Below, one piece after another: positions 1-64,000 of a stretch of DNA of 64,000 bases. The notes below the pieces were generated by a model. It was not told the DNA's origin and did not search any database. It was given only the letters and a program-made list of their open reading frames with translations. Origin of the DNA: Planctomycetota bacterium. GTDB lineage: Bacteria > Planctomycetota > Planctomycetia > Pirellulales > UBA1268. Made by a program: the position numbers and the translations under genes. Location: positions 1 to 64,000 of the forward strand of contig JAPOIM010000004.1 of assembly GCA_029978905.1 (NCBI GenBank). Direction: 5' to 3'. Position 1 is the stretch's first letter. Each line of letters starts with the position of its first letter.

Positions 1-42
1 AACGCAGCCAGCCATGATCAGAGAACGTTTCGTGCGGGTCAT
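1..42 (-). CDS. 5' end of a truncated leftward gene
   Basis: Fourteen codons (MTRTKRSLIMAGCV) run from an ATG at 42 to the window edge. An AGGAG ribosome site lies five bases upstream of that ATG (about 48-52 on the minus strand), which is why I call a start here. The basic stretch followed by hydrophobic residues and a cysteine could be the beginning of a signal peptide or lipoprotein signal. Nothing more can be said about the function because the rest is outside the window. Confidence 0.5.
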   Translation of the reverse strand, partial: MTRTKRSLIMAGCV

Positions 43-150
43 GAAGACTCCTCGCGCGTGTTGGTGGCTGCCTCATTTGCACGACGCGGTGCCGCACCCA
101 ATGCCGAACCAGCCTAACAGGCTCTGGAGGGATCATGTGCGTCTCGTCGA

Positions 151-1470
151 CTAGGGGAGTGTTACGTCGAGGGAAGCCGAGAAGGAGAGCTCCGGGTCGC
201 CACGTTGGGAGAGCGTCGAGGCGAGTGTGGCCATCGTACGGCCGAGTTGGATGGGTTGTGTGGCGTGGCCGTTCACCACCAGAGAGACGGGCTGATCAAG
301 ATCGACGAGACGATCATCGAGGTGCACGGTGACCTTCGCGACATCCCCGGACTCGACCCAAACCTGCTGGCCATCGATAGCAGCCGTCACCAGGGCGCCG
401 GCTTGCCGGTTGGCTTCATCCACAGCGAGCCAATAGAAACTCGGGTGCGTGACGTCGTCCTGTTTCCAGACGACGCGTGAGGGCACGGGATCTCTCCGGA
501 ACTTCGCCATCCACGGCAGCGCCACCGCGTCCTCCCGCTGCATCCAGTGGCCATGTTCGGGGTAGATCTTCACGAAGTGCTCGTAGCCCGTCGGATCGGC
601 CTGCCGAAGGCCGTCGAGTTGTTTTTCCCAATCGGCTGCGATGGCGTGGCGATTGTATGCCGTGTCACGCCCTCCCACCTGAAGCGAAAAGGGAAGGTTG
701 CGAAGGCTGAGTGGTGAGGCATCGTTGGGATGACCCGCCATCATGGCTGCAGCCGCCCAGCGGTCGGCCATGCGTGGGGCGAGTTGGTAGACCCCGTCAC
801 CGCCTGCAGAGTAGCCCATCAGGTAGACGCGATTCCGGTCGACCTGCTCAGTGATCACCATCACGTCGATCAGCCGGTCGAGAAAGAAATCAACGTGGGG
901 CTGATGCCAAAGGTTCCAGGTGTCGGTCGGAGCTCGTGGGGCGACGTACACGCCTTCTGCTGGTTCGTAGAGCCGCTGCTGGTTCTGCCACTGGCCATCG
1001 TTCACCTGCGCAGGTGCGCCTCCGCCGCCGTGGAGCGAAATGAAGAGGCTGCGACCGCTACCCGGAGCGTCACCGAAAACCTTCACAAAAAATGGCAGCC
1101 GCAAGTCACCCTCGGTGAGCGTCTCAGCCCTCCGCTCCGCCTTTCTCGCTTCACAAACCGACTCCTGCCACGCGGTTATGAGACGTGTTTTGGCTTCATC
1201 TGCCTGTGACTGCGTAAGAGGGTGATGCGCGAAGGGTTGCTCTGCGATCGCAGCCCAGTTCCCGCCACCTTCAAGGAATGCATGGAGCTGCGCGACGCTG
1301 TCGGAAGCACTGGCCGGTTGCGCGGAATCTGGTGCAGGTGAGGGCACTTCCTGGCCTCGTGCTGGAGCCAAGGGAAATGCCAGCACTCCGATCAGGAATA
1401 CGCTCTTCCAGAAAAAACATCCTGTGATCCAGTGGGAAGTCGCGAGCCCAGGCATGGTGCGTAGCCTCAT
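151..1470 (-). CDS. Secreted alpha/beta-hydrolase esterase
   Basis: A 439-residue protein. I use the ATG at 1470 because it directly precedes a signal peptide (hydrophobic core FFWKSVFLIGVLAFPLAPA); the longer frame to 1536 adds 22 residues with no signal character. The hydrolase core shows an HGGGG oxyanion segment, the nucleophile elbow GYSAGG, an acid in GGRDTAY and a histidine in PEHGHW, the order expected of a serine esterase related to PHB depolymerase or feruloyl esterase families. A C-terminal beta-rich part of about 100 residues follows. The substrate cannot be read from the sequence. It probably acts in the periplasm or outside the cell. Confidence 0.75.
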   Translation of the reverse strand: MRLRTMPGLATSHWITGCFFWKSVFLIGVLAFPLAPARGQEVPSPAPDSAQPASASDSVAQLHAFLEGGGNWAAIAEQPFAHHPLTQSQADEAKTRLITAWQESVCEARKAERRAETLTEGDLRLPFFVKVFGDAPGSGRSLFISLHGGGGAPAQVNDGQWQNQQRLYEPAEGVYVAPRAPTDTWNLWHQPHVDFFLDRLIDVMVITEQVDRNRVYLMGYSAGGDGVYQLAPRMADRWAAAAMMAGHPNDASPLSLRNLPFSLQVGGRDTAYNRHAIAADWEKQLDGLRQADPTGYEHFVKIYPEHGHWMQREDAVALPWMAKFRRDPVPSRVVWKQDDVTHPSFYWLAVDEANRQAGALVTAAIDGQQVWVESGDVAKVTVHLDDRLVDLDQPVSLVVNGHATQPIQLGRTMATLASTLSQRGDPELSFSASLDVTLP

Positions 1471-1646
1471 CGAGTCGTGCGTTGGAATCCAGGACTGTAG
1501 GTCGGCAGTTGATCGACCACGCCGTTTTGCGAGCATGAAATTGAAGCGGCGTGAATTTCCCCAGGTTAGGATGGAACCTTCGTTCGGGGCTCGCGCTCGA
1601 TGGATGTCGTATTATGAAGTGCCTGTAAGTCAACAAGGGGAAACCG

Positions 1647-2417
1647 ATGCGTGGAATAAGAGTCTATAGCGTTCTTCGCGCGACCGTGTGGCTGATTGGA
1701 CTTGCAGCATCAGTCGCGAGTACCAGCCCTTCTACGATGGCAGACGAAGGGCGTCCTGCAGGCTCGGCCCAGGCAAGCGAGGAGGGGACGCTGCGAGGCA
1801 CGCTCACTCGCGATCAGCAGCAGTTACTCACGCCCGAAAAGGTTTTGGAAGAGTTGCTTGCAGGCAATCAACGATTTGTGAGCGATGACCTCACGCAGCG
1901 CAATCACTCGCAGCGTGTTCGTGAGGCATACGCAGGTCAGTATCCCAAGGCAGTGGTGCTCTCCTGCCTGGATAGTCGGATTCCTGTCGAAGATGTTTTT
2001 GACCGTGGTATCGGTGACATTTTCGTTGCTCGGGTTGCCGGAAACGTTGTCAACGAGGACATCCTCGGCAGCATGGAGTTTGGCTGCCATGTGGCAGGAG
2101 CGAAGCTGATCATGGTGGTTGGGCATACGCACTGCGGCGCGGTAAAGGCAGCGATTGATCACGTCCAACTTGGCAACATCACGCCGTTGCTTGCGAAGAT
2201 TCGGCCTGCAGTTGAGCAGGGCAAGCCAGTCGACGGAGAGGCGACGAGTGAAAACCCCGCCTATGTCAACGACGTCTGTCGTGAGAATGTGCGACTCGCT
2301 GTCGCCACGATTCGCGAACGAAGTGAGATCCTCGCGAAGATGGAGGCAGCTGGCGACATCAAGATCGTCGGAGCCTACTACGACCTGAGCTCGGGTGCGG
2401 TCTCACTCATACCGTGA
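1647..2417 (+). CDS. Secreted beta-class carbonic anhydrase
   Basis: A 256-residue protein that interconverts CO2 and bicarbonate. The zinc ligands and the active-site Asp-Arg pair of beta-carbonic anhydrases are visible: C107, D109 and R111 in CLDSRIP, then H160 and C163 in GHTHCGA. Residues 1-32 form a signal peptide, so export to the periplasm is likely, which is less common than the cytoplasmic form. An AAGGGG ribosome site precedes the ATG. It converges with the DUF4410-like gene, 36 bases apart. Confidence 0.88.
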   Translation: MRGIRVYSVLRATVWLIGLAASVASTSPSTMADEGRPAGSAQASEEGTLRGTLTRDQQQLLTPEKVLEELLAGNQRFVSDDLTQRNHSQRVREAYAGQYPKAVVLSCLDSRIPVEDVFDRGIGDIFVARVAGNVVNEDILGSMEFGCHVAGAKLIMVVGHTHCGAVKAAIDHVQLGNITPLLAKIRPAVEQGKPVDGEATSENPAYVNDVCRENVRLAVATIRERSEILAKMEAAGDIKIVGAYYDLSSGAVSLIP

Positions 2418-2453
2418 GCCATTTGGACAAACGTCTGCCGTGAACCGTGCAGC

Positions 2454-3200
2454 TCAGCGACCGAAGGGATGCTGGTTGATCGCCTCGGCCACGGACGTGG
2501 CGATCTCGTCAGCCAGACGCTTCTGCTGAGTGATGTCAGAGATCCCACTGGTGGACGCCACATGTTTGCCAATGATCACCGCCGGATTGAAGCCGGCGAG
2601 GGCGCCGACGGCGGCGGTGCCAGGGGTCAGCCGTCCGCGGTCGGAACTGTCGAGAATCCAGAACGGTTGTCCACCTGCAAAGGTTGGGTCGGCGAGGCCG
2701 ACGTCGATGCCCACATGCTTGTTGCCCACGCCGAAGCCGATGATGTTTCGGGCAGCGGCACTGCCTTCGTCGGCGAGCACAACTTGGCCACCCAGCTTCC
2801 AGCCGTCGGCAGGCGGCGGCGTCGGCTGAGCCCAAAAAACTGCCGGCCATCCTGCCGCGGCCATCTCGTCAGCCACGAGTTTGGCCACCACTCCACCGAC
2901 TGGAGCATCGGGGTTGTTCCCGCTGACCGCGTTGACCACCGTGGGCCGATCAGCGAGGAGTTGACGAATCGGGCCACGCGGGATGACGCCCTGCGATTCG
3001 GCTTGTTTGATTTCTGCCGCGAGAGCGGGATCCATGTAGAAGGGCATCACATAGATCCGTCGTGGCGGCGCGGCTGGCCACTGCCCCGCGGTTTTCGCCT
3101 GGGCCGATGTGGGGCCGAGTTGCTGGGCGGTGGTGTGACGCGGGGCCACCACGTAGGCAAAAGCGAAGGTGCCGATCAACAGAAGACGCGCACAACGCAT
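2454..3200 (-). CDS. Secreted DUF4410-like protein
   Basis: A 248-residue protein of unknown function. The start at 3200 is chosen because MRCARLLLIGTFAFAYVV is a signal peptide and GGGGAGA-like purines lie upstream; the longer frame begins at 3233. The mature part resembles DUF4410-type envelope proteins: a beta strand IYVMPFYMDP, a helix rich in VAKLVADEMAAAGW, glycine-rich strands around GFGVGNKHVGIDVGLAD and a final helix LADEIATSVAEAI. The family assignment is by pattern only. It lies downstream of the DUF1501 gene on the same strand, 126 bases away. Confidence 0.6.
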   Translation of the reverse strand: MRCARLLLIGTFAFAYVVAPRHTTAQQLGPTSAQAKTAGQWPAAPPRRIYVMPFYMDPALAAEIKQAESQGVIPRGPIRQLLADRPTVVNAVSGNNPDAPVGGVVAKLVADEMAAAGWPAVFWAQPTPPPADGWKLGGQVVLADEGSAAARNIIGFGVGNKHVGIDVGLADPTFAGGQPFWILDSSDRGRLTPGTAAVGALAGFNPAVIIGKHVASTSGISDITQQKRLADEIATSVAEAINQHPFGR

Positions 3201-3326
3201 CGACAGAATCTCCCCGGGACGAAAACGCCTCACAACCTTTGTGGCTCGACTGCGGAAGACCAGCCGCTTGAGAGAAAAGACCGGGCCCGCTCTTACCGAT
3301 AAAACGTGGTCGGCGGCGGGGTTGTA

Positions 3327-4775
3327 TCAGGCAAGCAGTTCTGTGACCACGCGAGCTTCCTGCCCGGCGGTGATCGTTTCGCTTCGTCCCGCACGGACAA
3401 ACTGCAACTGGGCGTGGTCGAGCCCAAAACAGTGCATGAGCGTCGCATGCCAGTCGTAGTGGTGCACCACGTTCTCGACCGCCTTGTGGCTCCATTCGTC
3501 GGTGGCCCCGTGAACGTAACCCTCGCGGAAGCCGCCGCCCGCAACCCACTGCGAGAATCCGTAGGTGTTGTGGTCGCGTCCCCAGGCTTCCGGCGTGGTG
3601 TCGTTTTGCCGCACGGGAAGCCGACCCATTTCGCCGCCCCAGTGCACCACGGTCGACTCAAGCAATCCTCGCTGCTCGAGGTCGGCGACCAACGCTGCGG
3701 AAGGCTTGTCGACGGCTTTGCAGAGGTTGGGGAGCGCCGTCTTGAGGTTGCCATGCTGATCCCACGACTGCCCGTTGTTGAGCACCTGCACAAATCGCAC
3801 GCCGCGTTCCACGAGGCGACGGGCAATCAGGCAACGGGTGCCGTAATCGCGGGTGGCATCTTCGTCGATACCGTACATCGCAAGCACATGCGCGGGCTCA
3901 CGTGAGATCTCGAGGGCTTCCTTGGCCGCGGTCTGCATCCGGGCGGCGAGTTCGTAGGCCGCGATGCGGGCAGAGAGATCGTCGTGGGATGGCACGTCGG
4001 CAAGATGCCGCTCGTTGATCTGACGCAGGAGTTCGAGTTGCCGCTGCTGTGGCACGCCCTCGAGGTGCTTGGCGGGATCGAGGTTGAGAATCCGTGGTTC
4101 GCTCGCCCGCACCAGTGTGCCCTGGTAGACCGATGGCAACCAAGCGTTGGTGAAATGCGCCTCTTGGAAGGTGGGGAGGCCTGAGGGATGGCCGAGCACC
4201 ATGTAGGCAGGGAGGTCGCGGGTCTCGCATCCGAGGGCGTAGGTCACCCAGCTCCCCAGGGCGGGCCGACCGCTCGTGGACATGCCGGTGTTGATCGCAT
4301 TGAGCGCCTGGAGATGGTTGTTGACGCCCGAGTGCATTGAGCGAATCAGGGTGATCTTGTCGGCGATCCGGCCGAGGTTTGGCACGAGTTCGCTCAGTTC
4401 CATGCCACACTGGCCCTGCGGCGAGAACGACCAAGGAGAGCCAAACACCTTCGACGACGCTTGCGCCACGTTGTCGTACTTGATGTCGCCTGGAAACACT
4501 TCGCCGTCGTACTTGGTGAGCATCGGCTTGGGATCAAACAGATCCATCTGCGACGGGCCGCCCATCATGAACAGGGAGATCATCGCCTTGGCTTTGGGCT
4601 CAAACTGCGGTCGCTTGGGGAGCGTGTCGAACCGTTCGGGAATCTCGAGTGGCGGCTTCGCGGGGGCGGCGAGCACGCGATCCTCCGTGAGGAGGCTTGC
4701 CAGCGCCAGGCCACCGAGTCCAAAGCCGCCGGCATGCAGGAGGTGACGGCGAGAGCAGATGTGGGAATGGCTCAT
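3327..4775 (-). CDS. DUF1501 family Tat-exported protein
   Basis: A 482-residue DUF1501 protein, an alkaline-phosphatase/sulfatase-fold family expanded in Planctomycetes with no proven reaction. The N-terminus SRRHLLHAGGFGLGG is a twin-arginine-type signal. The family core is visible at FMMGGPSQMDLFDPKP and near the C-terminus in STVVHWGGEMGRLPV and GRDHNTYGFSQW. It starts nine bases after the stop of the DUF1549/DUF1553 gene, so the two are cotranscribed. This pairing is standard in Planctomycetes and suggests the products act together outside the cytoplasm. Confidence 0.9.
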   Translation of the reverse strand: MSHSHICSRRHLLHAGGFGLGGLALASLLTEDRVLAAPAKPPLEIPERFDTLPKRPQFEPKAKAMISLFMMGGPSQMDLFDPKPMLTKYDGEVFPGDIKYDNVAQASSKVFGSPWSFSPQGQCGMELSELVPNLGRIADKITLIRSMHSGVNNHLQALNAINTGMSTSGRPALGSWVTYALGCETRDLPAYMVLGHPSGLPTFQEAHFTNAWLPSVYQGTLVRASEPRILNLDPAKHLEGVPQQRQLELLRQINERHLADVPSHDDLSARIAAYELAARMQTAAKEALEISREPAHVLAMYGIDEDATRDYGTRCLIARRLVERGVRFVQVLNNGQSWDQHGNLKTALPNLCKAVDKPSAALVADLEQRGLLESTVVHWGGEMGRLPVRQNDTTPEAWGRDHNTYGFSQWVAGGGFREGYVHGATDEWSHKAVENVVHHYDWHATLMHCFGLDHAQLQFVRAGRSETITAGQEARVVTELLA

Positions 4776-4784
4776 GGAAGCACC

Positions 4785-7460
4785 TCAGTCGACGTAGAGA
4801 AAACGGCTCGAGCTCAGGAGCACCTGGCAGTAGCTCGCGAGTGCCTCGGCTTGAGGATCCGGCAGAGGGGCGCCTTCTGCGGGTGGGGTCGCTTGAGCGC
4901 GGGCGGCATGAAACTGACGGAGCGACTCGGTCTGTTCAGCGATGTGGATCATCCCTTCGGCGATCACCTGCTCGCTTACCTCATGAGCAGTCAGTAGTCG
5001 CCAGGCCAACTGCAGCTGCGCTCGAAGTTCGCCGGGACGCTCCGTCCGCAGCCGGGCAGCGAGGGCCTGCGACGTCTCCAGCACAAACGTGTCGTTGAGC
5101 ATGAAGAGTGACTGCGGAGCCACGGTGCTTGAGATGCGCTGCTCGCAGTTGGGAAGCATGGCTGGGGCATCGAAGGTGGCGAGCGCGGTGAGGGGGGTGG
5201 AACGGCGGTTGAGCACGTAGAGGGAACGGCGAGCCCCTGATTCCCCTGCGTTGGCCACACCGACGATGTCACCATTGCCGTCGTACTGTTCCTGACCCAC
5301 CACGATACGGCCGAGATCATCGCGGCCGACGGCGACCGCTGGTCCGCCGGAATCACTGCTGAGGCGAGAAGAGACCGCGAGCATTGCGTCACGAATCGAC
5401 TCCGCATCGAGCCGGCGGACGTGCCAGCGGGCAAGAAGACGGTTGTCGGGGTCGATGGCTTCGGAGTCGCGGTTCCTGGCCTGTTGACGGTAGGCGGTGC
5501 TCGTGACCATCAGCCGGTGGAGGTCTTTCAGTCGCCAACCGTTTTCCATGAATCGCGTGGCGAGCCAGTCGAGGAGGGCAGGGTGGCTTGGCGGTTCGCC
5601 TGCTAAGCCAAAGTCGCCCTCGCTGCTCACAAGCCCCTCGCCAAAGTGATGCATCCAGATGCGATTGACGAGCACGCGTGCCACCAAGGGATGCTCGGAA
5701 CTGGTGAGCCAGCGGGCATACGCCAGGCGACGGCCACTCGAGCCCCCCTCCACCACGGCGGGCTCAAAGGGAGTGACCGCTGGGCCTGCGAGCACGGTCA
5801 GTTCACCCGGCGCCACAGCCTGCTTCGGCTGCGCAGGATCGCCGCGATGGAGCAGATGCGTCTCAGGAACGCGGTCGCGTTTTTCCACGGCCACCCGCAG
5901 AAACTCTTCGGGCGGCTTTGTCTTCCGAAGTTCCGCGGCTTCTGCGCGCCGTGCCGCCACCTTCTTCTGCGCTTCGGCGTCGTAGAGATCGAGGGAATAG
6001 AGCGCGAGTGCGGATGGGTACTTCTTGATCAGGGCTTGCTGCTCAGGCGTCTGCTCCGCTTTCGGGGTGGCCCGTGCCTCGCGGTAGGGCTCCCGATCTT
6101 CCTCAGGAAGTTTGACGATCTCTTTTTCAAAGATCTCGTCGAGGAACTGTTTTTGCATGGCCGTGGCGTCGGCATCGATGACCGCAGCCTGCTTCTCAAT
6201 CTCAGCTGACTTTTCGCGATCTTCCGGCGTAGCCAGAGAGCAGAGCCTTTGGTTGGGGGGCCTCCACTCTTCGGTGTCGAACACCGGCTCGAACACTGCC
6301 CGCAAGCGGTAGTAGTCGGCGTGCGTGATCGGATCAAAGCGGTGGTCGTGGCACTGGGCGCACCCAACAGTCAGGCCCAACAGTGAGGAGGAGACGATTT
6401 TCAACTGCTCCGCGACAACGTCGTTCCGCGCGAGGACGGCGTCTGGAGGATTGTCTCCGGTGCCATCGGGGGCCGTTCGCAGAAAGCCGGTGGCGATCAG
6501 CAGTTCGCGCCGCGCGGGATCGAGCACCGCTTCGTTGGTTTCGCCATGCACGACGCCAGCGAGTTCATCGCCTGCGAGTTGCTCGGTGAGAAACTGATCC
6601 CAGGGCTTGTCAGCGTTGAAGGAGTCGACAACGTAGTCGCGGTATCGCCAGGCATGCGGTCGCAAGGAGTCGGCTTCCACCTGGCCGTTGGAGTCGGCAT
6701 ATCCAGCCACATCGAGCCAATGTCGCCCCCACCGCTGGCCGTAGGCAGGGGAGGCAAGCAGACGCTCCACCAACTGCTCGTAGGCATCTGCGGCGGGCTC
6801 ATGCACGAACGCTTCGATCTCTTCAGGCGTTGGAGGCAGCCCGGTCAGATCGAAGCTGAGGCGGCGGATGAGGGTTTCGCGGTCGGCGTCGTCCGCGAAG
6901 CGGAGCCCGGCTGTCTGCTGCGGTGAGGCCAGGAAGGCATCGATCGGCGTGCGAACGCGCTCGGGATCAAGCGTGTCGGGCACCGGTGGATCGGCAATCG
7001 GGAGGAAGGCCCAGTGGCTGCGTTCCACGTGGCTGATGAATGGCCCAGGGGCGAGGGTCTCGGGTTCCTCGCCTTCCACCGGCGCCCCGGCGGCAATCCA
7101 GGCGCGGAGTGTGGCAATCGCAGCCGGCTCAAGCGGCTTCCCTTCCTGGGGCATCTCCCCCGATTCCACCACCCGCACAAGCAGGCTGGCATCGGGATCG
7201 CCAGGCACGATCACCGGCTCGCCGCTGTCGGCATTGGTAAGCAGAAAGCGACGCAAGCGGAGATCCACACCTCCTGCGATCGGATCTTCCTCGCCGTGGC
7301 AGTGGGTGCAGGCCGCCTTCAGGATCGGGCGGATATCGCGGTCGAAGTCGGGGGCGGCATGTGCAGAGGTGGCCGCAAGTGGGCTGAGCCAAGCGATCAC
7401 CATGCCGAGGTGAGGAAGGCAACCACCGCACTGGATTCGCATTTCGCCGAGGCTTTTCAT
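4785..7460 (-). CDS. PSCyt1-DUF1549-DUF1553 secreted cytochrome
   Basis: An 891-residue exported multidomain protein. The start at 7460 gives a signal peptide and keeps it clear of the upstream PQQ gene; the longer frame would overlap that gene. Domains in order: a planctomycete cytochrome C domain with CTHCH (C51, C54, H55), DUF1549 (including FDLTGLPPTPEEIEAF and a second heme-type GCAQCH), a charged helical insert, and DUF1553 (LVARVLVNRIWMHHFGEGLV). Such proteins are thought to be periplasmic redox or polysaccharide-processing proteins, but no activity is established. It is the middle gene of the PQQ / DUF1549 / DUF1501 operon. Confidence 0.88.
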   Translation of the reverse strand: MKSLGEMRIQCGGCLPHLGMVIAWLSPLAATSAHAAPDFDRDIRPILKAACTHCHGEEDPIAGGVDLRLRRFLLTNADSGEPVIVPGDPDASLLVRVVESGEMPQEGKPLEPAAIATLRAWIAAGAPVEGEEPETLAPGPFISHVERSHWAFLPIADPPVPDTLDPERVRTPIDAFLASPQQTAGLRFADDADRETLIRRLSFDLTGLPPTPEEIEAFVHEPAADAYEQLVERLLASPAYGQRWGRHWLDVAGYADSNGQVEADSLRPHAWRYRDYVVDSFNADKPWDQFLTEQLAGDELAGVVHGETNEAVLDPARRELLIATGFLRTAPDGTGDNPPDAVLARNDVVAEQLKIVSSSLLGLTVGCAQCHDHRFDPITHADYYRLRAVFEPVFDTEEWRPPNQRLCSLATPEDREKSAEIEKQAAVIDADATAMQKQFLDEIFEKEIVKLPEEDREPYREARATPKAEQTPEQQALIKKYPSALALYSLDLYDAEAQKKVAARRAEAAELRKTKPPEEFLRVAVEKRDRVPETHLLHRGDPAQPKQAVAPGELTVLAGPAVTPFEPAVVEGGSSGRRLAYARWLTSSEHPLVARVLVNRIWMHHFGEGLVSSEGDFGLAGEPPSHPALLDWLATRFMENGWRLKDLHRLMVTSTAYRQQARNRDSEAIDPDNRLLARWHVRRLDAESIRDAMLAVSSRLSSDSGGPAVAVGRDDLGRIVVGQEQYDGNGDIVGVANAGESGARRSLYVLNRRSTPLTALATFDAPAMLPNCEQRISSTVAPQSLFMLNDTFVLETSQALAARLRTERPGELRAQLQLAWRLLTAHEVSEQVIAEGMIHIAEQTESLRQFHAARAQATPPAEGAPLPDPQAEALASYCQVLLSSSRFLYVD

Positions 7461-7560
7461 CCCACACGCTCCTCTTCGCGGGAGCCTGCTCCGCCCCCAC
7501 GCTCCATGGTACCCCGGGAAGCCCCCGGCCGTCATGGTTGTGGCAGGCCGCCAAGCGGTC

Positions 7561-8877
7561 TTAGTTGGTGGCGTCGCCGGTGAGTGAAACGCGGATGAGT
7601 TCCTGGTCATTCCGCACAAAAACCGATTGCTCCGCATAGGCCGGCGGGCACCACACCACGTCGCGGCCAAAGGCCGTGTTGGTGGGGTCGATGAGGTGGG
7701 TGCGATCGAGTTCGATGTAGCCCTTGGAAGACAGTTCGGCGATCACCAGATCGCCCGTTTCCGTGAAGACGAAGAAGCGGTCCTGGTGCCGCGTGATGAA
7801 AGCGGTGCCGCAGCCCTGAAGGCGTCCAGGAAGGGGGCCGCCGTCGCTCACCAGCACTTCGCCGCTCGGGATCTCCACCACGCGGAGGTCCCCTTTTTCG
7901 TGAAAGCCACAGAGGAAGCCATCGAGATCAAATGGTTGTACGTTGACCGCCGAGATACCGTGTTGCCGTTTGTTGCGCCACACGACCTCGACGCCTGGCT
8001 CATCCTGGTGGAGCTTGAGCAACAGGTTCTTTTCCTGAAAGCCCCCGACGTAGAGATAGTCTCCAATCCGCACCGGCTGCATGATGATCGAACCGTTGTC
8101 GGCGTTGTAGGGCGTTTCCCAGAGCCGCGTGCCCGTTTCAGGATCCACGGCGTACATGCCATCGGGCTTCATCAGGATCAGTTGCCGCACACCTGCTGCT
8201 TCGAGGATGAGAGGTGGGCAGTAGCCTTGCTCTGGGGCGGTGCCGGCTCGCCAGAGTTCCTCGCCGGTGTGTTTGTTGAGGGCGACGGCATGGGCCTCGC
8301 CTGTGCCCGCGATGCAGATCAGCTTGTCGCCGTCGATCTGTGGATGGCTGGCGTATCCCCAGGTAGCCGCTTTGGTGTGGTAGTCAGCCTTCAGGTCACG
8401 AGACCAGAGCACCGCGCCGTCGCTGACCGAGAGGCAACAAAGTTTCCCTTCGGCGCCAAGCGTGTAGACACGATCACCATCGACCAGCGGGGTGCAACGT
8501 GGCCCTGCCGGATACGAAATGGTGTAGGTCTCCGGCTCCTCATGCTGCCAGAGGGGACGGCCTGTGGCGGCGTCGAGGCAGAGCACACGCTCAGTGCCGC
8601 TCATGCCATCGGTTTTCACAAAATCGGTCACAAACACGCGTCCACCAGCAACGGCTGCCCCGGCGTATCCTCCCGCCACCGGAGCCCGCCACACCACCTG
8701 CGGACCGGAGTCTGGAAACTCCGAGAGGATGCCCTCTTCGTGCCAGACATTGTCGCGCGTGGGCCCCATCCACTCAGGCCAGTCGTCGGCGAGCAGTGAT
8801 GTGCCCAGGAAGAGGGAGCCGAGGATCGCACAGGGCAAAAGTTGGGCAGCCGCATGGTGGCGGGAATGTCGCATCAT
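7561..8877 (-). CDS. Secreted PQQ-binding-like beta-propeller protein
   Basis: A 438-residue exported propeller. A signal peptide covers about residues 1-30 (CAILGSLFLGTSLLA), followed by WPEWMGPTRDNVW, the opening common to planctomycete PQQ-like proteins. Repeated blades of the type VYTLGAEGKLCCLSVSDGAVLW mark the BamB/PQQ-dehydrogenase-like fold. No catalytic motif of a true alcohol dehydrogenase is obvious, so it may be a binding or scaffold protein. It is 100 bases upstream of the DUF1549/DUF1553 gene on the same strand and probably heads that operon. Confidence 0.85.
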   Translation of the reverse strand: MMRHSRHHAAAQLLPCAILGSLFLGTSLLADDWPEWMGPTRDNVWHEEGILSEFPDSGPQVVWRAPVAGGYAGAAVAGGRVFVTDFVKTDGMSGTERVLCLDAATGRPLWQHEEPETYTISYPAGPRCTPLVDGDRVYTLGAEGKLCCLSVSDGAVLWSRDLKADYHTKAATWGYASHPQIDGDKLICIAGTGEAHAVALNKHTGEELWRAGTAPEQGYCPPLILEAAGVRQLILMKPDGMYAVDPETGTRLWETPYNADNGSIIMQPVRIGDYLYVGGFQEKNLLLKLHQDEPGVEVVWRNKRQHGISAVNVQPFDLDGFLCGFHEKGDLRVVEIPSGEVLVSDGGPLPGRLQGCGTAFITRHQDRFFVFTETGDLVIAELSSKGYIELDRTHLIDPTNTAFGRDVVWCPPAYAEQSVFVRNDQELIRVSLTGDATN

Positions 8878-9002
8878 GTTTGTTTTATCCGTACGTGCTT
8901 TGACAGAGACGTAGAATACCCGTGCCGAGGGATGCCGAGCGAGTGGGCGGCGGGCGTGGCCGGCAGGGTGTCTCTCACCAAACTGTAGGAAGGGATCGTT
9001 TC

Positions 9003-9722
9003 ATGAAACGGGTACTGCCTCTCTTGGTCGCCCTGCTGTTGGCGCGTGGTGGCGCTCTTGCGGAAGACGCTGGCCCGCCTGCCGTGGAGGGGGACCTCGC
9101 TCGCAAAGTCGAGATCATGCACAGCGAGCGATGGCATCGAGCGATCTATGAGTTTGGCAGGTGGTTTGCCACGCAAAAGATTTACACGCCCGAAGAGGTG
9201 AACCAAATCAAACTCGACTTCAACGATCGAGTCGCGCGGATGACGTCGTTTGAACTGGAATACCTGCTTGACGACCTCGACGCCAAACTCGCCATCCTGG
9301 CGACGCCTGAGGCGCAGGATGCCAAGGCATGGATGGGGGAGTATCTCGCGGCGATGTCGGATCGCAACCGAGCCCGTGAGGTGCAAAAGATCACCGACCG
9401 GGCGTCGATGACGGCGGCGGAGTTGCAGCAAGAGATCGACCGGATCGAACGTACCCGTGTCTCGCTACAACAACGGCAGCAGGCGTTTGAGGGGCGGCGA
9501 CAAGACCTCGTCGATGCCGCGTCCGTAAGCAGACAACAGACGGCAGACGCTGCCGCGGCGGCCTATCTCTCTCGAGGCCAAGCCGCCCCCTACTCACCGT
9601 ATCGTGGCAGCGACACGGCGGGGGAGCCACCATTCTCTGACGTCCAGCGGCAGTCGGGCGTTGGGATGGTGATCGGGCCGTTTGGGCCTTACATCACATT
9701 CGGTTTGGGCGGCGGCTTCTGA
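9003..9722 (+). CDS. Secreted coiled-coil protein of unknown function
   Basis: A 239-residue protein. The ATG at 9003 is preferred because MKRVLPLLVALLLARGGALA is a clear signal peptide and AGGAAGG lies just upstream. The mature region is helical and charged, with coiled-coil character around MTAAELQQEIDRIERTRVSLQQ, then an Ala/Gln stretch, and ends in a glycine/phenylalanine-rich tail (IGPFGPYITFGLGGGF). I recognise no family. It converges with the sulfatase gene, 15 bases away. Confidence 0.65.
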   Translation: MKRVLPLLVALLLARGGALAEDAGPPAVEGDLARKVEIMHSERWHRAIYEFGRWFATQKIYTPEEVNQIKLDFNDRVARMTSFELEYLLDDLDAKLAILATPEAQDAKAWMGEYLAAMSDRNRAREVQKITDRASMTAAELQQEIDRIERTRVSLQQRQQAFEGRRQDLVDAASVSRQQTADAAAAAYLSRGQAAPYSPYRGSDTAGEPPFSDVQRQSGVGMVIGPFGPYITFGLGGGF

Positions 9723-9737
9723 GAGGCCGACGGGTTG

Positions 9738-11261
9738 TTACCACTTCGTAAATGGATCCTGAGGGGCTGGATTCCGCTCGGGCATCACGGCTTTGGTTTC
9801 GCGGCGGAAGTCTTCAAGAAGGGCCTGCAGTTCGGCCCTCTTGGCTGGGTTTGCTTCGGCAAGATTGGTCTGCTCGCCGGGGTCGGCTTCCAGGTCAAAG
9901 AGTTCGGGCTCCTTGCCCCAGTACCACTCGATGAACTTCCAGTTGCCTTTCCGTACCGCGGCACCGGGCGTGCCGCCCTGGTTGCCCCAGTGTGGGTAGT
10001 GCCAGAAGAGGGGCCGTTCCGTTTCGGTGGCCTCTTTGTCACGGAGTGCGGCGACGTAGGAACGGCCGTCGCAGTGTTGGTCTGGGAGGGCAGGGAGGCC
10101 TGCCGCCTCGAGGATCGTGGGGAAGTGATCCGTGGAGGTGACCGGCCAGGCCGACGTGCTGCCAGGTTGGGTGACTCCAGGCCAACGCACGATCACCGGC
10201 TCGCGAATGCCACCCTCGTAGAGCCAGCCTTTGCCAGCACGGAAGGGGAGGTTGGAGGTGGGTGAGCCTTCGGACGTGGAGAGGCCACCGTTGTCGGAGG
10301 TGAAGACCACGAGAGTGCGGTCCGCTACGCCATGGTGCTCAAGCGCCGCAAGCACGCGGCCCACGGCCGCATCCATGGCTTCGACCATGCCGGCGTAGAC
10401 TGCGTGGGCCTGCGTCGTGCGGTTCTCGCGTGGCGGTTCGGGGGCGAAGGCATCCGACAGGCCCGCCGCTTGCTTGCGGTTGCGGTATTTCTCCACGAGT
10501 GGCTCAGGTGCCATCAGCGGGGTGTGGACTGAGTAGAAGGAGAGGTAGGCCAGGAACGGTTTGTCGGCGTGGTCGCCGATGAACGTGGCCGTCTCCTCAG
10601 CGAGCCTCGCAGGCAGGTGCTCGCCCTGCGGACCGTCCTCCAGCCGAGGGTTGCCGTAGGGTGAGAAGTACTTGTCTCCACCGTAGGGACCGCCGCGCTC
10701 AATGCCTCCACGGTTCACATCGAAGCCGTGATCTTCAGGCCAAGAGCCTTCTGGGCCGAGGTGCCACTTCCCCGCAAAGAAGGTGGCGTAGCCGTGGGCC
10801 TTGAGGGCTTCGGCGAGCGTGGTGTGGCTTGTGGCCAATTGACCAAGGTAGGGGGCTGGCCACAGAGGGCGGTCTGCATGGCGTGCGAAGCTGCCATCAC
10901 GGGAGGGGACGTAGTCTGCCGGAAGCGCCTGCCCGAAAAACTGATTGGGGGCTCCGAAGTAGTCGGTGTTGCGAGTGCGAGCAGGCCACTGACCGGTCAT
11001 CACGGCCGAACGTGTGGGGGAGCACACCGGACAGGCTGCATAGCCATTGGTAAACCGCATCCCCGACTCGGCGAGCGATTGCAGGTGCGGGGTGTCGTAG
11101 AACGAGTTCGGGTTGTAGGGGGTTGTGTCCATCACGCCGAGGTCGTCCGCGATGATGAAGACGATGTTGAGCGGCGGGGCTGCGATGGCCGTGGTGACTG
11201 CCGTGAGGGCCAGGGCAAGGACGCACACAAAACGGCAGAAAAATCTGCAGAGCAGGGGCAT
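9738..11261 (-). CDS. Secreted sulfatase (formylglycine type)
   Basis: A 507-residue arylsulfatase-A-like enzyme that would hydrolyse sulfate esters, probably on polysaccharides. The signal peptide spans about residues 1-28. Metal-binding DD follows at 39-40 (FIIADDLG), and the signature C80-S-P-T-R84 supplies the cysteine that is converted to formylglycine. Further family blocks are GKWHLGPEGSWPEDHGFD and FTSDNGGLSTSEG. The C-terminal part ends in the usual mixed sheet (LFDLEADPGEQTNLA). It is single on its strand. Confidence 0.92.
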   Translation of the reverse strand: MPLLCRFFCRFVCVLALALTAVTTAIAAPPLNIVFIIADDLGVMDTTPYNPNSFYDTPHLQSLAESGMRFTNGYAACPVCSPTRSAVMTGQWPARTRNTDYFGAPNQFFGQALPADYVPSRDGSFARHADRPLWPAPYLGQLATSHTTLAEALKAHGYATFFAGKWHLGPEGSWPEDHGFDVNRGGIERGGPYGGDKYFSPYGNPRLEDGPQGEHLPARLAEETATFIGDHADKPFLAYLSFYSVHTPLMAPEPLVEKYRNRKQAAGLSDAFAPEPPRENRTTQAHAVYAGMVEAMDAAVGRVLAALEHHGVADRTLVVFTSDNGGLSTSEGSPTSNLPFRAGKGWLYEGGIREPVIVRWPGVTQPGSTSAWPVTSTDHFPTILEAAGLPALPDQHCDGRSYVAALRDKEATETERPLFWHYPHWGNQGGTPGAAVRKGNWKFIEWYWGKEPELFDLEADPGEQTNLAEANPAKRAELQALLEDFRRETKAVMPERNPAPQDPFTKW

Positions 11262-11480
11262 GGCGAGCGCTCCTTGAGCGAGCAGAGTTGATGAGGGGAC
11301 CCATCGTACCGAAACCCATGACGTGGTCGCACGTAAAAACGCCCTTTGGGACCGCAGCTGAGGTCAGGAGGCCTCGCGAGGGAATCCTGAGAGTGGTATC
11401 CTTCGGAGGATTTGGGGAACTGTTGGATTTTGCTCGATGCCCTCGGGTGGGAGCCCGATGCGCCGTCGGTGGGGGACGCG

Positions 11481-11996
11481 ATGATTCAAACCTTCGTCAA
11501 GACAGCGTGCGCGTTCATTGTCTTCGCGGGCGTTGTGGTCTGTGGTGGCTGCGGTGGCGGCACACCCCCTCCATCGCCACCGACACCCGCATCAACGATT
11601 GCGTCCCTCGGTCGCCTGTACGGCGAATATGCCTCCCGGCACGATGGCGTTGGGCCGGCCGATGAGGCGGCGTTCCGCTCATTCCTGGAATCGTTGCCCG
11701 CTGCTCAGAAGAAGTCGATGGGCGTTGAGGATCTGTCGCAGGCCCTCACCTCGCCTCGTGATGGGCAGCCCTACGAAATCGTCTACGGTGTCGCGCCTGC
11801 CGAGGCGTTCGAGTCCGCACCCGGAGCCAGCCCCAATCCCGCGGCAGGCCCACAAAAGTCTGGGCTCCAAGGGCAGCCTGTGGTGATCTATGAGCAGGCC
11901 GGGAAAGACGGCCTTCGTCTTGTGGCCACCGGTTTTGGCACGTCGGCCGAGCTTGGTGAGAAGGAGTTTGCGGACGCCGTGCCCGAAGACCTTTAA
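11481..11996 (+). CDS. Small lipoprotein paired with a pseudopilin gene
   Basis: A 171-residue protein. The ATG at 11481 follows a GGGGGA purine run and gives a short lipoprotein-type signal (MIQTFVKTACAFIVFAGVVV) ending in CGGCGGG, with a proline/threonine linker after it. The body (LGRLYGEYASRHDGVGPADEAAFRSF) is like small proteins found beside DUF1559 genes in Planctomycetes. I cannot assign a function. The DUF1559 gene begins 96 bases downstream on the same strand. Confidence 0.68.
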   Translation: MIQTFVKTACAFIVFAGVVVCGGCGGGTPPPSPPTPASTIASLGRLYGEYASRHDGVGPADEAAFRSFLESLPAAQKKSMGVEDLSQALTSPRDGQPYEIVYGVAPAEAFESAPGASPNPAAGPQKSGLQGQPVVIYEQAGKDGLRLVATGFGTSAELGEKEFADAVPEDL

Positions 11997-12092
11997 GTCG
12001 GCTGCTTTGCGACTGCACGTTTTTTTGTGCGGCCGAGTTCTCCCGTCATCCATTCATTTCGTCCTTGATCATCTCGTCTTGGAGAAACCGTC

Positions 12093-13076
12093 ATGCATCA
12101 CCAACGCCTCTCCCGTCGAGGTTTCACGCTTGTGGAACTGCTCGTCGTGATTGCCATCATCGGAACGCTCGTGGGCTTGTTGTTGCCTGCCGTCCAAAGT
12201 GCGCGTGAGGCCGGACGTCGGTCAAGCTGTGCCAACAACCTCAAGCAGATCGGGACCGCTGCGCAGTCGCATGAGAACGCGTTCGGTTACTTCCCATCGG
12301 GCGGCTGGGGCTGGTACTGGTCGGGGGATCCCGACCGTGGCACGGGGAACAAGCAGCCAGGCAGTTGGTGTTATTCGCTCCTGCCATACATGGAACAACA
12401 GAATCTCTTCCAAATGGGGGCTGACAACCTGCCCGAAGAAATCACCGACCAGCAGCGGCTTGGGTCGGCAGAGGCGGCCGAAGTGGCGGTGCCACTTTTC
12501 TACTGCCCGTCGCGGCGGGTGGGGATGGCGTACCCGCACCCTCGTGGTGGTGAGCCCGGAAGCGGGCTCGCGGCCTACAACTGCAACGACACCGCGATGG
12601 TGGGCCGTACGGACTACGCGGCGAACGCCGGGAGCGTGCGGGTGATGTGGGGGGCTGGGCCAGATCCTGCCTCGGCCTTCGCGGGGACGGGTTTCGCCGA
12701 CATGACCAACTCCAACGGTGTGGTCTACCAGCGAAGCCAGATTCAGCCAGCGAGTATCAAGGACGGACTGAGCAACACCTACTTCGTTGGTGAGAAGCAC
12801 CTGTGGCCCGATTTCTACGAGGATGGCGAGAACTTCCTCTCGGATGACCACTCCTTCCTGGTCGGTGATGACCTCGACATTCACTGCTGGACTGAGTTGG
12901 CCCCGCTGCAGGATGCTGACGATGGAGAGTTTGGCCGGTTTGGCTCCGCTCACTTTGGCCTCTTCCAGGTGGTGCTCTGCGATGGTGCGGTTCGTACGGT
13001 GGCCAATACGATCGACCTCGGCACGCACCGCAAACTCGGTAACCGCAAGGATGGCCTTGTGGTGGGCCAGTACTAG
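12093..13076 (+). CDS. DUF1559 pseudopilin-like protein
   Basis: A 327-residue secreted surface protein with a type IV prepilin-type N-terminus. RRGFTLVELLVVIAIIG is the prepilin peptidase site (cleavage after the Gly) followed by the transmembrane helix, and AVQSAREAGRR is the typical DUF1559 continuation. The C-terminal H-x9-DG signature is present (HFGLFQVVLCDG). TTGGAG precedes the ATG. The family is massively expanded in Planctomycetes; its assembly into a pilus or other envelope structure is presumed, not shown. Confidence 0.93.
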   Translation: MHHQRLSRRGFTLVELLVVIAIIGTLVGLLLPAVQSAREAGRRSSCANNLKQIGTAAQSHENAFGYFPSGGWGWYWSGDPDRGTGNKQPGSWCYSLLPYMEQQNLFQMGADNLPEEITDQQRLGSAEAAEVAVPLFYCPSRRVGMAYPHPRGGEPGSGLAAYNCNDTAMVGRTDYAANAGSVRVMWGAGPDPASAFAGTGFADMTNSNGVVYQRSQIQPASIKDGLSNTYFVGEKHLWPDFYEDGENFLSDDHSFLVGDDLDIHCWTELAPLQDADDGEFGRFGSAHFGLFQVVLCDGAVRTVANTIDLGTHRKLGNRKDGLVVGQY

Positions 13077-13135
13077 CGAAGGTGCGTGCCTCTTCCTGAG
13101 GCCGTGGGCGATTCGCAGCCTGTTATGCTCCTACT

Positions 13136-14041
13136 ATGGGTGCTGCACGCGAGCAGGTGGTGGTGATCGCCGAGAATCCGAAGGCCGGATCAGGGGAAGG
13201 CCGTGCGCTGGTGGAGCAGCTTGCCTCCGGGCTGACCTCGCACGGTTACCAGGTCGTACGCGAGCGTGACCCGGAGGCCATTCGGCGTCTGGTGCATCCT
13301 CTGGACAAGGCTTGCGATGCGGGCAGTGCGGCGCGGCCTGCGTGCGTGGTCTGTGCCGGCGGGGACGGCACGATCGGCATGGTGGCCAATTGGGTTGACG
13401 CGAAAACGCCGCTGGCCGTGCTTCCGCTGGGCACGGAGAACCTGCTCGCCAAACAGCTCGGCTTTGACCGTCAGGTGGATGCGCTCATCACACGGATCGC
13501 CTCCGGAAAGACGTTCGTGATCGATGCGGGCGAAGCCAACGGCAAGCTGTTTTTAGTGGTGGCCTCCGTGGGCTTTGATGCGGAGGTGGTGCGGCTGTTG
13601 GCCGCCCGCCGCACGGGGCCGATTCGCCATTCGACGTGGGTGCGACCGATCCTGCAGGCTCTGGGGAGTTATCGCTTTCCTGAGATCCGCGTGAGGACTG
13701 ACACCCACCCGGCGCCGGTCCGCACCCGGTGGGCCTTTCTGTTTAACATGCCTCGGTATGCGCTGGGCTTGCGGTTTGTGGCGGAGGGGGACTGCGCCGA
13801 TGGCATGCTTGACCTGTGTTGCTTCCGCGGTGGCCGTTGGTGGAGTGGCCTGCGGTATCTCGCGGGCGTGATTGCCGGCGTCCATCGCGGCTGGCGCGAC
13901 ACGCACGTCGAGCAGGCGAGTTGGATCCGTATCGAGGCGGACGAGGCTGTGCCGTATCAGCTCGATGGCGATCCGGGGGGCGAGTTGCCGCTTGAGGTGC
14001 GGGTGTTGCCGCAGCGGCTCACGATCGTAGGCAGTCTTTAA
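13136..14041 (+). CDS. Diacylglycerol/lipid kinase family protein
   Basis: A 301-residue YegS/BmrU-type lipid kinase that would phosphorylate diacylglycerol or a related lipid. The nucleotide-binding motif GGDGTIGMVANW and the segment LPLGTENLLAKQLG (the family LPxGTxN block) are both present, and the C-terminal half is the beta-sandwich lipid-binding part. Length fits the family. No strong ribosome site is visible before the ATG at 13136. The gene converges with the DUF3748 gene and the stops overlap by four bases. Confidence 0.85.
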   Translation: MGAAREQVVVIAENPKAGSGEGRALVEQLASGLTSHGYQVVRERDPEAIRRLVHPLDKACDAGSAARPACVVCAGGDGTIGMVANWVDAKTPLAVLPLGTENLLAKQLGFDRQVDALITRIASGKTFVIDAGEANGKLFLVVASVGFDAEVVRLLAARRTGPIRHSTWVRPILQALGSYRFPEIRVRTDTHPAPVRTRWAFLFNMPRYALGLRFVAEGDCADGMLDLCCFRGGRWWSGLRYLAGVIAGVHRGWRDTHVEQASWIRIEADEAVPYQLDGDPGGELPLEVRVLPQRLTIVGSL

Positions 14042-15351
14042 GCCGCGCTGACAACGAAAATTTGGTTGTGCCGTTCGCGTCCTGCCCCAACAGGAACGGT
14101 GCGCACGTAGGCGATCCTTGTGCCATCGGGAGAGAAGACACAGGCCTCGGGACGGGGTGCTGTGTCATCGTGCACCGGCGTACTGAGGCGGTGCGTCTGC
14201 CCAGAGGCGATGTCGACAGTCATCACGCTCCCATCGGCGACAAAGGCGACGCGGCTTCCATCTGGGTGCCAACTGAAACAGCTGGCGACACTCCATGGGA
14301 GGTTCGTGACCTGACGCGGCTCACCACCAACTGGGCTGATGGAAAAGAGCTGTACCACTCCAGCGTCGTCTTTCATCAGCATTGCAATGTGCGAGCCATC
14401 TGGACTGGAGCGGAGCCAGTGTCGTGGACCGCTGAGGCCTGGATGACAGCGGTGGCTCGTGAAGGTCAATCGCCGCTGGGAAACGCCGCGGGGTGGGGCC
14501 GGTCGCGTGGTGGGCGTGCCCGCAAGAGGCGCGTCGCTCGCCTGCATCAACTCACGAGGATCGTCTGGCAGGTCCACCAGGAAGGCTTCCACAATCGCCT
14601 CGCCAGAAGTGGTAAGCACTGTGCCCTGAAATGCAATCGCATACCGCTGGAGTAAACCATCAGCGCGGTGGTAGCCAGCCGTGCCCACCCAGGCTTCCTC
14701 GCAGGCTCGCGAGATGTCGTTGGATCCAGGGCGTGGGCTGTCGGTGAGTTGTGTGACGAGTACGCTGAAGGAGGAGCCGTCGTGGTTTCTGGGATGGGTC
14801 TCAGGCACAGCGACGGCATGGTCGCACACGCTCACGCCCACACCGCGAAGATTTTTCTCGCCGGCCGCCCCCGCCTGCTCGGCTGCTGCGAGCACCGCGT
14901 CTTCGTATGTGAAGTGCACAAGCCGGCCATCACTGCTGAAGAGATGCACATGGCTACCGCCGCGGAGGGCACCTGGCGTGTAGGGGGGAAGCAGATCGCG
15001 GGCGTCGAGTGTGGTGGCGTGGCCGGGATGTGACGTGTGAACCACCATGCCGCGACGACGGAAGGCCGCATACGTCCACTCAGCCGTCGGCCGCTCGGGG
15101 CCATGGATGAAAACAACGCGGTCATCGACCGGGCTCGCAGTCACCACGCCACAGCAACTGCCCTGTGGCGATTCATACAGCACCTCGACGCGGCCTGTGG
15201 CAACCTCCACCCGCTCGATCCGCGTGCCGTCAAACACCGAGCCATCCACCGAACTTCGCGTGTCGTAGACAATCCAGCGGCTGTCCGCAGACCAGATAGC
15301 CGCGTTGGTGAGGACGTGGCCGTACGCCGCAGTCGTCAGTTGAGAAGACAT
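14038..15351 (-). CDS. DUF3748 family beta-propeller (YidR-like)
   Basis: A 437-residue cytoplasmic propeller. The start at 15351 (MSSQLTTAAYGHVL) is used because the longer frame adds 35 residues upstream that overlap the preceding gene. The blades are TolB-like (IWSADSRWIVYDTRS, WLRSSPDGSHIAML, CVFSPDGTRIAYVR), and the middle block SPVDDRVVFIHGPERP matches the DUF3748/YidR family. Function is unknown; TolB-like folds often bind ligands or proteins. It is the last gene of the long leftward operon, 35 bases after the Tm-1-like gene. Confidence 0.75.
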   Translation of the reverse strand: MSSQLTTAAYGHVLTNAAIWSADSRWIVYDTRSSVDGSVFDGTRIERVEVATGRVEVLYESPQGSCCGVVTASPVDDRVVFIHGPERPTAEWTYAAFRRRGMVVHTSHPGHATTLDARDLLPPYTPGALRGGSHVHLFSSDGRLVHFTYEDAVLAAAEQAGAAGEKNLRGVGVSVCDHAVAVPETHPRNHDGSSFSVLVTQLTDSPRPGSNDISRACEEAWVGTAGYHRADGLLQRYAIAFQGTVLTTSGEAIVEAFLVDLPDDPRELMQASDAPLAGTPTTRPAPPRGVSQRRLTFTSHRCHPGLSGPRHWLRSSPDGSHIAMLMKDDAGVVQLFSISPVGGEPRQVTNLPWSVASCFSWHPDGSRVAFVADGSVMTVDIASGQTHRLSTPVHDDTAPRPEACVFSPDGTRIAYVRTVPVGAGRERHNQIFVVSAA

Positions 15352-15386
15352 GGTGGCTCGATTCTCAAGAACGTCGTCGACTCGGT

Positions 15387-16616
15387 TCAGTCCGCCGAGG
15401 AAGCGTCGGCCTGTGGCTGTCCTGCATTGAGCAGGCGGATCAGTTCGCTTGCGCACAGATGGGCAAAGGCGGGATCGTTGATCGCGTGATCAGCGGCGAC
15501 GACGCGGATGCTCGGGTCGAGGCGAGTTTGGAGTGTCTCAAAGAGGGCATGGTCTGCCTCGGCATCGTGAAAGGGACCGCCGGCTTCGGCGATCACTGAG
15601 ACGCCCTTCAAGGGAAGCAGGACCGTTGCTGGCAACGGATACGCATTGAGTTTCTCGGCGATGAACTCGGCGATCCGGCGATTCTCCTCAGGGGTGGTCC
15701 GCATCAGCGTGACCTGGTCGTTGTGTTGGTAGAGCGTTCGGTCAAGCAGGTTGGCAGGCATACTCTCGCGTGGGCCGAAATTGACCATGTCGACGCACCC
15801 AGGCACCACGATCGCAGGCACCTGAGCGGCGCCGGCGGCTTCCAGTCTGGTGGGGCCCGCAGACAGCACGCCACCGCAGAGTTCGTCTGCGATCTCTGTG
15901 GTGGTGATGTCGAGCACACCAGCCACCATGCCAGAGCCGATCAGCGACTCCATGGTGCGTCCACCGGTCCCGGTGGCATGAAACACGAGCACCTCATAGC
16001 CAGCGGCTTCGAGGTCCTGCGTGGCGATCCGCACGCATTCGGTGGTGTTGCCAAACATCGAAGCGACAATCAGCGGCTTGTCTGGAGCCGTGGACGTTGC
16101 GGCGATCTGTCGTGCGCGTGCCATCCCACACACCGCATGCGCTGCTGCCATGAAGATCGACCGCGACAGCCGGTTGAGACCAGCCACATCGACGATCGCT
16201 GGCACCATCACGATGTCACTCGTGCCCACGTAGGGCGCGGTGTTGCCCGAGGCGAGCGTGGAGACCATCACCTTCGGAATCCCGAGTGGCAAGCCTCGCA
16301 TCGCGGCGGTGCCAATCGAGGTGCCGCCTCCACCACCCAGCGAGATGATGCCATCGAGGCGACCCTCTGTCGCCAGCCGATGGACAAACGGTCCTACAGC
16401 CGCAGCGATTTCCGAGACACACCTCCCGCGATCCTCCGGCTGGGAAAAAGCAGGCAGGATATCGGTCACGCGGATGTCGACGTCGACTTGAGGCCGGTTC
16501 GTCGTTCCCGTGTCGATCAAGAGAGGTATAACCCCAAGCGAACGGATGATCTCTGCCACGAAGGCAAGCTCATGCCCTTTGGTATCGAAACAGCCAAGAA
16601 CGGCGATGGTAGGCAT
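15387..16616 (-). CDS. Tm-1-like ATP-binding protein (UPF0261)
   Basis: A 409-residue protein of the UPF0261 family, homologous to the N-terminal half of tomato Tm-1, which blocks tobamovirus replication. The N-terminal signature LGCFDTKGHE and the glycine-rich phosphate-binding stretch LGGGGGTSIGTAAMRG are clear, as is the block VMVSTLASGNTAPYVG. The biochemical role in bacteria is unknown. It is encoded 29 bases after a cupin gene that separates it from the PEP-hydrolase-family gene, the homolog of the C-terminal half of Tm-1. Confidence 0.9.
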   Translation of the reverse strand: MPTIAVLGCFDTKGHELAFVAEIIRSLGVIPLLIDTGTTNRPQVDVDIRVTDILPAFSQPEDRGRCVSEIAAAVGPFVHRLATEGRLDGIISLGGGGGTSIGTAAMRGLPLGIPKVMVSTLASGNTAPYVGTSDIVMVPAIVDVAGLNRLSRSIFMAAAHAVCGMARARQIAATSTAPDKPLIVASMFGNTTECVRIATQDLEAAGYEVLVFHATGTGGRTMESLIGSGMVAGVLDITTTEIADELCGGVLSAGPTRLEAAGAAQVPAIVVPGCVDMVNFGPRESMPANLLDRTLYQHNDQVTLMRTTPEENRRIAEFIAEKLNAYPLPATVLLPLKGVSVIAEAGGPFHDAEADHALFETLQTRLDPSIRVVAADHAINDPAFAHLCASELIRLLNAGQPQADASSAD

Positions 16617-16645
16617 GGGCGTGCAGGCTCCGTGTCGGGTGGCGG

Positions 16646-17062
16646 CTAGGGCTGCCGAAGGCTCCGCCAGGGCTCCTCATTCGACATGTCGACGATGGAC
16701 GGCTCCTCGGCCTGGGAGGGGGAAAGGATCGCCAAGAAGACCAACGGCTCAGAGAATGGGTTCCACGTGCCGTGCACCTCCCCCTCCGGGATAAACGCCG
16801 TGTCGCCGACAGTGAGAATCCGCTTTTCTCGGCCGACCCACTGCTCTGCCTGACCACTGACGACGTAAATCAGCTCTTCTCGCGTGGGATGCTTATGGAA
16901 GGGATGGCTGCGTCCGGGATCCATGATCGCCCGCACCATCAGCAACTGCTGGTTGGGCACTATGTCGGATCGGCAGATCCACTCATTGAGCGTCCATGGC
17001 GACAGTTCGTCGATCTTCTCTGACGACGTCACAAACCGTCGAAGGGAGATATCATCCGGCAT
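16646..17062 (-). CDS. Small cupin protein
   Basis: A 138-residue single-domain cupin. Metal-type ligands are visible in HPFHKHPTREELIYVVSGQAE (H-x-H then E), and the second cupin motif is VGDTAFIPEGEVHGTWN. The PFHKHPTREE motif resembles sugar- or keto-acid-binding cupins, but no substrate can be named. It begins five bases after the stop of the PEP-hydrolase-family gene and ends 29 bases before the Tm-1-like gene, so it sits between the two Tm-1-type halves. Confidence 0.85.
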   Translation of the reverse strand: MPDDISLRRFVTSSEKIDELSPWTLNEWICRSDIVPNQQLLMVRAIMDPGRSHPFHKHPTREELIYVVSGQAEQWVGREKRILTVGDTAFIPEGEVHGTWNPFSEPLVFLAILSPSQAEEPSIVDMSNEEPWRSLRQP

Positions 17063-17067
17063 GCGTT

Positions 17068-17940
17068 TTACGACTTCCGAGTCACGGGGATCTTTTTAAA
17101 CCGCTCGGTCAGTTCGCGGAGCGAGTTTTCTACCGCCATCCGCTCGAGGCTGCTGGCCCCCACAAATCCCACGGCGTCGGTGTGCTCGTTGATGTAAGCG
17201 GCGTCGTCTGGCGTGAGGATCGGGCCGCCGTGGCTGAGATAGATGATGTCGTTGCGGCCGGAGCGTCGACCGGCATCGATCAGACGCTGTGTCCAGGAGG
17301 CTGCTTCGGGAAGGCCGACGCTCGCACCAGTGACGCCGATGCTGCCGCCGATGGTGGTGCCCACGTGCGCGATGATGCAATCCGCTCCCGCCTCCGCCAT
17401 CGCTTGCGACTCTTCCTCGCTGCTGACGTAGACGATCGAGAAGAGATCCATCTTCCGAGCGAGGGCGACCATCTCAAACTCTTTCTTCACACTCATCCCG
17501 GTCTCTTCCAGGATCTGGCGAAACCTACCATCGACGATGCAGTGCGTGGGAAAGTTGTTGACGCCGCTAAAGCCCATCTCCTTGACCTGGAGGAGCCAGT
17601 GCCACATCCGCCTGCGGGGGTCTGTGGCATGGACGCCACAGATCACCGGGATCTCATCGACGACCGGCAGCACTTCATACTCGCCGATCTCCATCGCGAT
17701 CGCGTTCGCATCACCGTAGCTCATCAGGCCAGCGGTCGAACCATGCCCTGCCATCCGGAAGCGACCGGAGTTGTAGATGATGATCAGATCGGCCCCGCCC
17801 TGTTCGATGAACTTGGCGGAAATGCCGGTGCCTGCTCCAGCGGCGATGATCGGCTCGCCACGATCGAGTGTGGCTCTCAGGCGGTCGAGCATTTCCGTGC
17901 GGGTGTACGGGTTGCCTCGTCCGGTCCAGATGTTTGGCAT
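17068..17940 (-). CDS. Phosphoenolpyruvate-hydrolase family TIM barrel
   Basis: A 290-residue TIM-barrel protein of the family once called predicted signal-transduction TIM barrel, now PEP hydrolase family. Typical blocks are PIIAAGAGTGISAKF near the N-terminus, LIIIYNSGRFRMAGHGS, VNNFPTHCIVDGRFR and CIIAHVGTTIGGSIG. The family corresponds to the C-terminal half of plant Tm-1. The barrel suggests binding of a phosphorylated small molecule. It lies between the sorbosone-dehydrogenase-like gene (29 bases upstream) and the cupin gene (5 bases downstream) in one operon. Confidence 0.88.
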   Translation of the reverse strand: MPNIWTGRGNPYTRTEMLDRLRATLDRGEPIIAAGAGTGISAKFIEQGGADLIIIYNSGRFRMAGHGSTAGLMSYGDANAIAMEIGEYEVLPVVDEIPVICGVHATDPRRRMWHWLLQVKEMGFSGVNNFPTHCIVDGRFRQILEETGMSVKKEFEMVALARKMDLFSIVYVSSEEESQAMAEAGADCIIAHVGTTIGGSIGVTGASVGLPEAASWTQRLIDAGRRSGRNDIIYLSHGGPILTPDDAAYINEHTDAVGFVGASSLERMAVENSLRELTERFKKIPVTRKS

Positions 17941-17969
17941 GGTGTGTTTCTCAGAGGAGTCGAAACGAT

Positions 17970-19901
17970 CTATTCAGTTGCGGGAGGTGGTGTCTGCAGG
18001 CTTGCTAAGAAGGCCACCATATCCCGCACCTCGTCTCGGCTAAAGACCTTGCGGATGTCGGCGGGCATGGGCGAGAGCCCAGTCACGCGAAGCTCGATGG
18101 CGTCTTTCTCAAGCACGACGGGTCCGTTCTCTGGATCGACCAGTTCGAGGGAGGTGTCGGTCTCTCGTTTCACGACGCCCGCGTGCTGTCGCCCGTCGTC
18201 CATGCTCACGAGCGTTGTCTCGAAGCCTTTGGCGATGACCCTGTTGGGGAGAATCAGCGACTCGAGCAGCTCTGCTCTGGTGCGCTTCGAGCCGATGTCC
18301 CGCAGATCTGGGCCGATGTCGCCGCCGGGGCCCGCGTCGCTCGCGCGGTGGCAACGGTGGCATGACGCTTCCACCTTTTCAAAGAAGAGACGCTGCCCGC
18401 GGGCGGCATCCCCTCCTTCCAGGCACGGTTGGTAGTACTCGGCGACCTCTTGATCCGAGGGCATGGGGCTCAGGGTGGCGGTGGCGCTTGCCTCGGCGGC
18501 GGGTTCGATCCGCACGATCTGAGCGTCGGCGTTGTCTTCCCAGCCGGTTCCAAATTCAATCACGTAGAGCGCGCCATCCGGGCCAATTTTCATGTCGATT
18601 GGCCTGGTGAGTTTGACCTCGGGGGCAAAGAGTTCGAGCTGTGGGGTGCCATCGTCGGCGACCTGAACGGCGAGAATCCAGCCTCGCTCCCACTCGTAGA
18701 TGAACTGCATGCCGTCGTAGTGGGCGGGCAGTTTGTGGTCGGAGTGGAGCCCTGGCTGGAAGTGGTAGGTGGGGCCCGCGCAGGCCGTGCGGCCACCACT
18801 CCCCACCAGCGGAAAGCGGACGGAAGGGGCGTAGGGATACCAAAGCCAGGCAGGCTGCCCGGGAGGCAGCTCACTGGGGCCGGTGTTGTTCTTTGAGAGA
18901 TTGACGGGGTGGGCGGGATCCTGCGGTCGCTCCGACTGCCCCGTGGCGAAGTCGAAGAGGCGATAGGGCTTGTTGTCGGCAATCAGGAATGGCCATCCAA
19001 AGTTGCCTGCCTCGCGGGTGCGGTTGATTTCGTCAAAGCCTGCGGGACCGCGGTCGGGGTTGAGCTCGCGGGCGTCGGGGCCGACTTCCCCCCAGCTGAG
19101 AAAACCGCTCTCCCGGTCGACGGCAATCCGAAAGGGATTGCGGCAGCCCATCACGAAGATCTCAGGTCGTGTGTCTGGCGTGCCTGGGGGGAAGAGATTG
19201 CCTTCAGGCACCGAATAGCCACCGGCGGGCTCGGGATGGATTCGCAGGATCTTGCCACGGAGATCGTTGGCGTTGCCTGAGCTGCGTGAGGCATCGAACG
19301 GGTAGCGGCCTTCACGGTCGTCGGTCGGATTGAAGCCGTCCGACTGAAACGGGTTGGTGTTGTCGCCCGTCGAGAGGTAGAGGTTGCCCTGAGCGTCGAA
19401 GGCGATCGACCCTGCCTCATGGCAGCAGACTTCGCGCTGCACGGGCACATCGAGAATGGCCACTTCGGTGGCGAGATCGAGCGTGTCGCCAACGAGGGTG
19501 AACCGGGAAAGTCGGTTGAGCGGTGCATCGCCGGCTGGCGAGTAGTAAAGATACACCCAACCCGTTTCGGCGAACTCCGGAGCCAAGGCCACCCCCAGCA
19601 CCCCAGCCTCCCAACTGCCGTGGTCTGGCCCTCCCTTGGTGTTGGGGCTGAGCTGGCCATGCACCTTGAGGGTGGCAGCCTCCACAGAGACCCCCGTGTC
19701 AGGCTTCCAGATCCTTATCCGGCCGAAACGCTCGATGAACAGCAGGCGGCCATCAGGAAGGGGCGCCAGTGCCATCGGATTGCTGCAGTCCTCTTCCAGC
19801 ACCACCTTGCGGAAGGCGTGCGCGGCGGGGGCTGCCGAGGCGATCGCCGGACCACTCAGGGCAAAGAGTCCGCAGGCAAAAAAGATCCAGCGGATGCTCA
19901 T
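17970..19901 (-). CDS. PQQ-dependent sugar dehydrogenase-like cytochrome
   Basis: A 643-residue secreted protein. The start at 19901 gives the signal peptide MSIRWIFFACGLFALSGPAIA; the longer frame runs into the upstream aldolase gene. The N-terminal two thirds is a glucose/sorbosone dehydrogenase propeller (MALAPLPDGRLLFIERFGRI, GGPDHGSWEAGVLGVALAPEF, DLRGKILRIHPEP). The C-terminal part is a c-type cytochrome with CHRCH near residue 514 followed by a planctomycete heme-binding module (GPDLRDIGSKRTRAELLESL). It would oxidise a sugar or alcohol in the periplasm and pass electrons to its own heme. Confidence 0.85.
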   Translation of the reverse strand: MSIRWIFFACGLFALSGPAIASAAPAAHAFRKVVLEEDCSNPMALAPLPDGRLLFIERFGRIRIWKPDTGVSVEAATLKVHGQLSPNTKGGPDHGSWEAGVLGVALAPEFAETGWVYLYYSPAGDAPLNRLSRFTLVGDTLDLATEVAILDVPVQREVCCHEAGSIAFDAQGNLYLSTGDNTNPFQSDGFNPTDDREGRYPFDASRSSGNANDLRGKILRIHPEPAGGYSVPEGNLFPPGTPDTRPEIFVMGCRNPFRIAVDRESGFLSWGEVGPDARELNPDRGPAGFDEINRTREAGNFGWPFLIADNKPYRLFDFATGQSERPQDPAHPVNLSKNNTGPSELPPGQPAWLWYPYAPSVRFPLVGSGGRTACAGPTYHFQPGLHSDHKLPAHYDGMQFIYEWERGWILAVQVADDGTPQLELFAPEVKLTRPIDMKIGPDGALYVIEFGTGWEDNADAQIVRIEPAAEASATATLSPMPSDQEVAEYYQPCLEGGDAARGQRLFFEKVEASCHRCHRASDAGPGGDIGPDLRDIGSKRTRAELLESLILPNRVIAKGFETTLVSMDDGRQHAGVVKRETDTSLELVDPENGPVVLEKDAIELRVTGLSPMPADIRKVFSRDEVRDMVAFLASLQTPPPATE

Positions 19902-19923
19902 GGGGTGTCTCCAACGAAAGGGT

Positions 19924-20874
19924 TCAGGCGATTGCTGAGCCTGGCGTGCACCCCAGTGAGGTGAGGATCTCTCGCACCTGCCCGCGGGGAGCATCTCCCA
20001 GGGCTGCAAACTCGCCTGCAAATGTCTCGCCGCAGAGGCCGAGCATCGCCACGGCGGTCTTGATGCCGACAATAAACGAGCCGGGCTGACCACCGAGGGC
20101 GTAGAGCGGTTGCAGCAGGTTGGCACGTTCGTGAAGGCTGGCCACGAGATCGTTTCGGCCTTCCACAAGTGCGTCGTACATCGCGGCGAAGAGTTGCGGA
20201 GCAATGTTGGCTCCACCGGGAATCGCGCCATCGCCGCCGCACGCATGCGCGGCGGGGAGAAACTCCTCCGGACCGACGAAGATTGCCCATTCCGGTCGCT
20301 CCGCACGTCCGATGGCAGTGAGCTGCTCAAACAGTGGGAGGTCAAAGGAACTGTCTTTGAAGCCGACGATGTTGGGGCACTGGCACAACCGCCGCATGGT
20401 CTCCGGCTCAATCGAAATCTTCACCATGGCGGGCATGTTGTAGAACAACATCGGCAGGGGCACCTTTGTCGCGAGCTGTTCGGCCCACTGGGCGAGTTGC
20501 GGCTGCGATATCGGAAAGTAGAAAGGCGCCGCCGCAACCACCGCGTCCGCACCAGCGTCGGCAGCATGCCCTGCAAGGGCCACGCTCTCCGCCACGCACG
20601 CGTCGGTGATCCCCACGAGCACCGGAATGCGACCAGCCACGAGTGCGGTGGTCCGCGAAATGAGCTCACGCTGGATGTTCGGCGAGAGCACGGGCCCCTC
20701 ACCGCAGCTCCCCAGGATGAAAAGCCCGTGCACGCCACCGTCAACGAGGTGCGAGACGAGTCGCTCCAGGGCATCCACGTCGAGGGTCAGGTCCTCAGTG
20801 AGAGGCGTGACCATTGGCGGAATAATCCCGTGGAAGCGGTCGCGTGGTGCTACGGAACGGGTGGCTGCGTTCAT
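19924..20874 (-). CDS. DapA-family aldolase
   Basis: A 316-residue dihydrodipicolinate synthase/N-acetylneuraminate lyase superfamily enzyme. The Schiff-base lysine is K173 in IVGFKDSS and the catalytic tyrosine is Y145 in MLFYNMP. The usual GTTGE phosphate/carboxylate loop reads GSCGE, so the substrate is probably not that of true DapA. The ATG overlaps the stop of the giant heme-protein gene by four bases, implying translational coupling. It ends 22 bases before the dehydrogenase gene. It likely splits or forms a 2-keto acid in a catabolic pathway. Confidence 0.88.
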   Translation of the reverse strand: MNAATRSVAPRDRFHGIIPPMVTPLTEDLTLDVDALERLVSHLVDGGVHGLFILGSCGEGPVLSPNIQRELISRTTALVAGRIPVLVGITDACVAESVALAGHAADAGADAVVAAAPFYFPISQPQLAQWAEQLATKVPLPMLFYNMPAMVKISIEPETMRRLCQCPNIVGFKDSSFDLPLFEQLTAIGRAERPEWAIFVGPEEFLPAAHACGGDGAIPGGANIAPQLFAAMYDALVEGRNDLVASLHERANLLQPLYALGGQPGSFIVGIKTAVAMLGLCGETFAGEFAALGDAPRGQVREILTSLGCTPGSAIA

Positions 20875-23800
20875 CGCGTTTCTTTCTGGGGCGTTTGGCT
20901 GAGTGCGGGTGAGTCCGCGGCGGCACTCGCCGAAGCAGGGGCCTCGGTTCGTGGGATCAGGTACAGGCAGTCGAGGCCGGCCATGTAGGCAGGCGTGGCC
21001 TTGGGGTTGATGCCCGTGATCGTGAGCGTGAGCGAGTGCGTGCCGGGTGTGAGATCAAACTCACCCAGCGAAAGAGGCGTCGCCTGAATCACTTGAGGGT
21101 CGTAGAGGTCGACCGGCCCTGCCGCGGAGCCGTCGTCGAAAGTCACGCTCACGGTGCCATAGTCGGGTGCCTTGGTCAGGATCGCGAAGACTTCATGCTT
21201 GCCCGATGCAGCCACGGGCACGTCGAGGATGACACGGTCACCCGGCTTGCCACCGGTCCACCAGAGGTGAGAAGTGCCACTCCAGCGACCAGCCTTAAAG
21301 TTGCCCATTGGCTGCGGGGCAACCTGCCCGGAGGCGTTGCCGCGGACCTTGAGGGTTTCGCCTTCGATCGCTCCGGCAATCCGCCCTTCAGCATTGAACG
21401 GAGGAGGGCCTTCGCCCGGCAGCGGAACCTGCGTTGGATGACGCAGGTAGGCAACAAGTGCCACCGCACTGGCCGGCTCGAGTTGGGTGAGCTGGTTTTC
21501 TGGCATCAGCGACTGCGTGGAGAGTTCGCGAATGTCGATGTCGTCTAGCGGTACCACGATTCGCTCGGTTGGCGTTTGAAGGGCGATGGACGTGGGGGTT
21601 TCAGCCACCACGATGCCACCGATCACGCGCCCATCATTCGTGACGACCTGTGTCATCTGGTAATCGCGGCCCACGAGCGCCGAGGGATCGAGCAGGTTGG
21701 AGAGGAGGTATTCCAGATCGCCACGATTGGAGCCGGTGAGCTCCGGGCCAATCTTCGCCCCCACGCCATGGAGCTGATGGCAGGTGCCACAGGTCTTGGC
21801 AAAGATTTCACGCCCGTGCGAAAGGTTGGCCTCGGCCAGTGCCTCCTTGCTGAGGGTGGTTCGCCACTTGGCAAACTCGGCCTCGCGATCGGCGGAGGTG
21901 GCTCGGATCGTGCCCCAGACTTCATTCAGCCGAGCCAGCACCGCCTTGTCGGCGGACTTGGCGAGCGAGCCGACCGTAAAGGCCGAGAGGTCGGTCCGCG
22001 GCAGCGTGCCAGCGTCGATGGCATCGAGGAGGTCAAGCGTCCACGCGGGGCGGGCAGTGAGGGTGGCGATCGCCGCCTGCTTGGCATCGTTTGCCAGGTG
22101 GTCGTACGCGGCGAGAACGGCCGACGGTGTGGCCTCATGCGGAATCGCGGCGAGGGCGGCAAGCGCCTTGGGGATCAGGGCGGCATGCCGTTCGGCATCG
22201 TCAAGAAGTTGATGCAGCACCGGAGGCAACTCCGCATCGCGAGAGGCGACCAAGGCGTCGAGGGCGGCGAGCCGCTCGTCGAGCGCCAGTTCGGTGTCGC
22301 GGACCTTCGCCCGTAGCGCCGGCCGCACGCGTGGGTCGCCAAAACGAGCGGCGATGTCGTCAGCCATGCGGCGGACCGCCTCGTCGCCGTCCTTTCGCAG
22401 GGTTTCGTAGCCATCCTCCCAGGCCTCGGGCATCGCCGCCCGACCACGGGCTTCGAGTGCGGCAATGACCTCGCCGAGCATCCAGACGCGTGACGCGGAG
22501 TCGGCAGCCGCAATCGCGTCGATCAGCGGGTCGGCAAAGGCCTGTTCGGCTGCGGCCCGTCGGATCAGAAAGCGTGACACCGTGGGAATGCGGCTTGAAG
22601 CCGCCAAGGCGAGTGCCCGCGCGGGATCGACCGGCACAAGCGGCTCAGCGGCATACCATTCCAGCAGCGGCAGGTTGTGGTCAGACGCATCTTCGGCGTG
22701 GCTCACGAGCGCGGTGAGGATTGCCCAGCGATCACCCACGGGCATGCGACCGGCGGCCGACGCGAGGAATCGCCTCACTACAGGAGAGGGGTCTTCGCTG
22801 GCAAGCTTTGCAAAAGCGGCCGCGAGGGCAGGGGAGAGTGTGGCCTCGCCTTCTGGCGAGAGAGACTCGCAGGCAAGCTGTACTCCCCAGCCACGAACGT
22901 GCGGGTGTTCGTCGGCGAGGAGGGCCAGCAGCTGCGCTTCGTCAAGACACCCTGCCACGTGCATCCCCCACACAATCCGGAGCCGCTTCTCTGCGGACGT
23001 CGCTTGGGAAAGCTTGGCCGTGAGCAACGCGGGTGTGCCGGCTTCGAGCCGGCCAGCCGCTGCCCGCTCGTGGAGCAGGCGGCGTGCATGACGCACAAAC
23101 CAGTCGTTGTCGTGAGCGAGCAGGTCGACCAGGGCTGCGTCGGAGAGCGGGCCGAGGTTGGCTGGGCCCTCGACCGTATGGCCATCGGTGCCGACGTAGG
23201 CGACCTTGAAGATGCGGCCATTGTCGCGATCGTGCTTCTCAAACTCGTTGTGGTGGCACTGATTCGCGTCGTACCAGTCGACGAAGGTCACCTGACCGTC
23301 CGGTCCATACTGCAGCGCGATGATCTGCGACCAGGTGTCGTTGGCAAACAGGAAGTCTGGCTCGCCGTCACCGACATAGCCCGAGCCCGCGGGCTCCAGG
23401 CGATCCATGTTCAGGCGGGCACCATGGATGTTGTTCATGAAGAGCTTGCCGCGATAACGATCGGGCCAGGCACCACCAAGGTAGACCATGGCACCGGAGT
23501 GGGCGTGCCCACCACCGATGGCATCGCTCTTCTCGCGGTCGGCCTGATTCCACTGACCACCGGTCCAGTGACGGTGGCGAGCGATCGTTTTGATGTCGTC
23601 GAAGCTCCACGGGTTGAAGTGCTGACCAGCCTGCCGCTGGTAACGGGCGTTTTGGATCATGTGGTAGAGGTGCGGGATTACGCAGGCCGTCTCAAACGCA
23701 TCGCCCACGTCGTTGAAATCCACGCCCCATGGGTTGCTCGTGCCCTCGGCAAAGATCTCAAACTCGTGCCGCACTGGGTGGTATCGCCAGATGGCGGCAT

Positions 23801-25643
23801 TGAGCCGGGTGCGGTCTTCGTCGGCACAGCCCGGCTTGCCCACATTGGAGTGGGTAAACACACCGTGGCAGCCGTAGAGCCAGCCATCAGGGCCCCAGGT
23901 GAACGCGTTGAGCGTTTCGTGGGTGTCTTGCCAGGCCCATCCGTCGAGCAGGATCTCCGGCTTGCCATCCGGCACGTCGTCGCCGTCGGCATCAGGGATG
24001 AACATCAGGTAGGGCGCCGCCCCCACCCACACACCGCCGAAGCCCACTTCGAGACCGCTGACGAGGTTCAGACCTTCGATGAAGACCGTCCGCTTGTCGA
24101 AGGCGTCGTCACCATCGGTGTCTTCAAAGATCAGGATGCGATCGCGGGCCTCTTCGTCGGGGAGTCGCACGGGATAGGAATAGGCTTCGGCCACCCACAG
24201 CCGCCCGCGATCGTCAAAAGCCATCGCGATCGGCTGCCGCACGTCGGGCTCGGCCGCGAGCAATTTGACCGTGAACCCAGGTGGCACGGTCATCGCGTCC
24301 GCAGCTTCCTGTGGAGCGAGGCCGTCGGCCATCGGCCTGCGCCGCCGTGGCTGCGCCGCTTCGTACACCTCCGCGGAGACTGCCTTCCGCGACTGCACGT
24401 GCACAAACGCGCCCTGCTTGTTGCCGACGACGATGTCGAGCAGGCCATCACCGGAGACATCCGCGGCCTTCACCTCCACACCCACGCCCGAGGCGTCGTC
24501 GACCAATTGAGGAACGAACTCCGCGGTGGTCTTGCCGGTCGTGGGGTCGGTGCTCCGCACGCAGCGGAACCAGTACACCACCGCAGGGGCATCGGGCTCC
24601 GGGTCGCCCTTGGGACCATGCGCCCAGTACCGCTTGCCGGTGATGATGTCGTCGAGGCCGTCACCATCGATGTCGGCCATGTCGATCGCATGGATCTGTG
24701 AGAACGCCACACGATACGGACTGTCGGAGAGGTTCTCGCCAGTAATCAGCTGCCGCTCAAAACTACGGCTGCCGTCTTGGCCGAGGACCTGGCGGTACCA
24801 GGCGAGCCCCCATCCATGGGCGGCAAGGCTCGTGATCACGTCGTTGAGACCATCGCCGTCGACATCGCGGACATACATCTGCGCCCCACCTGGGCCGGCG
24901 AACTCAAACGCATGCCGTTCCCACAGCGGATCGCCCTCAAGCGACTCAGGCTGCCGCCACCAGCCGCTCTTCTCCAGGATGTCCATGCGGCCATCGCCAT
25001 CGACGTCACCCACCCCTAGGCCGTGTGTGAACTTTTGCACGCCCACTTCCGGGCTGATGCGGGTGAAGGTCCAGCGATCGTGAGGGTTGTCGGTGGGGAT
25101 CGACGCGTAGCCATAGAAGCCGCCGACGGAGCACACGATTTCAGGGGAGCCGTCGCCGGTAATGTCGACCCACCGCGGCGATTCGTTGTCGATTACCTCG
25201 AGGGCCAGGTGACGCTGCCAATGCCCTGAGGCCGCGTCGGCGTGCCCTGGGTTCTCAAGCCACCAGCCCTGCTGACCTGGGAAACCGTAGAGCACCACGT
25301 CCTGATCGCCGTCTCGATCGACGTCGTGCACGTACTGAAAGAAGCAGTCGGAGTAGCCGTGGGGATCAAAGGGCTTTGGTTCGTAGAGTTCGTGGTGGGT
25401 GGTGAAGTCAGGGCCGGCATACCAGTAGGGGCCCGCGATGATGTCGGTGTGTCCATCACCGTTGAGATCGCCTGCGCCTGCACCTTCGCTGAAGAACTGG
25501 CTGCTCAGTCGCTGGGTGGTGAAGGAGACAAGTTCGCGGCCTTCGGCAGCGGAGGCCGCAGCCCCGCTCACCGCAGACGCACCGAGCACCATGACGACCG
25601 CCACCGTGAGCCAACGCTCGAGTTGCACGCGCATCGTTGCCAT
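20871..25643 (-). CDS. Giant FG-GAP / dehydrogenase / HEAT / heme protein
   Basis: A 1,590-residue secreted protein of the PVC type. The start at 25643 places a signal peptide (WLTVAVVMVLGASAVSG) at the N-terminus. Domains in order: about seven FG-GAP/VCBS calcium-type repeats (GDLNGDGHTDIIAG and variants, about 45-430), a membrane-bound dehydrogenase-like propeller starting at VPPGFTVKLLAAEPD, a HEAT-like helical region, a cytochrome module with CGTCH near residue 1284 (CGTCHQLHGVGAKIGPELTG), and a C-terminal beta-sandwich resembling a carbohydrate-binding module. It probably oxidises or binds a sugar-like polymer. It overlaps the aldolase gene by four bases. Confidence 0.85.
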   Translation of the reverse strand: MATMRVQLERWLTVAVVMVLGASAVSGAAASAAEGRELVSFTTQRLSSQFFSEGAGAGDLNGDGHTDIIAGPYWYAGPDFTTHHELYEPKPFDPHGYSDCFFQYVHDVDRDGDQDVVLYGFPGQQGWWLENPGHADAASGHWQRHLALEVIDNESPRWVDITGDGSPEIVCSVGGFYGYASIPTDNPHDRWTFTRISPEVGVQKFTHGLGVGDVDGDGRMDILEKSGWWRQPESLEGDPLWERHAFEFAGPGGAQMYVRDVDGDGLNDVITSLAAHGWGLAWYRQVLGQDGSRSFERQLITGENLSDSPYRVAFSQIHAIDMADIDGDGLDDIITGKRYWAHGPKGDPEPDAPAVVYWFRCVRSTDPTTGKTTAEFVPQLVDDASGVGVEVKAADVSGDGLLDIVVGNKQGAFVHVQSRKAVSAEVYEAAQPRRRRPMADGLAPQEAADAMTVPPGFTVKLLAAEPDVRQPIAMAFDDRGRLWVAEAYSYPVRLPDEEARDRILIFEDTDGDDAFDKRTVFIEGLNLVSGLEVGFGGVWVGAAPYLMFIPDADGDDVPDGKPEILLDGWAWQDTHETLNAFTWGPDGWLYGCHGVFTHSNVGKPGCADEDRTRLNAAIWRYHPVRHEFEIFAEGTSNPWGVDFNDVGDAFETACVIPHLYHMIQNARYQRQAGQHFNPWSFDDIKTIARHRHWTGGQWNQADREKSDAIGGGHAHSGAMVYLGGAWPDRYRGKLFMNNIHGARLNMDRLEPAGSGYVGDGEPDFLFANDTWSQIIALQYGPDGQVTFVDWYDANQCHHNEFEKHDRDNGRIFKVAYVGTDGHTVEGPANLGPLSDAALVDLLAHDNDWFVRHARRLLHERAAAGRLEAGTPALLTAKLSQATSAEKRLRIVWGMHVAGCLDEAQLLALLADEHPHVRGWGVQLACESLSPEGEATLSPALAAAFAKLASEDPSPVVRRFLASAAGRMPVGDRWAILTALVSHAEDASDHNLPLLEWYAAEPLVPVDPARALALAASSRIPTVSRFLIRRAAAEQAFADPLIDAIAAADSASRVWMLGEVIAALEARGRAAMPEAWEDGYETLRKDGDEAVRRMADDIAARFGDPRVRPALRAKVRDTELALDERLAALDALVASRDAELPPVLHQLLDDAERHAALIPKALAALAAIPHEATPSAVLAAYDHLANDAKQAAIATLTARPAWTLDLLDAIDAGTLPRTDLSAFTVGSLAKSADKAVLARLNEVWGTIRATSADREAEFAKWRTTLSKEALAEANLSHGREIFAKTCGTCHQLHGVGAKIGPELTGSNRGDLEYLLSNLLDPSALVGRDYQMTQVVTNDGRVIGGIVVAETPTSIALQTPTERIVVPLDDIDIRELSTQSLMPENQLTQLEPASAVALVAYLRHPTQVPLPGEGPPPFNAEGRIAGAIEGETLKVRGNASGQVAPQPMGNFKAGRWSGTSHLWWTGGKPGDRVILDVPVAASGKHEVFAILTKAPDYGTVSVTFDDGSAAGPVDLYDPQVIQATPLSLGEFDLTPGTHSLTLTITGINPKATPAYMAGLDCLYLIPRTEAPASASAAADSPALSQTPQKETR

Positions 25644-25760
25644 ACCAGCACACTCCAAGAAATCAGGATGCAGGTTCTCCCACCGCAAGCGGCCAGTATC
25701 CCCGAAGGACCGGCCGGTTACCAACGGGGGGAGAGATCTTGCGGGTGCGAGAAGGGTGCT

Positions 25761-27146
25761 TCACTCCCCGTCGGCCGCGATGCAGTAGAGCGTGTCGACG
25801 GTGCGGAGGTAGATGCGGCCGTCGGCGATGGCAGGGGTGCCCCAGGCCTGCTGCTCCAGTGTGTTGACGGCGACGATCTCGAGCGTGTCCCCCGAGCCAT
25901 CGAGCACATGCGTGTTGCCATTGGCATCGAGGGCAAAGACATGCTTTCCGTCGGTCCAGGGCGAGGCCCAAAACGCGGTCGCTTCTGGCACGCGGCTCTT
26001 GTATTCCAATCGCCCGGTTTCGGCGTCGACGCAGTGCACGATGCCACGCTGTCGCTCGAAGAAATAAAGATTTCCACCGCAGAGCGTGGGGGAAGCCATC
26101 TGGATTCCCGAGTCATCCATCCGCCACGCGACAAACTCCCCATGCATGCTGTTGTTGGGAGGGGAGATGTCGCCGCTGCCTCCAGGCGTGATCGCGTAGA
26201 GCCGCCCACCGCCGTCGTCGTCGCCGCCGCGGTTGCGGAGTTCGTTCCCTACAAACAGTCGGTCGCCGATGGCCACGGGTGTGGCCGAAGACCGGCCCTT
26301 GTTCATGTCGAGTTGCCAGAGCAACTCCCCAGTAGCCGGATCGTACGACCGGTAGACCATACCGCCGACGATCAGTTCCTTTCGCAGGGAGTTCTTCCAC
26401 ACGAAGGGGCTGCTGTACTGCGAGAGTTCGTCACGGTTTACACGCCAAACCTCATCGCCTGAGGCCGCATCGAGGGCCACGAGAAACGACTGCTGCTGAT
26501 TGTCGATCTGGAGGAACAGTCGATCGTCGAGCAGCACCGGCGAACTCGCCGTGCCCCAGTCGGCCCGCATCTCATAGGTGCCGAGATCCTTTTGCCACAG
26601 GATGCGGCCGTCCATGTCGAGACAGTGGACGCCGTTCATACCGAAATAGGCATAGATCCGTTTGCCATCGGTGACCGGGGTTTCGGTGGCGTAGGTGTTG
26701 GTGCTGTGCCGCGGCATGGGCGGCTTGCCCTCTTTCACGGTGGTCGTCCACAGCACGCGCCCGCTGTCCGCATCGAGGCACTGCACGCGATAGCGATAGA
26801 CCACGTTGACGAGATCGTCTCGGTCGCGACCGTAGCCGCCGTCGTTGGATTCCGGTCGGGTCGCGGCTTCCGCGTTCGGATCGGCGGGAACCGCGGCGGT
26901 CAGGTACACGCGACCATCCCACACGATCGGCTGCGACCAGCCTTCCCCTTCGAGAGGCAGCTTCCAGCGGATGTTGGTCGGGGAGCCGTCGGCGTCGGAC
27001 CAGCGCGTTGGCAGCGGCGAGGACGTGACGGCGTTGGCCTGTTCTCCACGAAACTGTGGGTAGTTTTCGGCGAGGGCGACGGACGTCACGGCGACGAGGA
27101 GGAGTGCTGACAGGATTCCGGGCCAGAAGGTGCTGGTGTGTTTCAT
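25761..27146 (-). CDS. Secreted PQQ-binding-like beta-propeller protein
   Basis: A 461-residue exported propeller. The start at 27146 gives the signal peptide MKHTSTFWPGILSALLLVAV; the longer frame adds 126 residues without homology. The opening NYPQFRGEQANAV and the repeated blades (VHCLDMDGRILWQKDLG, LYAITPGG) are typical of planctomycete PQQ-like proteins. It stands 117 bases upstream of the giant heme-protein gene on the same strand, so it may lead that operon or have its own transcript. No substrate is evident. Confidence 0.83.
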   Translation of the reverse strand: MKHTSTFWPGILSALLLVAVTSVALAENYPQFRGEQANAVTSSPLPTRWSDADGSPTNIRWKLPLEGEGWSQPIVWDGRVYLTAAVPADPNAEAATRPESNDGGYGRDRDDLVNVVYRYRVQCLDADSGRVLWTTTVKEGKPPMPRHSTNTYATETPVTDGKRIYAYFGMNGVHCLDMDGRILWQKDLGTYEMRADWGTASSPVLLDDRLFLQIDNQQQSFLVALDAASGDEVWRVNRDELSQYSSPFVWKNSLRKELIVGGMVYRSYDPATGELLWQLDMNKGRSSATPVAIGDRLFVGNELRNRGGDDDGGGRLYAITPGGSGDISPPNNSMHGEFVAWRMDDSGIQMASPTLCGGNLYFFERQRGIVHCVDAETGRLEYKSRVPEATAFWASPWTDGKHVFALDANGNTHVLDGSGDTLEIVAVNTLEQQAWGTPAIADGRIYLRTVDTLYCIAADGE

Positions 27147-27295
27147 CTCACTGCCTTGGGGCGTGTTGCTGTCTGGAGGGGATCGTGAGGATGCGGTTGC
27201 GGCTTTTGACGTTTGACGGCGCAGCCAGCCCATCCCCGGTGGTATCGTATGGATTCGGGGACGGGATGACATCACCACGCTCGGAGAAAACACCC

Positions 27296-28195
27296 ATGCC
27301 AAAGTCGCTTGCCCGCTGGTTTGCCGCCGCTCTGTGTGGCGCACTGCTGTTGGGGTGGACTTCGGGGATTCATGCCCAGGAGCCAGGTCCGCATGATCAC
27401 CCTCCCCATAATGGTCCTCACCCAGATCACCGTCCGCCCCAAGATCATCTTGTGGATCGACTTGCCGAGGTTCTCGAACGTCTCGACCGACTCGCGGATC
27501 GCCTTGACCGGCCGCAGGGGGCACCGCAGGCCACCATGCATGTGCTGGTGCCGCAGCCGCTGCCGCAGGGACCAGGGCAGCAGGGGGCGGGACACGAAGG
27601 ACCAGGGCAGCACGGTCCGGCGAACCCCCCGGGCATCATGCCCCGAATCTCGGTCGCAGTTCCGCAGCCAGTTCCACAGCACCCAGGTGGCCCGGGCAGC
27701 CAGCCCACACCTCCAGTCGCCTCGCCACACCCATACCCAACCCCGCAGCCACTCCCTCAGCCTTTCGTGGAGATGCTTCAGGGGCGTGATCGGCAGCTCG
27801 GCGAAATGCGGGAGATGTTTGAGGCACGCCTTCGCGAGATGGCCGAAGCGCACGAACGGCAGCTGGCCGAAACACGTGAGGCCGTGGAGGTACGGGTCCG
27901 TGAATTGGCCGGTGTCAGTGAACGCCAGCAGCAGATGCTCGCCGAGATGGGAAAGCACGTCGCCGAGACCCGAGAGCATGTGGCGAAGGCGCTCCAGGGG
28001 ATGGGCATGTTCAAGGAGCGGATCGAAGAGGCTCGCCAGGCGATGGGGATGCTGAAGGATCGTGCCGAGGATGGTGGCCGTCGCGTGATCGAGATGCAGG
28101 AGCGGCTCGAACTGCTCGAACGTGAAATCGATAGGCTGCATGCCGAACTTCGCGTGCGGGCTGAAGACGACGATGACGACGAGGACGACGACTGA
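27296..28195 (+). CDS. Secreted His/Pro-rich coiled-coil protein, acidic tail
   Basis: A 299-residue protein with no recognised family. The ATG at 27296 begins a signal peptide (MPKSLARWFAAALCGALLLG). A histidine/aspartate/proline-rich section follows (DHPPHNGPHPDHRPPQDH), which could bind metal, then a Pro/Gln/Gly linker. From about residue 155 there is a long coiled coil with recurring MxEMRE/HERQLAETRE heptads, and the protein ends in ten consecutive acidic residues (EDDDDDEDDD preceded by A). The stop is two bases before the start of the protease gene, so the two are cotranscribed and probably act together. Confidence 0.65.
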   Translation: MPKSLARWFAAALCGALLLGWTSGIHAQEPGPHDHPPHNGPHPDHRPPQDHLVDRLAEVLERLDRLADRLDRPQGAPQATMHVLVPQPLPQGPGQQGAGHEGPGQHGPANPPGIMPRISVAVPQPVPQHPGGPGSQPTPPVASPHPYPTPQPLPQPFVEMLQGRDRQLGEMREMFEARLREMAEAHERQLAETREAVEVRVRELAGVSERQQQMLAEMGKHVAETREHVAKALQGMGMFKERIEEARQAMGMLKDRAEDGGRRVIEMQERLELLEREIDRLHAELRVRAEDDDDDEDDD

Positions 28196-28197
28196 GC

Positions 28198-30453
28198 ATG
28201 CTCCGCCTTCGACTGCCACTGATGTGGGTTGGCTGCTGGCTTGGGACGGTCGCTTGGGCCGTTCTGGCCAGCGGACCGGACGTGGTGTCGAAGGAGGAGG
28301 CTGTCGCGGTCGCGGCGGTGGAGACCACGAGCATTGAAGAGCTCGTGTCGATTGTTCGCGACTCGATCGTCACGATCCGCCACACCGGCCGCGACGGCGA
28401 CGACCAGGGGCTGGGCACCGGCTTCGTGATTGATGCTGAGGGGTTGATCGCCACCAATATGCACGTCATCGGCGAGGGGCGGCCGATTCGTGTGCAGCTG
28501 GCGGATGGCTCACAGCACGACGTGATCGAAGTGCATGCATCGGATCGTGCCGGTGATTTGGCGGTGATCCGGATTGCCAAGGGTGGCCTCGATCCGTTGC
28601 ACCTTGCGGAGCCGGAATCCCTCGCTGACGGCCAAGAGGTGGTCACGATCGGGAACCCGCTGGGCTTTGAGCGGAGCGTGGTCACGGGGCGCGTCTCGGG
28701 CCAGCGAGAAATTGATGGCATCGAGATGATTCAGTTGGCCATGCCGGTCGAGCGGGGCAACAGCGGAGGCCCGGTGTTGGATCGTCAAGGGAGGGTGCAC
28801 GGCGTGGTGACGCTGAAGTCTCAGGTCACCCCCAACCTCGGCTTCGCGGTGCGGGTCGACCGCCTGCGAACGCTGCTCGAGCAACCCAACCCCGTGCTGA
28901 TGGACCGCTGGCTGACGATTGGTGCCCTCGATCCGGCGGAGTGGACGCCGTTGGGGGGCGTGCGTTGGCGACAGCGGGCAGGGCGGATCTCCGTCACTGC
29001 CCCGGGCAAGGGATTTGGTGGCCGCTCGCTCTGCTTGGCCGTCGCGGAGCCGCCCGAAAACGTTTACGAGGTGGCGGTATGGGTGAAACTCGGCGACGAG
29101 GCTGGAGCCGCGGGCCTCGCGTTTGAGTCGGATGGCATGGACCGGCATTACGGCTTCTATCCCAGCGGTGGTCGGCTCCGGCTCACCCGCTTCAGCGGCC
29201 CTGATGTGCTCTCCTGGGAGGTGCTCAACGAGCAGGCGAGTGCGGCGTATCGGGTGGGTGGCTGGAACCATCTTCGCGTCCGCCGCGAAGGGGATCGCAT
29301 CGTGTGCTTCGTCAACGATGAGCCGGTGTTTGAAACGAGTGATGCGCAGTTGCCTGCCGGCCGCGTAGGGCTGGTGAAGTTTCGCGACACGGAAGCGGAG
29401 TTTCGCGGCTTCGCCCTGGGACGAGAACTCCCTCGCGTGACGCCGTCGACTGAACTGCAGGCTCAGGTGGTGGAACTCACCAAAGACATCGCTGCCGGTC
29501 CGGTATTGCAACTCTCACCAGGCATGATCGGCGAGTTGGCAGGCACCGGTGCTGATGTGGTGATGGCGGTTGAACAGCGAGCTCACGAACTTGAGCGGGA
29601 GGCCGAGGCCTTGCGGGCAGTGGCCGCGGCGGTTCATGAACAGCAGACACTCGATGCGCTGGCTGAGGTGGTTGCGGTTCCCGATGCGGAGATCGATCTC
29701 TTTCGGGCCGCCCTCTTGATCGCGCGGCTCGACAACGCGGAAGTCGATGTGGAGGCTTCGTGCGCGACCGCAAAACGTCTGGCAGCGACTGTGGCGGAGA
29801 GGCTTCCTGTGGATGCCGACCATGCGGCCAGGCTGGCGATGCTCGACACGGTGTTGTTTCAGGAGCTGGGTTTCCACGGCAGCCGAGGCGACTTCTACAA
29901 CCGCTCCAACAGCTACGTCAACGAGGTGCTCGACGACCGCGAGGGCATCCCGATCACACTGGCGGTGGTGTATATGGAGTTGGCGCGGGCCCTAGGCGTG
30001 GAGGTCGAGGGTGTCAGTTTCCCGGGGCACTTCATCGTGACCACAACGGACAGCAACGGCGAACCGGTCTGGATCGATGTCTTTGAAGCGGGCACGCGAC
30101 TCACGCGTGACGACCTCGCGGCACGGCTTCGTGAGCAGTCAGGGATGGAACTCTCAGAGCGTCATCTCGCCGTGGCGAGTGCCAGGCAAATCCTCGCCCG
30201 TATGCTCGGGAACCTCGAAGGCATTGCCAGCCGTGAGCAGGATGCCCCCGCCATGCTGCGTTATCTCAGCGGCATCCTGACGGTAACACCAGGAGCGACT
30301 CGCGACCGCGTGCTGCGGATGGTCACTGCCGAACGGCTCGGCCGGCGGGAGATGGCCCTGGCGGATGCGGAGTGGTTGCTCGACGAAGCACCAGAAGACA
30401 TCGATCTTGGTCAGGTGCGGAGCTTTATCGATCGCATCGAAGAAGAGCGGTAA
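28198..30453 (+). CDS. Trypsin-like protease - LamG-like - SirB1 fusion
   Basis: A 751-residue protein with an N-terminal signal or anchor helix. Residues 45-230 are a trypsin-like (HtrA-type) serine protease with the full triad: H89 in TNMHVIG, D120 in RAGDLAVIRI and S189 in RGNSGGPVLD. There is no PDZ domain. Residues about 240-400 form a LamG-like beta-sandwich (YGFYPSGGRLRLTRFSGPD). The C-terminal 250 residues match the transglutaminase-like SirB1 family (GIPITLAVVYMELARALG, VSFPGHFIVTT). It follows the coiled-coil gene by two bases. The combination suggests envelope protein quality control, which is inference. Confidence 0.82.
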   Translation: MLRLRLPLMWVGCWLGTVAWAVLASGPDVVSKEEAVAVAAVETTSIEELVSIVRDSIVTIRHTGRDGDDQGLGTGFVIDAEGLIATNMHVIGEGRPIRVQLADGSQHDVIEVHASDRAGDLAVIRIAKGGLDPLHLAEPESLADGQEVVTIGNPLGFERSVVTGRVSGQREIDGIEMIQLAMPVERGNSGGPVLDRQGRVHGVVTLKSQVTPNLGFAVRVDRLRTLLEQPNPVLMDRWLTIGALDPAEWTPLGGVRWRQRAGRISVTAPGKGFGGRSLCLAVAEPPENVYEVAVWVKLGDEAGAAGLAFESDGMDRHYGFYPSGGRLRLTRFSGPDVLSWEVLNEQASAAYRVGGWNHLRVRREGDRIVCFVNDEPVFETSDAQLPAGRVGLVKFRDTEAEFRGFALGRELPRVTPSTELQAQVVELTKDIAAGPVLQLSPGMIGELAGTGADVVMAVEQRAHELEREAEALRAVAAAVHEQQTLDALAEVVAVPDAEIDLFRAALLIARLDNAEVDVEASCATAKRLAATVAERLPVDADHAARLAMLDTVLFQELGFHGSRGDFYNRSNSYVNEVLDDREGIPITLAVVYMELARALGVEVEGVSFPGHFIVTTTDSNGEPVWIDVFEAGTRLTRDDLAARLREQSGMELSERHLAVASARQILARMLGNLEGIASREQDAPAMLRYLSGILTVTPGATRDRVLRMVTAERLGRREMALADAEWLLDEAPEDIDLGQVRSFIDRIEEER

Positions 30454-30475
30454 CAGGTCGTGGCACGAAACCAAA

Positions 30476-30504
30476 CGGCCGGCCCTCGCGGTGAGGACCG
30501 GCCG
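30476..30504. terminator. Hairpin between convergent genes
   Basis: A GC-rich inverted repeat with a seven-base outer arm CGGCCGG / CCGGCCG, one C-A mismatch, then CCTC / GAGG around a five-base loop. It lies in the 77-base gap between the protease-fusion gene and the Dabb gene, which converge. There is no clear T-run on either side, so it would be a bidirectional terminator or transcript-end stabiliser rather than a textbook intrinsic terminator. Confidence 0.5.
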
Positions 30505-30530
30505 AGTGTCGGTGTCTGAGCGACGGTGGC

Positions 30531-30980
30531 TCACGGCTTGGCCCAGTAATCAACCACGCACACGTCTTGAACGTGCGGGCCCACAATCGAGACGAAGTCT
30601 TGATGGGCGGGATGCGGCAGGTAGGCGTCGCGGTCGGCCTCTGAGGCGAAGGTCACGAAGAAGCAGTGGGTGAAGCCCTTGGCCTTGCCTTCGGGGGAGA
30701 TGTCGGTGCCCCACTCAAAGTCTTTGATCTGCGGGATTTTGCCAGGCAGTCCGCGAAAGGCCTCGACGATCTTGGCGATGTCAGCCTCGCTCGAGGTTTC
30801 TTTGAACGAGAACAGGACCACATGCCGAAGCACCTTGGCGTTTTCAGCAGCCGAGGCGTGCTGCGTCATGGCGCACATGCCCAGAAACGTGGCAGCGCCG
30901 AGGAAGACCGCGGCGAGGGAGACGTGGGGAACGGAGGCCGAGAAGGCGGCCTTGAGCATGCTGGTGATCGCGAACGGCAT
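30531..30980 (-). CDS. Exported Dabb (stress-responsive A/B barrel) protein
   Basis: A 149-residue protein. The start at 30980 gives the signal-peptide-like segment MPFAITSMLKAAFSASVPHV through ATFLGMCAMTQHASA. The rest is a Dabb domain: LRHVVLFSFKETSSEADIAKI at its start, then FEWGTDISPEGKAKGFTHCF and HPAHQDFVSIVGPHVQDV. Such domains form a ferredoxin-like dimeric barrel; the reaction here is unknown. It ends near a shared hairpin with the protease-fusion gene. Confidence 0.83.
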   Translation of the reverse strand: MPFAITSMLKAAFSASVPHVSLAAVFLGAATFLGMCAMTQHASAAENAKVLRHVVLFSFKETSSEADIAKIVEAFRGLPGKIPQIKDFEWGTDISPEGKAKGFTHCFFVTFASEADRDAYLPHPAHQDFVSIVGPHVQDVCVVDYWAKP

Positions 30981-31049
30981 TGGGAAACTCCTGGTTGGGT
31001 TGCACTCGTCCTGATGACGGGAACGCAACCATACCAACCGAGAAAGTCC

Positions 31050-32981
31050 CTAGACCACTCCCCGCGATTCCAAAAAGGCGATCACCGCGTCGACGCATTC
31101 GCCCAAGGGCTTCTCGTGGGTTGGCACCACGAGGTCGGGTGTCGCGGGGGCTTCGTAGACCGCGGAGACGCCCGGGAAGTTGGTGATCTCGCCGGCGTCC
31201 GCCAAGGCATAGTGCCCCTGCGTGTCGCGGGCTCGGCAGACATCGATCGGCGCGGAGAGATGCACCGTGAGGAATCGCTCACTGCCGATGCGCTCGGCCA
31301 CCTTCTGCCGGACGGCTTCTTCCGGAGCCACAAACGAGGCGAGACAGATCAGACCGGCGTCGTTGAAGAGCCTTGCCACCTCAGCGCTCCTCCGAAGGTT
31401 TTCGCTGCGGTCATTTGCCGAGAAGCCCAAGTCGCGACTGATCCCCAGCCGCATGTTTTGTCCGTCGAGAACGGTCACCGCCCGCCCCATGTCAAACAGC
31501 CGTCGTTCCACGGCCTTGGCAAGGCTGGTCTTCCCCGAGCCAGCGAGGCCCGTGAAGAGCACGGTCACCGGCTTTTGGCCGAAGCGAGCCTCCCGTTCCT
31601 CTGACGAAACGCCACTCTCTTCGCGGTGCAGGTGCTCCGCCGACGCGTCGTCGTCCCAGTGGTTGGCCTCATCGCCATCGCCACGATCGAGGATCATGCC
31701 GGCGCCGACCGTGCCATTGGTCATGCGGTCGATGATGATGAATCCGCCCGTGCCACGGTTGCGGCGGTAGGCGTCGAAGGCGATCGGCTCGGCGAGGGTT
31801 ACCTGGCAGCGACCAATCTCGTTGAGCGCGAGGCTCGGGGCTGGTTCGCGATGGAGCGTGTTGACGTCGATGCGGTAGCGGAGGGAGGCGACCTGCCCGG
31901 GGGAAACCTTGGTGGTCTGTTTGAAGAGATACTGCTTGCCCGGCAGCATTGGCTCCTCGGCCATCCACACCACAGTCGCATCAAACCGCCGTTCGACCCG
32001 CGGCACGTTGCCGGGTCGCACGAGCATGTCGCCTCGGCTCGAGTCGATCTCGTCGGTGAGCGTGAGCGTGACGGAGAGCGGCGCGAAGGCTTCTTCGAGT
32101 TCACCGTCGTAGGTCACGATCGACTTCACGCGGCTCTTCTTCCGCGATGGCAGCGTCATCACCTCATCACCTTTGCGGATGATGCCGGAAGCGATTGTGC
32201 CAGAGAACCCACGGAAATCGAGGTTTGGCCGCAGCACGTGCTGCACGGGAAAACGGAAGTCTTCCATGTTGCGGTCGGAGCCGATGTAGACCGTTTCGAG
32301 CAGCGGCATCAGCGGGCTACCGGTGTACCAAGGCATGTTCGCACTTGGGGTGACGACGTTGTCGCCCTTGAGCGCCGAGATCGGCATGAAGTGCACGTCG
32401 GGCAGCTCAAGACGAGCCGCGAAGTCGACATAGTCTTGGCGGATCTTCTCGAAAACTTTTTGGTCGTAGTCGACGATGTCCATCTTGTTGACGGCCACCA
32501 CGATGTGCTTGATGCCGAGCAACGACACAATGAACGAATGCCGCTTCGTCTGCGGGAGCACGCCATGCCGGGCGTCAATCAGGATCACCGCCAGATCTGC
32601 GGTCGAGGCGCCGGTGGCCATGTTGCGGGTGTACTGCTCATGGCCGGGGGTGTCGGCGATGATGAACTTCCGCTTGTCGGTCGAGAAGTAGCGGTAGGCC
32701 ACGTCGATCGTGATCCCCTGCTGCCGTTCGTCCTCAAGGCCGTCGGTAAAGAGCGCGAGATCGACTTCTTCGCCGGTCGTGCCATACCGCGAGGAGTCCT
32801 TCTTGATCGCCGCGAGTTGATCCTCGTAGATCATCTTCGACTCGTAGAAGAGCCGGCCGATGAGTGTGCTCTTACCATCGTCGACGCTGCCGCAGGTGAT
32901 GAACCGCAGCAACTCCTTCCGCTCATGCTGAGCGAGGTATTCGTCGATGTCGGAGGCGATCAGAGCTGATTGATGTGACAT
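31050..32981 (-). CDS. cysNC: Sulfate adenylyltransferase large subunit / APS kinase fusion
   Basis: A 643-residue bifunctional protein for sulfate activation. The N-terminal part is the CysN GTPase: P-loop GSVDDGKS (31-38), [13 protein letters not shown], and the regulatory beta domains. It drives APS synthesis with CysD. The C-terminal part from about residue 458 is an adenylylsulfate kinase with P-loop GLAGSGKTS and [16 protein letters not shown]. The kinase DGDN motif reads DGQN here and the FxSPxxxxR segment reads [11 protein letters not shown], so kinase activity is likely but should be checked. It starts 76 bases after cysD. Confidence 0.93.
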
Positions 32982-33057
32982 AACTGGATTGTGCCAATTG
33001 GTCGCAGGGGGCGTTCAGCGGCCGCAGGTCCGCTGCAACGGCAGGAGTGATCTCGCC

Positions 33058-33969
33058 TCAGAAATAGCCTTCACGCTTCTTCTTCTCCATGGAGCCCGCC
33101 TCATCGCTGTCGATCAGTCGGCCCTGCCGTTCAGAGAAGGTGGTCAGCAGCATTTCCTGAATGATCTCGGGAAGCGTCGTGGCGGTGGAGTCGACGGCTC
33201 CGCTGAGCGGATAGCAGCCGAGGGTGCGGAATCGCACCTTCCGCATTTCCGGCTTCTCGCCAGGCTTGAGCGGGAGACGATCGTCGTCGACCATGATCAT
33301 CACGCCATCCCGCCACACGATCGGCCGCTCGGCCGCAAAGTAGAGGGGAACGATGGGGATGTTCTCGAGGTGGATGTACTGCCAGACGTCGAGTTCGGTC
33401 CAGTTGGAGAGTGGAAAGACGCGGATGCTTTCCCCTTTCCGAACCTTCGTGTTGTAGAGGTTCCAAAGTTCCGGACGCTGGTTCTTCGGATCCCAGCGGT
33501 GGAACTCGTCGCGGAAGGAAAACACCCGCTCCTTGGCCCGACTCTTTTCCTCGTCGCGTCTGGCTCCGCCAAACGCTGCGTCGAAGCGGTACTTGGTGAG
33601 GGCCTGCTTGAGGCTCTCGGTCTTCATCACATTCGTGTGGACCTGGCTGCCGTGGTCGATCGGGTTGATCCCCTGCGAGCGGCCTTCCTCGTTGACGTGG
33701 ACGATCAGGTCGAGGCCAAGTTCTTTGGCGACATACTCATCACGCATCCGATACATATCCTGGAATTTCCAGGTGGTATCGACGTGCATCAAAGGGAAGG
33801 GAATTTTGGCGGGGAAGAAGGCTTTTTGGGCCAGCCGCAGCATGCAGGCCGAATCTTTCCCGATGGAGTAGAGCATCACCGGGTTTTGGAACTCGGCCGC
33901 CACTTCTCGAATGATGTGAATACTTTCGGATTCGAGCTGTTTGAGGTGGGTCAGCGAGTAGGAAGACAT
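33058..33969 (-). CDS. cysD: Sulfate adenylyltransferase small subunit
   Basis: A 303-residue ATP-pyrophosphatase-type subunit that makes adenosine 5'-phosphosulfate from sulfate and ATP together with the CysN part of the next protein. The PP-loop-like motif reads [18 protein letters not shown], and further family blocks are [17 protein letters not shown] and [20 protein letters not shown]. The start at 33969 ([20 protein letters not shown]) is the conventional CysD N-terminus; the longer frame adds 22 residues. A six-pair hairpin ACCCGG/CCGGGT lies upstream at 34035-34053 and could be a leader or terminator structure. Confidence 0.93.
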
Positions 33970-34067
33970 GCCGGTTTTTTGCAGGGTGAGCGTTGGCCTG
34001 AGTCTGTTTGTAGGGCGTCCTCGCCGGCACGGCAACCCGGCTCATTTCCGGGTGAGAACCCTCCCCT

Positions 34068-34095
34068 TCGACAGCCGCGGAAGTCTGGTTATGAT
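34068..34095 (+). promoter_or_regulatory. Sigma-70-type promoter of the tRNA-like gene
   Basis: A -35 box TCGACA (34068-34073, five of six to consensus) and a -10 box TATGAT (34090-34095, five of six) are separated by 16 bases. The -10 box ends 21 bases before the first base of the tRNA-like gene, the spacing expected for a short tRNA leader. It points rightward, away from cysD. Confidence 0.6.
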
Positions 34096-34116
34096 CTGAG
34101 GGGTTGACGCCCTGAT

Positions 34117-34273
34117 GGTGGTTGTAGCTCAGTTGGTTAGAGCGCTGGTTTGATGTACCCAGTGTGTACATAACCCATTCTAACTACTCTACTCATGTAA
34201 TATCCGCGTGGCCTAGTTGTAGCTCACTTGACATGCATGCCAGAGGTCGCGGGTTCGAATCCCGTCAGCCACC
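34117..34273 (+). tRNA. Interrupted tRNA-His-like gene
   Basis: The two ends fold as one tRNA. The acceptor arm is GTGGTTG (34118-34124) with CAGCCAC (34266-34272), with an extra G at 34117 opposite C at 34273, the His-specific G-1:C73 pair. The D-arm is GCTC/GAGC (34127-34130, 34140-34143), the anticodon stem CTGGT (34145-34149) with GCCAG (34239-34243), and the T-arm GCGGG-TTCGAAT-CCCGT (34249-34265). Between the anticodon-stem halves lie 89 bases instead of seven, so about 80 extra bases sit in the anticodon loop. The insert holds a hairpin ATGTAC-CCAGTGT-GTACAT and an 11-base second copy of GTTGTAGCTCA. It is either a broken gene or an unusual intron. Confidence 0.6.
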
Positions 34274-34296
34274 CTTCCGTCTGCAGGTTTCTCTCC

Positions 34297-34323
34297 GCAG
34301 GCTTCGTCCCGCCCTGTTTTTTT
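34297..34323 (+). terminator. Weak hairpin plus T-run after the tRNA-like gene
   Basis: A short GCAGG / CCTGT pairing (34297-34301 with 34313-34317, ending in a G-U pair) is followed by seven T residues (34317-34323). The stem is short and the loop is eleven bases, so this is a weak candidate for the end of the tRNA-like transcript. The remaining gap to the next gene at 34408 shows nothing else recognisable. Confidence 0.3.
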
Positions 34324-34407
34324 GTGCCGTGGCCTCTTATGTTGGCCAATCTCCCTCCCGAGGGGGTGATTTAGGGGCCGCTTGGAGCGACGGCGGTGTG
34401 AGCTTTC

Positions 34408-34704
34408 TTAGGCTCGTCCGGCCGATCGACGGGACTTCGCTGCCATGTAGAGCGTGTTCATCATGTCGTAGGCGGTCACCTCCTGCAGCAGTTCGGTGAC
34501 TTTGGCGTGGGCCTCCGCCGAGAGCATCGGCTCAACCTGCTTCATCAGGTCGACCACCCGCTTTTCTTGGGCCTCGAGTTCGGCAATGTCCACGTGCCCG
34601 TCGGCGACCGCGTCAAGAAATGACGTCAGCTTGCGGGCGTACTCGGCGAGAATCGGGGATTCCGACCGCTCGTCAAACCAGGGGGAGGCCGCAGGAAGCG
34701 ACAT
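34408..34704 (-). CDS. Small helical protein downstream of top6A
   Basis: A 98-residue soluble, charged, mostly helical protein (YARKLTSFLDAVADGHVDIA, EAQEKRVVDLMKQVEPMLSA). It has no signal peptide. I recognise no family. It starts 51 bases after the top6A stop on the same strand, preceded by a purine-rich stretch, so cotranscription is plausible. It could be a partner or regulator of the topoisomerase subunit, but only the position suggests this. Confidence 0.6.
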   Translation of the reverse strand: MSLPAASPWFDERSESPILAEYARKLTSFLDAVADGHVDIAELEAQEKRVVDLMKQVEPMLSAEAHAKVTELLQEVTAYDMMNTLYMAAKSRRSAGRA

Positions 34705-34755
34705 CGGCGAGCCTTTTTGCGGGAAGGAAGTGGGCGGGTGGGATCGTGAGGGGCG

Positions 34756-35910
34756 TCAGTCGAGCCAGTCGTTGTCTGCGAGCCGTTCTGGAGCGTAGGT
34801 TTCGGTGACGTAGCTGATGTCTTTGGAAATCAGGGCTTCGACTTCGAGTTTGAAGCCGTTGGAAAGCATCTGGCTGATCTCTTTCTGCCACCCCTTTTTA
34901 TTCACAAACCAGGGGTAGGCGGCAATTTGCTTGGCCCGTTTGACGTCGGAGTCGGAGAGGGCGATCTGCACGCTGGGCGACAGGTTGCACCGTTCGTAGT
35001 CGATGCTCCGAAGGCCGAGGAACTTGGCTTCAGGAATAGCCATCCGCTTCGACTCGTAGGCGAGGTTCATCGATCCCTGCTTGAGCACCGAGTAGATGTA
35101 GTACCCCCAGGGGTCGTTATCGAGCAGGCAATACACCGGCAGTTTGAGTTCGTGGTGCAGCCGATTGAGCAGTCGCCGGACGCCGCGAGGAGGTTGCCCG
35201 CCACCGTGGGTGAGGAGGCACCCGTGTTTCCTCCAGAACTTGTCTTCGTTGAAGCGTCGCCAGACAGTGTCTTTTTCGACGTGCAGGATGAAGCTCGCGT
35301 CGCACTTCTTAAACTTGATCACATCGGCTTCGACGATCGACGGGATGCTGTAGCCGCCTGAGCCCATGCGTGCGCAGTCGATTTCGTCGCCCGAATCCTC
35401 CAGCACGATCGGGCCCACCATACCCCCGCGATTGCTCGCATAGACGTGCAGTTCTTCGCGCAAACTCTCGAGGGTGACCTCAAGGTCCTCGATCATTGGG
35501 TCGCACTCGTCTTGCGTGGCGAAGGTCTCTTCGCGTGTTCCCTCGATCGTGTGCTTGAGCAGGTAGTAAAGACCTCGGATGCTGGTGGTCTTCTGCTGTT
35601 CGATCAACTGCTTGCAGCCACTGGCCACCAGCAGCGTCTGCATGTAACTCTTCGCCTGGGAAAGATTGAATAGCTGTCGGCAGTTTTTCTGCGAGCCCAT
35701 CTCGATGATCCGCTTCGCTTTGTTGAAGCGGACGTTGGAGAGGCTGCGGGTGGGGATGTCGAGATGCGGATCACGCCGTTTGGCGGCGGCGGACACCACG
35801 CCGTCGGCCAAGCCGACGATCAGGTTTCGCGTTTTTTCGTCGACCGGGGGAAGCTTAGGCCGTGTCTGCTTGCCTGTGGTGGACTGAGAACGCTTTGATC
35901 CGGCGGGCAT
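34756..35910 (-). CDS. top6A: DNA topoisomerase VI subunit A (Spo11-like)
   Basis: A 384-residue protein of the Spo11/Top6A family, which cleaves both DNA strands through a tyrosine. The winged-helix catalytic motif is SIRGLYY with R112 and the presumed nucleophile Y116. The Toprim domain carries E212 (LHVEKDTVWRRF) and D264-x-D266 (LLDNDPWGYYIYS). The C-terminal block WQKEISQMLSNGFKLEVEAL is also family-typical. AGGAGA lies ten bases before the ATG. Active topoisomerase VI needs the ATPase subunit B, normally encoded next door, and neither neighbour encodes it. It may be elsewhere in the genome, or this protein may work alone or with another partner. Confidence 0.92.
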   Translation of the reverse strand: MPAGSKRSQSTTGKQTRPKLPPVDEKTRNLIVGLADGVVSAAAKRRDPHLDIPTRSLSNVRFNKAKRIIEMGSQKNCRQLFNLSQAKSYMQTLLVASGCKQLIEQQKTTSIRGLYYLLKHTIEGTREETFATQDECDPMIEDLEVTLESLREELHVYASNRGGMVGPIVLEDSGDEIDCARMGSGGYSIPSIVEADVIKFKKCDASFILHVEKDTVWRRFNEDKFWRKHGCLLTHGGGQPPRGVRRLLNRLHHELKLPVYCLLDNDPWGYYIYSVLKQGSMNLAYESKRMAIPEAKFLGLRSIDYERCNLSPSVQIALSDSDVKRAKQIAAYPWFVNKKGWQKEISQMLSNGFKLEVEALISKDISYVTETYAPERLADNDWLD

Positions 35911-35992
35911 CTGAGATAATCTCCTGGAGGGGCGGCGACCTGTGTCGCCGTAGACAGCCTACTTTCGCCACCTTCGCGGATACACCACCACC

Positions 35993-36112
35993 ATGATCAA
36001 AACCGGGCTCGCCTACCTGCTGATGGTGCTGGTGATGTCTTTGGGCGTGCTGATCGTCGGGCGATCCAACGGCCGACTTGCTCCAGGCGAAGAGCGGCCG
36101 AAGAAGAAGTAG
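35993..36112 (+). CDS. 39-residue single-pass membrane peptide
   Basis: A short frame reading MIKTGLAYLLMVLVMSLGVL and onward, with one hydrophobic helix (about residues 5-22) and a basic tail ending in RPKKK. It lies in the 293-base divergent gap between top6A and the DegT gene. There is no strong ribosome site before the ATG, but the clean helix-plus-charged-tail composition looks like a real small membrane protein. The rest of the gap holds nothing I recognise. Confidence 0.4.
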   Translation: MIKTGLAYLLMVLVMSLGVLIVGRSNGRLAPGEERPKKK

Positions 36113-36203
36113 GCCCGGCCTGCGTCCCTGCCCCACCGGTTTCCAAGGGGCTCGAGCGGCGTCGTCTTCTGCAAAATCATCGCAAGCCAAGCCCGATCGG
36201 GCT

Positions 36204-37496
36204 CTAGCAGCGAACGTCGTCGGCACGGCCCACAGCGTTGATCCGTCGCAAAAACCGTGGGGGTTGCAGGCCGGTGTCGGCGTTTTGCTGCTGCCCTTGG
36301 GCGTCGCTCGCCACTGGCGGAAGCGGCAGTTCGAAAAACTCGGCGATGCGGCCGACTACGGTTCGCTGTTCGTCGTGCGTGAGTTCCGGATAAATCGGCA
36401 GCGCCAAGGTCTCAAGGGCTGCCTGCTCGGTGGCTGGCAGGCTTCCCTGCTCGCAGCCGACGTAGCGGAAGCACTGCTGCATGTGCAGCGGGACCGGGTA
36501 GTAGATCTCGGTGGCAACGCCACGTTCGCGGAGATGGGTGCGAAGGTTGTCGCGGTGGCCGCCGGGTACGCGGATCACGAACTGGTTCCACACGTGCCGC
36601 CCGCGAGGTTCGTCGCTTGGCAGGACAATCCGGCCTTCGAGGTCAGCCTGCCGGAAAAGTTCTGTGTACCGAGCCGCGTTGGCCTGCCGCTGGCTTGTCC
36701 AGGTGTCGAGGTGGGGCAGCTTGACCCGCAGCACGGCGGCTTGAATCGAGTCGAGCCGGCTGTTGATGCCAACCACCTGGTGGTAGTAGCGAGGTTCCAT
36801 GCCGTGGACGCGAAGCAACCGCAGTCGCTCGGCAAGGTCGTCACGGGTGGTGGTCACAAAGCCGCCGTCCCCAAAGCCGCCAAGGTTCTTCGTGGGGTAG
36901 AAGCTAAAGCAGCCGATGTCGCCGAGGCCGCCGGTGCAGCGGCCATGCCAGGTGGAGAGAATGGACTGAGCGGCGTCTTCAATCACCGGAATGCCCGCGT
37001 GTTCGGCGATTGGCAGAATCGCGTCCATGTCGGCGGTGCGGCCGAAAAGGTGCACCGGGATGATCGCCCGGCTCCGCGGAGACATCTTTCGCAGGAGGTC
37101 GGTGGGGTCGAGGAGATACGTCTCCGGATCGATGTCGACGAAGACCGGGGTGGCTCCCAGCCGCGTGACCGCGCTGGCGGTGGCGAAGAACGTGTAACTG
37201 GGTAGGAGCACTTCATCGCCGGGCTCGATATCGACAGCCATCAGCGCCAGCAGCAACGCGTCGCTGCCCGACGCGCACCCGATCGCATGTGGCACGCCCA
37301 GTGTGCGGGCGAGTTCGCCCTCGAGTTCCTCAACGTCCGGGCCGAGGACAAACCTTCCAGAGTCGCAAACCCGCCGGATGGCGGCCAGCAGCTCCTCTTG
37401 GAGTGCCGCGTACTGGCGATCAAGCGCCAGGAGCCCGACGGAAGGCAGGAGCTCGGCCTGAGGGGCGTTTGAACCATCGAGCGTTGTGCGAATCAT
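36204..37496 (-). CDS. DegT/DnrJ/EryC1/StrS sugar aminotransferase
   Basis: A 430-residue PLP-dependent aminotransferase that would aminate a nucleotide-linked keto sugar for surface polysaccharide or glycan synthesis. The PLP lysine is K203 in FYPTKNLGGFGDGG; EDAAQS and CASGSDALLLAL are the other cofactor blocks, and VVGINSRLDSIQAAVL is the standard C-terminal domain entry. The start at 37496 (MIRTTLDG) is chosen over 37559, which adds 21 residues without similarity. No sugar-nucleotide genes are adjacent, so the substrate is unknown. Confidence 0.9.
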   Translation of the reverse strand: MIRTTLDGSNAPQAELLPSVGLLALDRQYAALQEELLAAIRRVCDSGRFVLGPDVEELEGELARTLGVPHAIGCASGSDALLLALMAVDIEPGDEVLLPSYTFFATASAVTRLGATPVFVDIDPETYLLDPTDLLRKMSPRSRAIIPVHLFGRTADMDAILPIAEHAGIPVIEDAAQSILSTWHGRCTGGLGDIGCFSFYPTKNLGGFGDGGFVTTTRDDLAERLRLLRVHGMEPRYYHQVVGINSRLDSIQAAVLRVKLPHLDTWTSQRQANAARYTELFRQADLEGRIVLPSDEPRGRHVWNQFVIRVPGGHRDNLRTHLRERGVATEIYYPVPLHMQQCFRYVGCEQGSLPATEQAALETLALPIYPELTHDEQRTVVGRIAEFFELPLPPVASDAQGQQQNADTGLQPPRFLRRINAVGRADDVRC

Positions 37497-37719
37497 GGAA
37501 GCGACTACTCCGAGAGCTCCGGGCTGGATGCCCGGAAACAACCACCACGTCCTGTCCAAGATCGACCGGGAGGCTTGCTCCGCTGAAATCGATTGGGCAA
37601 GTGAAAACGATCCAGGCTGTCGAAATAGGAAACTTCACCATGCGGGGCAAGGTCAGGTGGGCCCCGGAAAACGCCGTTGAGCAAGCCCCGTCTCGCCAGG
37701 ATTGCCCTGCTCCACTGAA
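37497..37719. other. Intergenic region upstream of the DegT gene
   Basis: Together with the tex leader this makes a 416-base gap between divergent genes. Reading frames in it are short, lack signal or family features and vary in composition, so I call none. Apart from the promoter candidate at 37720-37749 I see no recognisable RNA structure or repeat in it. Confidence 0.5.
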
Positions 37720-37749
37720 TTGACACTTGCCCCCCGCGAACCCTAGATT
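37720..37749 (+). promoter_or_regulatory. Candidate promoter for tex
   Basis: A perfect -35 box TTGACA (37720-37725) is followed 18 bases later by TAGATT (37744-37749, four of six to consensus). Transcription would start near 37756, leaving a leader of roughly 155 bases before tex. The -10 match is modest. Confidence 0.4.
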
Positions 37750-37912
37750 CACGGCATTCCTAGGGCGGTGTGCTGCCTCGCGTGCAGGCAGGGTTCGTTT
37801 GGGAGGCCGTCCGGCGGCGTGCCCACGAGTATTTGTCGAGGGATAAAAGCCCTGTTCTTCGACGTGTCTTTGCAGAGAATTGTGCGGCAGGTCTTGCGAC
37901 GCCGCGTGTGGC

Positions 37913-40810
37913 ATGGGTTCTACAAGTGCCAATTCGCCGGCAGCGTCTGCTGCGGCCTCTGTCGTGCAGGTTCCTATCGACCTGCGTCGTCTTGCTGACC
38001 GGCTCGGCCTGCCCGAGGCGGATGTCGCTGCCGTCATCACGCTGCTCGATGCCGGAAATACCGTCCCATTTGTGTCGCGGTACCGCCGTGATCAGACGGG
38101 GGGGCTCGACGAACTCGCGGTGCGACGTGTTGCTCAGGAAATCTCGCGGGCTCGGCAACTGGCCGACCGAAAGCAGACCGTCCTCAGGTCGATTGAGAAC
38201 CAAGGAAAGCTCACCGCGGAGTTGACCACGGGCGTGCTCGCGGCGCAAACGGGGAAGGAACTGGAGGACATCTACCTCCCCTTCAAGCCCAAGAAACTGT
38301 CACTCGCGGAGATCGCGCGTCAGCGACGACTCGAACCGCTGGCACGGGAAATCCTGGCGGCAGCCCCAGCGGCCATCGATCTGGACCGCCGTGCAGCCGA
38401 CTTCGTGGATGCGGATGGGCAGGTGGCCACGGCTGCCGACGCCTTGCTTGGCGTGGGGCACATCATTGCCGATGAGTTTGCGGCCCGAGCGGAGGTTCGG
38501 CAGCGACTGCGGGCGATTCTCGAAAAGAGCGGTCAGCTCCGAAGCCAACGGCTGGAGGCGGAGGGGAAGCCAATCTCGAAGGACGCCAAGCATTATCGCG
38601 ACTACTTCGATTACACCGAGCATGTTCAGCGGATCCCGCCGCACCGTGGCCTTGCGATCAATCGCGGAGAGCGAGCGAAGATCCTGCGGGTGCGCGTTGA
38701 AGGCCCGGTTGAAGAGATGCAGGCCGCGGTGGAGGAAATCGTGGTGCCCGAGGGGCATCCACATGCGGATTTTCTCAAGGGCTGTGTCCGTGATGCGATT
38801 AACAGGTTGGTGCTGCCGAGCCTCGAGCGGGAGCTGCGTCGGGAAATCACCGAACAGTGCGAGCAGCATGCCGTTGAGGTGTTTGCGAGGAATCTGCGGC
38901 ACCTGATTCTCCAGCCACCTGTTGCCGGGAAGCGTGTGCTTGCCATCGATCCCGCCTTTAAGAGCGGCTGCAAGGTTGTGGTGGTGGATCCATACGGCAC
39001 GCCGCTCGAACACGATGTGCTCCACATCGTTGGTAAGTCGGAGAAACGTGAAGAGGCTGCCACGAAGCTGACGGCGCTTGTGGAAAAGCATGACGTCCAG
39101 GTGATCGCCATCGGCAATGGGGCGGCGGGCCGTGAAGCCGAGGGCTTTGTGGCCGACTTGGTCGCTGGGCCACTGGCGGATCGTGGCTTGGAGTATGTGG
39201 TCGTCAATGAGGCGGGCGCGAGCGTCTACTCCACGAGTGCGTTTGCGCGGGAGGAGTTTCCGCAGCACGATGCCTCGATTCGCAGCGCGATTTCGATTGG
39301 GCGACGTCTGCAGGATCCGCTCTCGGAACTGGTCAAGATTGAGCCGGCCAATATCGGCGTGGGGCTCTATCAGCACGACGTGCGTGCGAAGCATCTGCAC
39401 GCCTCGCTCGATGCGGTGGTCGAGAGCTGCGTCAACTACGTCGGTGTCGACGTCAACACGGCAAGCCCTGCCCTGCTGCGGTATGTCTCCGGACTCAATC
39501 AGGCGATCGCCCGCGGCATCGCCGAATGGCGGGCGGCAAAGGGGGCGTTTCAGACGCGGCAGCAGCTGCGCGAGGTGCCTGGCTTTGGCGAGGCCACCTA
39601 TGTGCAGGCCGCCGGCTTTCTGAAGATTGGTGGGGGAAGCAATCCGCTCGACGCCACCTGGATTCATCCTGAAAGCTACGCCGTGGCTGAGCGGATATTG
39701 GAACGGCTCGGGGCGAGCGTGCAGGATCTCTCAGGTCGCGAACGCACCGAGAAACTCTCGCAAGAATTGGCCAAACTCGACCTCGACGCACTCGCGAAAG
39801 AGTTCGAGGTGGGGCGGCTGCTCCTCGACGACATCGTTGAGCAACTCACCCGCCCCGGGCGGGATCCTCGCGAAGATCTGCCGCGTCCCTTTTTCAAGAA
39901 GGGTGTGCTCAAGCTCGAGGACCTCGAAGTGGGCATGGAGCTCATGGGAGCGGTGCTCAACGTCGTCGACTTTGGCGCGTTTGTCGACATCGGTCTTCAC
40001 GACAGTGGCCTCGTGCACATCAGTCAGCTGTCTCGCAAGTTTGTCAAAGACCCGCACGACTTCTTGACCGTAGGCCAGGTGGTGAAGGTCTGGGTGCTCG
40101 AACTCGACAAGAATCGTCGACGGGTGGCGTTGACCATGATTCAGCCCGGTCAGCCTCAGCAGGCAAGTGGGCGAAGCCGAGGGGATCGTCGGCGAGGCGA
40201 GGCCCAGGCGGACCGGCCGCAGGGTGATCGCCGGGAACGACGAACAGGGCCAGCCGGTCAGCGAGATGAAGGCGATCGCGGAGGCAACGCTCGCGGTGCT
40301 TCCAGGCGTGGGCCACGCGGGGGGCGTCGTGACGGCGGCGGGCCCCAGGGGGCACCACGTGGGCGGATGGGAGGTGCGGAGAGCCGAAGGCCACGTGTGC
40401 CTGCGCCTCCGATCACGGAAGCGATGCGTGAAGGGCGTGAGCCGCTCCGCACGTTTGGAGACCTCTTTCAGTTCGTCAAGCAGAACGACGAACCTGAGGC
40501 CGCGCCAGAGAAGAAGAAACGCCGGCGTCGCTCGAAGAAGAAGCCGCAACCGGATGGTGAGCAGCCAGTGGTCGGGCAGGAAGACGCAGCGATGCCTTCC
40601 CCGGCGGGAGAGGCGAGCATCTCTGGTGAGAGTGCAGCCGACAAGGAACGCCCACGCGAGAGCGTGCCTGCAGAGGCGGCGGAAGCCACATCGCAGACGC
40701 CACCTGCAGCCGCCGATGCGTCTCCGACCTCGAGCGAAATGCCCGCGTCCGTCCGCGATGATGCGGATGGTCAACAGGGCGAGCGGGCGGAAGCCTCACC
40801 TGAAGGGTGA
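37913..40810 (+). CDS. tex: Tex RNA-binding transcription accessory protein
   Basis: A 965-residue cytoplasmic protein. The start at 37913 (MGSTSANSPAASAAASVV) is the first ATG that leads into the conserved helical N-terminus (LADRLGLPEADVAAVITLLD). It is followed by the YqgF/RNase-H-like domain (KRVLAIDPAFKSGCKVVVVD), helix-hairpin-helix units (GVDVNTASPALLRYVSGLNQ) and an S1 RNA-binding domain (GAVLNVVDFGAFVDIGLHDS). After S1 there is an extra tail of about 220 residues, rich first in Arg/Gly, then Lys/Arg, then acidic and Ala-rich. Most Tex proteins end soon after S1. Confidence 0.93.
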   Translation: MGSTSANSPAASAAASVVQVPIDLRRLADRLGLPEADVAAVITLLDAGNTVPFVSRYRRDQTGGLDELAVRRVAQEISRARQLADRKQTVLRSIENQGKLTAELTTGVLAAQTGKELEDIYLPFKPKKLSLAEIARQRRLEPLAREILAAAPAAIDLDRRAADFVDADGQVATAADALLGVGHIIADEFAARAEVRQRLRAILEKSGQLRSQRLEAEGKPISKDAKHYRDYFDYTEHVQRIPPHRGLAINRGERAKILRVRVEGPVEEMQAAVEEIVVPEGHPHADFLKGCVRDAINRLVLPSLERELRREITEQCEQHAVEVFARNLRHLILQPPVAGKRVLAIDPAFKSGCKVVVVDPYGTPLEHDVLHIVGKSEKREEAATKLTALVEKHDVQVIAIGNGAAGREAEGFVADLVAGPLADRGLEYVVVNEAGASVYSTSAFAREEFPQHDASIRSAISIGRRLQDPLSELVKIEPANIGVGLYQHDVRAKHLHASLDAVVESCVNYVGVDVNTASPALLRYVSGLNQAIARGIAEWRAAKGAFQTRQQLREVPGFGEATYVQAAGFLKIGGGSNPLDATWIHPESYAVAERILERLGASVQDLSGRERTEKLSQELAKLDLDALAKEFEVGRLLLDDIVEQLTRPGRDPREDLPRPFFKKGVLKLEDLEVGMELMGAVLNVVDFGAFVDIGLHDSGLVHISQLSRKFVKDPHDFLTVGQVVKVWVLELDKNRRRVALTMIQPGQPQQASGRSRGDRRRGEAQADRPQGDRRERRTGPAGQRDEGDRGGNARGASRRGPRGGRRDGGGPQGAPRGRMGGAESRRPRVPAPPITEAMREGREPLRTFGDLFQFVKQNDEPEAAPEKKKRRRRSKKKPQPDGEQPVVGQEDAAMPSPAGEASISGESAADKERPRESVPAEAAEATSQTPPAAADASPTSSEMPASVRDDADGQQGERAEASPEG

Positions 40811-40818
40811 CGGGCGGT

Positions 40819-41040
40819 TTAACGCTCTCGGAAGGTGATCCGACCCTTGGTGAGGTCGTAAGGGGAAAGTTCGACTTTCACCTTGTCGCCAGGCACGATT
40901 CGGATGAAGTTCTTCCGCATTTTTCCAGCAACGTGCGCGTTGACGATGTGGCCGCCGTTGATCTGCACTCGGAAGCGGGTGTTGGCGAGGGCTTGGGTTA
41001 CCGTCCCTTCCACTTCTAGGGCCTGCTCTTTTTCCGCCAT
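40819..41040 (-). CDS. infA: Translation initiation factor IF-1
   Basis: A 73-residue OB-fold protein that binds the ribosomal A site during initiation. The family sequence is nearly canonical: [20 protein letters not shown], then [20 protein letters not shown] and the end [15 protein letters not shown]. It converges with tex, eight bases apart, and lies 202 bases downstream of prfB on the same strand. That 202-base gap shows no other feature. Confidence 0.96.
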
Positions 41041-41242
41041 GTATTCCTTCGGGGGCTGAGGTCACGACTTTGCGGGGAAAACCCCGGCAAACAGTTTTTC
41101 TGTGACGCAACTATGACGCACCAAGGCTCGATCGTCCAGCAGAACTGGCCAAGTCGCTCGTTCGGAACGCTTTCGCCCTTCCGGGGGGCTCGCAGTGGCG
41201 GCGCTGGTCGAGGGGCCGTTTGGGCGAGTGGAAGGGCTTCTC

Positions 41243-42380
41243 TCAATCGTCTTGATCGCCGCCAGCGGAACTCGAGGGAATGGCGTCAGACGCCCGCCAC
41301 TTGAGGTAGGCGTCGAAAAAGCCGTCGAGATCGCCATCGAGGACGGACTGGAAGTTGCCGACGGCATGGCCGGTCCGTTGGTCCTTCACGCGCTGGTCTG
41401 GGTGGAGGAAATAGTTTCGAATCTGAGAGCCAAAGCCGGTTTTGGGCTGTTGCTTGTAGCGTGCGAGTTGCTCCGCCTCTTTCTTCTCTTCCTCAAACCG
41501 GGCCAGCCGCGCGCGGAGCATCTTACGGGCGGTTGCTCGGTTTTTGTGCTGGCTTCGCTCGCTCTGGCACTGCACAACGATGTTGGTGGGAAGGTGCGTC
41601 AGTCGGATGGCGCTCGATGTTTTATTGACATGCTGGCCACCCGCACCACTCGCCCGGAAAACGTCCTCCCGGATCTCGTCGTCGTTGAGTTCGATTTCGG
41701 TGTCGTCGTCTGCAATTTCAGGAGACACATCGACCGCGGCAAAGCTGGTCTGCCGTTTCCCTTCAGCGTTGAATGGGCTGATGCGGACTAAGCGGTGCAT
41801 CCCCATCTCGCCTTTCAGGTAGCCATAGGCCCAGGGGCCGCGGATGGCGATCGTGGCATGCTGAATGCCCGCGACGTCGTCATCCTGCCGGTCAAGCAGT
41901 TCAACGCTGTAGTCGTGTTTGCTCGCCCATGAGGAGTACATCCTCAGGAGCATCTCAGCCCAGTCGTTGGCATCCGTCCCGCCGTCTCGCGCGTGGAGCG
42001 ACATGATCGCGTCGGCGGCGTCGTGTGGGCCGGAGAGGAGCGAGGTGAGTTCGAGGGCGGCGACGAGTGTCTCGAGCCGCTCGGTTTCACTGGCGAGTTC
42101 GGCTTCGAGCGACGCGTCTTCCGCAGCGAGTTCTGCCAGCGCCTCAATGTCGTCACTGACGGCCAAGGCTTCGTCAAGCGGCTTGAGAACCGAGTTGATG
42201 CCCTTCAGTTCCGCGACGGTGGCCTGCGCTTTTTCCGCGTTGCCCCAGAAACCGCTCTCTGCCATCTCACCTTCGATGCGGGCGGCTGCTTTCTTGCGAC
42301 CAGCCCAGTCAAAGAGAGTCCCGCAGCTGGAGCAGGCGGGCCCGGATGGTTTCGGAGCGGGCGATGAGAGCGGTATCCAT
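41243..42380 (-). CDS. prfB: Peptide chain release factor 2, programmed +1 frameshift
   Basis: RF2 terminates translation at UGA and UAA. The gene is in two frames: 23 codons from the ATG at 42380 (MDTALIARSETIRARLLQLR...) end at an in-frame TGA (42309-42311). A +1 shift over the site CTT-TGA-C continues with DWAGRKKAAARIEGEM to the stop at 41243, giving 378 residues. The stop-codon recognition tripeptide SPF is seen in LVRISPFNAEGKR, and the catalytic GGQ in GAGGQHVNKTSS. Frameshifting autoregulates RF2 levels in most bacteria. Confidence 0.94.
42305..42326 (-). promoter_or_regulatory. prfB frameshift site
   Basis: On the minus strand the shift site reads CTTTGAC, the classic slippery CTT followed by an in-frame TGA and a C in the poor-termination context. 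The internal Shine-Dalgarno-like stimulator just upstream is GCGGGA, weaker than the AGGGGG of E. coli. A single-base skip joins the two frames exactly. Confidence 0.85.
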
Positions 42381-42492
42381 GCAGCGACCTAACAGGTGGC
42401 AATCAAGCCAAGGCAACGGCCCCGAGTCTAGGGATCGGGGCAGAGGCACGGAAGGGGCAGAGACGCAGCAGGGGGATCCCTCGCTTTGCCGA

Positions 42493-43716
42493 TCAGATCC
42501 GAGCCACGCGGCTGCCCGGAAGGCGGCGGATGAGTCGCCGGGTTTCCAGGAGACTGAGTGTTGCCAGGACCTGTGCGGCCTCAAGGCCGCTGCGGTCGAT
42601 CACCTGGTCGACGAGGCAGGCTTCCGGCGTCGCGGGAATCGCTGCCAACACGCCACGCTCGAGCTCGCTGAGGAGCAGCTCGGCTGGCCGGCTCGCGGGC
42701 GATGCCGCGGACGGTGCGGGGCTGCTGCTGTGGGGCTCGGCAATGGTTTGCTGGAGGGGGCCGAGCTCTTCGAGAATGTCGTCGATGCTGCCGACGAGCT
42801 TTGCGCCGTCTTGAATGAGCCGATGGCATCCTTTCGACATGCTGCAGCCGATGTCGCCAGGCACGGCAAACACCTCACGGCCCTGCTCGCCGGCAAGCCT
42901 CGCCGTGATCATCGCACCGGAGCGTTCCGCCGCCTGCACCACGACCACGCCAAGTGAGAGGCCAGCGATGATTCGATTCCGCTGCGGGAACGCTCCGACA
43001 AAGGGCTTGGTGAACGGAGGGAGTTCGCTAATCAATGCGCCTGCGTGGGCGATTTCGTCGGCGAGGGCGCCATGCTCCGGGGGGTAGATCTGCAACACAC
43101 CACTGCCGAGGACGGCGAGGGTGCGGCCGGACGCCGAGAGCGCCCCGCGGTGTGCGGCGGCATCGATCCCGCGGGCGAGTCCGCTGACGACTGTATATCC
43201 CGCACGAGCAAGGGCTCCACCAAGTTGTTCGGCGACCTTGAGACCGTAGGGAGTGGCATGCCGCGCCCCAACCACGGCGACGGCGAACGCATCGGTGGAT
43301 TGCACCTCGCCCCGCACGAAGAGGACGCTCGGGGGATCGTCGATGCGGCGAAGAGACGTTGGGAAGCGCGGGTCGCCGTCGAGCAGGATTTCGACACCTC
43401 GTGCCTGGCACGCCGTCAGCATCCGCTGGGCCTCGTGTGGAGACGATTCTCGGATTGCGGCAGTCACGGCGGGTTTGACCCCATTCACCTGCAGGAGTTC
43501 TGCGTCGCTCGCTGCTAGCACGTGCTCGGGGCTGCCGAAGTGCTCGATGAGCCGCTGCCGCGCCCGCGGCCCCACTCCTGGCACGTTGATCAACTGCAGA
43601 TGTGCCCGGAGGACCAGCTCCCTGTCGGACGAATTGTCGAGGGGATGGGCTTCCCGCGGGGAGCCGGGCAGTGGCCCGGACGGAGCAGCCTGGGCAGCCG
43701 TTGGCGAAAGAGACAT
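42493..43716 (-). CDS. dprA: DNA-processing protein A (DprA/Smf)
   Basis: A 407-residue protein that loads RecA on incoming single-stranded DNA in natural transformation. The ATG at 43716 has GGGAGG six bases upstream and is better than the TTG at 43722. An HhH-type N-terminal domain (LINVPGVGPRARQRLIEHFG) precedes the Rossmann core with VVGARHATPYGLKVAEQLGG and SGLARGIDAAAHRGAL, and the C-terminal winged helix is present (LERGVLAAIPATPEACLVDQ). Length and order fit the family. Confidence 0.93.
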   Translation of the reverse strand: MSLSPTAAQAAPSGPLPGSPREAHPLDNSSDRELVLRAHLQLINVPGVGPRARQRLIEHFGSPEHVLAASDAELLQVNGVKPAVTAAIRESSPHEAQRMLTACQARGVEILLDGDPRFPTSLRRIDDPPSVLFVRGEVQSTDAFAVAVVGARHATPYGLKVAEQLGGALARAGYTVVSGLARGIDAAAHRGALSASGRTLAVLGSGVLQIYPPEHGALADEIAHAGALISELPPFTKPFVGAFPQRNRIIAGLSLGVVVVQAAERSGAMITARLAGEQGREVFAVPGDIGCSMSKGCHRLIQDGAKLVGSIDDILEELGPLQQTIAEPHSSSPAPSAASPASRPAELLLSELERGVLAAIPATPEACLVDQVIDRSGLEAAQVLATLSLLETRRLIRRLPGSRVARI

Positions 43717-43780
43717 GTGCAACCTCCCTGGCGGGGAACGTGAACATTTGTCACGTTGTACCCCCAGTGGAGGGGCTGCG

Positions 43781-44176
43781 TCAACCAGCCGACGCCTTGA
43801 GTTCGGCGAGATGCTGGGCCGTGCTCACGAGGCGGTCCCAGTTCTGCTCGACATACTCGGGAGGGCCGCCCATCTGGGCGACCGCCACGGCGACTTCCTC
43901 AGTGGGCACCATCTCGATCGCATCCCACGGGCAGACCTTCAGGTCGTAGGGATTCGACTTTTTGCCGGGAATGTGCACGCAGACCTCACAGCCCACGCAC
44001 CGCTCGATATCGATTTCGCACCAACTCTGCAGGTTGTGGAACTGGTCATACTGCTGAATCTTGATGATGCAGTCGACCGGACACACCTCCAGGCAACTCT
44101 CGCAGCCCGTGCAGTTGTCGGCGGTGATAACGGCAAGCTCCTTTGGGAGCTTTTTGCGAGGACCTTGCTTAGCCAT
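43781..44176 (-). CDS. Two-cluster [4Fe-4S] ferredoxin
   Basis: A 131-residue ferredoxin. Cluster one is C22-x2-C25-x2-C28-x3-C32 followed by P (CTGCESCLEVCP). Cluster two begins C60-x2-C63-x2-C66 and its fourth cysteine is C82 in KVCPWDA after an insertion of 15 residues (HIPGKKSNPYDLK region). The insertion and the C-terminal helix (VEQNWDRLVSTAQHLAELKA) differ from classical clostridial ferredoxins. It lies between lysA and dprA; its redox partner is unknown. Confidence 0.88.
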   Translation of the reverse strand: MAKQGPRKKLPKELAVITADNCTGCESCLEVCPVDCIIKIQQYDQFHNLQSWCEIDIERCVGCEVCVHIPGKKSNPYDLKVCPWDAIEMVPTEEVAVAVAQMGGPPEYVEQNWDRLVSTAQHLAELKASAG

Positions 44177-44264
44177 GGTGTCAAACTCGGCACATGAGGA
44201 CGCAGAACTTCAACCACTTCATCCTAGCCGCCATTCAAGCGACGGCAAAACCGCTTTCGTGCGG

Positions 44265-45551
44265 TCAAGTCGTCTCGCCGCGGATCAAGTCTGCGGGGGT
44301 CTGCCGAGCCCGCACGAGCCGGTGAGTTCCGGCGTCCACCATGACCTCTGCGGGAAGCGGCTTGGAGTTGTAGTTGCTTGCCATCACGAATCCATACGCC
44401 CCGGCGATGTCAAGCACGAGAAAGTCGCCCACATCTGCCGGAGCGAGGGGGCGTGTGGTGACAAATCCCCCTTCTTCCTGGGTGAAAATGTCGCCTGACT
44501 CGCACAGAGGGCCTCCCACCACCACGTCCTCTGGGGAGCCGGCGGCGGCACGCCCGTTGGCCGCGACCACGCGGATTGGGTGGTAGGAGCCGTAGAGCAC
44601 AGGGCGGGCGAGGGTGTTGAAGCCCGCATCCACGAGCAGGTATCGCTTGCTCCCCATCCGCTTCACGGCTCGAACTTCGGTGACGAGCGAGCCTGATTCG
44701 GCGGTGAGGTAGCGGCCAGGCTCGATTTCGAGCCGCACACGGTGGCCAAAACGATCTTCAAGACGACGCCGGGTGGCATCCCAGAGCTGGAAGTAGCCGC
44801 TCAAGTCGGCGTGGGACTCGTGCGGACGGTAGGGCACTGGCAGGCCACCGCCTGCAGAGATTGTCGTCAGCGAACGTCCGACTTCCACCGCGATCCGTTC
44901 CAGCGCACCGGCCACCTCGGCGAGGTGCTCCAAATCGGAGCCACTTCCGATGTGCATGTGCAGACCGGAGACCATCAGGCCTGCCCACTCGGCTTGCTTG
45001 AGGACCTCGGGGATGTCCTCGTGCCAGATGCCATGCTTCGAACCCTCGCCACCGGTGTTGGTCTTCTGGCTATGGCCATGACCAAAGCCAGGATTGACCC
45101 GCAAGGTGACCGAGGCTCCCGGCATCCGTTCCGCCAGCTGCGTGAGCATGTCGGCTGAGCCACAGTTGACGTGGATGCCGTGGCTCACCACCGCTTCGAG
45201 GCTCTCGCGATCGAAGATGTCGGCGGTGTAGACAATCGGATGCACCGGCGGCAGGCCGTTGTCGTCGGCACCCGCCACGGGATGTGGCGAGAAACCTGCT
45301 GCGAGCGCGCGATGAATCTCCCCCGCGCTCACGGCATCGACAACGACTCCCTCGCGGCGGATGAGGTCGAGCACGGCGAGGTTGGAACATGCCTTTTGGG
45401 CAAACCGCACCGTGTCCCAGGCCGCCAAGTCCCGGCAGCGGCGCCGAATCATTTCGGCGTCGTACGCGTAGAGTGGCGTGCCGTAGCACTGAGCAAGTTC
45501 GGCCACCGACGCGCCGCCGATGGTCTCCACAGGTTCCTGTTGCTGCATCAT
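44265..45551 (-). CDS. lysA: Diaminopimelate decarboxylase
   Basis: A 428-residue PLP enzyme that makes lysine from meso-diaminopimelate. The Schiff-base lysine is K53 in VRFAQKACSNLAVL, and the fold-III decarboxylase blocks GLHMHIGSGSDLEHL, SAGGGLPVPY and CESGDIFTQEEG are present, the last carrying the active-site Cys. It is 17 bases downstream of nothing on its own strand except the secreted 540-residue protein, and 88 bases upstream of the ferredoxin gene. Confidence 0.92.
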   Translation of the reverse strand: MMQQQEPVETIGGASVAELAQCYGTPLYAYDAEMIRRRCRDLAAWDTVRFAQKACSNLAVLDLIRREGVVVDAVSAGEIHRALAAGFSPHPVAGADDNGLPPVHPIVYTADIFDRESLEAVVSHGIHVNCGSADMLTQLAERMPGASVTLRVNPGFGHGHSQKTNTGGEGSKHGIWHEDIPEVLKQAEWAGLMVSGLHMHIGSGSDLEHLAEVAGALERIAVEVGRSLTTISAGGGLPVPYRPHESHADLSGYFQLWDATRRRLEDRFGHRVRLEIEPGRYLTAESGSLVTEVRAVKRMGSKRYLLVDAGFNTLARPVLYGSYHPIRVVAANGRAAAGSPEDVVVGGPLCESGDIFTQEEGGFVTTRPLAPADVGDFLVLDIAGAYGFVMASNYNSKPLPAEVMVDAGTHRLVRARQTPADLIRGETT

Positions 45552-45568
45552 GGCTCTCGAGAGTGTCT

Positions 45569-47191
45569 TCAGAAGCCGCCTGGGCCAAAGCCACCGCCAG
45601 GCCCAAACCCGCCACCGGGGGCAGCGGCACCGGCCTGGGCAGCAACAACAGCCGCGATCGCACGCAGCACGCCACCGTCGGCACTCAACTGCCAGGCGAC
45701 CCCACGGTCGATCGGCCGCACGACAAACTGCAGCATTGCCGACGGCGCGGCTTTGGCGGCCTCCGCGGCCGGGGCGAGGTCGGCGGCATCAGGGCCCGTT
45801 GCGGCGATGAAGTCGAGCAGCTGCTCGCAGGCGATTTGGACCGCCACGCCAGGCTTCACCTGCCGCTCGGCCGACGAGCCCTGCATCATGCTGTCGAGTC
45901 GGGCCGCGACGTCGCCGCCGGCGAGGGCGTACACGTGCGTTGGCGTGATCGCGAGGGTGACGTCGACCGCGCTACCGCCAGCTCCTTCACCTGCGGCGGC
46001 AGGATCAAGCGAGAGGGTGTGGAGCGTGGCCTCGCCGATCGAGTCGACATCAAACTCGAGTGCAACTCCTGGAGGGAGTTCCACCGTTTCTGCCGCCTTC
46101 TTGATCGCCGATTCGAGTTGCCGTCCGTCGGCCACGCGGGCTCCGCCCGTGAGTTCGGTCTTCGCGCCCTCGGCGGTGATGGCGAGCGTGGCGTCGAGGC
46201 GGCCGCTGTCGAGCATCACACCCATGATGGTGCGGAGCAGTTCGATCACCGGGGTCGCCTGCGGATCTGTGTTCTGGGCAGCCGCTTGCTCGAGCGCGAG
46301 CTCAACCTGCTGCCGCGCCTCGTCGGTCACGGTTTGGGCGAGCATCATCCGCACCATCGGCTCAGTCGCTGTCTGCAGCGGCACGGACAGGGAAGCGGTT
46401 TCTTCCGCATCGACCGCACCCGGCGCTCCCGGGATGGCGACGGTGCGATTCTCAATCTCGACGCGTCCCTTTTCTTCGTTGATCCCAATCCCGAGGGTCA
46501 TCGACTCGATCTGACCGAGGCCCGCCACCATTGCGGCGACGGCATCGCCAGCCTGCCCGCCACCCGCTCCCGGCGCCTGCGCGGCGGCCTGCGTGGCCAT
46601 CGCTGCGAGCTGCTGGCGGAGTGGTTCGGGAAGGACCGAGGGAAACAGCGACACGGCAATGGTGAAGTCGTCGGTCAGGTTTTTAAATGTCTCCGATGGA
46701 TCGATGTCATCGGCGACAGGCATGCCGGTGGGGCTAATCAACGCCCAGCCGTCCCGTTCGATGATGTCGGCGGACCCCATGCCGGGAATCATCAGCTGGC
46801 GAACATCGCCTTGCGTTTGGGCCGGTCCGATCATGCCTTGCAGGGAGTTGAGCAGACCGTCGAGGTCTTTGGCGGGCACGCAGGCACATCCACTGATGGT
46901 GCCGTTGTCGCTGGTGATGATCACGCCGAGCGGCTGCCGCACATCAAGGCCGGCGAGGCCCTGCCCCTGCGTGGCCATCATCAGCATGCCCTCGGCGCCG
47001 CCAGCGAGCATCGGATTGCCCGTTTCAACACCGAGCCACGTCAACTGTTTCTTCAGATCCCGGTAGCTATCGAGGGCGACGACCGCAACCACATCGGCGG
47101 CCTGAGACGAAGCGGTCAGCCAGGGAAAACCACCAGCAACGAGCGCGAGAGCGAGCGTGACCAGACTGCATGTCCGCAATGAGCACCGCAT
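45569..47191 (-). CDS. Secreted protein of unknown function, Gly/Phe tail
   Basis: A 540-residue exported protein. The start at 47191 begins a signal peptide (CSLVTLALALVAGGFPWLTA); the longer frame to 47389 overlaps the divergent protease promoter region. The mature protein is Ala- and Gln-rich with alternating helix and strand, and ends in a repeated GGGFGPGGGFGPGGF tail. Segments such as GYLNSLQGMIGPAQTQ-like blocks and VDVTLAITPTHVYALAGGD suggest a planctomycete-specific family, but I cannot name it. It is 17 bases upstream of lysA. Confidence 0.7.
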   Translation of the reverse strand: MRCSLRTCSLVTLALALVAGGFPWLTASSQAADVVAVVALDSYRDLKKQLTWLGVETGNPMLAGGAEGMLMMATQGQGLAGLDVRQPLGVIITSDNGTISGCACVPAKDLDGLLNSLQGMIGPAQTQGDVRQLMIPGMGSADIIERDGWALISPTGMPVADDIDPSETFKNLTDDFTIAVSLFPSVLPEPLRQQLAAMATQAAAQAPGAGGGQAGDAVAAMVAGLGQIESMTLGIGINEEKGRVEIENRTVAIPGAPGAVDAEETASLSVPLQTATEPMVRMMLAQTVTDEARQQVELALEQAAAQNTDPQATPVIELLRTIMGVMLDSGRLDATLAITAEGAKTELTGGARVADGRQLESAIKKAAETVELPPGVALEFDVDSIGEATLHTLSLDPAAAGEGAGGSAVDVTLAITPTHVYALAGGDVAARLDSMMQGSSAERQVKPGVAVQIACEQLLDFIAATGPDAADLAPAAEAAKAAPSAMLQFVVRPIDRGVAWQLSADGGVLRAIAAVVAAQAGAAAPGGGFGPGGGFGPGGF

Positions 47192-47306
47192 GGGAGGGCT
47201 CCTGTGTAAGGGGCAACAAAACAGAAGTGGTGTTGTACGTGATCGTGGCCCCCGCGGACAGGAGATCGTGCGCAAGGCGGGGCGGAGGCGGTATCCTGTG
47301 GCTGCC

Positions 47307-48332
47307 ATGCATGAACCGCTGCGTACCGCTGATTCTGGCTGCCGACCCTCCTTTTCGACGGGGGCTCCGCTCGAGCGGCAGGTCGTCACGGGCGGGCTGT
47401 CGTTCGACGGAGATGGGCTGTTTGACCATCGACACGACCTCGCGGACTACCTGGAGAGCGGCAGCAGGCCGGTCCACCGTCGCCACTCATCGTCGCGGCT
47501 TCGGTTGCATCTGCTGTTGTTTGTGGCGACGTGCCTGACCACGTTCGGGGCCGGCGTCGTGGGCTGGCAGCCGGTGATCGCCGGTGTGGATGCCGGGCTT
47601 GGGGTGCAGCTGGCTGAGCACTGGCAGCGCGGGCTGCTGTATATGGTTTCGGTGATGGGGGTGTTGGCAGCCCACGAAGCGGGTCACTTCATCGCCGCCA
47701 GGATGCACGCGATTCCGGCCACGCTCCCCTTCTTCATCCCTATTCCGATTTTGCTCACAGGCACACTAGGGGCCGTGATCGGTATGGAAGGGTCGCGTGC
47801 CACGCGGCGGCAGCTGTTTGACATTGCGCTTGCCGGGCCGTTGGCGGGGCTGGTGCTCGCGCTTCCCTGTCTTGCGGTCGGCATCCTGATGGCACCGGTC
47901 GATGAACCGGGGCCGTTTGCGATGCCGCTCGTGGGCCGATGGATGGTGGCGCTCTTCAGACCGGATCTCGCAACAATGGAGTCGATCGCGCCCAATCCTG
48001 CCTTCATGGCCGGCTGGGTGGGGATGCTGGTGACGGGACTGAACATGATCCCGATCAGCCAGCTTGATGGGGGGCACGTGAGCTATGCGATCTTCGGGCG
48101 TCGCAGCTGCTGGCTGGCCCGCAGCATCCTGATCCTGTCGATCGCAACAATTGTCCTGCTCGGTACGCTCAACTGGATCGCACTCGTCGTGATCGTGACG
48201 CTGCTGGGGACGGATCACCCACCGGTGCGTGACGATGCGTCTGGCCCCGGGGCGATCCGCACGATCCTCGGGCTGCTGGCTCTCCTGATTCCGCTGGCCA
48301 CGTTCATGCCGGAGCCCATTCTTTTGAACTGA
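47307..48332 (+). CDS. Site-2 protease family membrane metalloprotease (M50)
   Basis: A 341-residue integral membrane protease. The start at 47307 (MHEPLRTADS) is the first ATG downstream of the divergent gap; longer frames lack features. The zinc motif HEAGH is at 123-127 inside a transmembrane helix (VLAAHEAGHFIAARMHAIPA), and the third ligand block is NMIPISQLDGGH. About six hydrophobic helices are visible and there is no PDZ domain. Such enzymes cleave membrane-anchored substrates; the target is unknown. Confidence 0.88.
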   Translation: MHEPLRTADSGCRPSFSTGAPLERQVVTGGLSFDGDGLFDHRHDLADYLESGSRPVHRRHSSSRLRLHLLLFVATCLTTFGAGVVGWQPVIAGVDAGLGVQLAEHWQRGLLYMVSVMGVLAAHEAGHFIAARMHAIPATLPFFIPIPILLTGTLGAVIGMEGSRATRRQLFDIALAGPLAGLVLALPCLAVGILMAPVDEPGPFAMPLVGRWMVALFRPDLATMESIAPNPAFMAGWVGMLVTGLNMIPISQLDGGHVSYAIFGRRSCWLARSILILSIATIVLLGTLNWIALVVIVTLLGTDHPPVRDDASGPGAIRTILGLLALLIPLATFMPEPILLN

Positions 48333-48391
48333 CGCCGCTCTGGGGGGACACCGGGACCGTATACTTACGGTTACCGAAGAGGAGATGCCCA

Positions 48392-49384
48392 ATGCTGCAG
48401 CCAGTGCACCCCACCGAAGACGACGTCGTGCGGCTTGTGGAAGCCGCCCGCTTTTACGACTACCGTGTCGCTTCGAATCCGATGGCGGATGGCGGCGTGC
48501 CTCCTGTTCCTGGAGTGCGTTTCCCGGCTTCGCTGCACGAACTCGGGCCAACGCGGATCGTTCCTCTCGACAACAGCCTGACGCTTGGGTGTGCCGGGCC
48601 GGCCACCACGCCGAGCCTTTCCGCCAACTTTCTCCATGTGCACTCTGGCGATGCGCTGGCCACTGATGCCAACGCCACCAGCCAACTCTTCTATGTGATG
48701 CGTGGCGAGGGGGCGACGCGGGTCGCTGGCGAGAGCACGGCCTCCATCCCCTGGGTGGCAGGCGATCTGTTCACCTTGCCAGCAGGGAGTCCTGCCACGC
48801 ATGTGGCTGGCGAAGATGCTGCGCTCTACTGGGTGCATGACGAGCCGCTCCTCCGCCACCTTGGGGCGGTCGCCCAGAAGCCCCGCTTTGCGGCGACGCT
48901 CTATCGGCACTCCGCGATTCGCGAGGCGCTCGATGCCGTGATGCACGATCCGGAGAGTCGCAAGGCCAACCGGCTGAGCGTGCTGCTTGGCAACCATCTC
49001 TTTCCTCGCGAGATGACGGTCACGCATGTGCTCTGGGCGATGTTTGGCATTCTTCCGGTTGGCGTCGTGCAGGCTCCGCACCGGCATCAGTCGGTGGCAG
49101 TCGACTTTGTGGTGAATGCGTTGCCGGGATGCTACACGATGGTGGGCTCGAAACTGGCTGCGGATGGATCGATTGCGAATGGGGAGCGTTTTGACTGGGA
49201 GCCCCACTCCGTGTTTGTCACGCCTCCCGGCCTCTGGCATTCGCACCACAACGAGTCGGGCCAGCCGGCACACATCCTGCCGATCCAAGATGCGGGCCTG
49301 CACACGTACCTCCGCACGCTGAGCATTCTGTTCAGTCGCAAGAAGGCGGACGGTGGCCACGACGTGGTCGACGACGCGAACTGA
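48392..49384 (+). CDS. Bicupin, gentisate-dioxygenase-like
   Basis: A 330-residue protein with two cupin domains and GAGGAG before the ATG. The second domain keeps metal-type histidines in APHRHQSVAVDFVV and the motif FVTPPGLWHSHHN, close to the iron site of gentisate and related ring-cleaving dioxygenases. The first domain (NFLHVHSGDALATDANATSQ) lacks the usual H-x-H-x3-E spacing and is probably structural. An aromatic-acid or related oxygenase is possible but not proven. It is 59 bases after the M50 protease gene. Confidence 0.72.
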   Translation: MLQPVHPTEDDVVRLVEAARFYDYRVASNPMADGGVPPVPGVRFPASLHELGPTRIVPLDNSLTLGCAGPATTPSLSANFLHVHSGDALATDANATSQLFYVMRGEGATRVAGESTASIPWVAGDLFTLPAGSPATHVAGEDAALYWVHDEPLLRHLGAVAQKPRFAATLYRHSAIREALDAVMHDPESRKANRLSVLLGNHLFPREMTVTHVLWAMFGILPVGVVQAPHRHQSVAVDFVVNALPGCYTMVGSKLAADGSIANGERFDWEPHSVFVTPPGLWHSHHNESGQPAHILPIQDAGLHTYLRTLSILFSRKKADGGHDVVDDAN

Positions 49385-49430
49385 GTCGTACGCGGGCCAG
49401 CGGCTGTGGGGGCAGTTCGTAAGCCGCCCT

Positions 49431-49499
49431 GTGCTCACGGAAAACTCATCCCGTGCTCACGAAAACAACATCCGTTGCTCACGTTCTCCTCGTGAGCAC
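49431..49499. repeat. 22-bp-phased GTGCTCACG repeats with inverted copy
   Basis: The nonamer GTGCTCACG occurs at 49431-49439 and 49453-49461, and as TTGCTCACG at 49475-49483, each copy 22 bases after the last. Units one and two also share the following AAAAC and ATCC. An inverted CGTGAGCAC sits at 49491-49499 and can pair with the third copy in an eight-pair hairpin with a seven-base loop. The array is 107 bases upstream of the DUF1559 start. Exact two-turn phasing suggests a protein-binding operator; a terminator for the bicupin gene is the alternative. Confidence 0.6.
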
Positions 49500-49605
49500 C
49501 TTCTAAAAGTTGAGCGTGGTTGGTGCGTTGACAGAGTTGGTCAACGCACCCGCATTGAATGCCGCGACCAAGATGGTCGCCCAACTTTTTCTCGGAGAGG
49601 GATGT

Positions 49606-50619
49606 ATGCCAGTCCATCGCGCTGTTGGATCCGTGCGTATTCGATCGAGCCAACAAACAGTTTTGCCCGCTCAAACATCACGTTCCCTTCGCGGTTTCAC
49701 TCTCGTGGAGCTGCTCGTGGTGATCGCCATCATCGGCGTGCTGGTGGGGCTCCTGCTTCCAGCAGTGCAGTCTGCTCGAGAGGCCGCGCGCCGAATCCAG
49801 TGCACCAACCAGATGAAGAACCTTGGGCTCGCGATGCACAACTACCACGACACCAACGGGAGTCTTCCCTACGGGTTCAGCTGGCTGGAGGCCCTGTGGT
49901 CTGCCCCGATCCTGCCCTACATCGAGGAGACGAATCTCCACGACACGTTGATTTGGCAGGAGAGCGGCCTTGGCAACTGGGATGCCAACGGCTCTCCAAA
50001 CGAGGCTGCCTGCGGCACGCTCGTGAGCATTTTCCAATGCCCCAGCTACGCAGGCCCGAAGCAACTTAATAACAACGGCATTCCCGGTCGTGTGCCCACG
50101 AGTTACCGGGCGTGCGCGGGCTCGAACATCTGGTCGGACGATATGAGCACGCTCTCGCGGGGCGGCTCTCTTGTGCCCGCCGGGGCGCAGGCGTTGGAAG
50201 AGCACCCGCTCAACGGCATCTTCTACGGCGATAGCAAAACAACGTTCGGCGACATTCTCGATGGCACATCGAAAACCATCATGCTTGGTGAGTCGTATAC
50301 AGATCCAGAGTATGTGAAAGATGGCCAGGGCATGGACTACTGGCTCTTTGGCAGTCCGCAGACCGGTGGCTGGAAAATCGGCGGCAAGGGCGGCACGGAG
50401 TATTCCGAGGGGCTGGGTTCGACCGGGCCGAGAATGAACAGCCGGCTCGACGTCACGATCCCCGGCACGATCATGGAGATGTCGTTTGGCAGCTACCACC
50501 CAGCCGGAGCGATGTTTGGCTTCGCGGACGGGAGCGTTCGTTTCCTGCCTGAAGACATCAACTGGGTTGTCTATCAGGGCATGGGCTCTCGCAGCGGTCG
50601 AGAGGTTGTTTCGGAATGA
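49606..50619 (+). CDS. DUF1559 pseudopilin-like protein
   Basis: A 337-residue protein. The ATG at 49606 follows GGAGAGGG; longer frames lack a ribosome site. After a 30-residue leader it carries the prepilin-type site and helix LRGFTLVELLVVIAIIGVLV followed by AVQSAREAARR. The C-terminal H-x9-DG signature is HPAGAMFGFADG. The 22-bp-phased repeat array lies in its leader. The gene is followed by a lipoprotein gene, the same pairing as at 11.5-13.1 kb but in reverse order. Confidence 0.92.
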   Translation: MPVHRAVGSVRIRSSQQTVLPAQTSRSLRGFTLVELLVVIAIIGVLVGLLLPAVQSAREAARRIQCTNQMKNLGLAMHNYHDTNGSLPYGFSWLEALWSAPILPYIEETNLHDTLIWQESGLGNWDANGSPNEAACGTLVSIFQCPSYAGPKQLNNNGIPGRVPTSYRACAGSNIWSDDMSTLSRGGSLVPAGAQALEEHPLNGIFYGDSKTTFGDILDGTSKTIMLGESYTDPEYVKDGQGMDYWLFGSPQTGGWKIGGKGGTEYSEGLGSTGPRMNSRLDVTIPGTIMEMSFGSYHPAGAMFGFADGSVRFLPEDINWVVYQGMGSRSGREVVSE

Positions 50620-50687
50620 GTCCCACGTGGCGTCCACGCATCGGTGGTCGCCCAACATGTCTACGCACACTGAGGCTAATTTTGAAA

Positions 50688-51188
50688 ATGCCATCCTTGA
50701 TTCGTCGTGTCGCTGCATTCCTCCTGTTGCCGGTCGCGGTGTTTGCCCTGCCTGGTTGTGGCGGACCACCGACCGCGGACTACTCCAAGGTGGACCTGCT
50801 GTCGGTTGATGGCACGGTCACACTGGATGGGAGCCCGCTGGCGAATGCCGTGATCCTCTTTGAGGACCCCGACACCGCCACCTTCTCCTATGCCCTCACG
50901 GATTCTTCCGGCGGATACAAACTCCGGTTTGATTCAGTGATGATGGGTTGCACGCCGGGCTCAAAAATCGTGCGGGTGAGCACGACGATGAAGATCCCCG
51001 GCCTCAACGGTGCAGAAGGTGAAGGCGAGGGGGAGGTTGCTGGCGAATCGTCGGAAGAAGGCGACGCCTCGGCTCCGGTGGCACGTGCCACCGAGCAGGT
51101 GCCGGTCCATTACAACCGTGAGAGCGAGCTTCGCGCGGACGTAGGGCAGGGCAGTCAGCACTTCGACTTTGATCTGACGACCAACTGA
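50688..51188 (+). CDS. Lipoprotein with carboxypeptidase-regulatory-like fold
   Basis: A 166-residue lipoprotein. The start at 50688 gives MPSLIRRVAAFLLLPVAVFA followed by the lipobox LPGC. A frame start at 50616 overlaps the DUF1559 stop by four bases and could couple translation, but would give a 24-residue leader before the signal. The mature part opens VDGTVTLDGSPLANAVILFE, the beta-sandwich common in planctomycete lipoproteins beside DUF1559 genes, and has an acidic Glu-rich segment (GEGEGEVAGESSEEG) before the C-terminus. Confidence 0.75.
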   Translation: MPSLIRRVAAFLLLPVAVFALPGCGGPPTADYSKVDLLSVDGTVTLDGSPLANAVILFEDPDTATFSYALTDSSGGYKLRFDSVMMGCTPGSKIVRVSTTMKIPGLNGAEGEGEGEVAGESSEEGDASAPVARATEQVPVHYNRESELRADVGQGSQHFDFDLTTN

Positions 51189-51198
51189 CGACCGCCGT

Positions 51199-52872
51199 TT
51201 ACGTCGGCACCATCCAGGCCAGCGGTCCGGCTTGCAGCCACACAAGCAGCCCCATCAGGGCTGCAAGGGCCAGTGAGTGCGGAAAGACGCGGCGCAGGAT
51301 CGCCCCTTCCTGCCGGTGCACGCCGGTGGCCGTGGCGGAGACGACGATGCTCTGGGCATCGATCATCTTGCCCATCACGCCGCCGGTGCTGTTGGCGGTG
51401 CACGTCAGCAAAGGATTCAGGCCGAGCTGTTCGGCGGTTACCCGCTGCAGGCTTCCAAACATCGCGTTGCTCGAGGTGTCGCTGCCCGTGAGCGCCACGC
51501 CCAGCCACCCCAGAAGCGGTGAAAAGAAGGCGTACGCCGTACCAGTTGTGGTCAGCGCGAGACCGAGCGTCACGTCGGTGCCCGAGTAGCGGGTGACAAA
51601 GGCGAGGGCCAGCATCGCCGCGATCGTGGCCAGCGACGGGAAGAGTTTCCGCAGCGTGATCGCAAAGATCGCGGCGGCTCGGCTCCAGGCCAGTCCCAGC
51701 CATGGTACCGAGGCGAGGGCTGCTACGGCGATGCCGGTGCCTGCCGCGGAGAGATAGTTGAAGCGGTAGACGGCCCGCTCGATTTCTTCGCCATCGAGGG
51801 TGGCTGGGGGCACCTTCGCCACGCGTCCATCGAGTCGCGGCACACTGATTTCAGGGAGCGGCGCTGCCGCATCGAGTGCTTGCTTCACTGGAGGCAGCCC
51901 CCAGCAAAAGACCGCGAGCGAAAGAAACACCCAGGGCATCCAGGCCCAGGCCACCCGGCGCGCAGAATCTTCAGGGTGTGCTTCCGAGCTGCTCGACGCT
52001 GCGGCTGTGGTGGAGGCATCGCCGTGGCCGGTGGCGTGTTGCCATGAGGTGGTTGGCTGCCAGAACTTGAGAAACACGGCCACGCTCGCGAGGCTGACAA
52101 TGCCGCCCACCACATCGACGAGGCTCGGCCCGACATAGTTCGCGATCAAAAACTGAATGGATGCAAACGACACGCCGCAGACAAGCACGACCGGCCACAC
52201 GCCCACCAAGCCTCGCCAGCCGCTCATGGCCATGACCATCCAGGCGGGCACGACCAATGAGAAGAAGGGGAGTTGCCGTCCGGCCAGTGCCGAGATCGCT
52301 TGTTCATCGAGCCCCGTCACCTTGGCGAGGGTGAGGATTGGCGTGCCGAGCGCGCCGAAGGCGACCGGTGCGGTGTTGGCGATCAAGGCGATGCAGGCGG
52401 CTTCCAAGGCAGGAAACCCTGTTGCTGCAAGGAGCGCGGCGGTGATCGCGACGGGCGCACCAAACCCTGCTGCGCCTTCGAGAAATGCGCCGAAGCAAAA
52501 CGCGATGAGCAGCGCCTGCACGCGATGGTCGGCCGAGAGTCGCATCACCGATCGCTGCATGACGGCCAATGCCCCAGCTTCCACAGACAGGGCGTAAAGA
52601 AACATTGCGGCGAGAATGATCCAGCCGATTGGAAAGAGACCAAAGGCGGCACCGTAGATCGCGGCCGCCGCCGCGGCATCGGCCGGCATGCCCACCACGC
52701 CGATGGCGATCGCGAGTGCGGTCGCCAGTCCAGCCGCCGCGGCACGCGACGCGGACCAGCCGGCAAAGGCGAGCAGCCCGAGGAGCACCACCAACGGGAG
52801 CATCGCCACAAGCGTGGAGAGCAGCATCGATCCGAAGGGGTCGTACACATGCTGCCAAACGGCAAGAGGCAT
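51199..52872 (-). CDS. lldP: L-lactate permease family transporter
   Basis: A 557-residue membrane transporter that would import lactate or glycolate with protons. The start at 52872 (MPLAVWQHVYDPFGSMLLST) matches the family N-terminus. Many hydrophobic helices are visible, with family blocks FCFGAFLEGAAGFGAPVAIT and IANTAPVAFGALGTPILTLA; a charged cytoplasmic loop with Ser/Glu residues lies in the middle. It converges with the lipoprotein gene and is alone on its strand here, so the in vivo substrate is open. Confidence 0.9.
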   Translation of the reverse strand: MPLAVWQHVYDPFGSMLLSTLVAMLPLVVLLGLLAFAGWSASRAAAAGLATALAIAIGVVGMPADAAAAAAIYGAAFGLFPIGWIILAAMFLYALSVEAGALAVMQRSVMRLSADHRVQALLIAFCFGAFLEGAAGFGAPVAITAALLAATGFPALEAACIALIANTAPVAFGALGTPILTLAKVTGLDEQAISALAGRQLPFFSLVVPAWMVMAMSGWRGLVGVWPVVLVCGVSFASIQFLIANYVGPSLVDVVGGIVSLASVAVFLKFWQPTTSWQHATGHGDASTTAAASSSSEAHPEDSARRVAWAWMPWVFLSLAVFCWGLPPVKQALDAAAPLPEISVPRLDGRVAKVPPATLDGEEIERAVYRFNYLSAAGTGIAVAALASVPWLGLAWSRAAAIFAITLRKLFPSLATIAAMLALAFVTRYSGTDVTLGLALTTTGTAYAFFSPLLGWLGVALTGSDTSSNAMFGSLQRVTAEQLGLNPLLTCTANSTGGVMGKMIDAQSIVVSATATGVHRQEGAILRRVFPHSLALAALMGLLVWLQAGPLAWMVPT

Positions 52873-53015
52873 AAAAAAGGTCCTTCTGAGAGAACGGTCG
52901 CGCTGGCGGGCCGCGCCCCGAGCGAAATGTGGCCGCACGGAATATAGTGTGATAGGGGGAGGTTCGTGTCGGCACGCTCCGCCCCTCGCACCACACTCCC
53001 CGCAGGAGTTTCTCA

Positions 53016-55580
53016 GTGCTGCCTCGCCGATTCAACGACCAAAGACGCGAGCGTCGCCGCGAGCGGCGTGGCGCAGGGCCGACACGCTCCTGGCGGGTGC
53101 TCGTTGCCGGCGTGGCTCTGCTGCCCCCGTTGGTGGTGGCCCTCTTGCCGCATGCGGTGCAGGCCGACACGACCGCCGAGACACCCTTCACGGCAGAGAT
53201 GTTTACCGAGCGGATCGCTCCCCTGCTTGCGACACGCTGCGGCGAATGCCACGGTGCCGACACTCAAGAAGGAAGCCTGCGGCTCGACTCGCGAGAAGGG
53301 CTTGCTTCGGGCGGCGGCACTGGGCCGGTGATCGTGCCAAGGGCCTCGGGGCAGAGTCTGCTCGTGCAGGCGATTCGCCGTGTGGATGAGTCGCTGGCGA
53401 TGCCACCCGACGCTCCTCTGCCGCAGGACGAAGTGGACCTGATCGCGGCCTGGATTGACGCCGGGGCTCCGCATCCCGATGGGCCGCTTGAGGTGGCCCC
53501 TACCGCTCCCGATCGTTCGGCTGCACGCGACCACTGGGCGTTTCGGCCGCTCGTGGTGCCGCAGCTCCCAGAGGGCACCGCGTCCCATCCGGTCGATCGT
53601 TTTCTTGAGGCGGGGCTGGCCGCGGCGGGGCTGGCTCCCACACCACCCACCGATCCCGCCACCCTGGTGCGGCGGTTGTCGTTTGACCTGACGGGCTTGC
53701 CGCCAGAGCCCGACCTGATTGATGCCTTCGTGGCGGATCCGTCGCCCGAGGCGGTGGATGGCCTCATCGAGCGACTGCTGGCGTCGCCACACTACGGTGA
53801 GCACTGGGGCCGGCACTGGCTCGACGTCGTGCGCTACGCCGACTCCAACGGGCTCGATGAGAACGTGGCTCACGGCAACGCTTGGCGATACCGCGACTAC
53901 GTGATCGCTGCGTTCAACGCGGACAAGCCCTTCGATGCCTTCGTCCGTGAGCAGGTTGCTGGGGATTTGCTCGTGACCTCAGACGCGTCGCCCGAGCGGC
54001 GAGCGGAACTTCTCACGGCGACAGGCTTTCTCGTGCTGGGGCCAAAGGTGCTTGCCGAAGGAGACGAGCAGAAGCTGTTGATGGACATCATCGACGAGCA
54101 ACTCGACACGGCTGGAAAGGCGTTTCTGGGGCTGGCGATCGGCTGTGCCCGCTGCCACGACCATAAGTTTGATCCGATCAGTCAGGCCGACTACTACGCC
54201 CTCGCAGGCATCTTTCAGAGCACCCGCACGATGGAGTCGCTCAAGCGGATCGCGAAGTGGAACGAAAACATCATTTCCCCGCCGGGCGAGGTTGCGGCGC
54301 ACGCGGCCCATCAGCAGAGCATCGAGGTGGTGAAGCAGGCCGTGGAGGACGTCGTCAAGCAAACGCAGGACGCCCTGGCGATGGCTGAGAACGCAGGCAG
54401 TCCAGCGACGAAGGCTGCTGAAGAGACGTTTCCCGACGCGGTCAAAGCGGCGCTGGTTCAGCTGCGGGCTGCTCAGCACGAGTTGGAATCCACACTCCCG
54501 CAACTGGCGTCTGCGATGGGGGTGGCCGAGGCGGAGCCAACCGTCACACCGATTCACCTCCGCGGCAGTCACCTGACACTCGGTCGGGAGGTGCCTCGCG
54601 GGATTCCCGTGGTGTTGGAAGTTGACGGCCCGGCAGCGATCCCTGCCGACGCGAGCGGTCGACTGCAGTTGGCAGAATGGCTTACAGATCCAAGGCATCC
54701 ACTGACCGCCCGTGTGATCGTCAACCGTGTCTGGCGGTGGCACTTCGGCCGTGGGCTCGTATCCTCGACCGATAACTTTGGCACGACCGGCCAGCCGCCC
54801 ACCAACCAAGCCCTCCTCGACTGGTTGGCCGCCGACCTGATCGAGTCAGGATGGTCGCTCAAGGCCCTGCATCGCCGGATCCTCACGAGCGACGCCTGGC
54901 AACGGTCGAGCGACGCGACGATGAGCCCAACCGCCGAGTTGGCGAACGATCTTGATCCGGACAATCAACTCTGGTGGCGTGCAGATGTGCGGCGTCTGGA
55001 GGCAGAGTCGATCCGCGATGCGCTGCTGGCGGTGTCGGGGAAGCTTGACCGCACGATGGGGGGATCGCTGCTGCACGTGGGCAATCGTGAGTTTCTCTTC
55101 GACCACACCAGCAAAGATGAGACGAACTACGACGCGCCTCGTCGGAGTGTGTACCTGCCAGTGATCCGCAACCATATTCAAGATGCCCTGTGGCTCTTCG
55201 ACTGCACCGATGGAGCCGTGCCGGATGGGGATCGTGCCACCTCGACGGTAGCCTCGCAGGCCCTCTGGCTGCTCAACGCGGATCTGCCGATGGATGCGGC
55301 GGATGCGATTGCGGCGTCAGCGATGGCGACCGCTCCCAATGAGAGCGAATTACGGACGCAGATGGTCTACCGTCGTGTGCTGGGCCGAGAGGTGCGTGAG
55401 GACGAAGCAGCGTGGCTTGCCGAGCGGGTCGCGAGCTTCCGCACGTTGCTGGCAGAGCAGGAGGGAGGCGAGGCCTCTGGTGAGCCTTCGAGTGATCGTG
55501 AAAAGGCTGCCGAGCAGAAGGCCTGGGCAGCGGCCGTGCAGACCCTGCTGATGAGCGAACAGTTTCTGGTGGTTCGGTAG
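53016..55580 (+). CDS. PSCyt1-DUF1549-DUF1553 secreted cytochrome, second copy
   Basis: An 854-residue exported protein starting at GTG, with AGGAG seven bases before it. After an unusually basic n-region (RRERRRERR) and a signal helix it has the cytochrome motif CGECH (C75, C78, H79), DUF1549 (FDLTGLPPEPDLIDAFV and GCARCHDHKFDPI) and DUF1553 (LTARVIVNRVWRWHFGRGLV). It is organised like the copy at 4785-7460 but the sequences are clearly diverged. The DUF1501 gene starts 31 bases downstream and a sulfatase follows, so this copy may serve a sulfated polysaccharide. Confidence 0.88.
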   Translation: MLPRRFNDQRRERRRERRGAGPTRSWRVLVAGVALLPPLVVALLPHAVQADTTAETPFTAEMFTERIAPLLATRCGECHGADTQEGSLRLDSREGLASGGGTGPVIVPRASGQSLLVQAIRRVDESLAMPPDAPLPQDEVDLIAAWIDAGAPHPDGPLEVAPTAPDRSAARDHWAFRPLVVPQLPEGTASHPVDRFLEAGLAAAGLAPTPPTDPATLVRRLSFDLTGLPPEPDLIDAFVADPSPEAVDGLIERLLASPHYGEHWGRHWLDVVRYADSNGLDENVAHGNAWRYRDYVIAAFNADKPFDAFVREQVAGDLLVTSDASPERRAELLTATGFLVLGPKVLAEGDEQKLLMDIIDEQLDTAGKAFLGLAIGCARCHDHKFDPISQADYYALAGIFQSTRTMESLKRIAKWNENIISPPGEVAAHAAHQQSIEVVKQAVEDVVKQTQDALAMAENAGSPATKAAEETFPDAVKAALVQLRAAQHELESTLPQLASAMGVAEAEPTVTPIHLRGSHLTLGREVPRGIPVVLEVDGPAAIPADASGRLQLAEWLTDPRHPLTARVIVNRVWRWHFGRGLVSSTDNFGTTGQPPTNQALLDWLAADLIESGWSLKALHRRILTSDAWQRSSDATMSPTAELANDLDPDNQLWWRADVRRLEAESIRDALLAVSGKLDRTMGGSLLHVGNREFLFDHTSKDETNYDAPRRSVYLPVIRNHIQDALWLFDCTDGAVPDGDRATSTVASQALWLLNADLPMDAADAIAASAMATAPNESELRTQMVYRRVLGREVREDEAAWLAERVASFRTLLAEQEGGEASGEPSSDREKAAEQKAWAAAVQTLLMSEQFLVVR

Positions 55581-55611
55581 GCCAGCGGGCAACGAGTGGA
55601 GGACGCACACG

Positions 55612-57024
<1,413 letters not shown>

Positions 57025-57161
57025 GCCTGAAACGTTGGTCCGTGGTCTCTCGAGGTGGATGGTGACGGTGAGTTGGCCCGAAACGGGCGTGAAGGTATCC
57101 TCCGTTTCGTCGGGTGGCCACGACGTGGGCCGTCATAGGGGAGGCAGCGGAGGAAGAGACG

Positions 57162-58835
57162 ATGCAGCGACAGGCAACCGGTGTAGGAAACGTGTGGGGC
57201 GCGTGGGCTCGTGTCCTGGTGGTCGTGCCTCTGCTGGTGATGGCGGTGGTGGCCGTGTCGACAACCGCTTCGGCGGCCCAGCCAGCCCGGCGCCCGAACA
57301 TCGTCTTCATCTTTAGCGATGACCACGCGCCACATGCCATTGGGGCCTACAACGGTTGGCTCAAGTCGGTGAATCCCACGCCAAATATCGATGCCCTCGC
57401 AGCCTCTGGCATGCTCTTTCGCAACAGTTTCTGCACCAACAGCATTTGCGGCCCAAGCCGCGCGGTGATTCAGACCGGCAAGCACAGCCATAAGAATGGC
57501 TTTATGAGCAACGGCAACGCCTTCGACTGGAATCAGCAGACGTTTCCGAAACTGCTCCAGCAGGCGGGCTACGCGACGGCGCTGTTTGGGAAGTCCCATC
57601 TGCAGGGAAACCCGCAGGGCTACGACGATTGGAAGGTGCTCCCCGGGCAGGGGCTCTACTACAACCCGGACCTGATCACTCCCGAGGGGCGAGTTCGCGT
57701 GGAAGGCCACTGCACCGATGTGGTCACCGATCTGGCGGTCGAGTGGCTGACGGAGGGCCGCGACAGCGAGAAACCGTTCATGTTGATGGTGCAGCACAAG
57801 GCACCGCACCGTAACTGGATGCCGGCCCTGCGGCATCTGCCGCTCTATGCCGACATGGAGATGCCTGAGCCGAACACACTCTTCGACAAGTGGCACGACA
57901 ACGCCCCGCCGGCCCGCTTTCAAGAGTTGGAAATCGACCGGCATATGCATCTCAACTTCGATCTCTTTGTCGACCTGACGCCAGACTTCGACGCCAATGA
58001 GGCAGAAGGTGGGAGCGACCGTTCGGCCTGGCAAAACATGAAGCGGATGTCGCCGGAGCAGGTGGCCGCCTGGCGTGATTTTTACGGGCCTGAAGACGAG
58101 GCCTTTCACGAAGCTGGGCTCACGGCAGACGGTCTCGTGCGCTGGAAGTATCAGCGGTACGTGAAGAACTACCTGCGGTGCGTGCGGGGTGTGGACGAGA
58201 GTGTGGGCACCATCATGAAGACGCTTGAGGAGCAGGGGCTCGCCGACAACACGGTCGTGATCTACTCCTCAGATCAGGGCTTCTACATCGGCGACCACGG
58301 CTGGTACGACAAGCGGTGGATGTATGAGGAGTCGCTGAAGATGCCCCTGATCGTGAAGTGGCCGGGCGTGACGGAGGCGGGTGCGGTCAACGAGGACCTC
58401 GTGCAGAACCTCGACTACGCCGAGACCTTTCTCGAGATGGCCGGCGCCGCGATCCCTGACGACATGCAGGGGAAGTCGCTCGTGCCGTTGCTCGAAGGCA
58501 AGGCTCCTGCGGACTGGCGGGAGAGCATCTACTACCACTACTACGAGTATCCGAGCGTGCACATGGTGCCGCGGCACTACGGCGTGCGGAACCACCGCTA
58601 CAAGCTGATGCACTTCTATCAGTTTGACGAGTGGGAGTTTTACGACCTCGAAACCGACCCAGACGAGTTGCAGAACCTCTATGGCAACCCCGACTACGCT
58701 GAAGAGGTCGCGGCGATGAAGGTGGAACTCGAGCGGCTGCGGACTGTCTACGACGATGACAGTGACGTGTCCGAGCTGCCTGCTGAGCAGCAGCGGGAAC
58801 TTCGCACGCCCTCCACGATCACGCGGGCGGGGTAA
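57162..58835 (+). CDS. Secreted sulfatase, second copy
   Basis: A 557-residue formylglycine sulfatase. The ATG at 57162 follows GGAGGAAGAG. A signal helix (VLVVVPLLVMAVVAVS) precedes the metal-binding DD at 53-54 (FIFSDDHAPHAIG) and the signature C96-G-P-S-R100. Further blocks are ALFGKSHLQGN and YSSDQGFYIGDHGWYDKRWM, the latter shared with iduronate- and choline-type sulfatases. It differs from the 9738-11261 enzyme in its core motifs and probably has another substrate. Confidence 0.9.
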   Translation: MQRQATGVGNVWGAWARVLVVVPLLVMAVVAVSTTASAAQPARRPNIVFIFSDDHAPHAIGAYNGWLKSVNPTPNIDALAASGMLFRNSFCTNSICGPSRAVIQTGKHSHKNGFMSNGNAFDWNQQTFPKLLQQAGYATALFGKSHLQGNPQGYDDWKVLPGQGLYYNPDLITPEGRVRVEGHCTDVVTDLAVEWLTEGRDSEKPFMLMVQHKAPHRNWMPALRHLPLYADMEMPEPNTLFDKWHDNAPPARFQELEIDRHMHLNFDLFVDLTPDFDANEAEGGSDRSAWQNMKRMSPEQVAAWRDFYGPEDEAFHEAGLTADGLVRWKYQRYVKNYLRCVRGVDESVGTIMKTLEEQGLADNTVVIYSSDQGFYIGDHGWYDKRWMYEESLKMPLIVKWPGVTEAGAVNEDLVQNLDYAETFLEMAGAAIPDDMQGKSLVPLLEGKAPADWRESIYYHYYEYPSVHMVPRHYGVRNHRYKLMHFYQFDEWEFYDLETDPDELQNLYGNPDYAEEVAAMKVELERLRTVYDDDSDVSELPAEQQRELRTPSTITRAG

Positions 58836-58849
58836 ACCACGCGGCGCCG

Positions 58850-59905
58850 TTAACCACCAGCCGCCTCCGCGAAGCAGCGGTCGAGTTTCGCGACGTGAGA
58901 GGCGATGGCGGCAGGCTCCAGAAAAGTTGATTCGAGGCTGTTGCGAAGGAGAACATAGAGGTCGTGGCTCGTCAGTGACATGGCTTCCGCGGACGCGGTG
59001 AGGGTGTGGTTGAGGTAGCCGCCGAAGTAGGCAGGGTCGTCGGAGTGGACGCTCACCTTCAGGCCAGCGGCGAGCATGCGAGGAAGCGGATGCGCGGCGA
59101 GCGAGGGCGCGACCTGCAGCCGCACGTTCGACAGCGGGCAGACGGTGAGCGGAATCCTTTGGCGGGCGAGCCGCTGCACCAGCGACACGTCTTCCAGACA
59201 CCGCACGCCGTGGTCGACCCGTTCGGCGTAAAGCGTGTCGAGGGCGTTGGTGATGGACGAAGGGGGGCCTTCTTCACCGGCATGGGCCACCACATGCAGG
59301 CCCGCTGAGCGAGCTCGCGCAAAGACGTCTGCAAAGAGCTCCGGTGGGTGGCCGGCTTCTGCGGAGTCGAGCCCCACGCCGATGATCGTCTCGCGGAATG
59401 GCAGCACGGCATCAAGCAGCTCATGCGCTTCGGCGACGGGGCGGTCGCGGAGAAAACTCATCAGCAGCGCTGCGGACACGCCGTGGTCGGTTTCGCTGCG
59501 AGCGATGGCCTGCGAAAGACCGGCCAGAACCGTTTCCAGGCGTACGCCCCTGGCGAGATGGGCCTGCGGGTCGAAAAAGATCTCGGCTCGCACCACGCGA
59601 TCGGCGGCCGCCCTCTGCAGGTAGGCTTGCGCGAGGTCGTAGAAATCCTGCTCCGTCCGCAACACCGCGGTGGCGGTGTAGTAGAGATTGAGAAAATCCT
59701 GCAGGCAGCGGAAGTTCATTGCCTGCCGCATGCCGGCTGGATCGGCGTAGGGCAGGGCAACGCCGTTGCGTTCGGCCAACGCACACGCCATCTCCGGTTC
59801 GAGTGTGCCCTCGATGTGCACGTGCAGTTCCGCCTTCGGGCTCACGGCGATCAGGCTGGGAAGGTGCGTGGCAGGAATCGATGAGAAGGTGTGCACGAGA
59901 GGCAT
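58850..59905 (-). CDS. Adenine deaminase (adenosine-deaminase superfamily)
   Basis: A 351-residue metal-dependent deaminase. The metal ligands are H28 and H30 (ELHVHIEGT), the histidine in VVAHAGEEGP and the aspartate in HSDDPAYFGGY, with catalytic ERVDHGVRCLED between. The blocks GLDSAEAGHPPELF and DDPAYFGGY are those of the adenine-specific branch (fungal Aah1 and bacterial ADE), rather than true adenosine deaminase, so adenine to hypoxanthine is the likelier reaction. It follows the amidohydrolase gene by 20 bases. Confidence 0.82.
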   Translation of the reverse strand: MPLVHTFSSIPATHLPSLIAVSPKAELHVHIEGTLEPEMACALAERNGVALPYADPAGMRQAMNFRCLQDFLNLYYTATAVLRTEQDFYDLAQAYLQRAAADRVVRAEIFFDPQAHLARGVRLETVLAGLSQAIARSETDHGVSAALLMSFLRDRPVAEAHELLDAVLPFRETIIGVGLDSAEAGHPPELFADVFARARSAGLHVVAHAGEEGPPSSITNALDTLYAERVDHGVRCLEDVSLVQRLARQRIPLTVCPLSNVRLQVAPSLAAHPLPRMLAAGLKVSVHSDDPAYFGGYLNHTLTASAEAMSLTSHDLYVLLRNSLESTFLEPAAIASHVAKLDRCFAEAAGG

Positions 59906-59925
59906 CCAGTGCCGATGCGGGCGAT

Positions 59926-60885
59926 TTACCCAAAGAACACTCGCGAGGCGGTGCCTCGGAGAATCGCGTCGCGTTCGCGGCTCTTGAGAAACCGGCAGCG
60001 GTCACGGATCAGGGCGAGTGAGGGCTCGTAGCCCTGCCCCTCAGCAAGTTGGAAGGGGCCGTCCGAGGCCCACATCAGCCGCTCCGCACCGTAGGCATCA
60101 CGCAGGCTTTCAATCATGGGCTCGAGGTCGTCGTAAGGCGGCGTCTTGTTGCCAAGCGCGTAATAGGCAGAGACCTTCACGTGCACGGTGGGAAAGCGAG
60201 CGAGATCGGTGAGCAGTGCCAGTTGCTGCGGATCGACGGCCCCCCGCATGCCGATGCGGGCGAAGTGATCGATCACGACTGGCGTCTTGGGAAAGGCCTC
60301 GCACATTCGCTGCACCGCTGGCAGGGCATCCGGATTGGCCAGCAGGCACATCGCCAAGCCCTGCTCGGCACCGGCCGTCCACATGCGTTTCATCCCCTCT
60401 GACTGCTGCCAGGCCTCGGCCTTGGCTCGGTCGGTGTAGAGCCGGAAGCCGCGGACGCCCTGTTTGGCCATTGTCTGCATCGTGTCGGTGATATCGGGCT
60501 TGTCGTGGTCAACAATCGCCACGCCCCCAAACACGCCCGGCTGGGCCGCCATGCAGTCGAGCATGTAGCGGTTGTCGAAGCCGTAGTAGCTCATCTGGAT
60601 CAGCACGATTCGTGAGATGCCCAGGGGCGTTGCGGCAGCGAGGAGTTCGGCGTCAGTGAAACTCGCTGGCTGCATGTCGGCCTTCGTGAAGTCGGCTGCG
60701 AGGGGGTAGCGATCAAGATCGGGCGTCCAGACGTGCACGTGGGCATCGACGAAGCCATCTGCGTTGGCGGCGGTGTCCGCAGCTTGCATGGTTCGCTGGC
60801 CAAACGGCATGCCGCTGCAGGCAGCCATGCTGGCCAGGCCAACGCGTGTAAAGGATCGACGCGTGCAGATGGTACGCGAACGCAT
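59926..60885 (-). CDS. Tat-exported amidohydrolase
   Basis: A 319-residue amidohydrolase-2-type TIM barrel. The start at 60885 has GAGGAGAAG upstream and gives a twin-arginine-like signal (CTRRSFTRVGLASM). The metal-binding entry is DAHVHVW, the second histidine region is PVVIDHFARIG, and the C-terminal aspartate is in LMWASDGPFQLAEG. These match lactonase and decarboxylase members of the family; export is unusual for them. The substrate is unknown. It shares a strand and short spacing with the adenine deaminase gene. Confidence 0.83.
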   Translation of the reverse strand: MRSRTICTRRSFTRVGLASMAACSGMPFGQRTMQAADTAANADGFVDAHVHVWTPDLDRYPLAADFTKADMQPASFTDAELLAAATPLGISRIVLIQMSYYGFDNRYMLDCMAAQPGVFGGVAIVDHDKPDITDTMQTMAKQGVRGFRLYTDRAKAEAWQQSEGMKRMWTAGAEQGLAMCLLANPDALPAVQRMCEAFPKTPVVIDHFARIGMRGAVDPQQLALLTDLARFPTVHVKVSAYYALGNKTPPYDDLEPMIESLRDAYGAERLMWASDGPFQLAEGQGYEPSLALIRDRCRFLKSRERDAILRGTASRVFFG

Positions 60886-61002
60886 GGTGAGCTTCTCCTC
60901 AGAAACGGGCAGGACGAAACTGGGTAGAGGTGGTTCCCCGTGACCGGCTCCAGGGTATGGCCGTTGTGGGCCGCTCCGCAATGCATCCGGCCCTGACGTG
61001 GT

Positions 61003-62178
61003 TTAGGCAAACCGCAGAAGGAATTCGCGGTAGAAGGCGGCTGCGATCGTCACTTCGTCCAGCGGCACCGACTCGTCGGCGGCGTGTGCCTGGTCAATGC
61101 TGCCGGGGCCAAACACGATGGAGGGCACGCCTGCTCGCCGGGAGAGTTTGCTGGCGTCGCTGCCGTAGGGCACGCCGAGTGGGGTTGGCTTCAGCCCGAG
61201 GGCACCGCTGACGGCCGCGGCCGTGGTCACGACCTCGGCATCGGTGGCCGTTTCGAGGGTCTCATCAAGGAGGAGTGTGTCGATCATGGCCGTGACCTGA
61301 CGTGACGCCAGTGTGGCATCGATCAGCCGGCGGTAGGTGGAGAGAACCTCGCCTGCGTCTTCGCCCGGCAGCAGTCGTCGGTCGACCGCGAGTTCGCAGG
61401 CTTCCGGCACGATGTTGACCTGCACGCCGCCATGAATGAGCCCAATCGAGCCGGTGGCCGGACCGAGCAAAGGGTGCGTTGTTCCCTGCGCGAGTTGCGC
61501 ATGGTGGTGGTCGAGGGCGAGCACCACCTCGGCTGCCGCGGAAATCGCGCTGATCCCAAGCCACGGCTTTGACGAGTGTGCCGCACGGCCCTGCACGCGG
61601 ATGCGGAAGCGCAGCACCCCCTTGGTCGCCGACACAATCCGCAGGCTCGTTGGCTCGGCCACGATGGCAGCGACGGTGGTGCCACCGGCGGCCGCCAGCC
61701 CATCGACGAGCGCGAGCACGCCACGGTAGGCATGTTCTTCGTCGACCACGGCGGCGAGCCACACGTCGCAGGCGGGAGGCGTTCCTGTCGCGGCGAGGTT
61801 GAGCACCGCCGCGAGCATTGCCGCCAGGCCGCCCTTGGTGTCGCAGGATCCGCGGCCAAAGAGTTGGCCCTCGCGAACGGTTGGTTCGAATGGTGCCACC
61901 GTCATGCCATCGACACCGACGGTGTCCATGTGGGCCTCAAGCACGATCCGCCGCGAACGGTCGCGGCCCGGCAGTACGCCGATGATGTTCTCTCGGCCCG
62001 GCTCCACCGTTTGGACGTGGTATTCGATGCCGGCCGCCGACAACTGCCCTCGGAGAAACTCGGCAACGGCGCTCTCGCCAGGGCCTCCATAGGCCGGGTT
62101 GACGCTGTTGATGGCCACGAGCCGCGCGAGCAACGCGTGGGATGAGGCTGCCAGGTCGTGCGTGCCGGTGGTGCTCAC
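61003..62178 (-). CDS. M20 family peptidase/deacylase (ArgE/DapE-like)
   Basis: A 391-residue zinc hydrolase starting at GTG (62176-62178). Metal ligands are seen in LEAHMDTVGVD, GRGSCDTKGG and VVDEEHAYRG, and the last histidine in FGPGSIDQAHAADES. The dimerisation lid domain begins near KGVLRFRIRVQGRAAHSSKP. Length fits N-acetyl-ornithine or succinyl-diaminopimelate deacylases, but several peptidases share it. It is 117 bases upstream of the amidohydrolase gene and divergent from gcvP. Confidence 0.88.
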   Translation of the reverse strand: MSTTGTHDLAASSHALLARLVAINSVNPAYGGPGESAVAEFLRGQLSAAGIEYHVQTVEPGRENIIGVLPGRDRSRRIVLEAHMDTVGVDGMTVAPFEPTVREGQLFGRGSCDTKGGLAAMLAAVLNLAATGTPPACDVWLAAVVDEEHAYRGVLALVDGLAAAGGTTVAAIVAEPTSLRIVSATKGVLRFRIRVQGRAAHSSKPWLGISAISAAAEVVLALDHHHAQLAQGTTHPLLGPATGSIGLIHGGVQVNIVPEACELAVDRRLLPGEDAGEVLSTYRRLIDATLASRQVTAMIDTLLLDETLETATDAEVVTTAAAVSGALGLKPTPLGVPYGSDASKLSRRAGVPSIVFGPGSIDQAHAADESVPLDEVTIAAAFYREFLLRFA

Positions 62179-62292
62179 GTCGTCGGGCCCTTCGATGCTA
62201 CGGCGTCACGCCAAGCTAAATGGTGGCGTGGGAACACAACGATTTTCACCTCATTGCCACCCCAACACGTTTTGTTTCATCATAGCTTTTGC

Positions 62293-62440
62293 CGCTCGGG
62301 GGGAGCCCGGTGCTGCCCCGCCGGACGTTCGCTGCGGGCCTTCCTGGCCCTCGCTCACTCGGATGTCCGCTGCGCTTTGGCCCTCCGGGCGTCGCTTGCT
62401 CCCATACGCCGCCGGGTCAGCACCGGGCTCCCCCCGAGCG
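62293..62440. repeat. 148-bp element with 23-bp perfect inverted ends
   Basis: Positions 62293-62315 and 62418-62440 are exact reverse complements over 23 bases, beginning CGCTCGGGG and ending in the complementary CCCCGAGCG. The 102-base interior contains an imperfect internal duplication (GGACGTTCGCTGCG at 62323-62336 and GGATGTCCGCTGCG at 62361-62374; TGGCCCTC at 62345 and 62378). No target-site duplication is evident. It looks like a non-autonomous mobile or REP-like element. A separate eight-pair hairpin CCACCGCC-TTT-GGCGGTGG lies just downstream at 62464-62482. Confidence 0.65.
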
Positions 62441-62502
62441 AACGGTTTTTGAAGACGGCCTGTCCACCGCCTTTGGCGGTGGTCTGCGGCCGGGCACACG
62501 CG

Positions 62503-62531
62503 TTGCGGACGGGGTGAGGCCTTCGTAGACT
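62503..62531 (+). promoter_or_regulatory. Candidate promoter for the riboswitch-gcvP transcript
   Basis: A -35-like TTGCGG (62503-62508) and a -10-like TAGACT (62526-62531) are separated by 17 bases. Transcription would begin near 62538, exactly at the base of the first glycine aptamer, which supports the call. The -35 match is weak. Confidence 0.45.
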
Positions 62532-62538
62532 GACGCGG

Positions 62539-62701
62539 AGTCAGGAGAGAGTCGCGAGACCGCCGAAGGCCGAACGCTCAGGCAAAAGTACTGACTGATT
62601 AACGCTGTTGGAGAGTGGTGCTGGCTGATGCCGGTGCCCACCGAAGGGGCAAACCTCGGGCCGAAGCTCGCGGGCGAATCTCTCAGGTACCAGGACAACA
62701 G
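62539..62701 (+). promoter_or_regulatory. Tandem glycine riboswitch
   Basis: Two aptamers are visible. The first is closed by AGTCAG (62539-62544) with CTGACT (62591-62596) and contains GGAGAGAG, CGCCGAAGG and CGCTCAGGCAAAAG. The second is closed by CTGTTG (62605-62610) with CAACAG (62696-62701) and contains TTGGAGAG, CACCGAAGGGGCAA and AATCTCTCAGGTACCAGGAC. These are the conserved blocks of glycine aptamers. Downstream, GCCACC (62715-62720) pairs with GGTGGC (62725-62730) ahead of the GGAG ribosome site at 62743-62746, a likely expression platform. Glycine binding probably turns on gcvP. Confidence 0.92.
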
Positions 62702-62752
62702 GGTTCCCGCCGTTGCCACCGCTTGGTGGCTGCACCTGCATTGGAGCCCTGT

Positions 62753-64000
62753 ATGTCTCTCGCTGAATCTCCCTCGGTCGACGTCTCCGCCGGGGATGCC
62801 AGTTTCGCCCGGCGTCACATCGGGCTGAGTTCGGCGGATGAAGCCGCCATGCTCGCCGTGGTCGGAGCAGCGTCACGCGACGCTCTGATCGAAGAGATCG
62901 TGCCCCGTAACATCGCCCGGGGCGAAGCGATGCAACTGCCCGCGGCGCTTTCGGAGGCGGCGGCGCTTGAGGAACTTCGGGCGATTGCGTCCCGCAACAT
63001 CTTGCTCAAGAGCTTCATCGGCCAGGGCTACCACGGCACCCACACGCCAGCCGTGATCCAGCGCAACATCTTGGAAAACCCCGCCTGGTACACCGCCTAC
63101 ACCCCGTACCAGGCTGAGATCAGCCAGGGCCGTATGGAGGCACTCGTCAACTTTCAGACGATGGTCTGCGATTTGACGGGGCTGCCGATTGCCAACTCGT
63201 CGATGCTCGACGAGGCCACGGCTGCCGCCGAAGCGATGACGCTCGCTCATCGAAGCTCGAAAACCAAAGTCGACACGTTCTTGGTGGACCGCCGCTGCCA
63301 TCCGCAGACGCTCGAGGTGCTGGCCACGCGTGCGGAGCCCCTCGGCATTCAGCTGCATGTCGGCGACGTCGCCACGCTGCTTGAGCAGCATGCGTGTTTC
63401 GGTGTGCTGGTCGCATACCCCACGACCGACGGCGACGTGCCCGACTGGCGTGGGCTGGCCGAACAGGTGCACGCGAAGAAGGCGGTGCTCTGTGTGACCA
63501 CGGATCCTTTGGCCCTCACGCTGCTGGAAGCCCCAGGGCATTGGGGAGCCGACATTGCGGTCGGGTCGACGCAGCGTTTTGGTTTGCCGATGGGGTGTGG
63601 TGGTCCGCACGCCGGTTTTCTTGCCTGCCAAGATGCCTTCAAGCGTTCTCTCCCTGGGCGGCTCGTTGGCGTGAGCATCGACTCAGCCGGCAAACCGGCC
63701 TACCGCCTTGCCCTCCAAACTCGTGAACAGCACATCCGCCGCGAGAAGGCGACGTCCAATATCTGCACCGCGCAGGTGCTGCCCGCGGTCGTCGCGGCTA
63801 TGTATGCGGTCTATCACGGTCCCGAAGGTTTGCGGGCCATCGCCCATCGCGTGGCCTCGCTCGCCGCCACGCTCGCCACAGGCCTCCGCGGTATGGGGCT
63901 CACCGTCCGCAACAGCCGAGCCTTCGACACGCTCGCCCTGGAGACTGGTGAAAAAACGCTGGAACTTCTGGAAGCGGCTCGTGCGGCCGGCATGAATCTG
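62753..64000 (+). CDS. gcvP: Glycine dehydrogenase (decarboxylating), 5' part
   Basis: The P-protein of the glycine cleavage system, a PLP enzyme that decarboxylates glycine and passes the aminomethyl group to the H-protein. The ATG at 62753 has GGAG six bases before it. The 416 visible codons stay open to the window end. Family blocks are [56 protein letters not shown] and [15 protein letters not shown]. The N-terminal half shown here is the non-PLP domain; the lysine lies beyond the window. It is controlled by the upstream glycine riboswitch. Confidence 0.94.

Follow-up and report, generated by a model that had tools for sequence, protein, structure and literature searches.

Inserts in the anticodon loops of bacterial tRNA genes are known as the group I introns of tRNA-Leu(UAA), tRNA-fMet, and tRNA-Ile. 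Bacterial tRNA introns have been described as self-splicing group I introns found mostly at position 37/38 (PMC4033280), and self-splicing introns, mostly longer than 200 nt, were omitted from the training of tRNAscan-SE (PMC8450103). The window analyzed here, a 64,000-nt stretch of planctomycete DNA, contains a tRNA-His gene that likewise carries an insert in its anticodon loop. This insert is 86 nt long, while the group I core takes roughly 100 nt and most of these introns exceed 200 nt (PMC4033280, PMC8450103). It also differs from group I introns in lying after base 34 rather than at 37/38, in being unconserved, in having no Rfam match, and in that its removal does not give the correct anticodon. 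The protein-spliced tRNA introns of archaea and eukaryotes are likewise shorter than 100 nt, but the window insert has neither a usable bulge-helix-bulge nor the 37/38 position, and the splicing endonuclease is not found. Disrupted bacterial tRNA genes and pseudogenes share with this locus recognizable halves, a nonfunctional anticodon, and a lineage-specific insert; the difference is that no intact second copy is visible here, in an incomplete assembly.

Both halves of the tRNA-His gene can be read directly from the sequence at 34117-34274 on the plus strand. The 5' half (34117..34152, GGTGGTTGTAGCTCAGTTGGTTAGAGCGCTGGTTTG) comprises G-1, the acceptor 5' strand, the D arm, the 5' strand of the anticodon stem, and the loop bases TTG, and the 3' half (34239..34274, GCCAGAGGTCGCGGGTTCGAATCCCGTCAGCCACCC) comprises the 3' strand of the anticodon stem, the variable loop, the T arm, the acceptor 3' strand, and C73. 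The strands of the anticodon stem, CTGGT (34145-34149) and GCCAG (34239-34243), are 89 nt apart, as a sequence-only reading of this DNA had claimed. That reading had also described every arm as pairing perfectly; the arms do pair, but with G-U wobbles in the acceptor, T, and anticodon stems (T31-G39 in the last). Neither ARAGORN nor an Rfam scan at gathering scores found a tRNA gene in the window. The only match to the Rfam tRNA model was subthreshold (25.1 bits, 34118-34188) and ran from the 5' half into the beginning of the insert. A functional tRNA built in this way was rejected, as it would have the anticodon GAT, a bulged anticodon stem, and no T arm. A consensus scan placed a sigma-70-like promoter, TCGACA-16-TATGAT, upstream of the gene (34068..34095, plus strand), and in an alignment TCGACA...TATGA also appears at the corresponding place in the congener locus L046.

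Upstream of the gene are a CysN/CysC-type protein (31050-32981) and cysD (33058-33966), whose names were inferred from protein domains. Downstream, a gene for a topoisomerase VI subunit A/Spo11-type protein (34756-35910, minus strand; PF21180, PF04406, PF20768) adjoins the tRNA gene and is followed by Tex (37880-40810). Judged by CysD, the nearest named relatives are metagenome assemblies of planctomycetes. In congeners, and also in some of the other genera in the family, tRNA-His is likewise followed by sequence homologous to topoisomerase VI A. In a separate part of the window, Rfam identified a single glycine riboswitch aptamer (62598-62708, 57.4 bits), directly upstream of an open reading frame (62615-64000, plus strand, cut by the window end) that by eye resembles glycine dehydrogenase (gcvP).

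In three congeners (loci L046, L047, and L054), an intact tRNA-His(GTG) occupies the corresponding interval between cysD and the topoisomerase VI A gene, which is the pattern expected if the window copy is a pseudogene. The halves of these genes differ from those in the window by one or a few bases, a resemblance in a shared neighborhood that is far beyond chance and that bears out the earlier identification of the locus as a tRNA-His with an insert in its anticodon loop. The window 5' half is identical to that of L046 and L047 except for T28 instead of C28, positions 34240-34274 are identical except for A42 instead of G42, and base 39 is G in the window and A in the congeners. Between the halves, TGGTA in L046 and L047 aligns to 86 nt plus a G in the window. 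Because the intact genes are syntenic, the window locus is, on sequence and gene order, the orthologue of the congener tRNA-His in which about five bases (TGGTA) were replaced by 86. The 28-42 pair has changed on both sides, from C28-G42 to T28-A42, which speaks for a spliced product; however, T28-A42 also occurs in intact tRNA-His genes of other members of the order, such as L052, so the pair can predate the insert. ARAGORN called an intact tRNA-His at every related locus checked (29/29). In the alignment to the congeners, the intergenic DNA on either side has diverged but the outer tRNA halves have hardly decayed, which indicates that the insert is either very recent or not real.

The extra 86 nt (34153..34238, plus strand) have a G+C content of 43%, compared with 63% for the window. 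A short perfect hairpin, ATGTAC-CCAGTGT-GTACAT (34153..34171, plus strand), is predicted at the 5' end. The folding stability of the whole insert was no better than that of shuffled sequences (z = +0.82), and the precursor as a whole was predicted to fold best into a structure other than a tRNA (z = -0.94). Near the 3' end, GTTGTAGCTCACTTG (34216..34230, plus strand) copies 14 of 15 bases of the tRNA's own 34121-34135, in the D-arm region. None of 5,000 shuffles equaled this match when compared with the two tRNA halves, but when the comparison was widened to both strands of every tRNA in the genome, 7 of 300 shuffles scored as high, and many tRNA D arms share the motif. The source of GTTGTAGCTCACTTG may therefore be another tRNA. 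These comparisons suggest that the insert includes a tRNA-derived piece rather than being random sequence, and that this piece could stem from local duplication, from template switching, or from an assembly path through another tRNA gene. Derivation of the insert from other sequence within 3 kb was rejected as weak, with 12 of 200 shuffles matching as well.

The insert is unique among the genomes searched. It had no match in 397 genomes of the order, in 392 genomes of the phylum, in the rest of its own genome, or among plasmids, and exact pieces of it had no match in viral contigs; the phage records among the matches listed match ordinary tRNA parts. Insertion of a mobile element with a known relative was rejected on these results. 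A pattern for His-type 5' halves in which G34 is followed by anything but T picked out this genome alone in a set of 72 family members and, in a looser version, in a set of 397 members of the order. A gapped scan of the genome-contig collection revealed no other interrupted tRNA-His gene, and a literature search returned nothing on this case.

The tRNA census combined Rfam matches with ARAGORN over selected stretches of the genome. The genome encodes HisRS, and a working tRNA-His must therefore exist. A second intact tRNA-His, which the sequence-only reading had proposed looking for, was not found in the host assembly (G000) with Rfam and ARAGORN, a result that applies to a draft of 4.26 Mb in 234 contigs that is 94% complete and also misses other tRNAs. 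Its ARAGORN list lacks Trp(CCA), Gly(TCC), Thr(GGT), and Val(TAC), and the assembly contains 39 tRNA matches compared with 44 in a congener of similar completeness (G003). One of its contigs (C6, 8004 bases) ends just past tRNA-Tyr; at this point, a single contig of G003 (C123) carries additional tRNAs. Relatives matching the strict tRNA-His pattern have one copy, with the sole exception of G025, which has two matches, one of them at a contig end. Two partial tRNA-like sequences were also observed in G000. A 43-bit tRNA match (G000:C77:58129-58186, L042) covers model positions 7-64 only and has no ARAGORN call; by eye it is a minus-strand tRNA with a TTG anticodon loop and an unmatched acceptor stem. 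An isolated sequence resembling a tRNA 3' end (G000:C182:12471-12509, L084, GGGACGCGGGTTCGACTCCCGCCGCCTCCA), where no tRNA was called, by eye resembles the 3' end of a tmRNA gene.

We consider the window locus to be a defective version of a single-copy tRNA-His(GTG), either an artefact of assembly or strain mixture or a recent disruption accompanied by an unassembled intact copy (probability about 0.8). An ordinary planctomycete gene would have been inactivated in the assembly by the exchange of about five anticodon-loop bases for 86 others. The precursor as written would not yield a normal tRNA-His, so the insert would not act as an intron, and the cell would rely for its tRNA-His on an intact version not visible in the assembly. 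That version could lie at the same locus, in which case the assembled path would represent a misassembly or minority strain variant; alternatively, it could be a second copy in the unassembled part of the genome. Against both forms, no intact tRNA-His is seen in G000, and its relatives are single copy, so that there is no prior reason to expect a spare copy. The broken gene that the earlier reading had named as the plain alternative, or an assembly fault, fits the locus better than an intron does. In order of economy, an assembly or strain artefact comes first, then a recent disruption alongside an intact copy that was not assembled, and last a new intron.

An artefact, in which the true chromosome is intact at this place and the 86 nt are a wrong path or a rare variant, has close to an even chance of being correct. 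It would account for an essential gene that is single copy in relatives and yet appears broken, for outer halves that have barely decayed beside diverged intergenic DNA, and for the low G+C content of the insert, and it is in keeping with the fragmentation of the assembly. However, the insert has no source in the assembly, which is odd for a chimeric assembly, or in the scanned collections, and the match of GTTGTAGCTCACTTG to a tRNA exceeds chance and is poorly explained by random assembly error.

The other form of the defective-gene reading, a real disruption of very recent date, caused by a small insertion of unknown type or by a template switch, with an intact tRNA-His in the ~6% of the genome that the assembly lacks (carried, for instance, by a mobile element), is tentative and has perhaps one chance in three of being correct. 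The several tRNAs missing from the assembly leave room for such a copy, and local duplication or template switching could leave behind an insert that repeats part of the tRNA 5' half, as this one does. Against it, the relatives matching the strict pattern have no clear second copy, G025 alone having two matches as described above, and the insert has no relatives, unlike what would be expected of a known mobile element.

A genuine small spliced intron, which the sequence-only reading had implied, is very unlikely. A group I or group II intron was rejected: Rfam scans at gathering scores and by E value gave no match and recognized no conserved catalytic core. Excision also fails to restore the loop. 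All joins giving a seven-base loop were enumerated, and their anticodons are TGC, GGC, GAC, or GAT, never GTG. The earlier loop arithmetic was correct in this respect, in that keeping TTG on the 5' side gives TTGGCAT (anticodon GGC), and a GTG anticodon requires the eight-base loop TTGTGCAT. An archaeal-type intron was rejected as well. A strict scan for bulge-helix-bulge motifs found three close to the junctions, but none yields a seven-base loop when cut, and the tRNA splicing endonuclease (PF01974), found in 4 of 4 archaeal controls, was absent from the 94% complete assembly. An intervening sequence processed by proteins, or nicked by an unknown nuclease and sealed by RtcB to leave that eight-base loop, is highly improbable: the genome does encode this RNA ligase (PF01139, C194:22975-24087), both exon halves and the promoter are retained, no other tRNA-His is visible, and the insert ends ATGT and ACAT can pair, as had been claimed, but RtcB also occurs in ordinary bacteria (it was found in the E. 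coli control), and the insert is present in one assembly only and conserved in no relative. No specific evidence favors the proposed intron.

If the insert were truly spliced, it would be, to our knowledge, the first protein-dependent tRNA intron in a bacterium. The finding is of low importance unless the insert sits in the gene's only version. An essential tRNA gene that is interrupted in a single draft assembly calls for caution before a new processing system is claimed.
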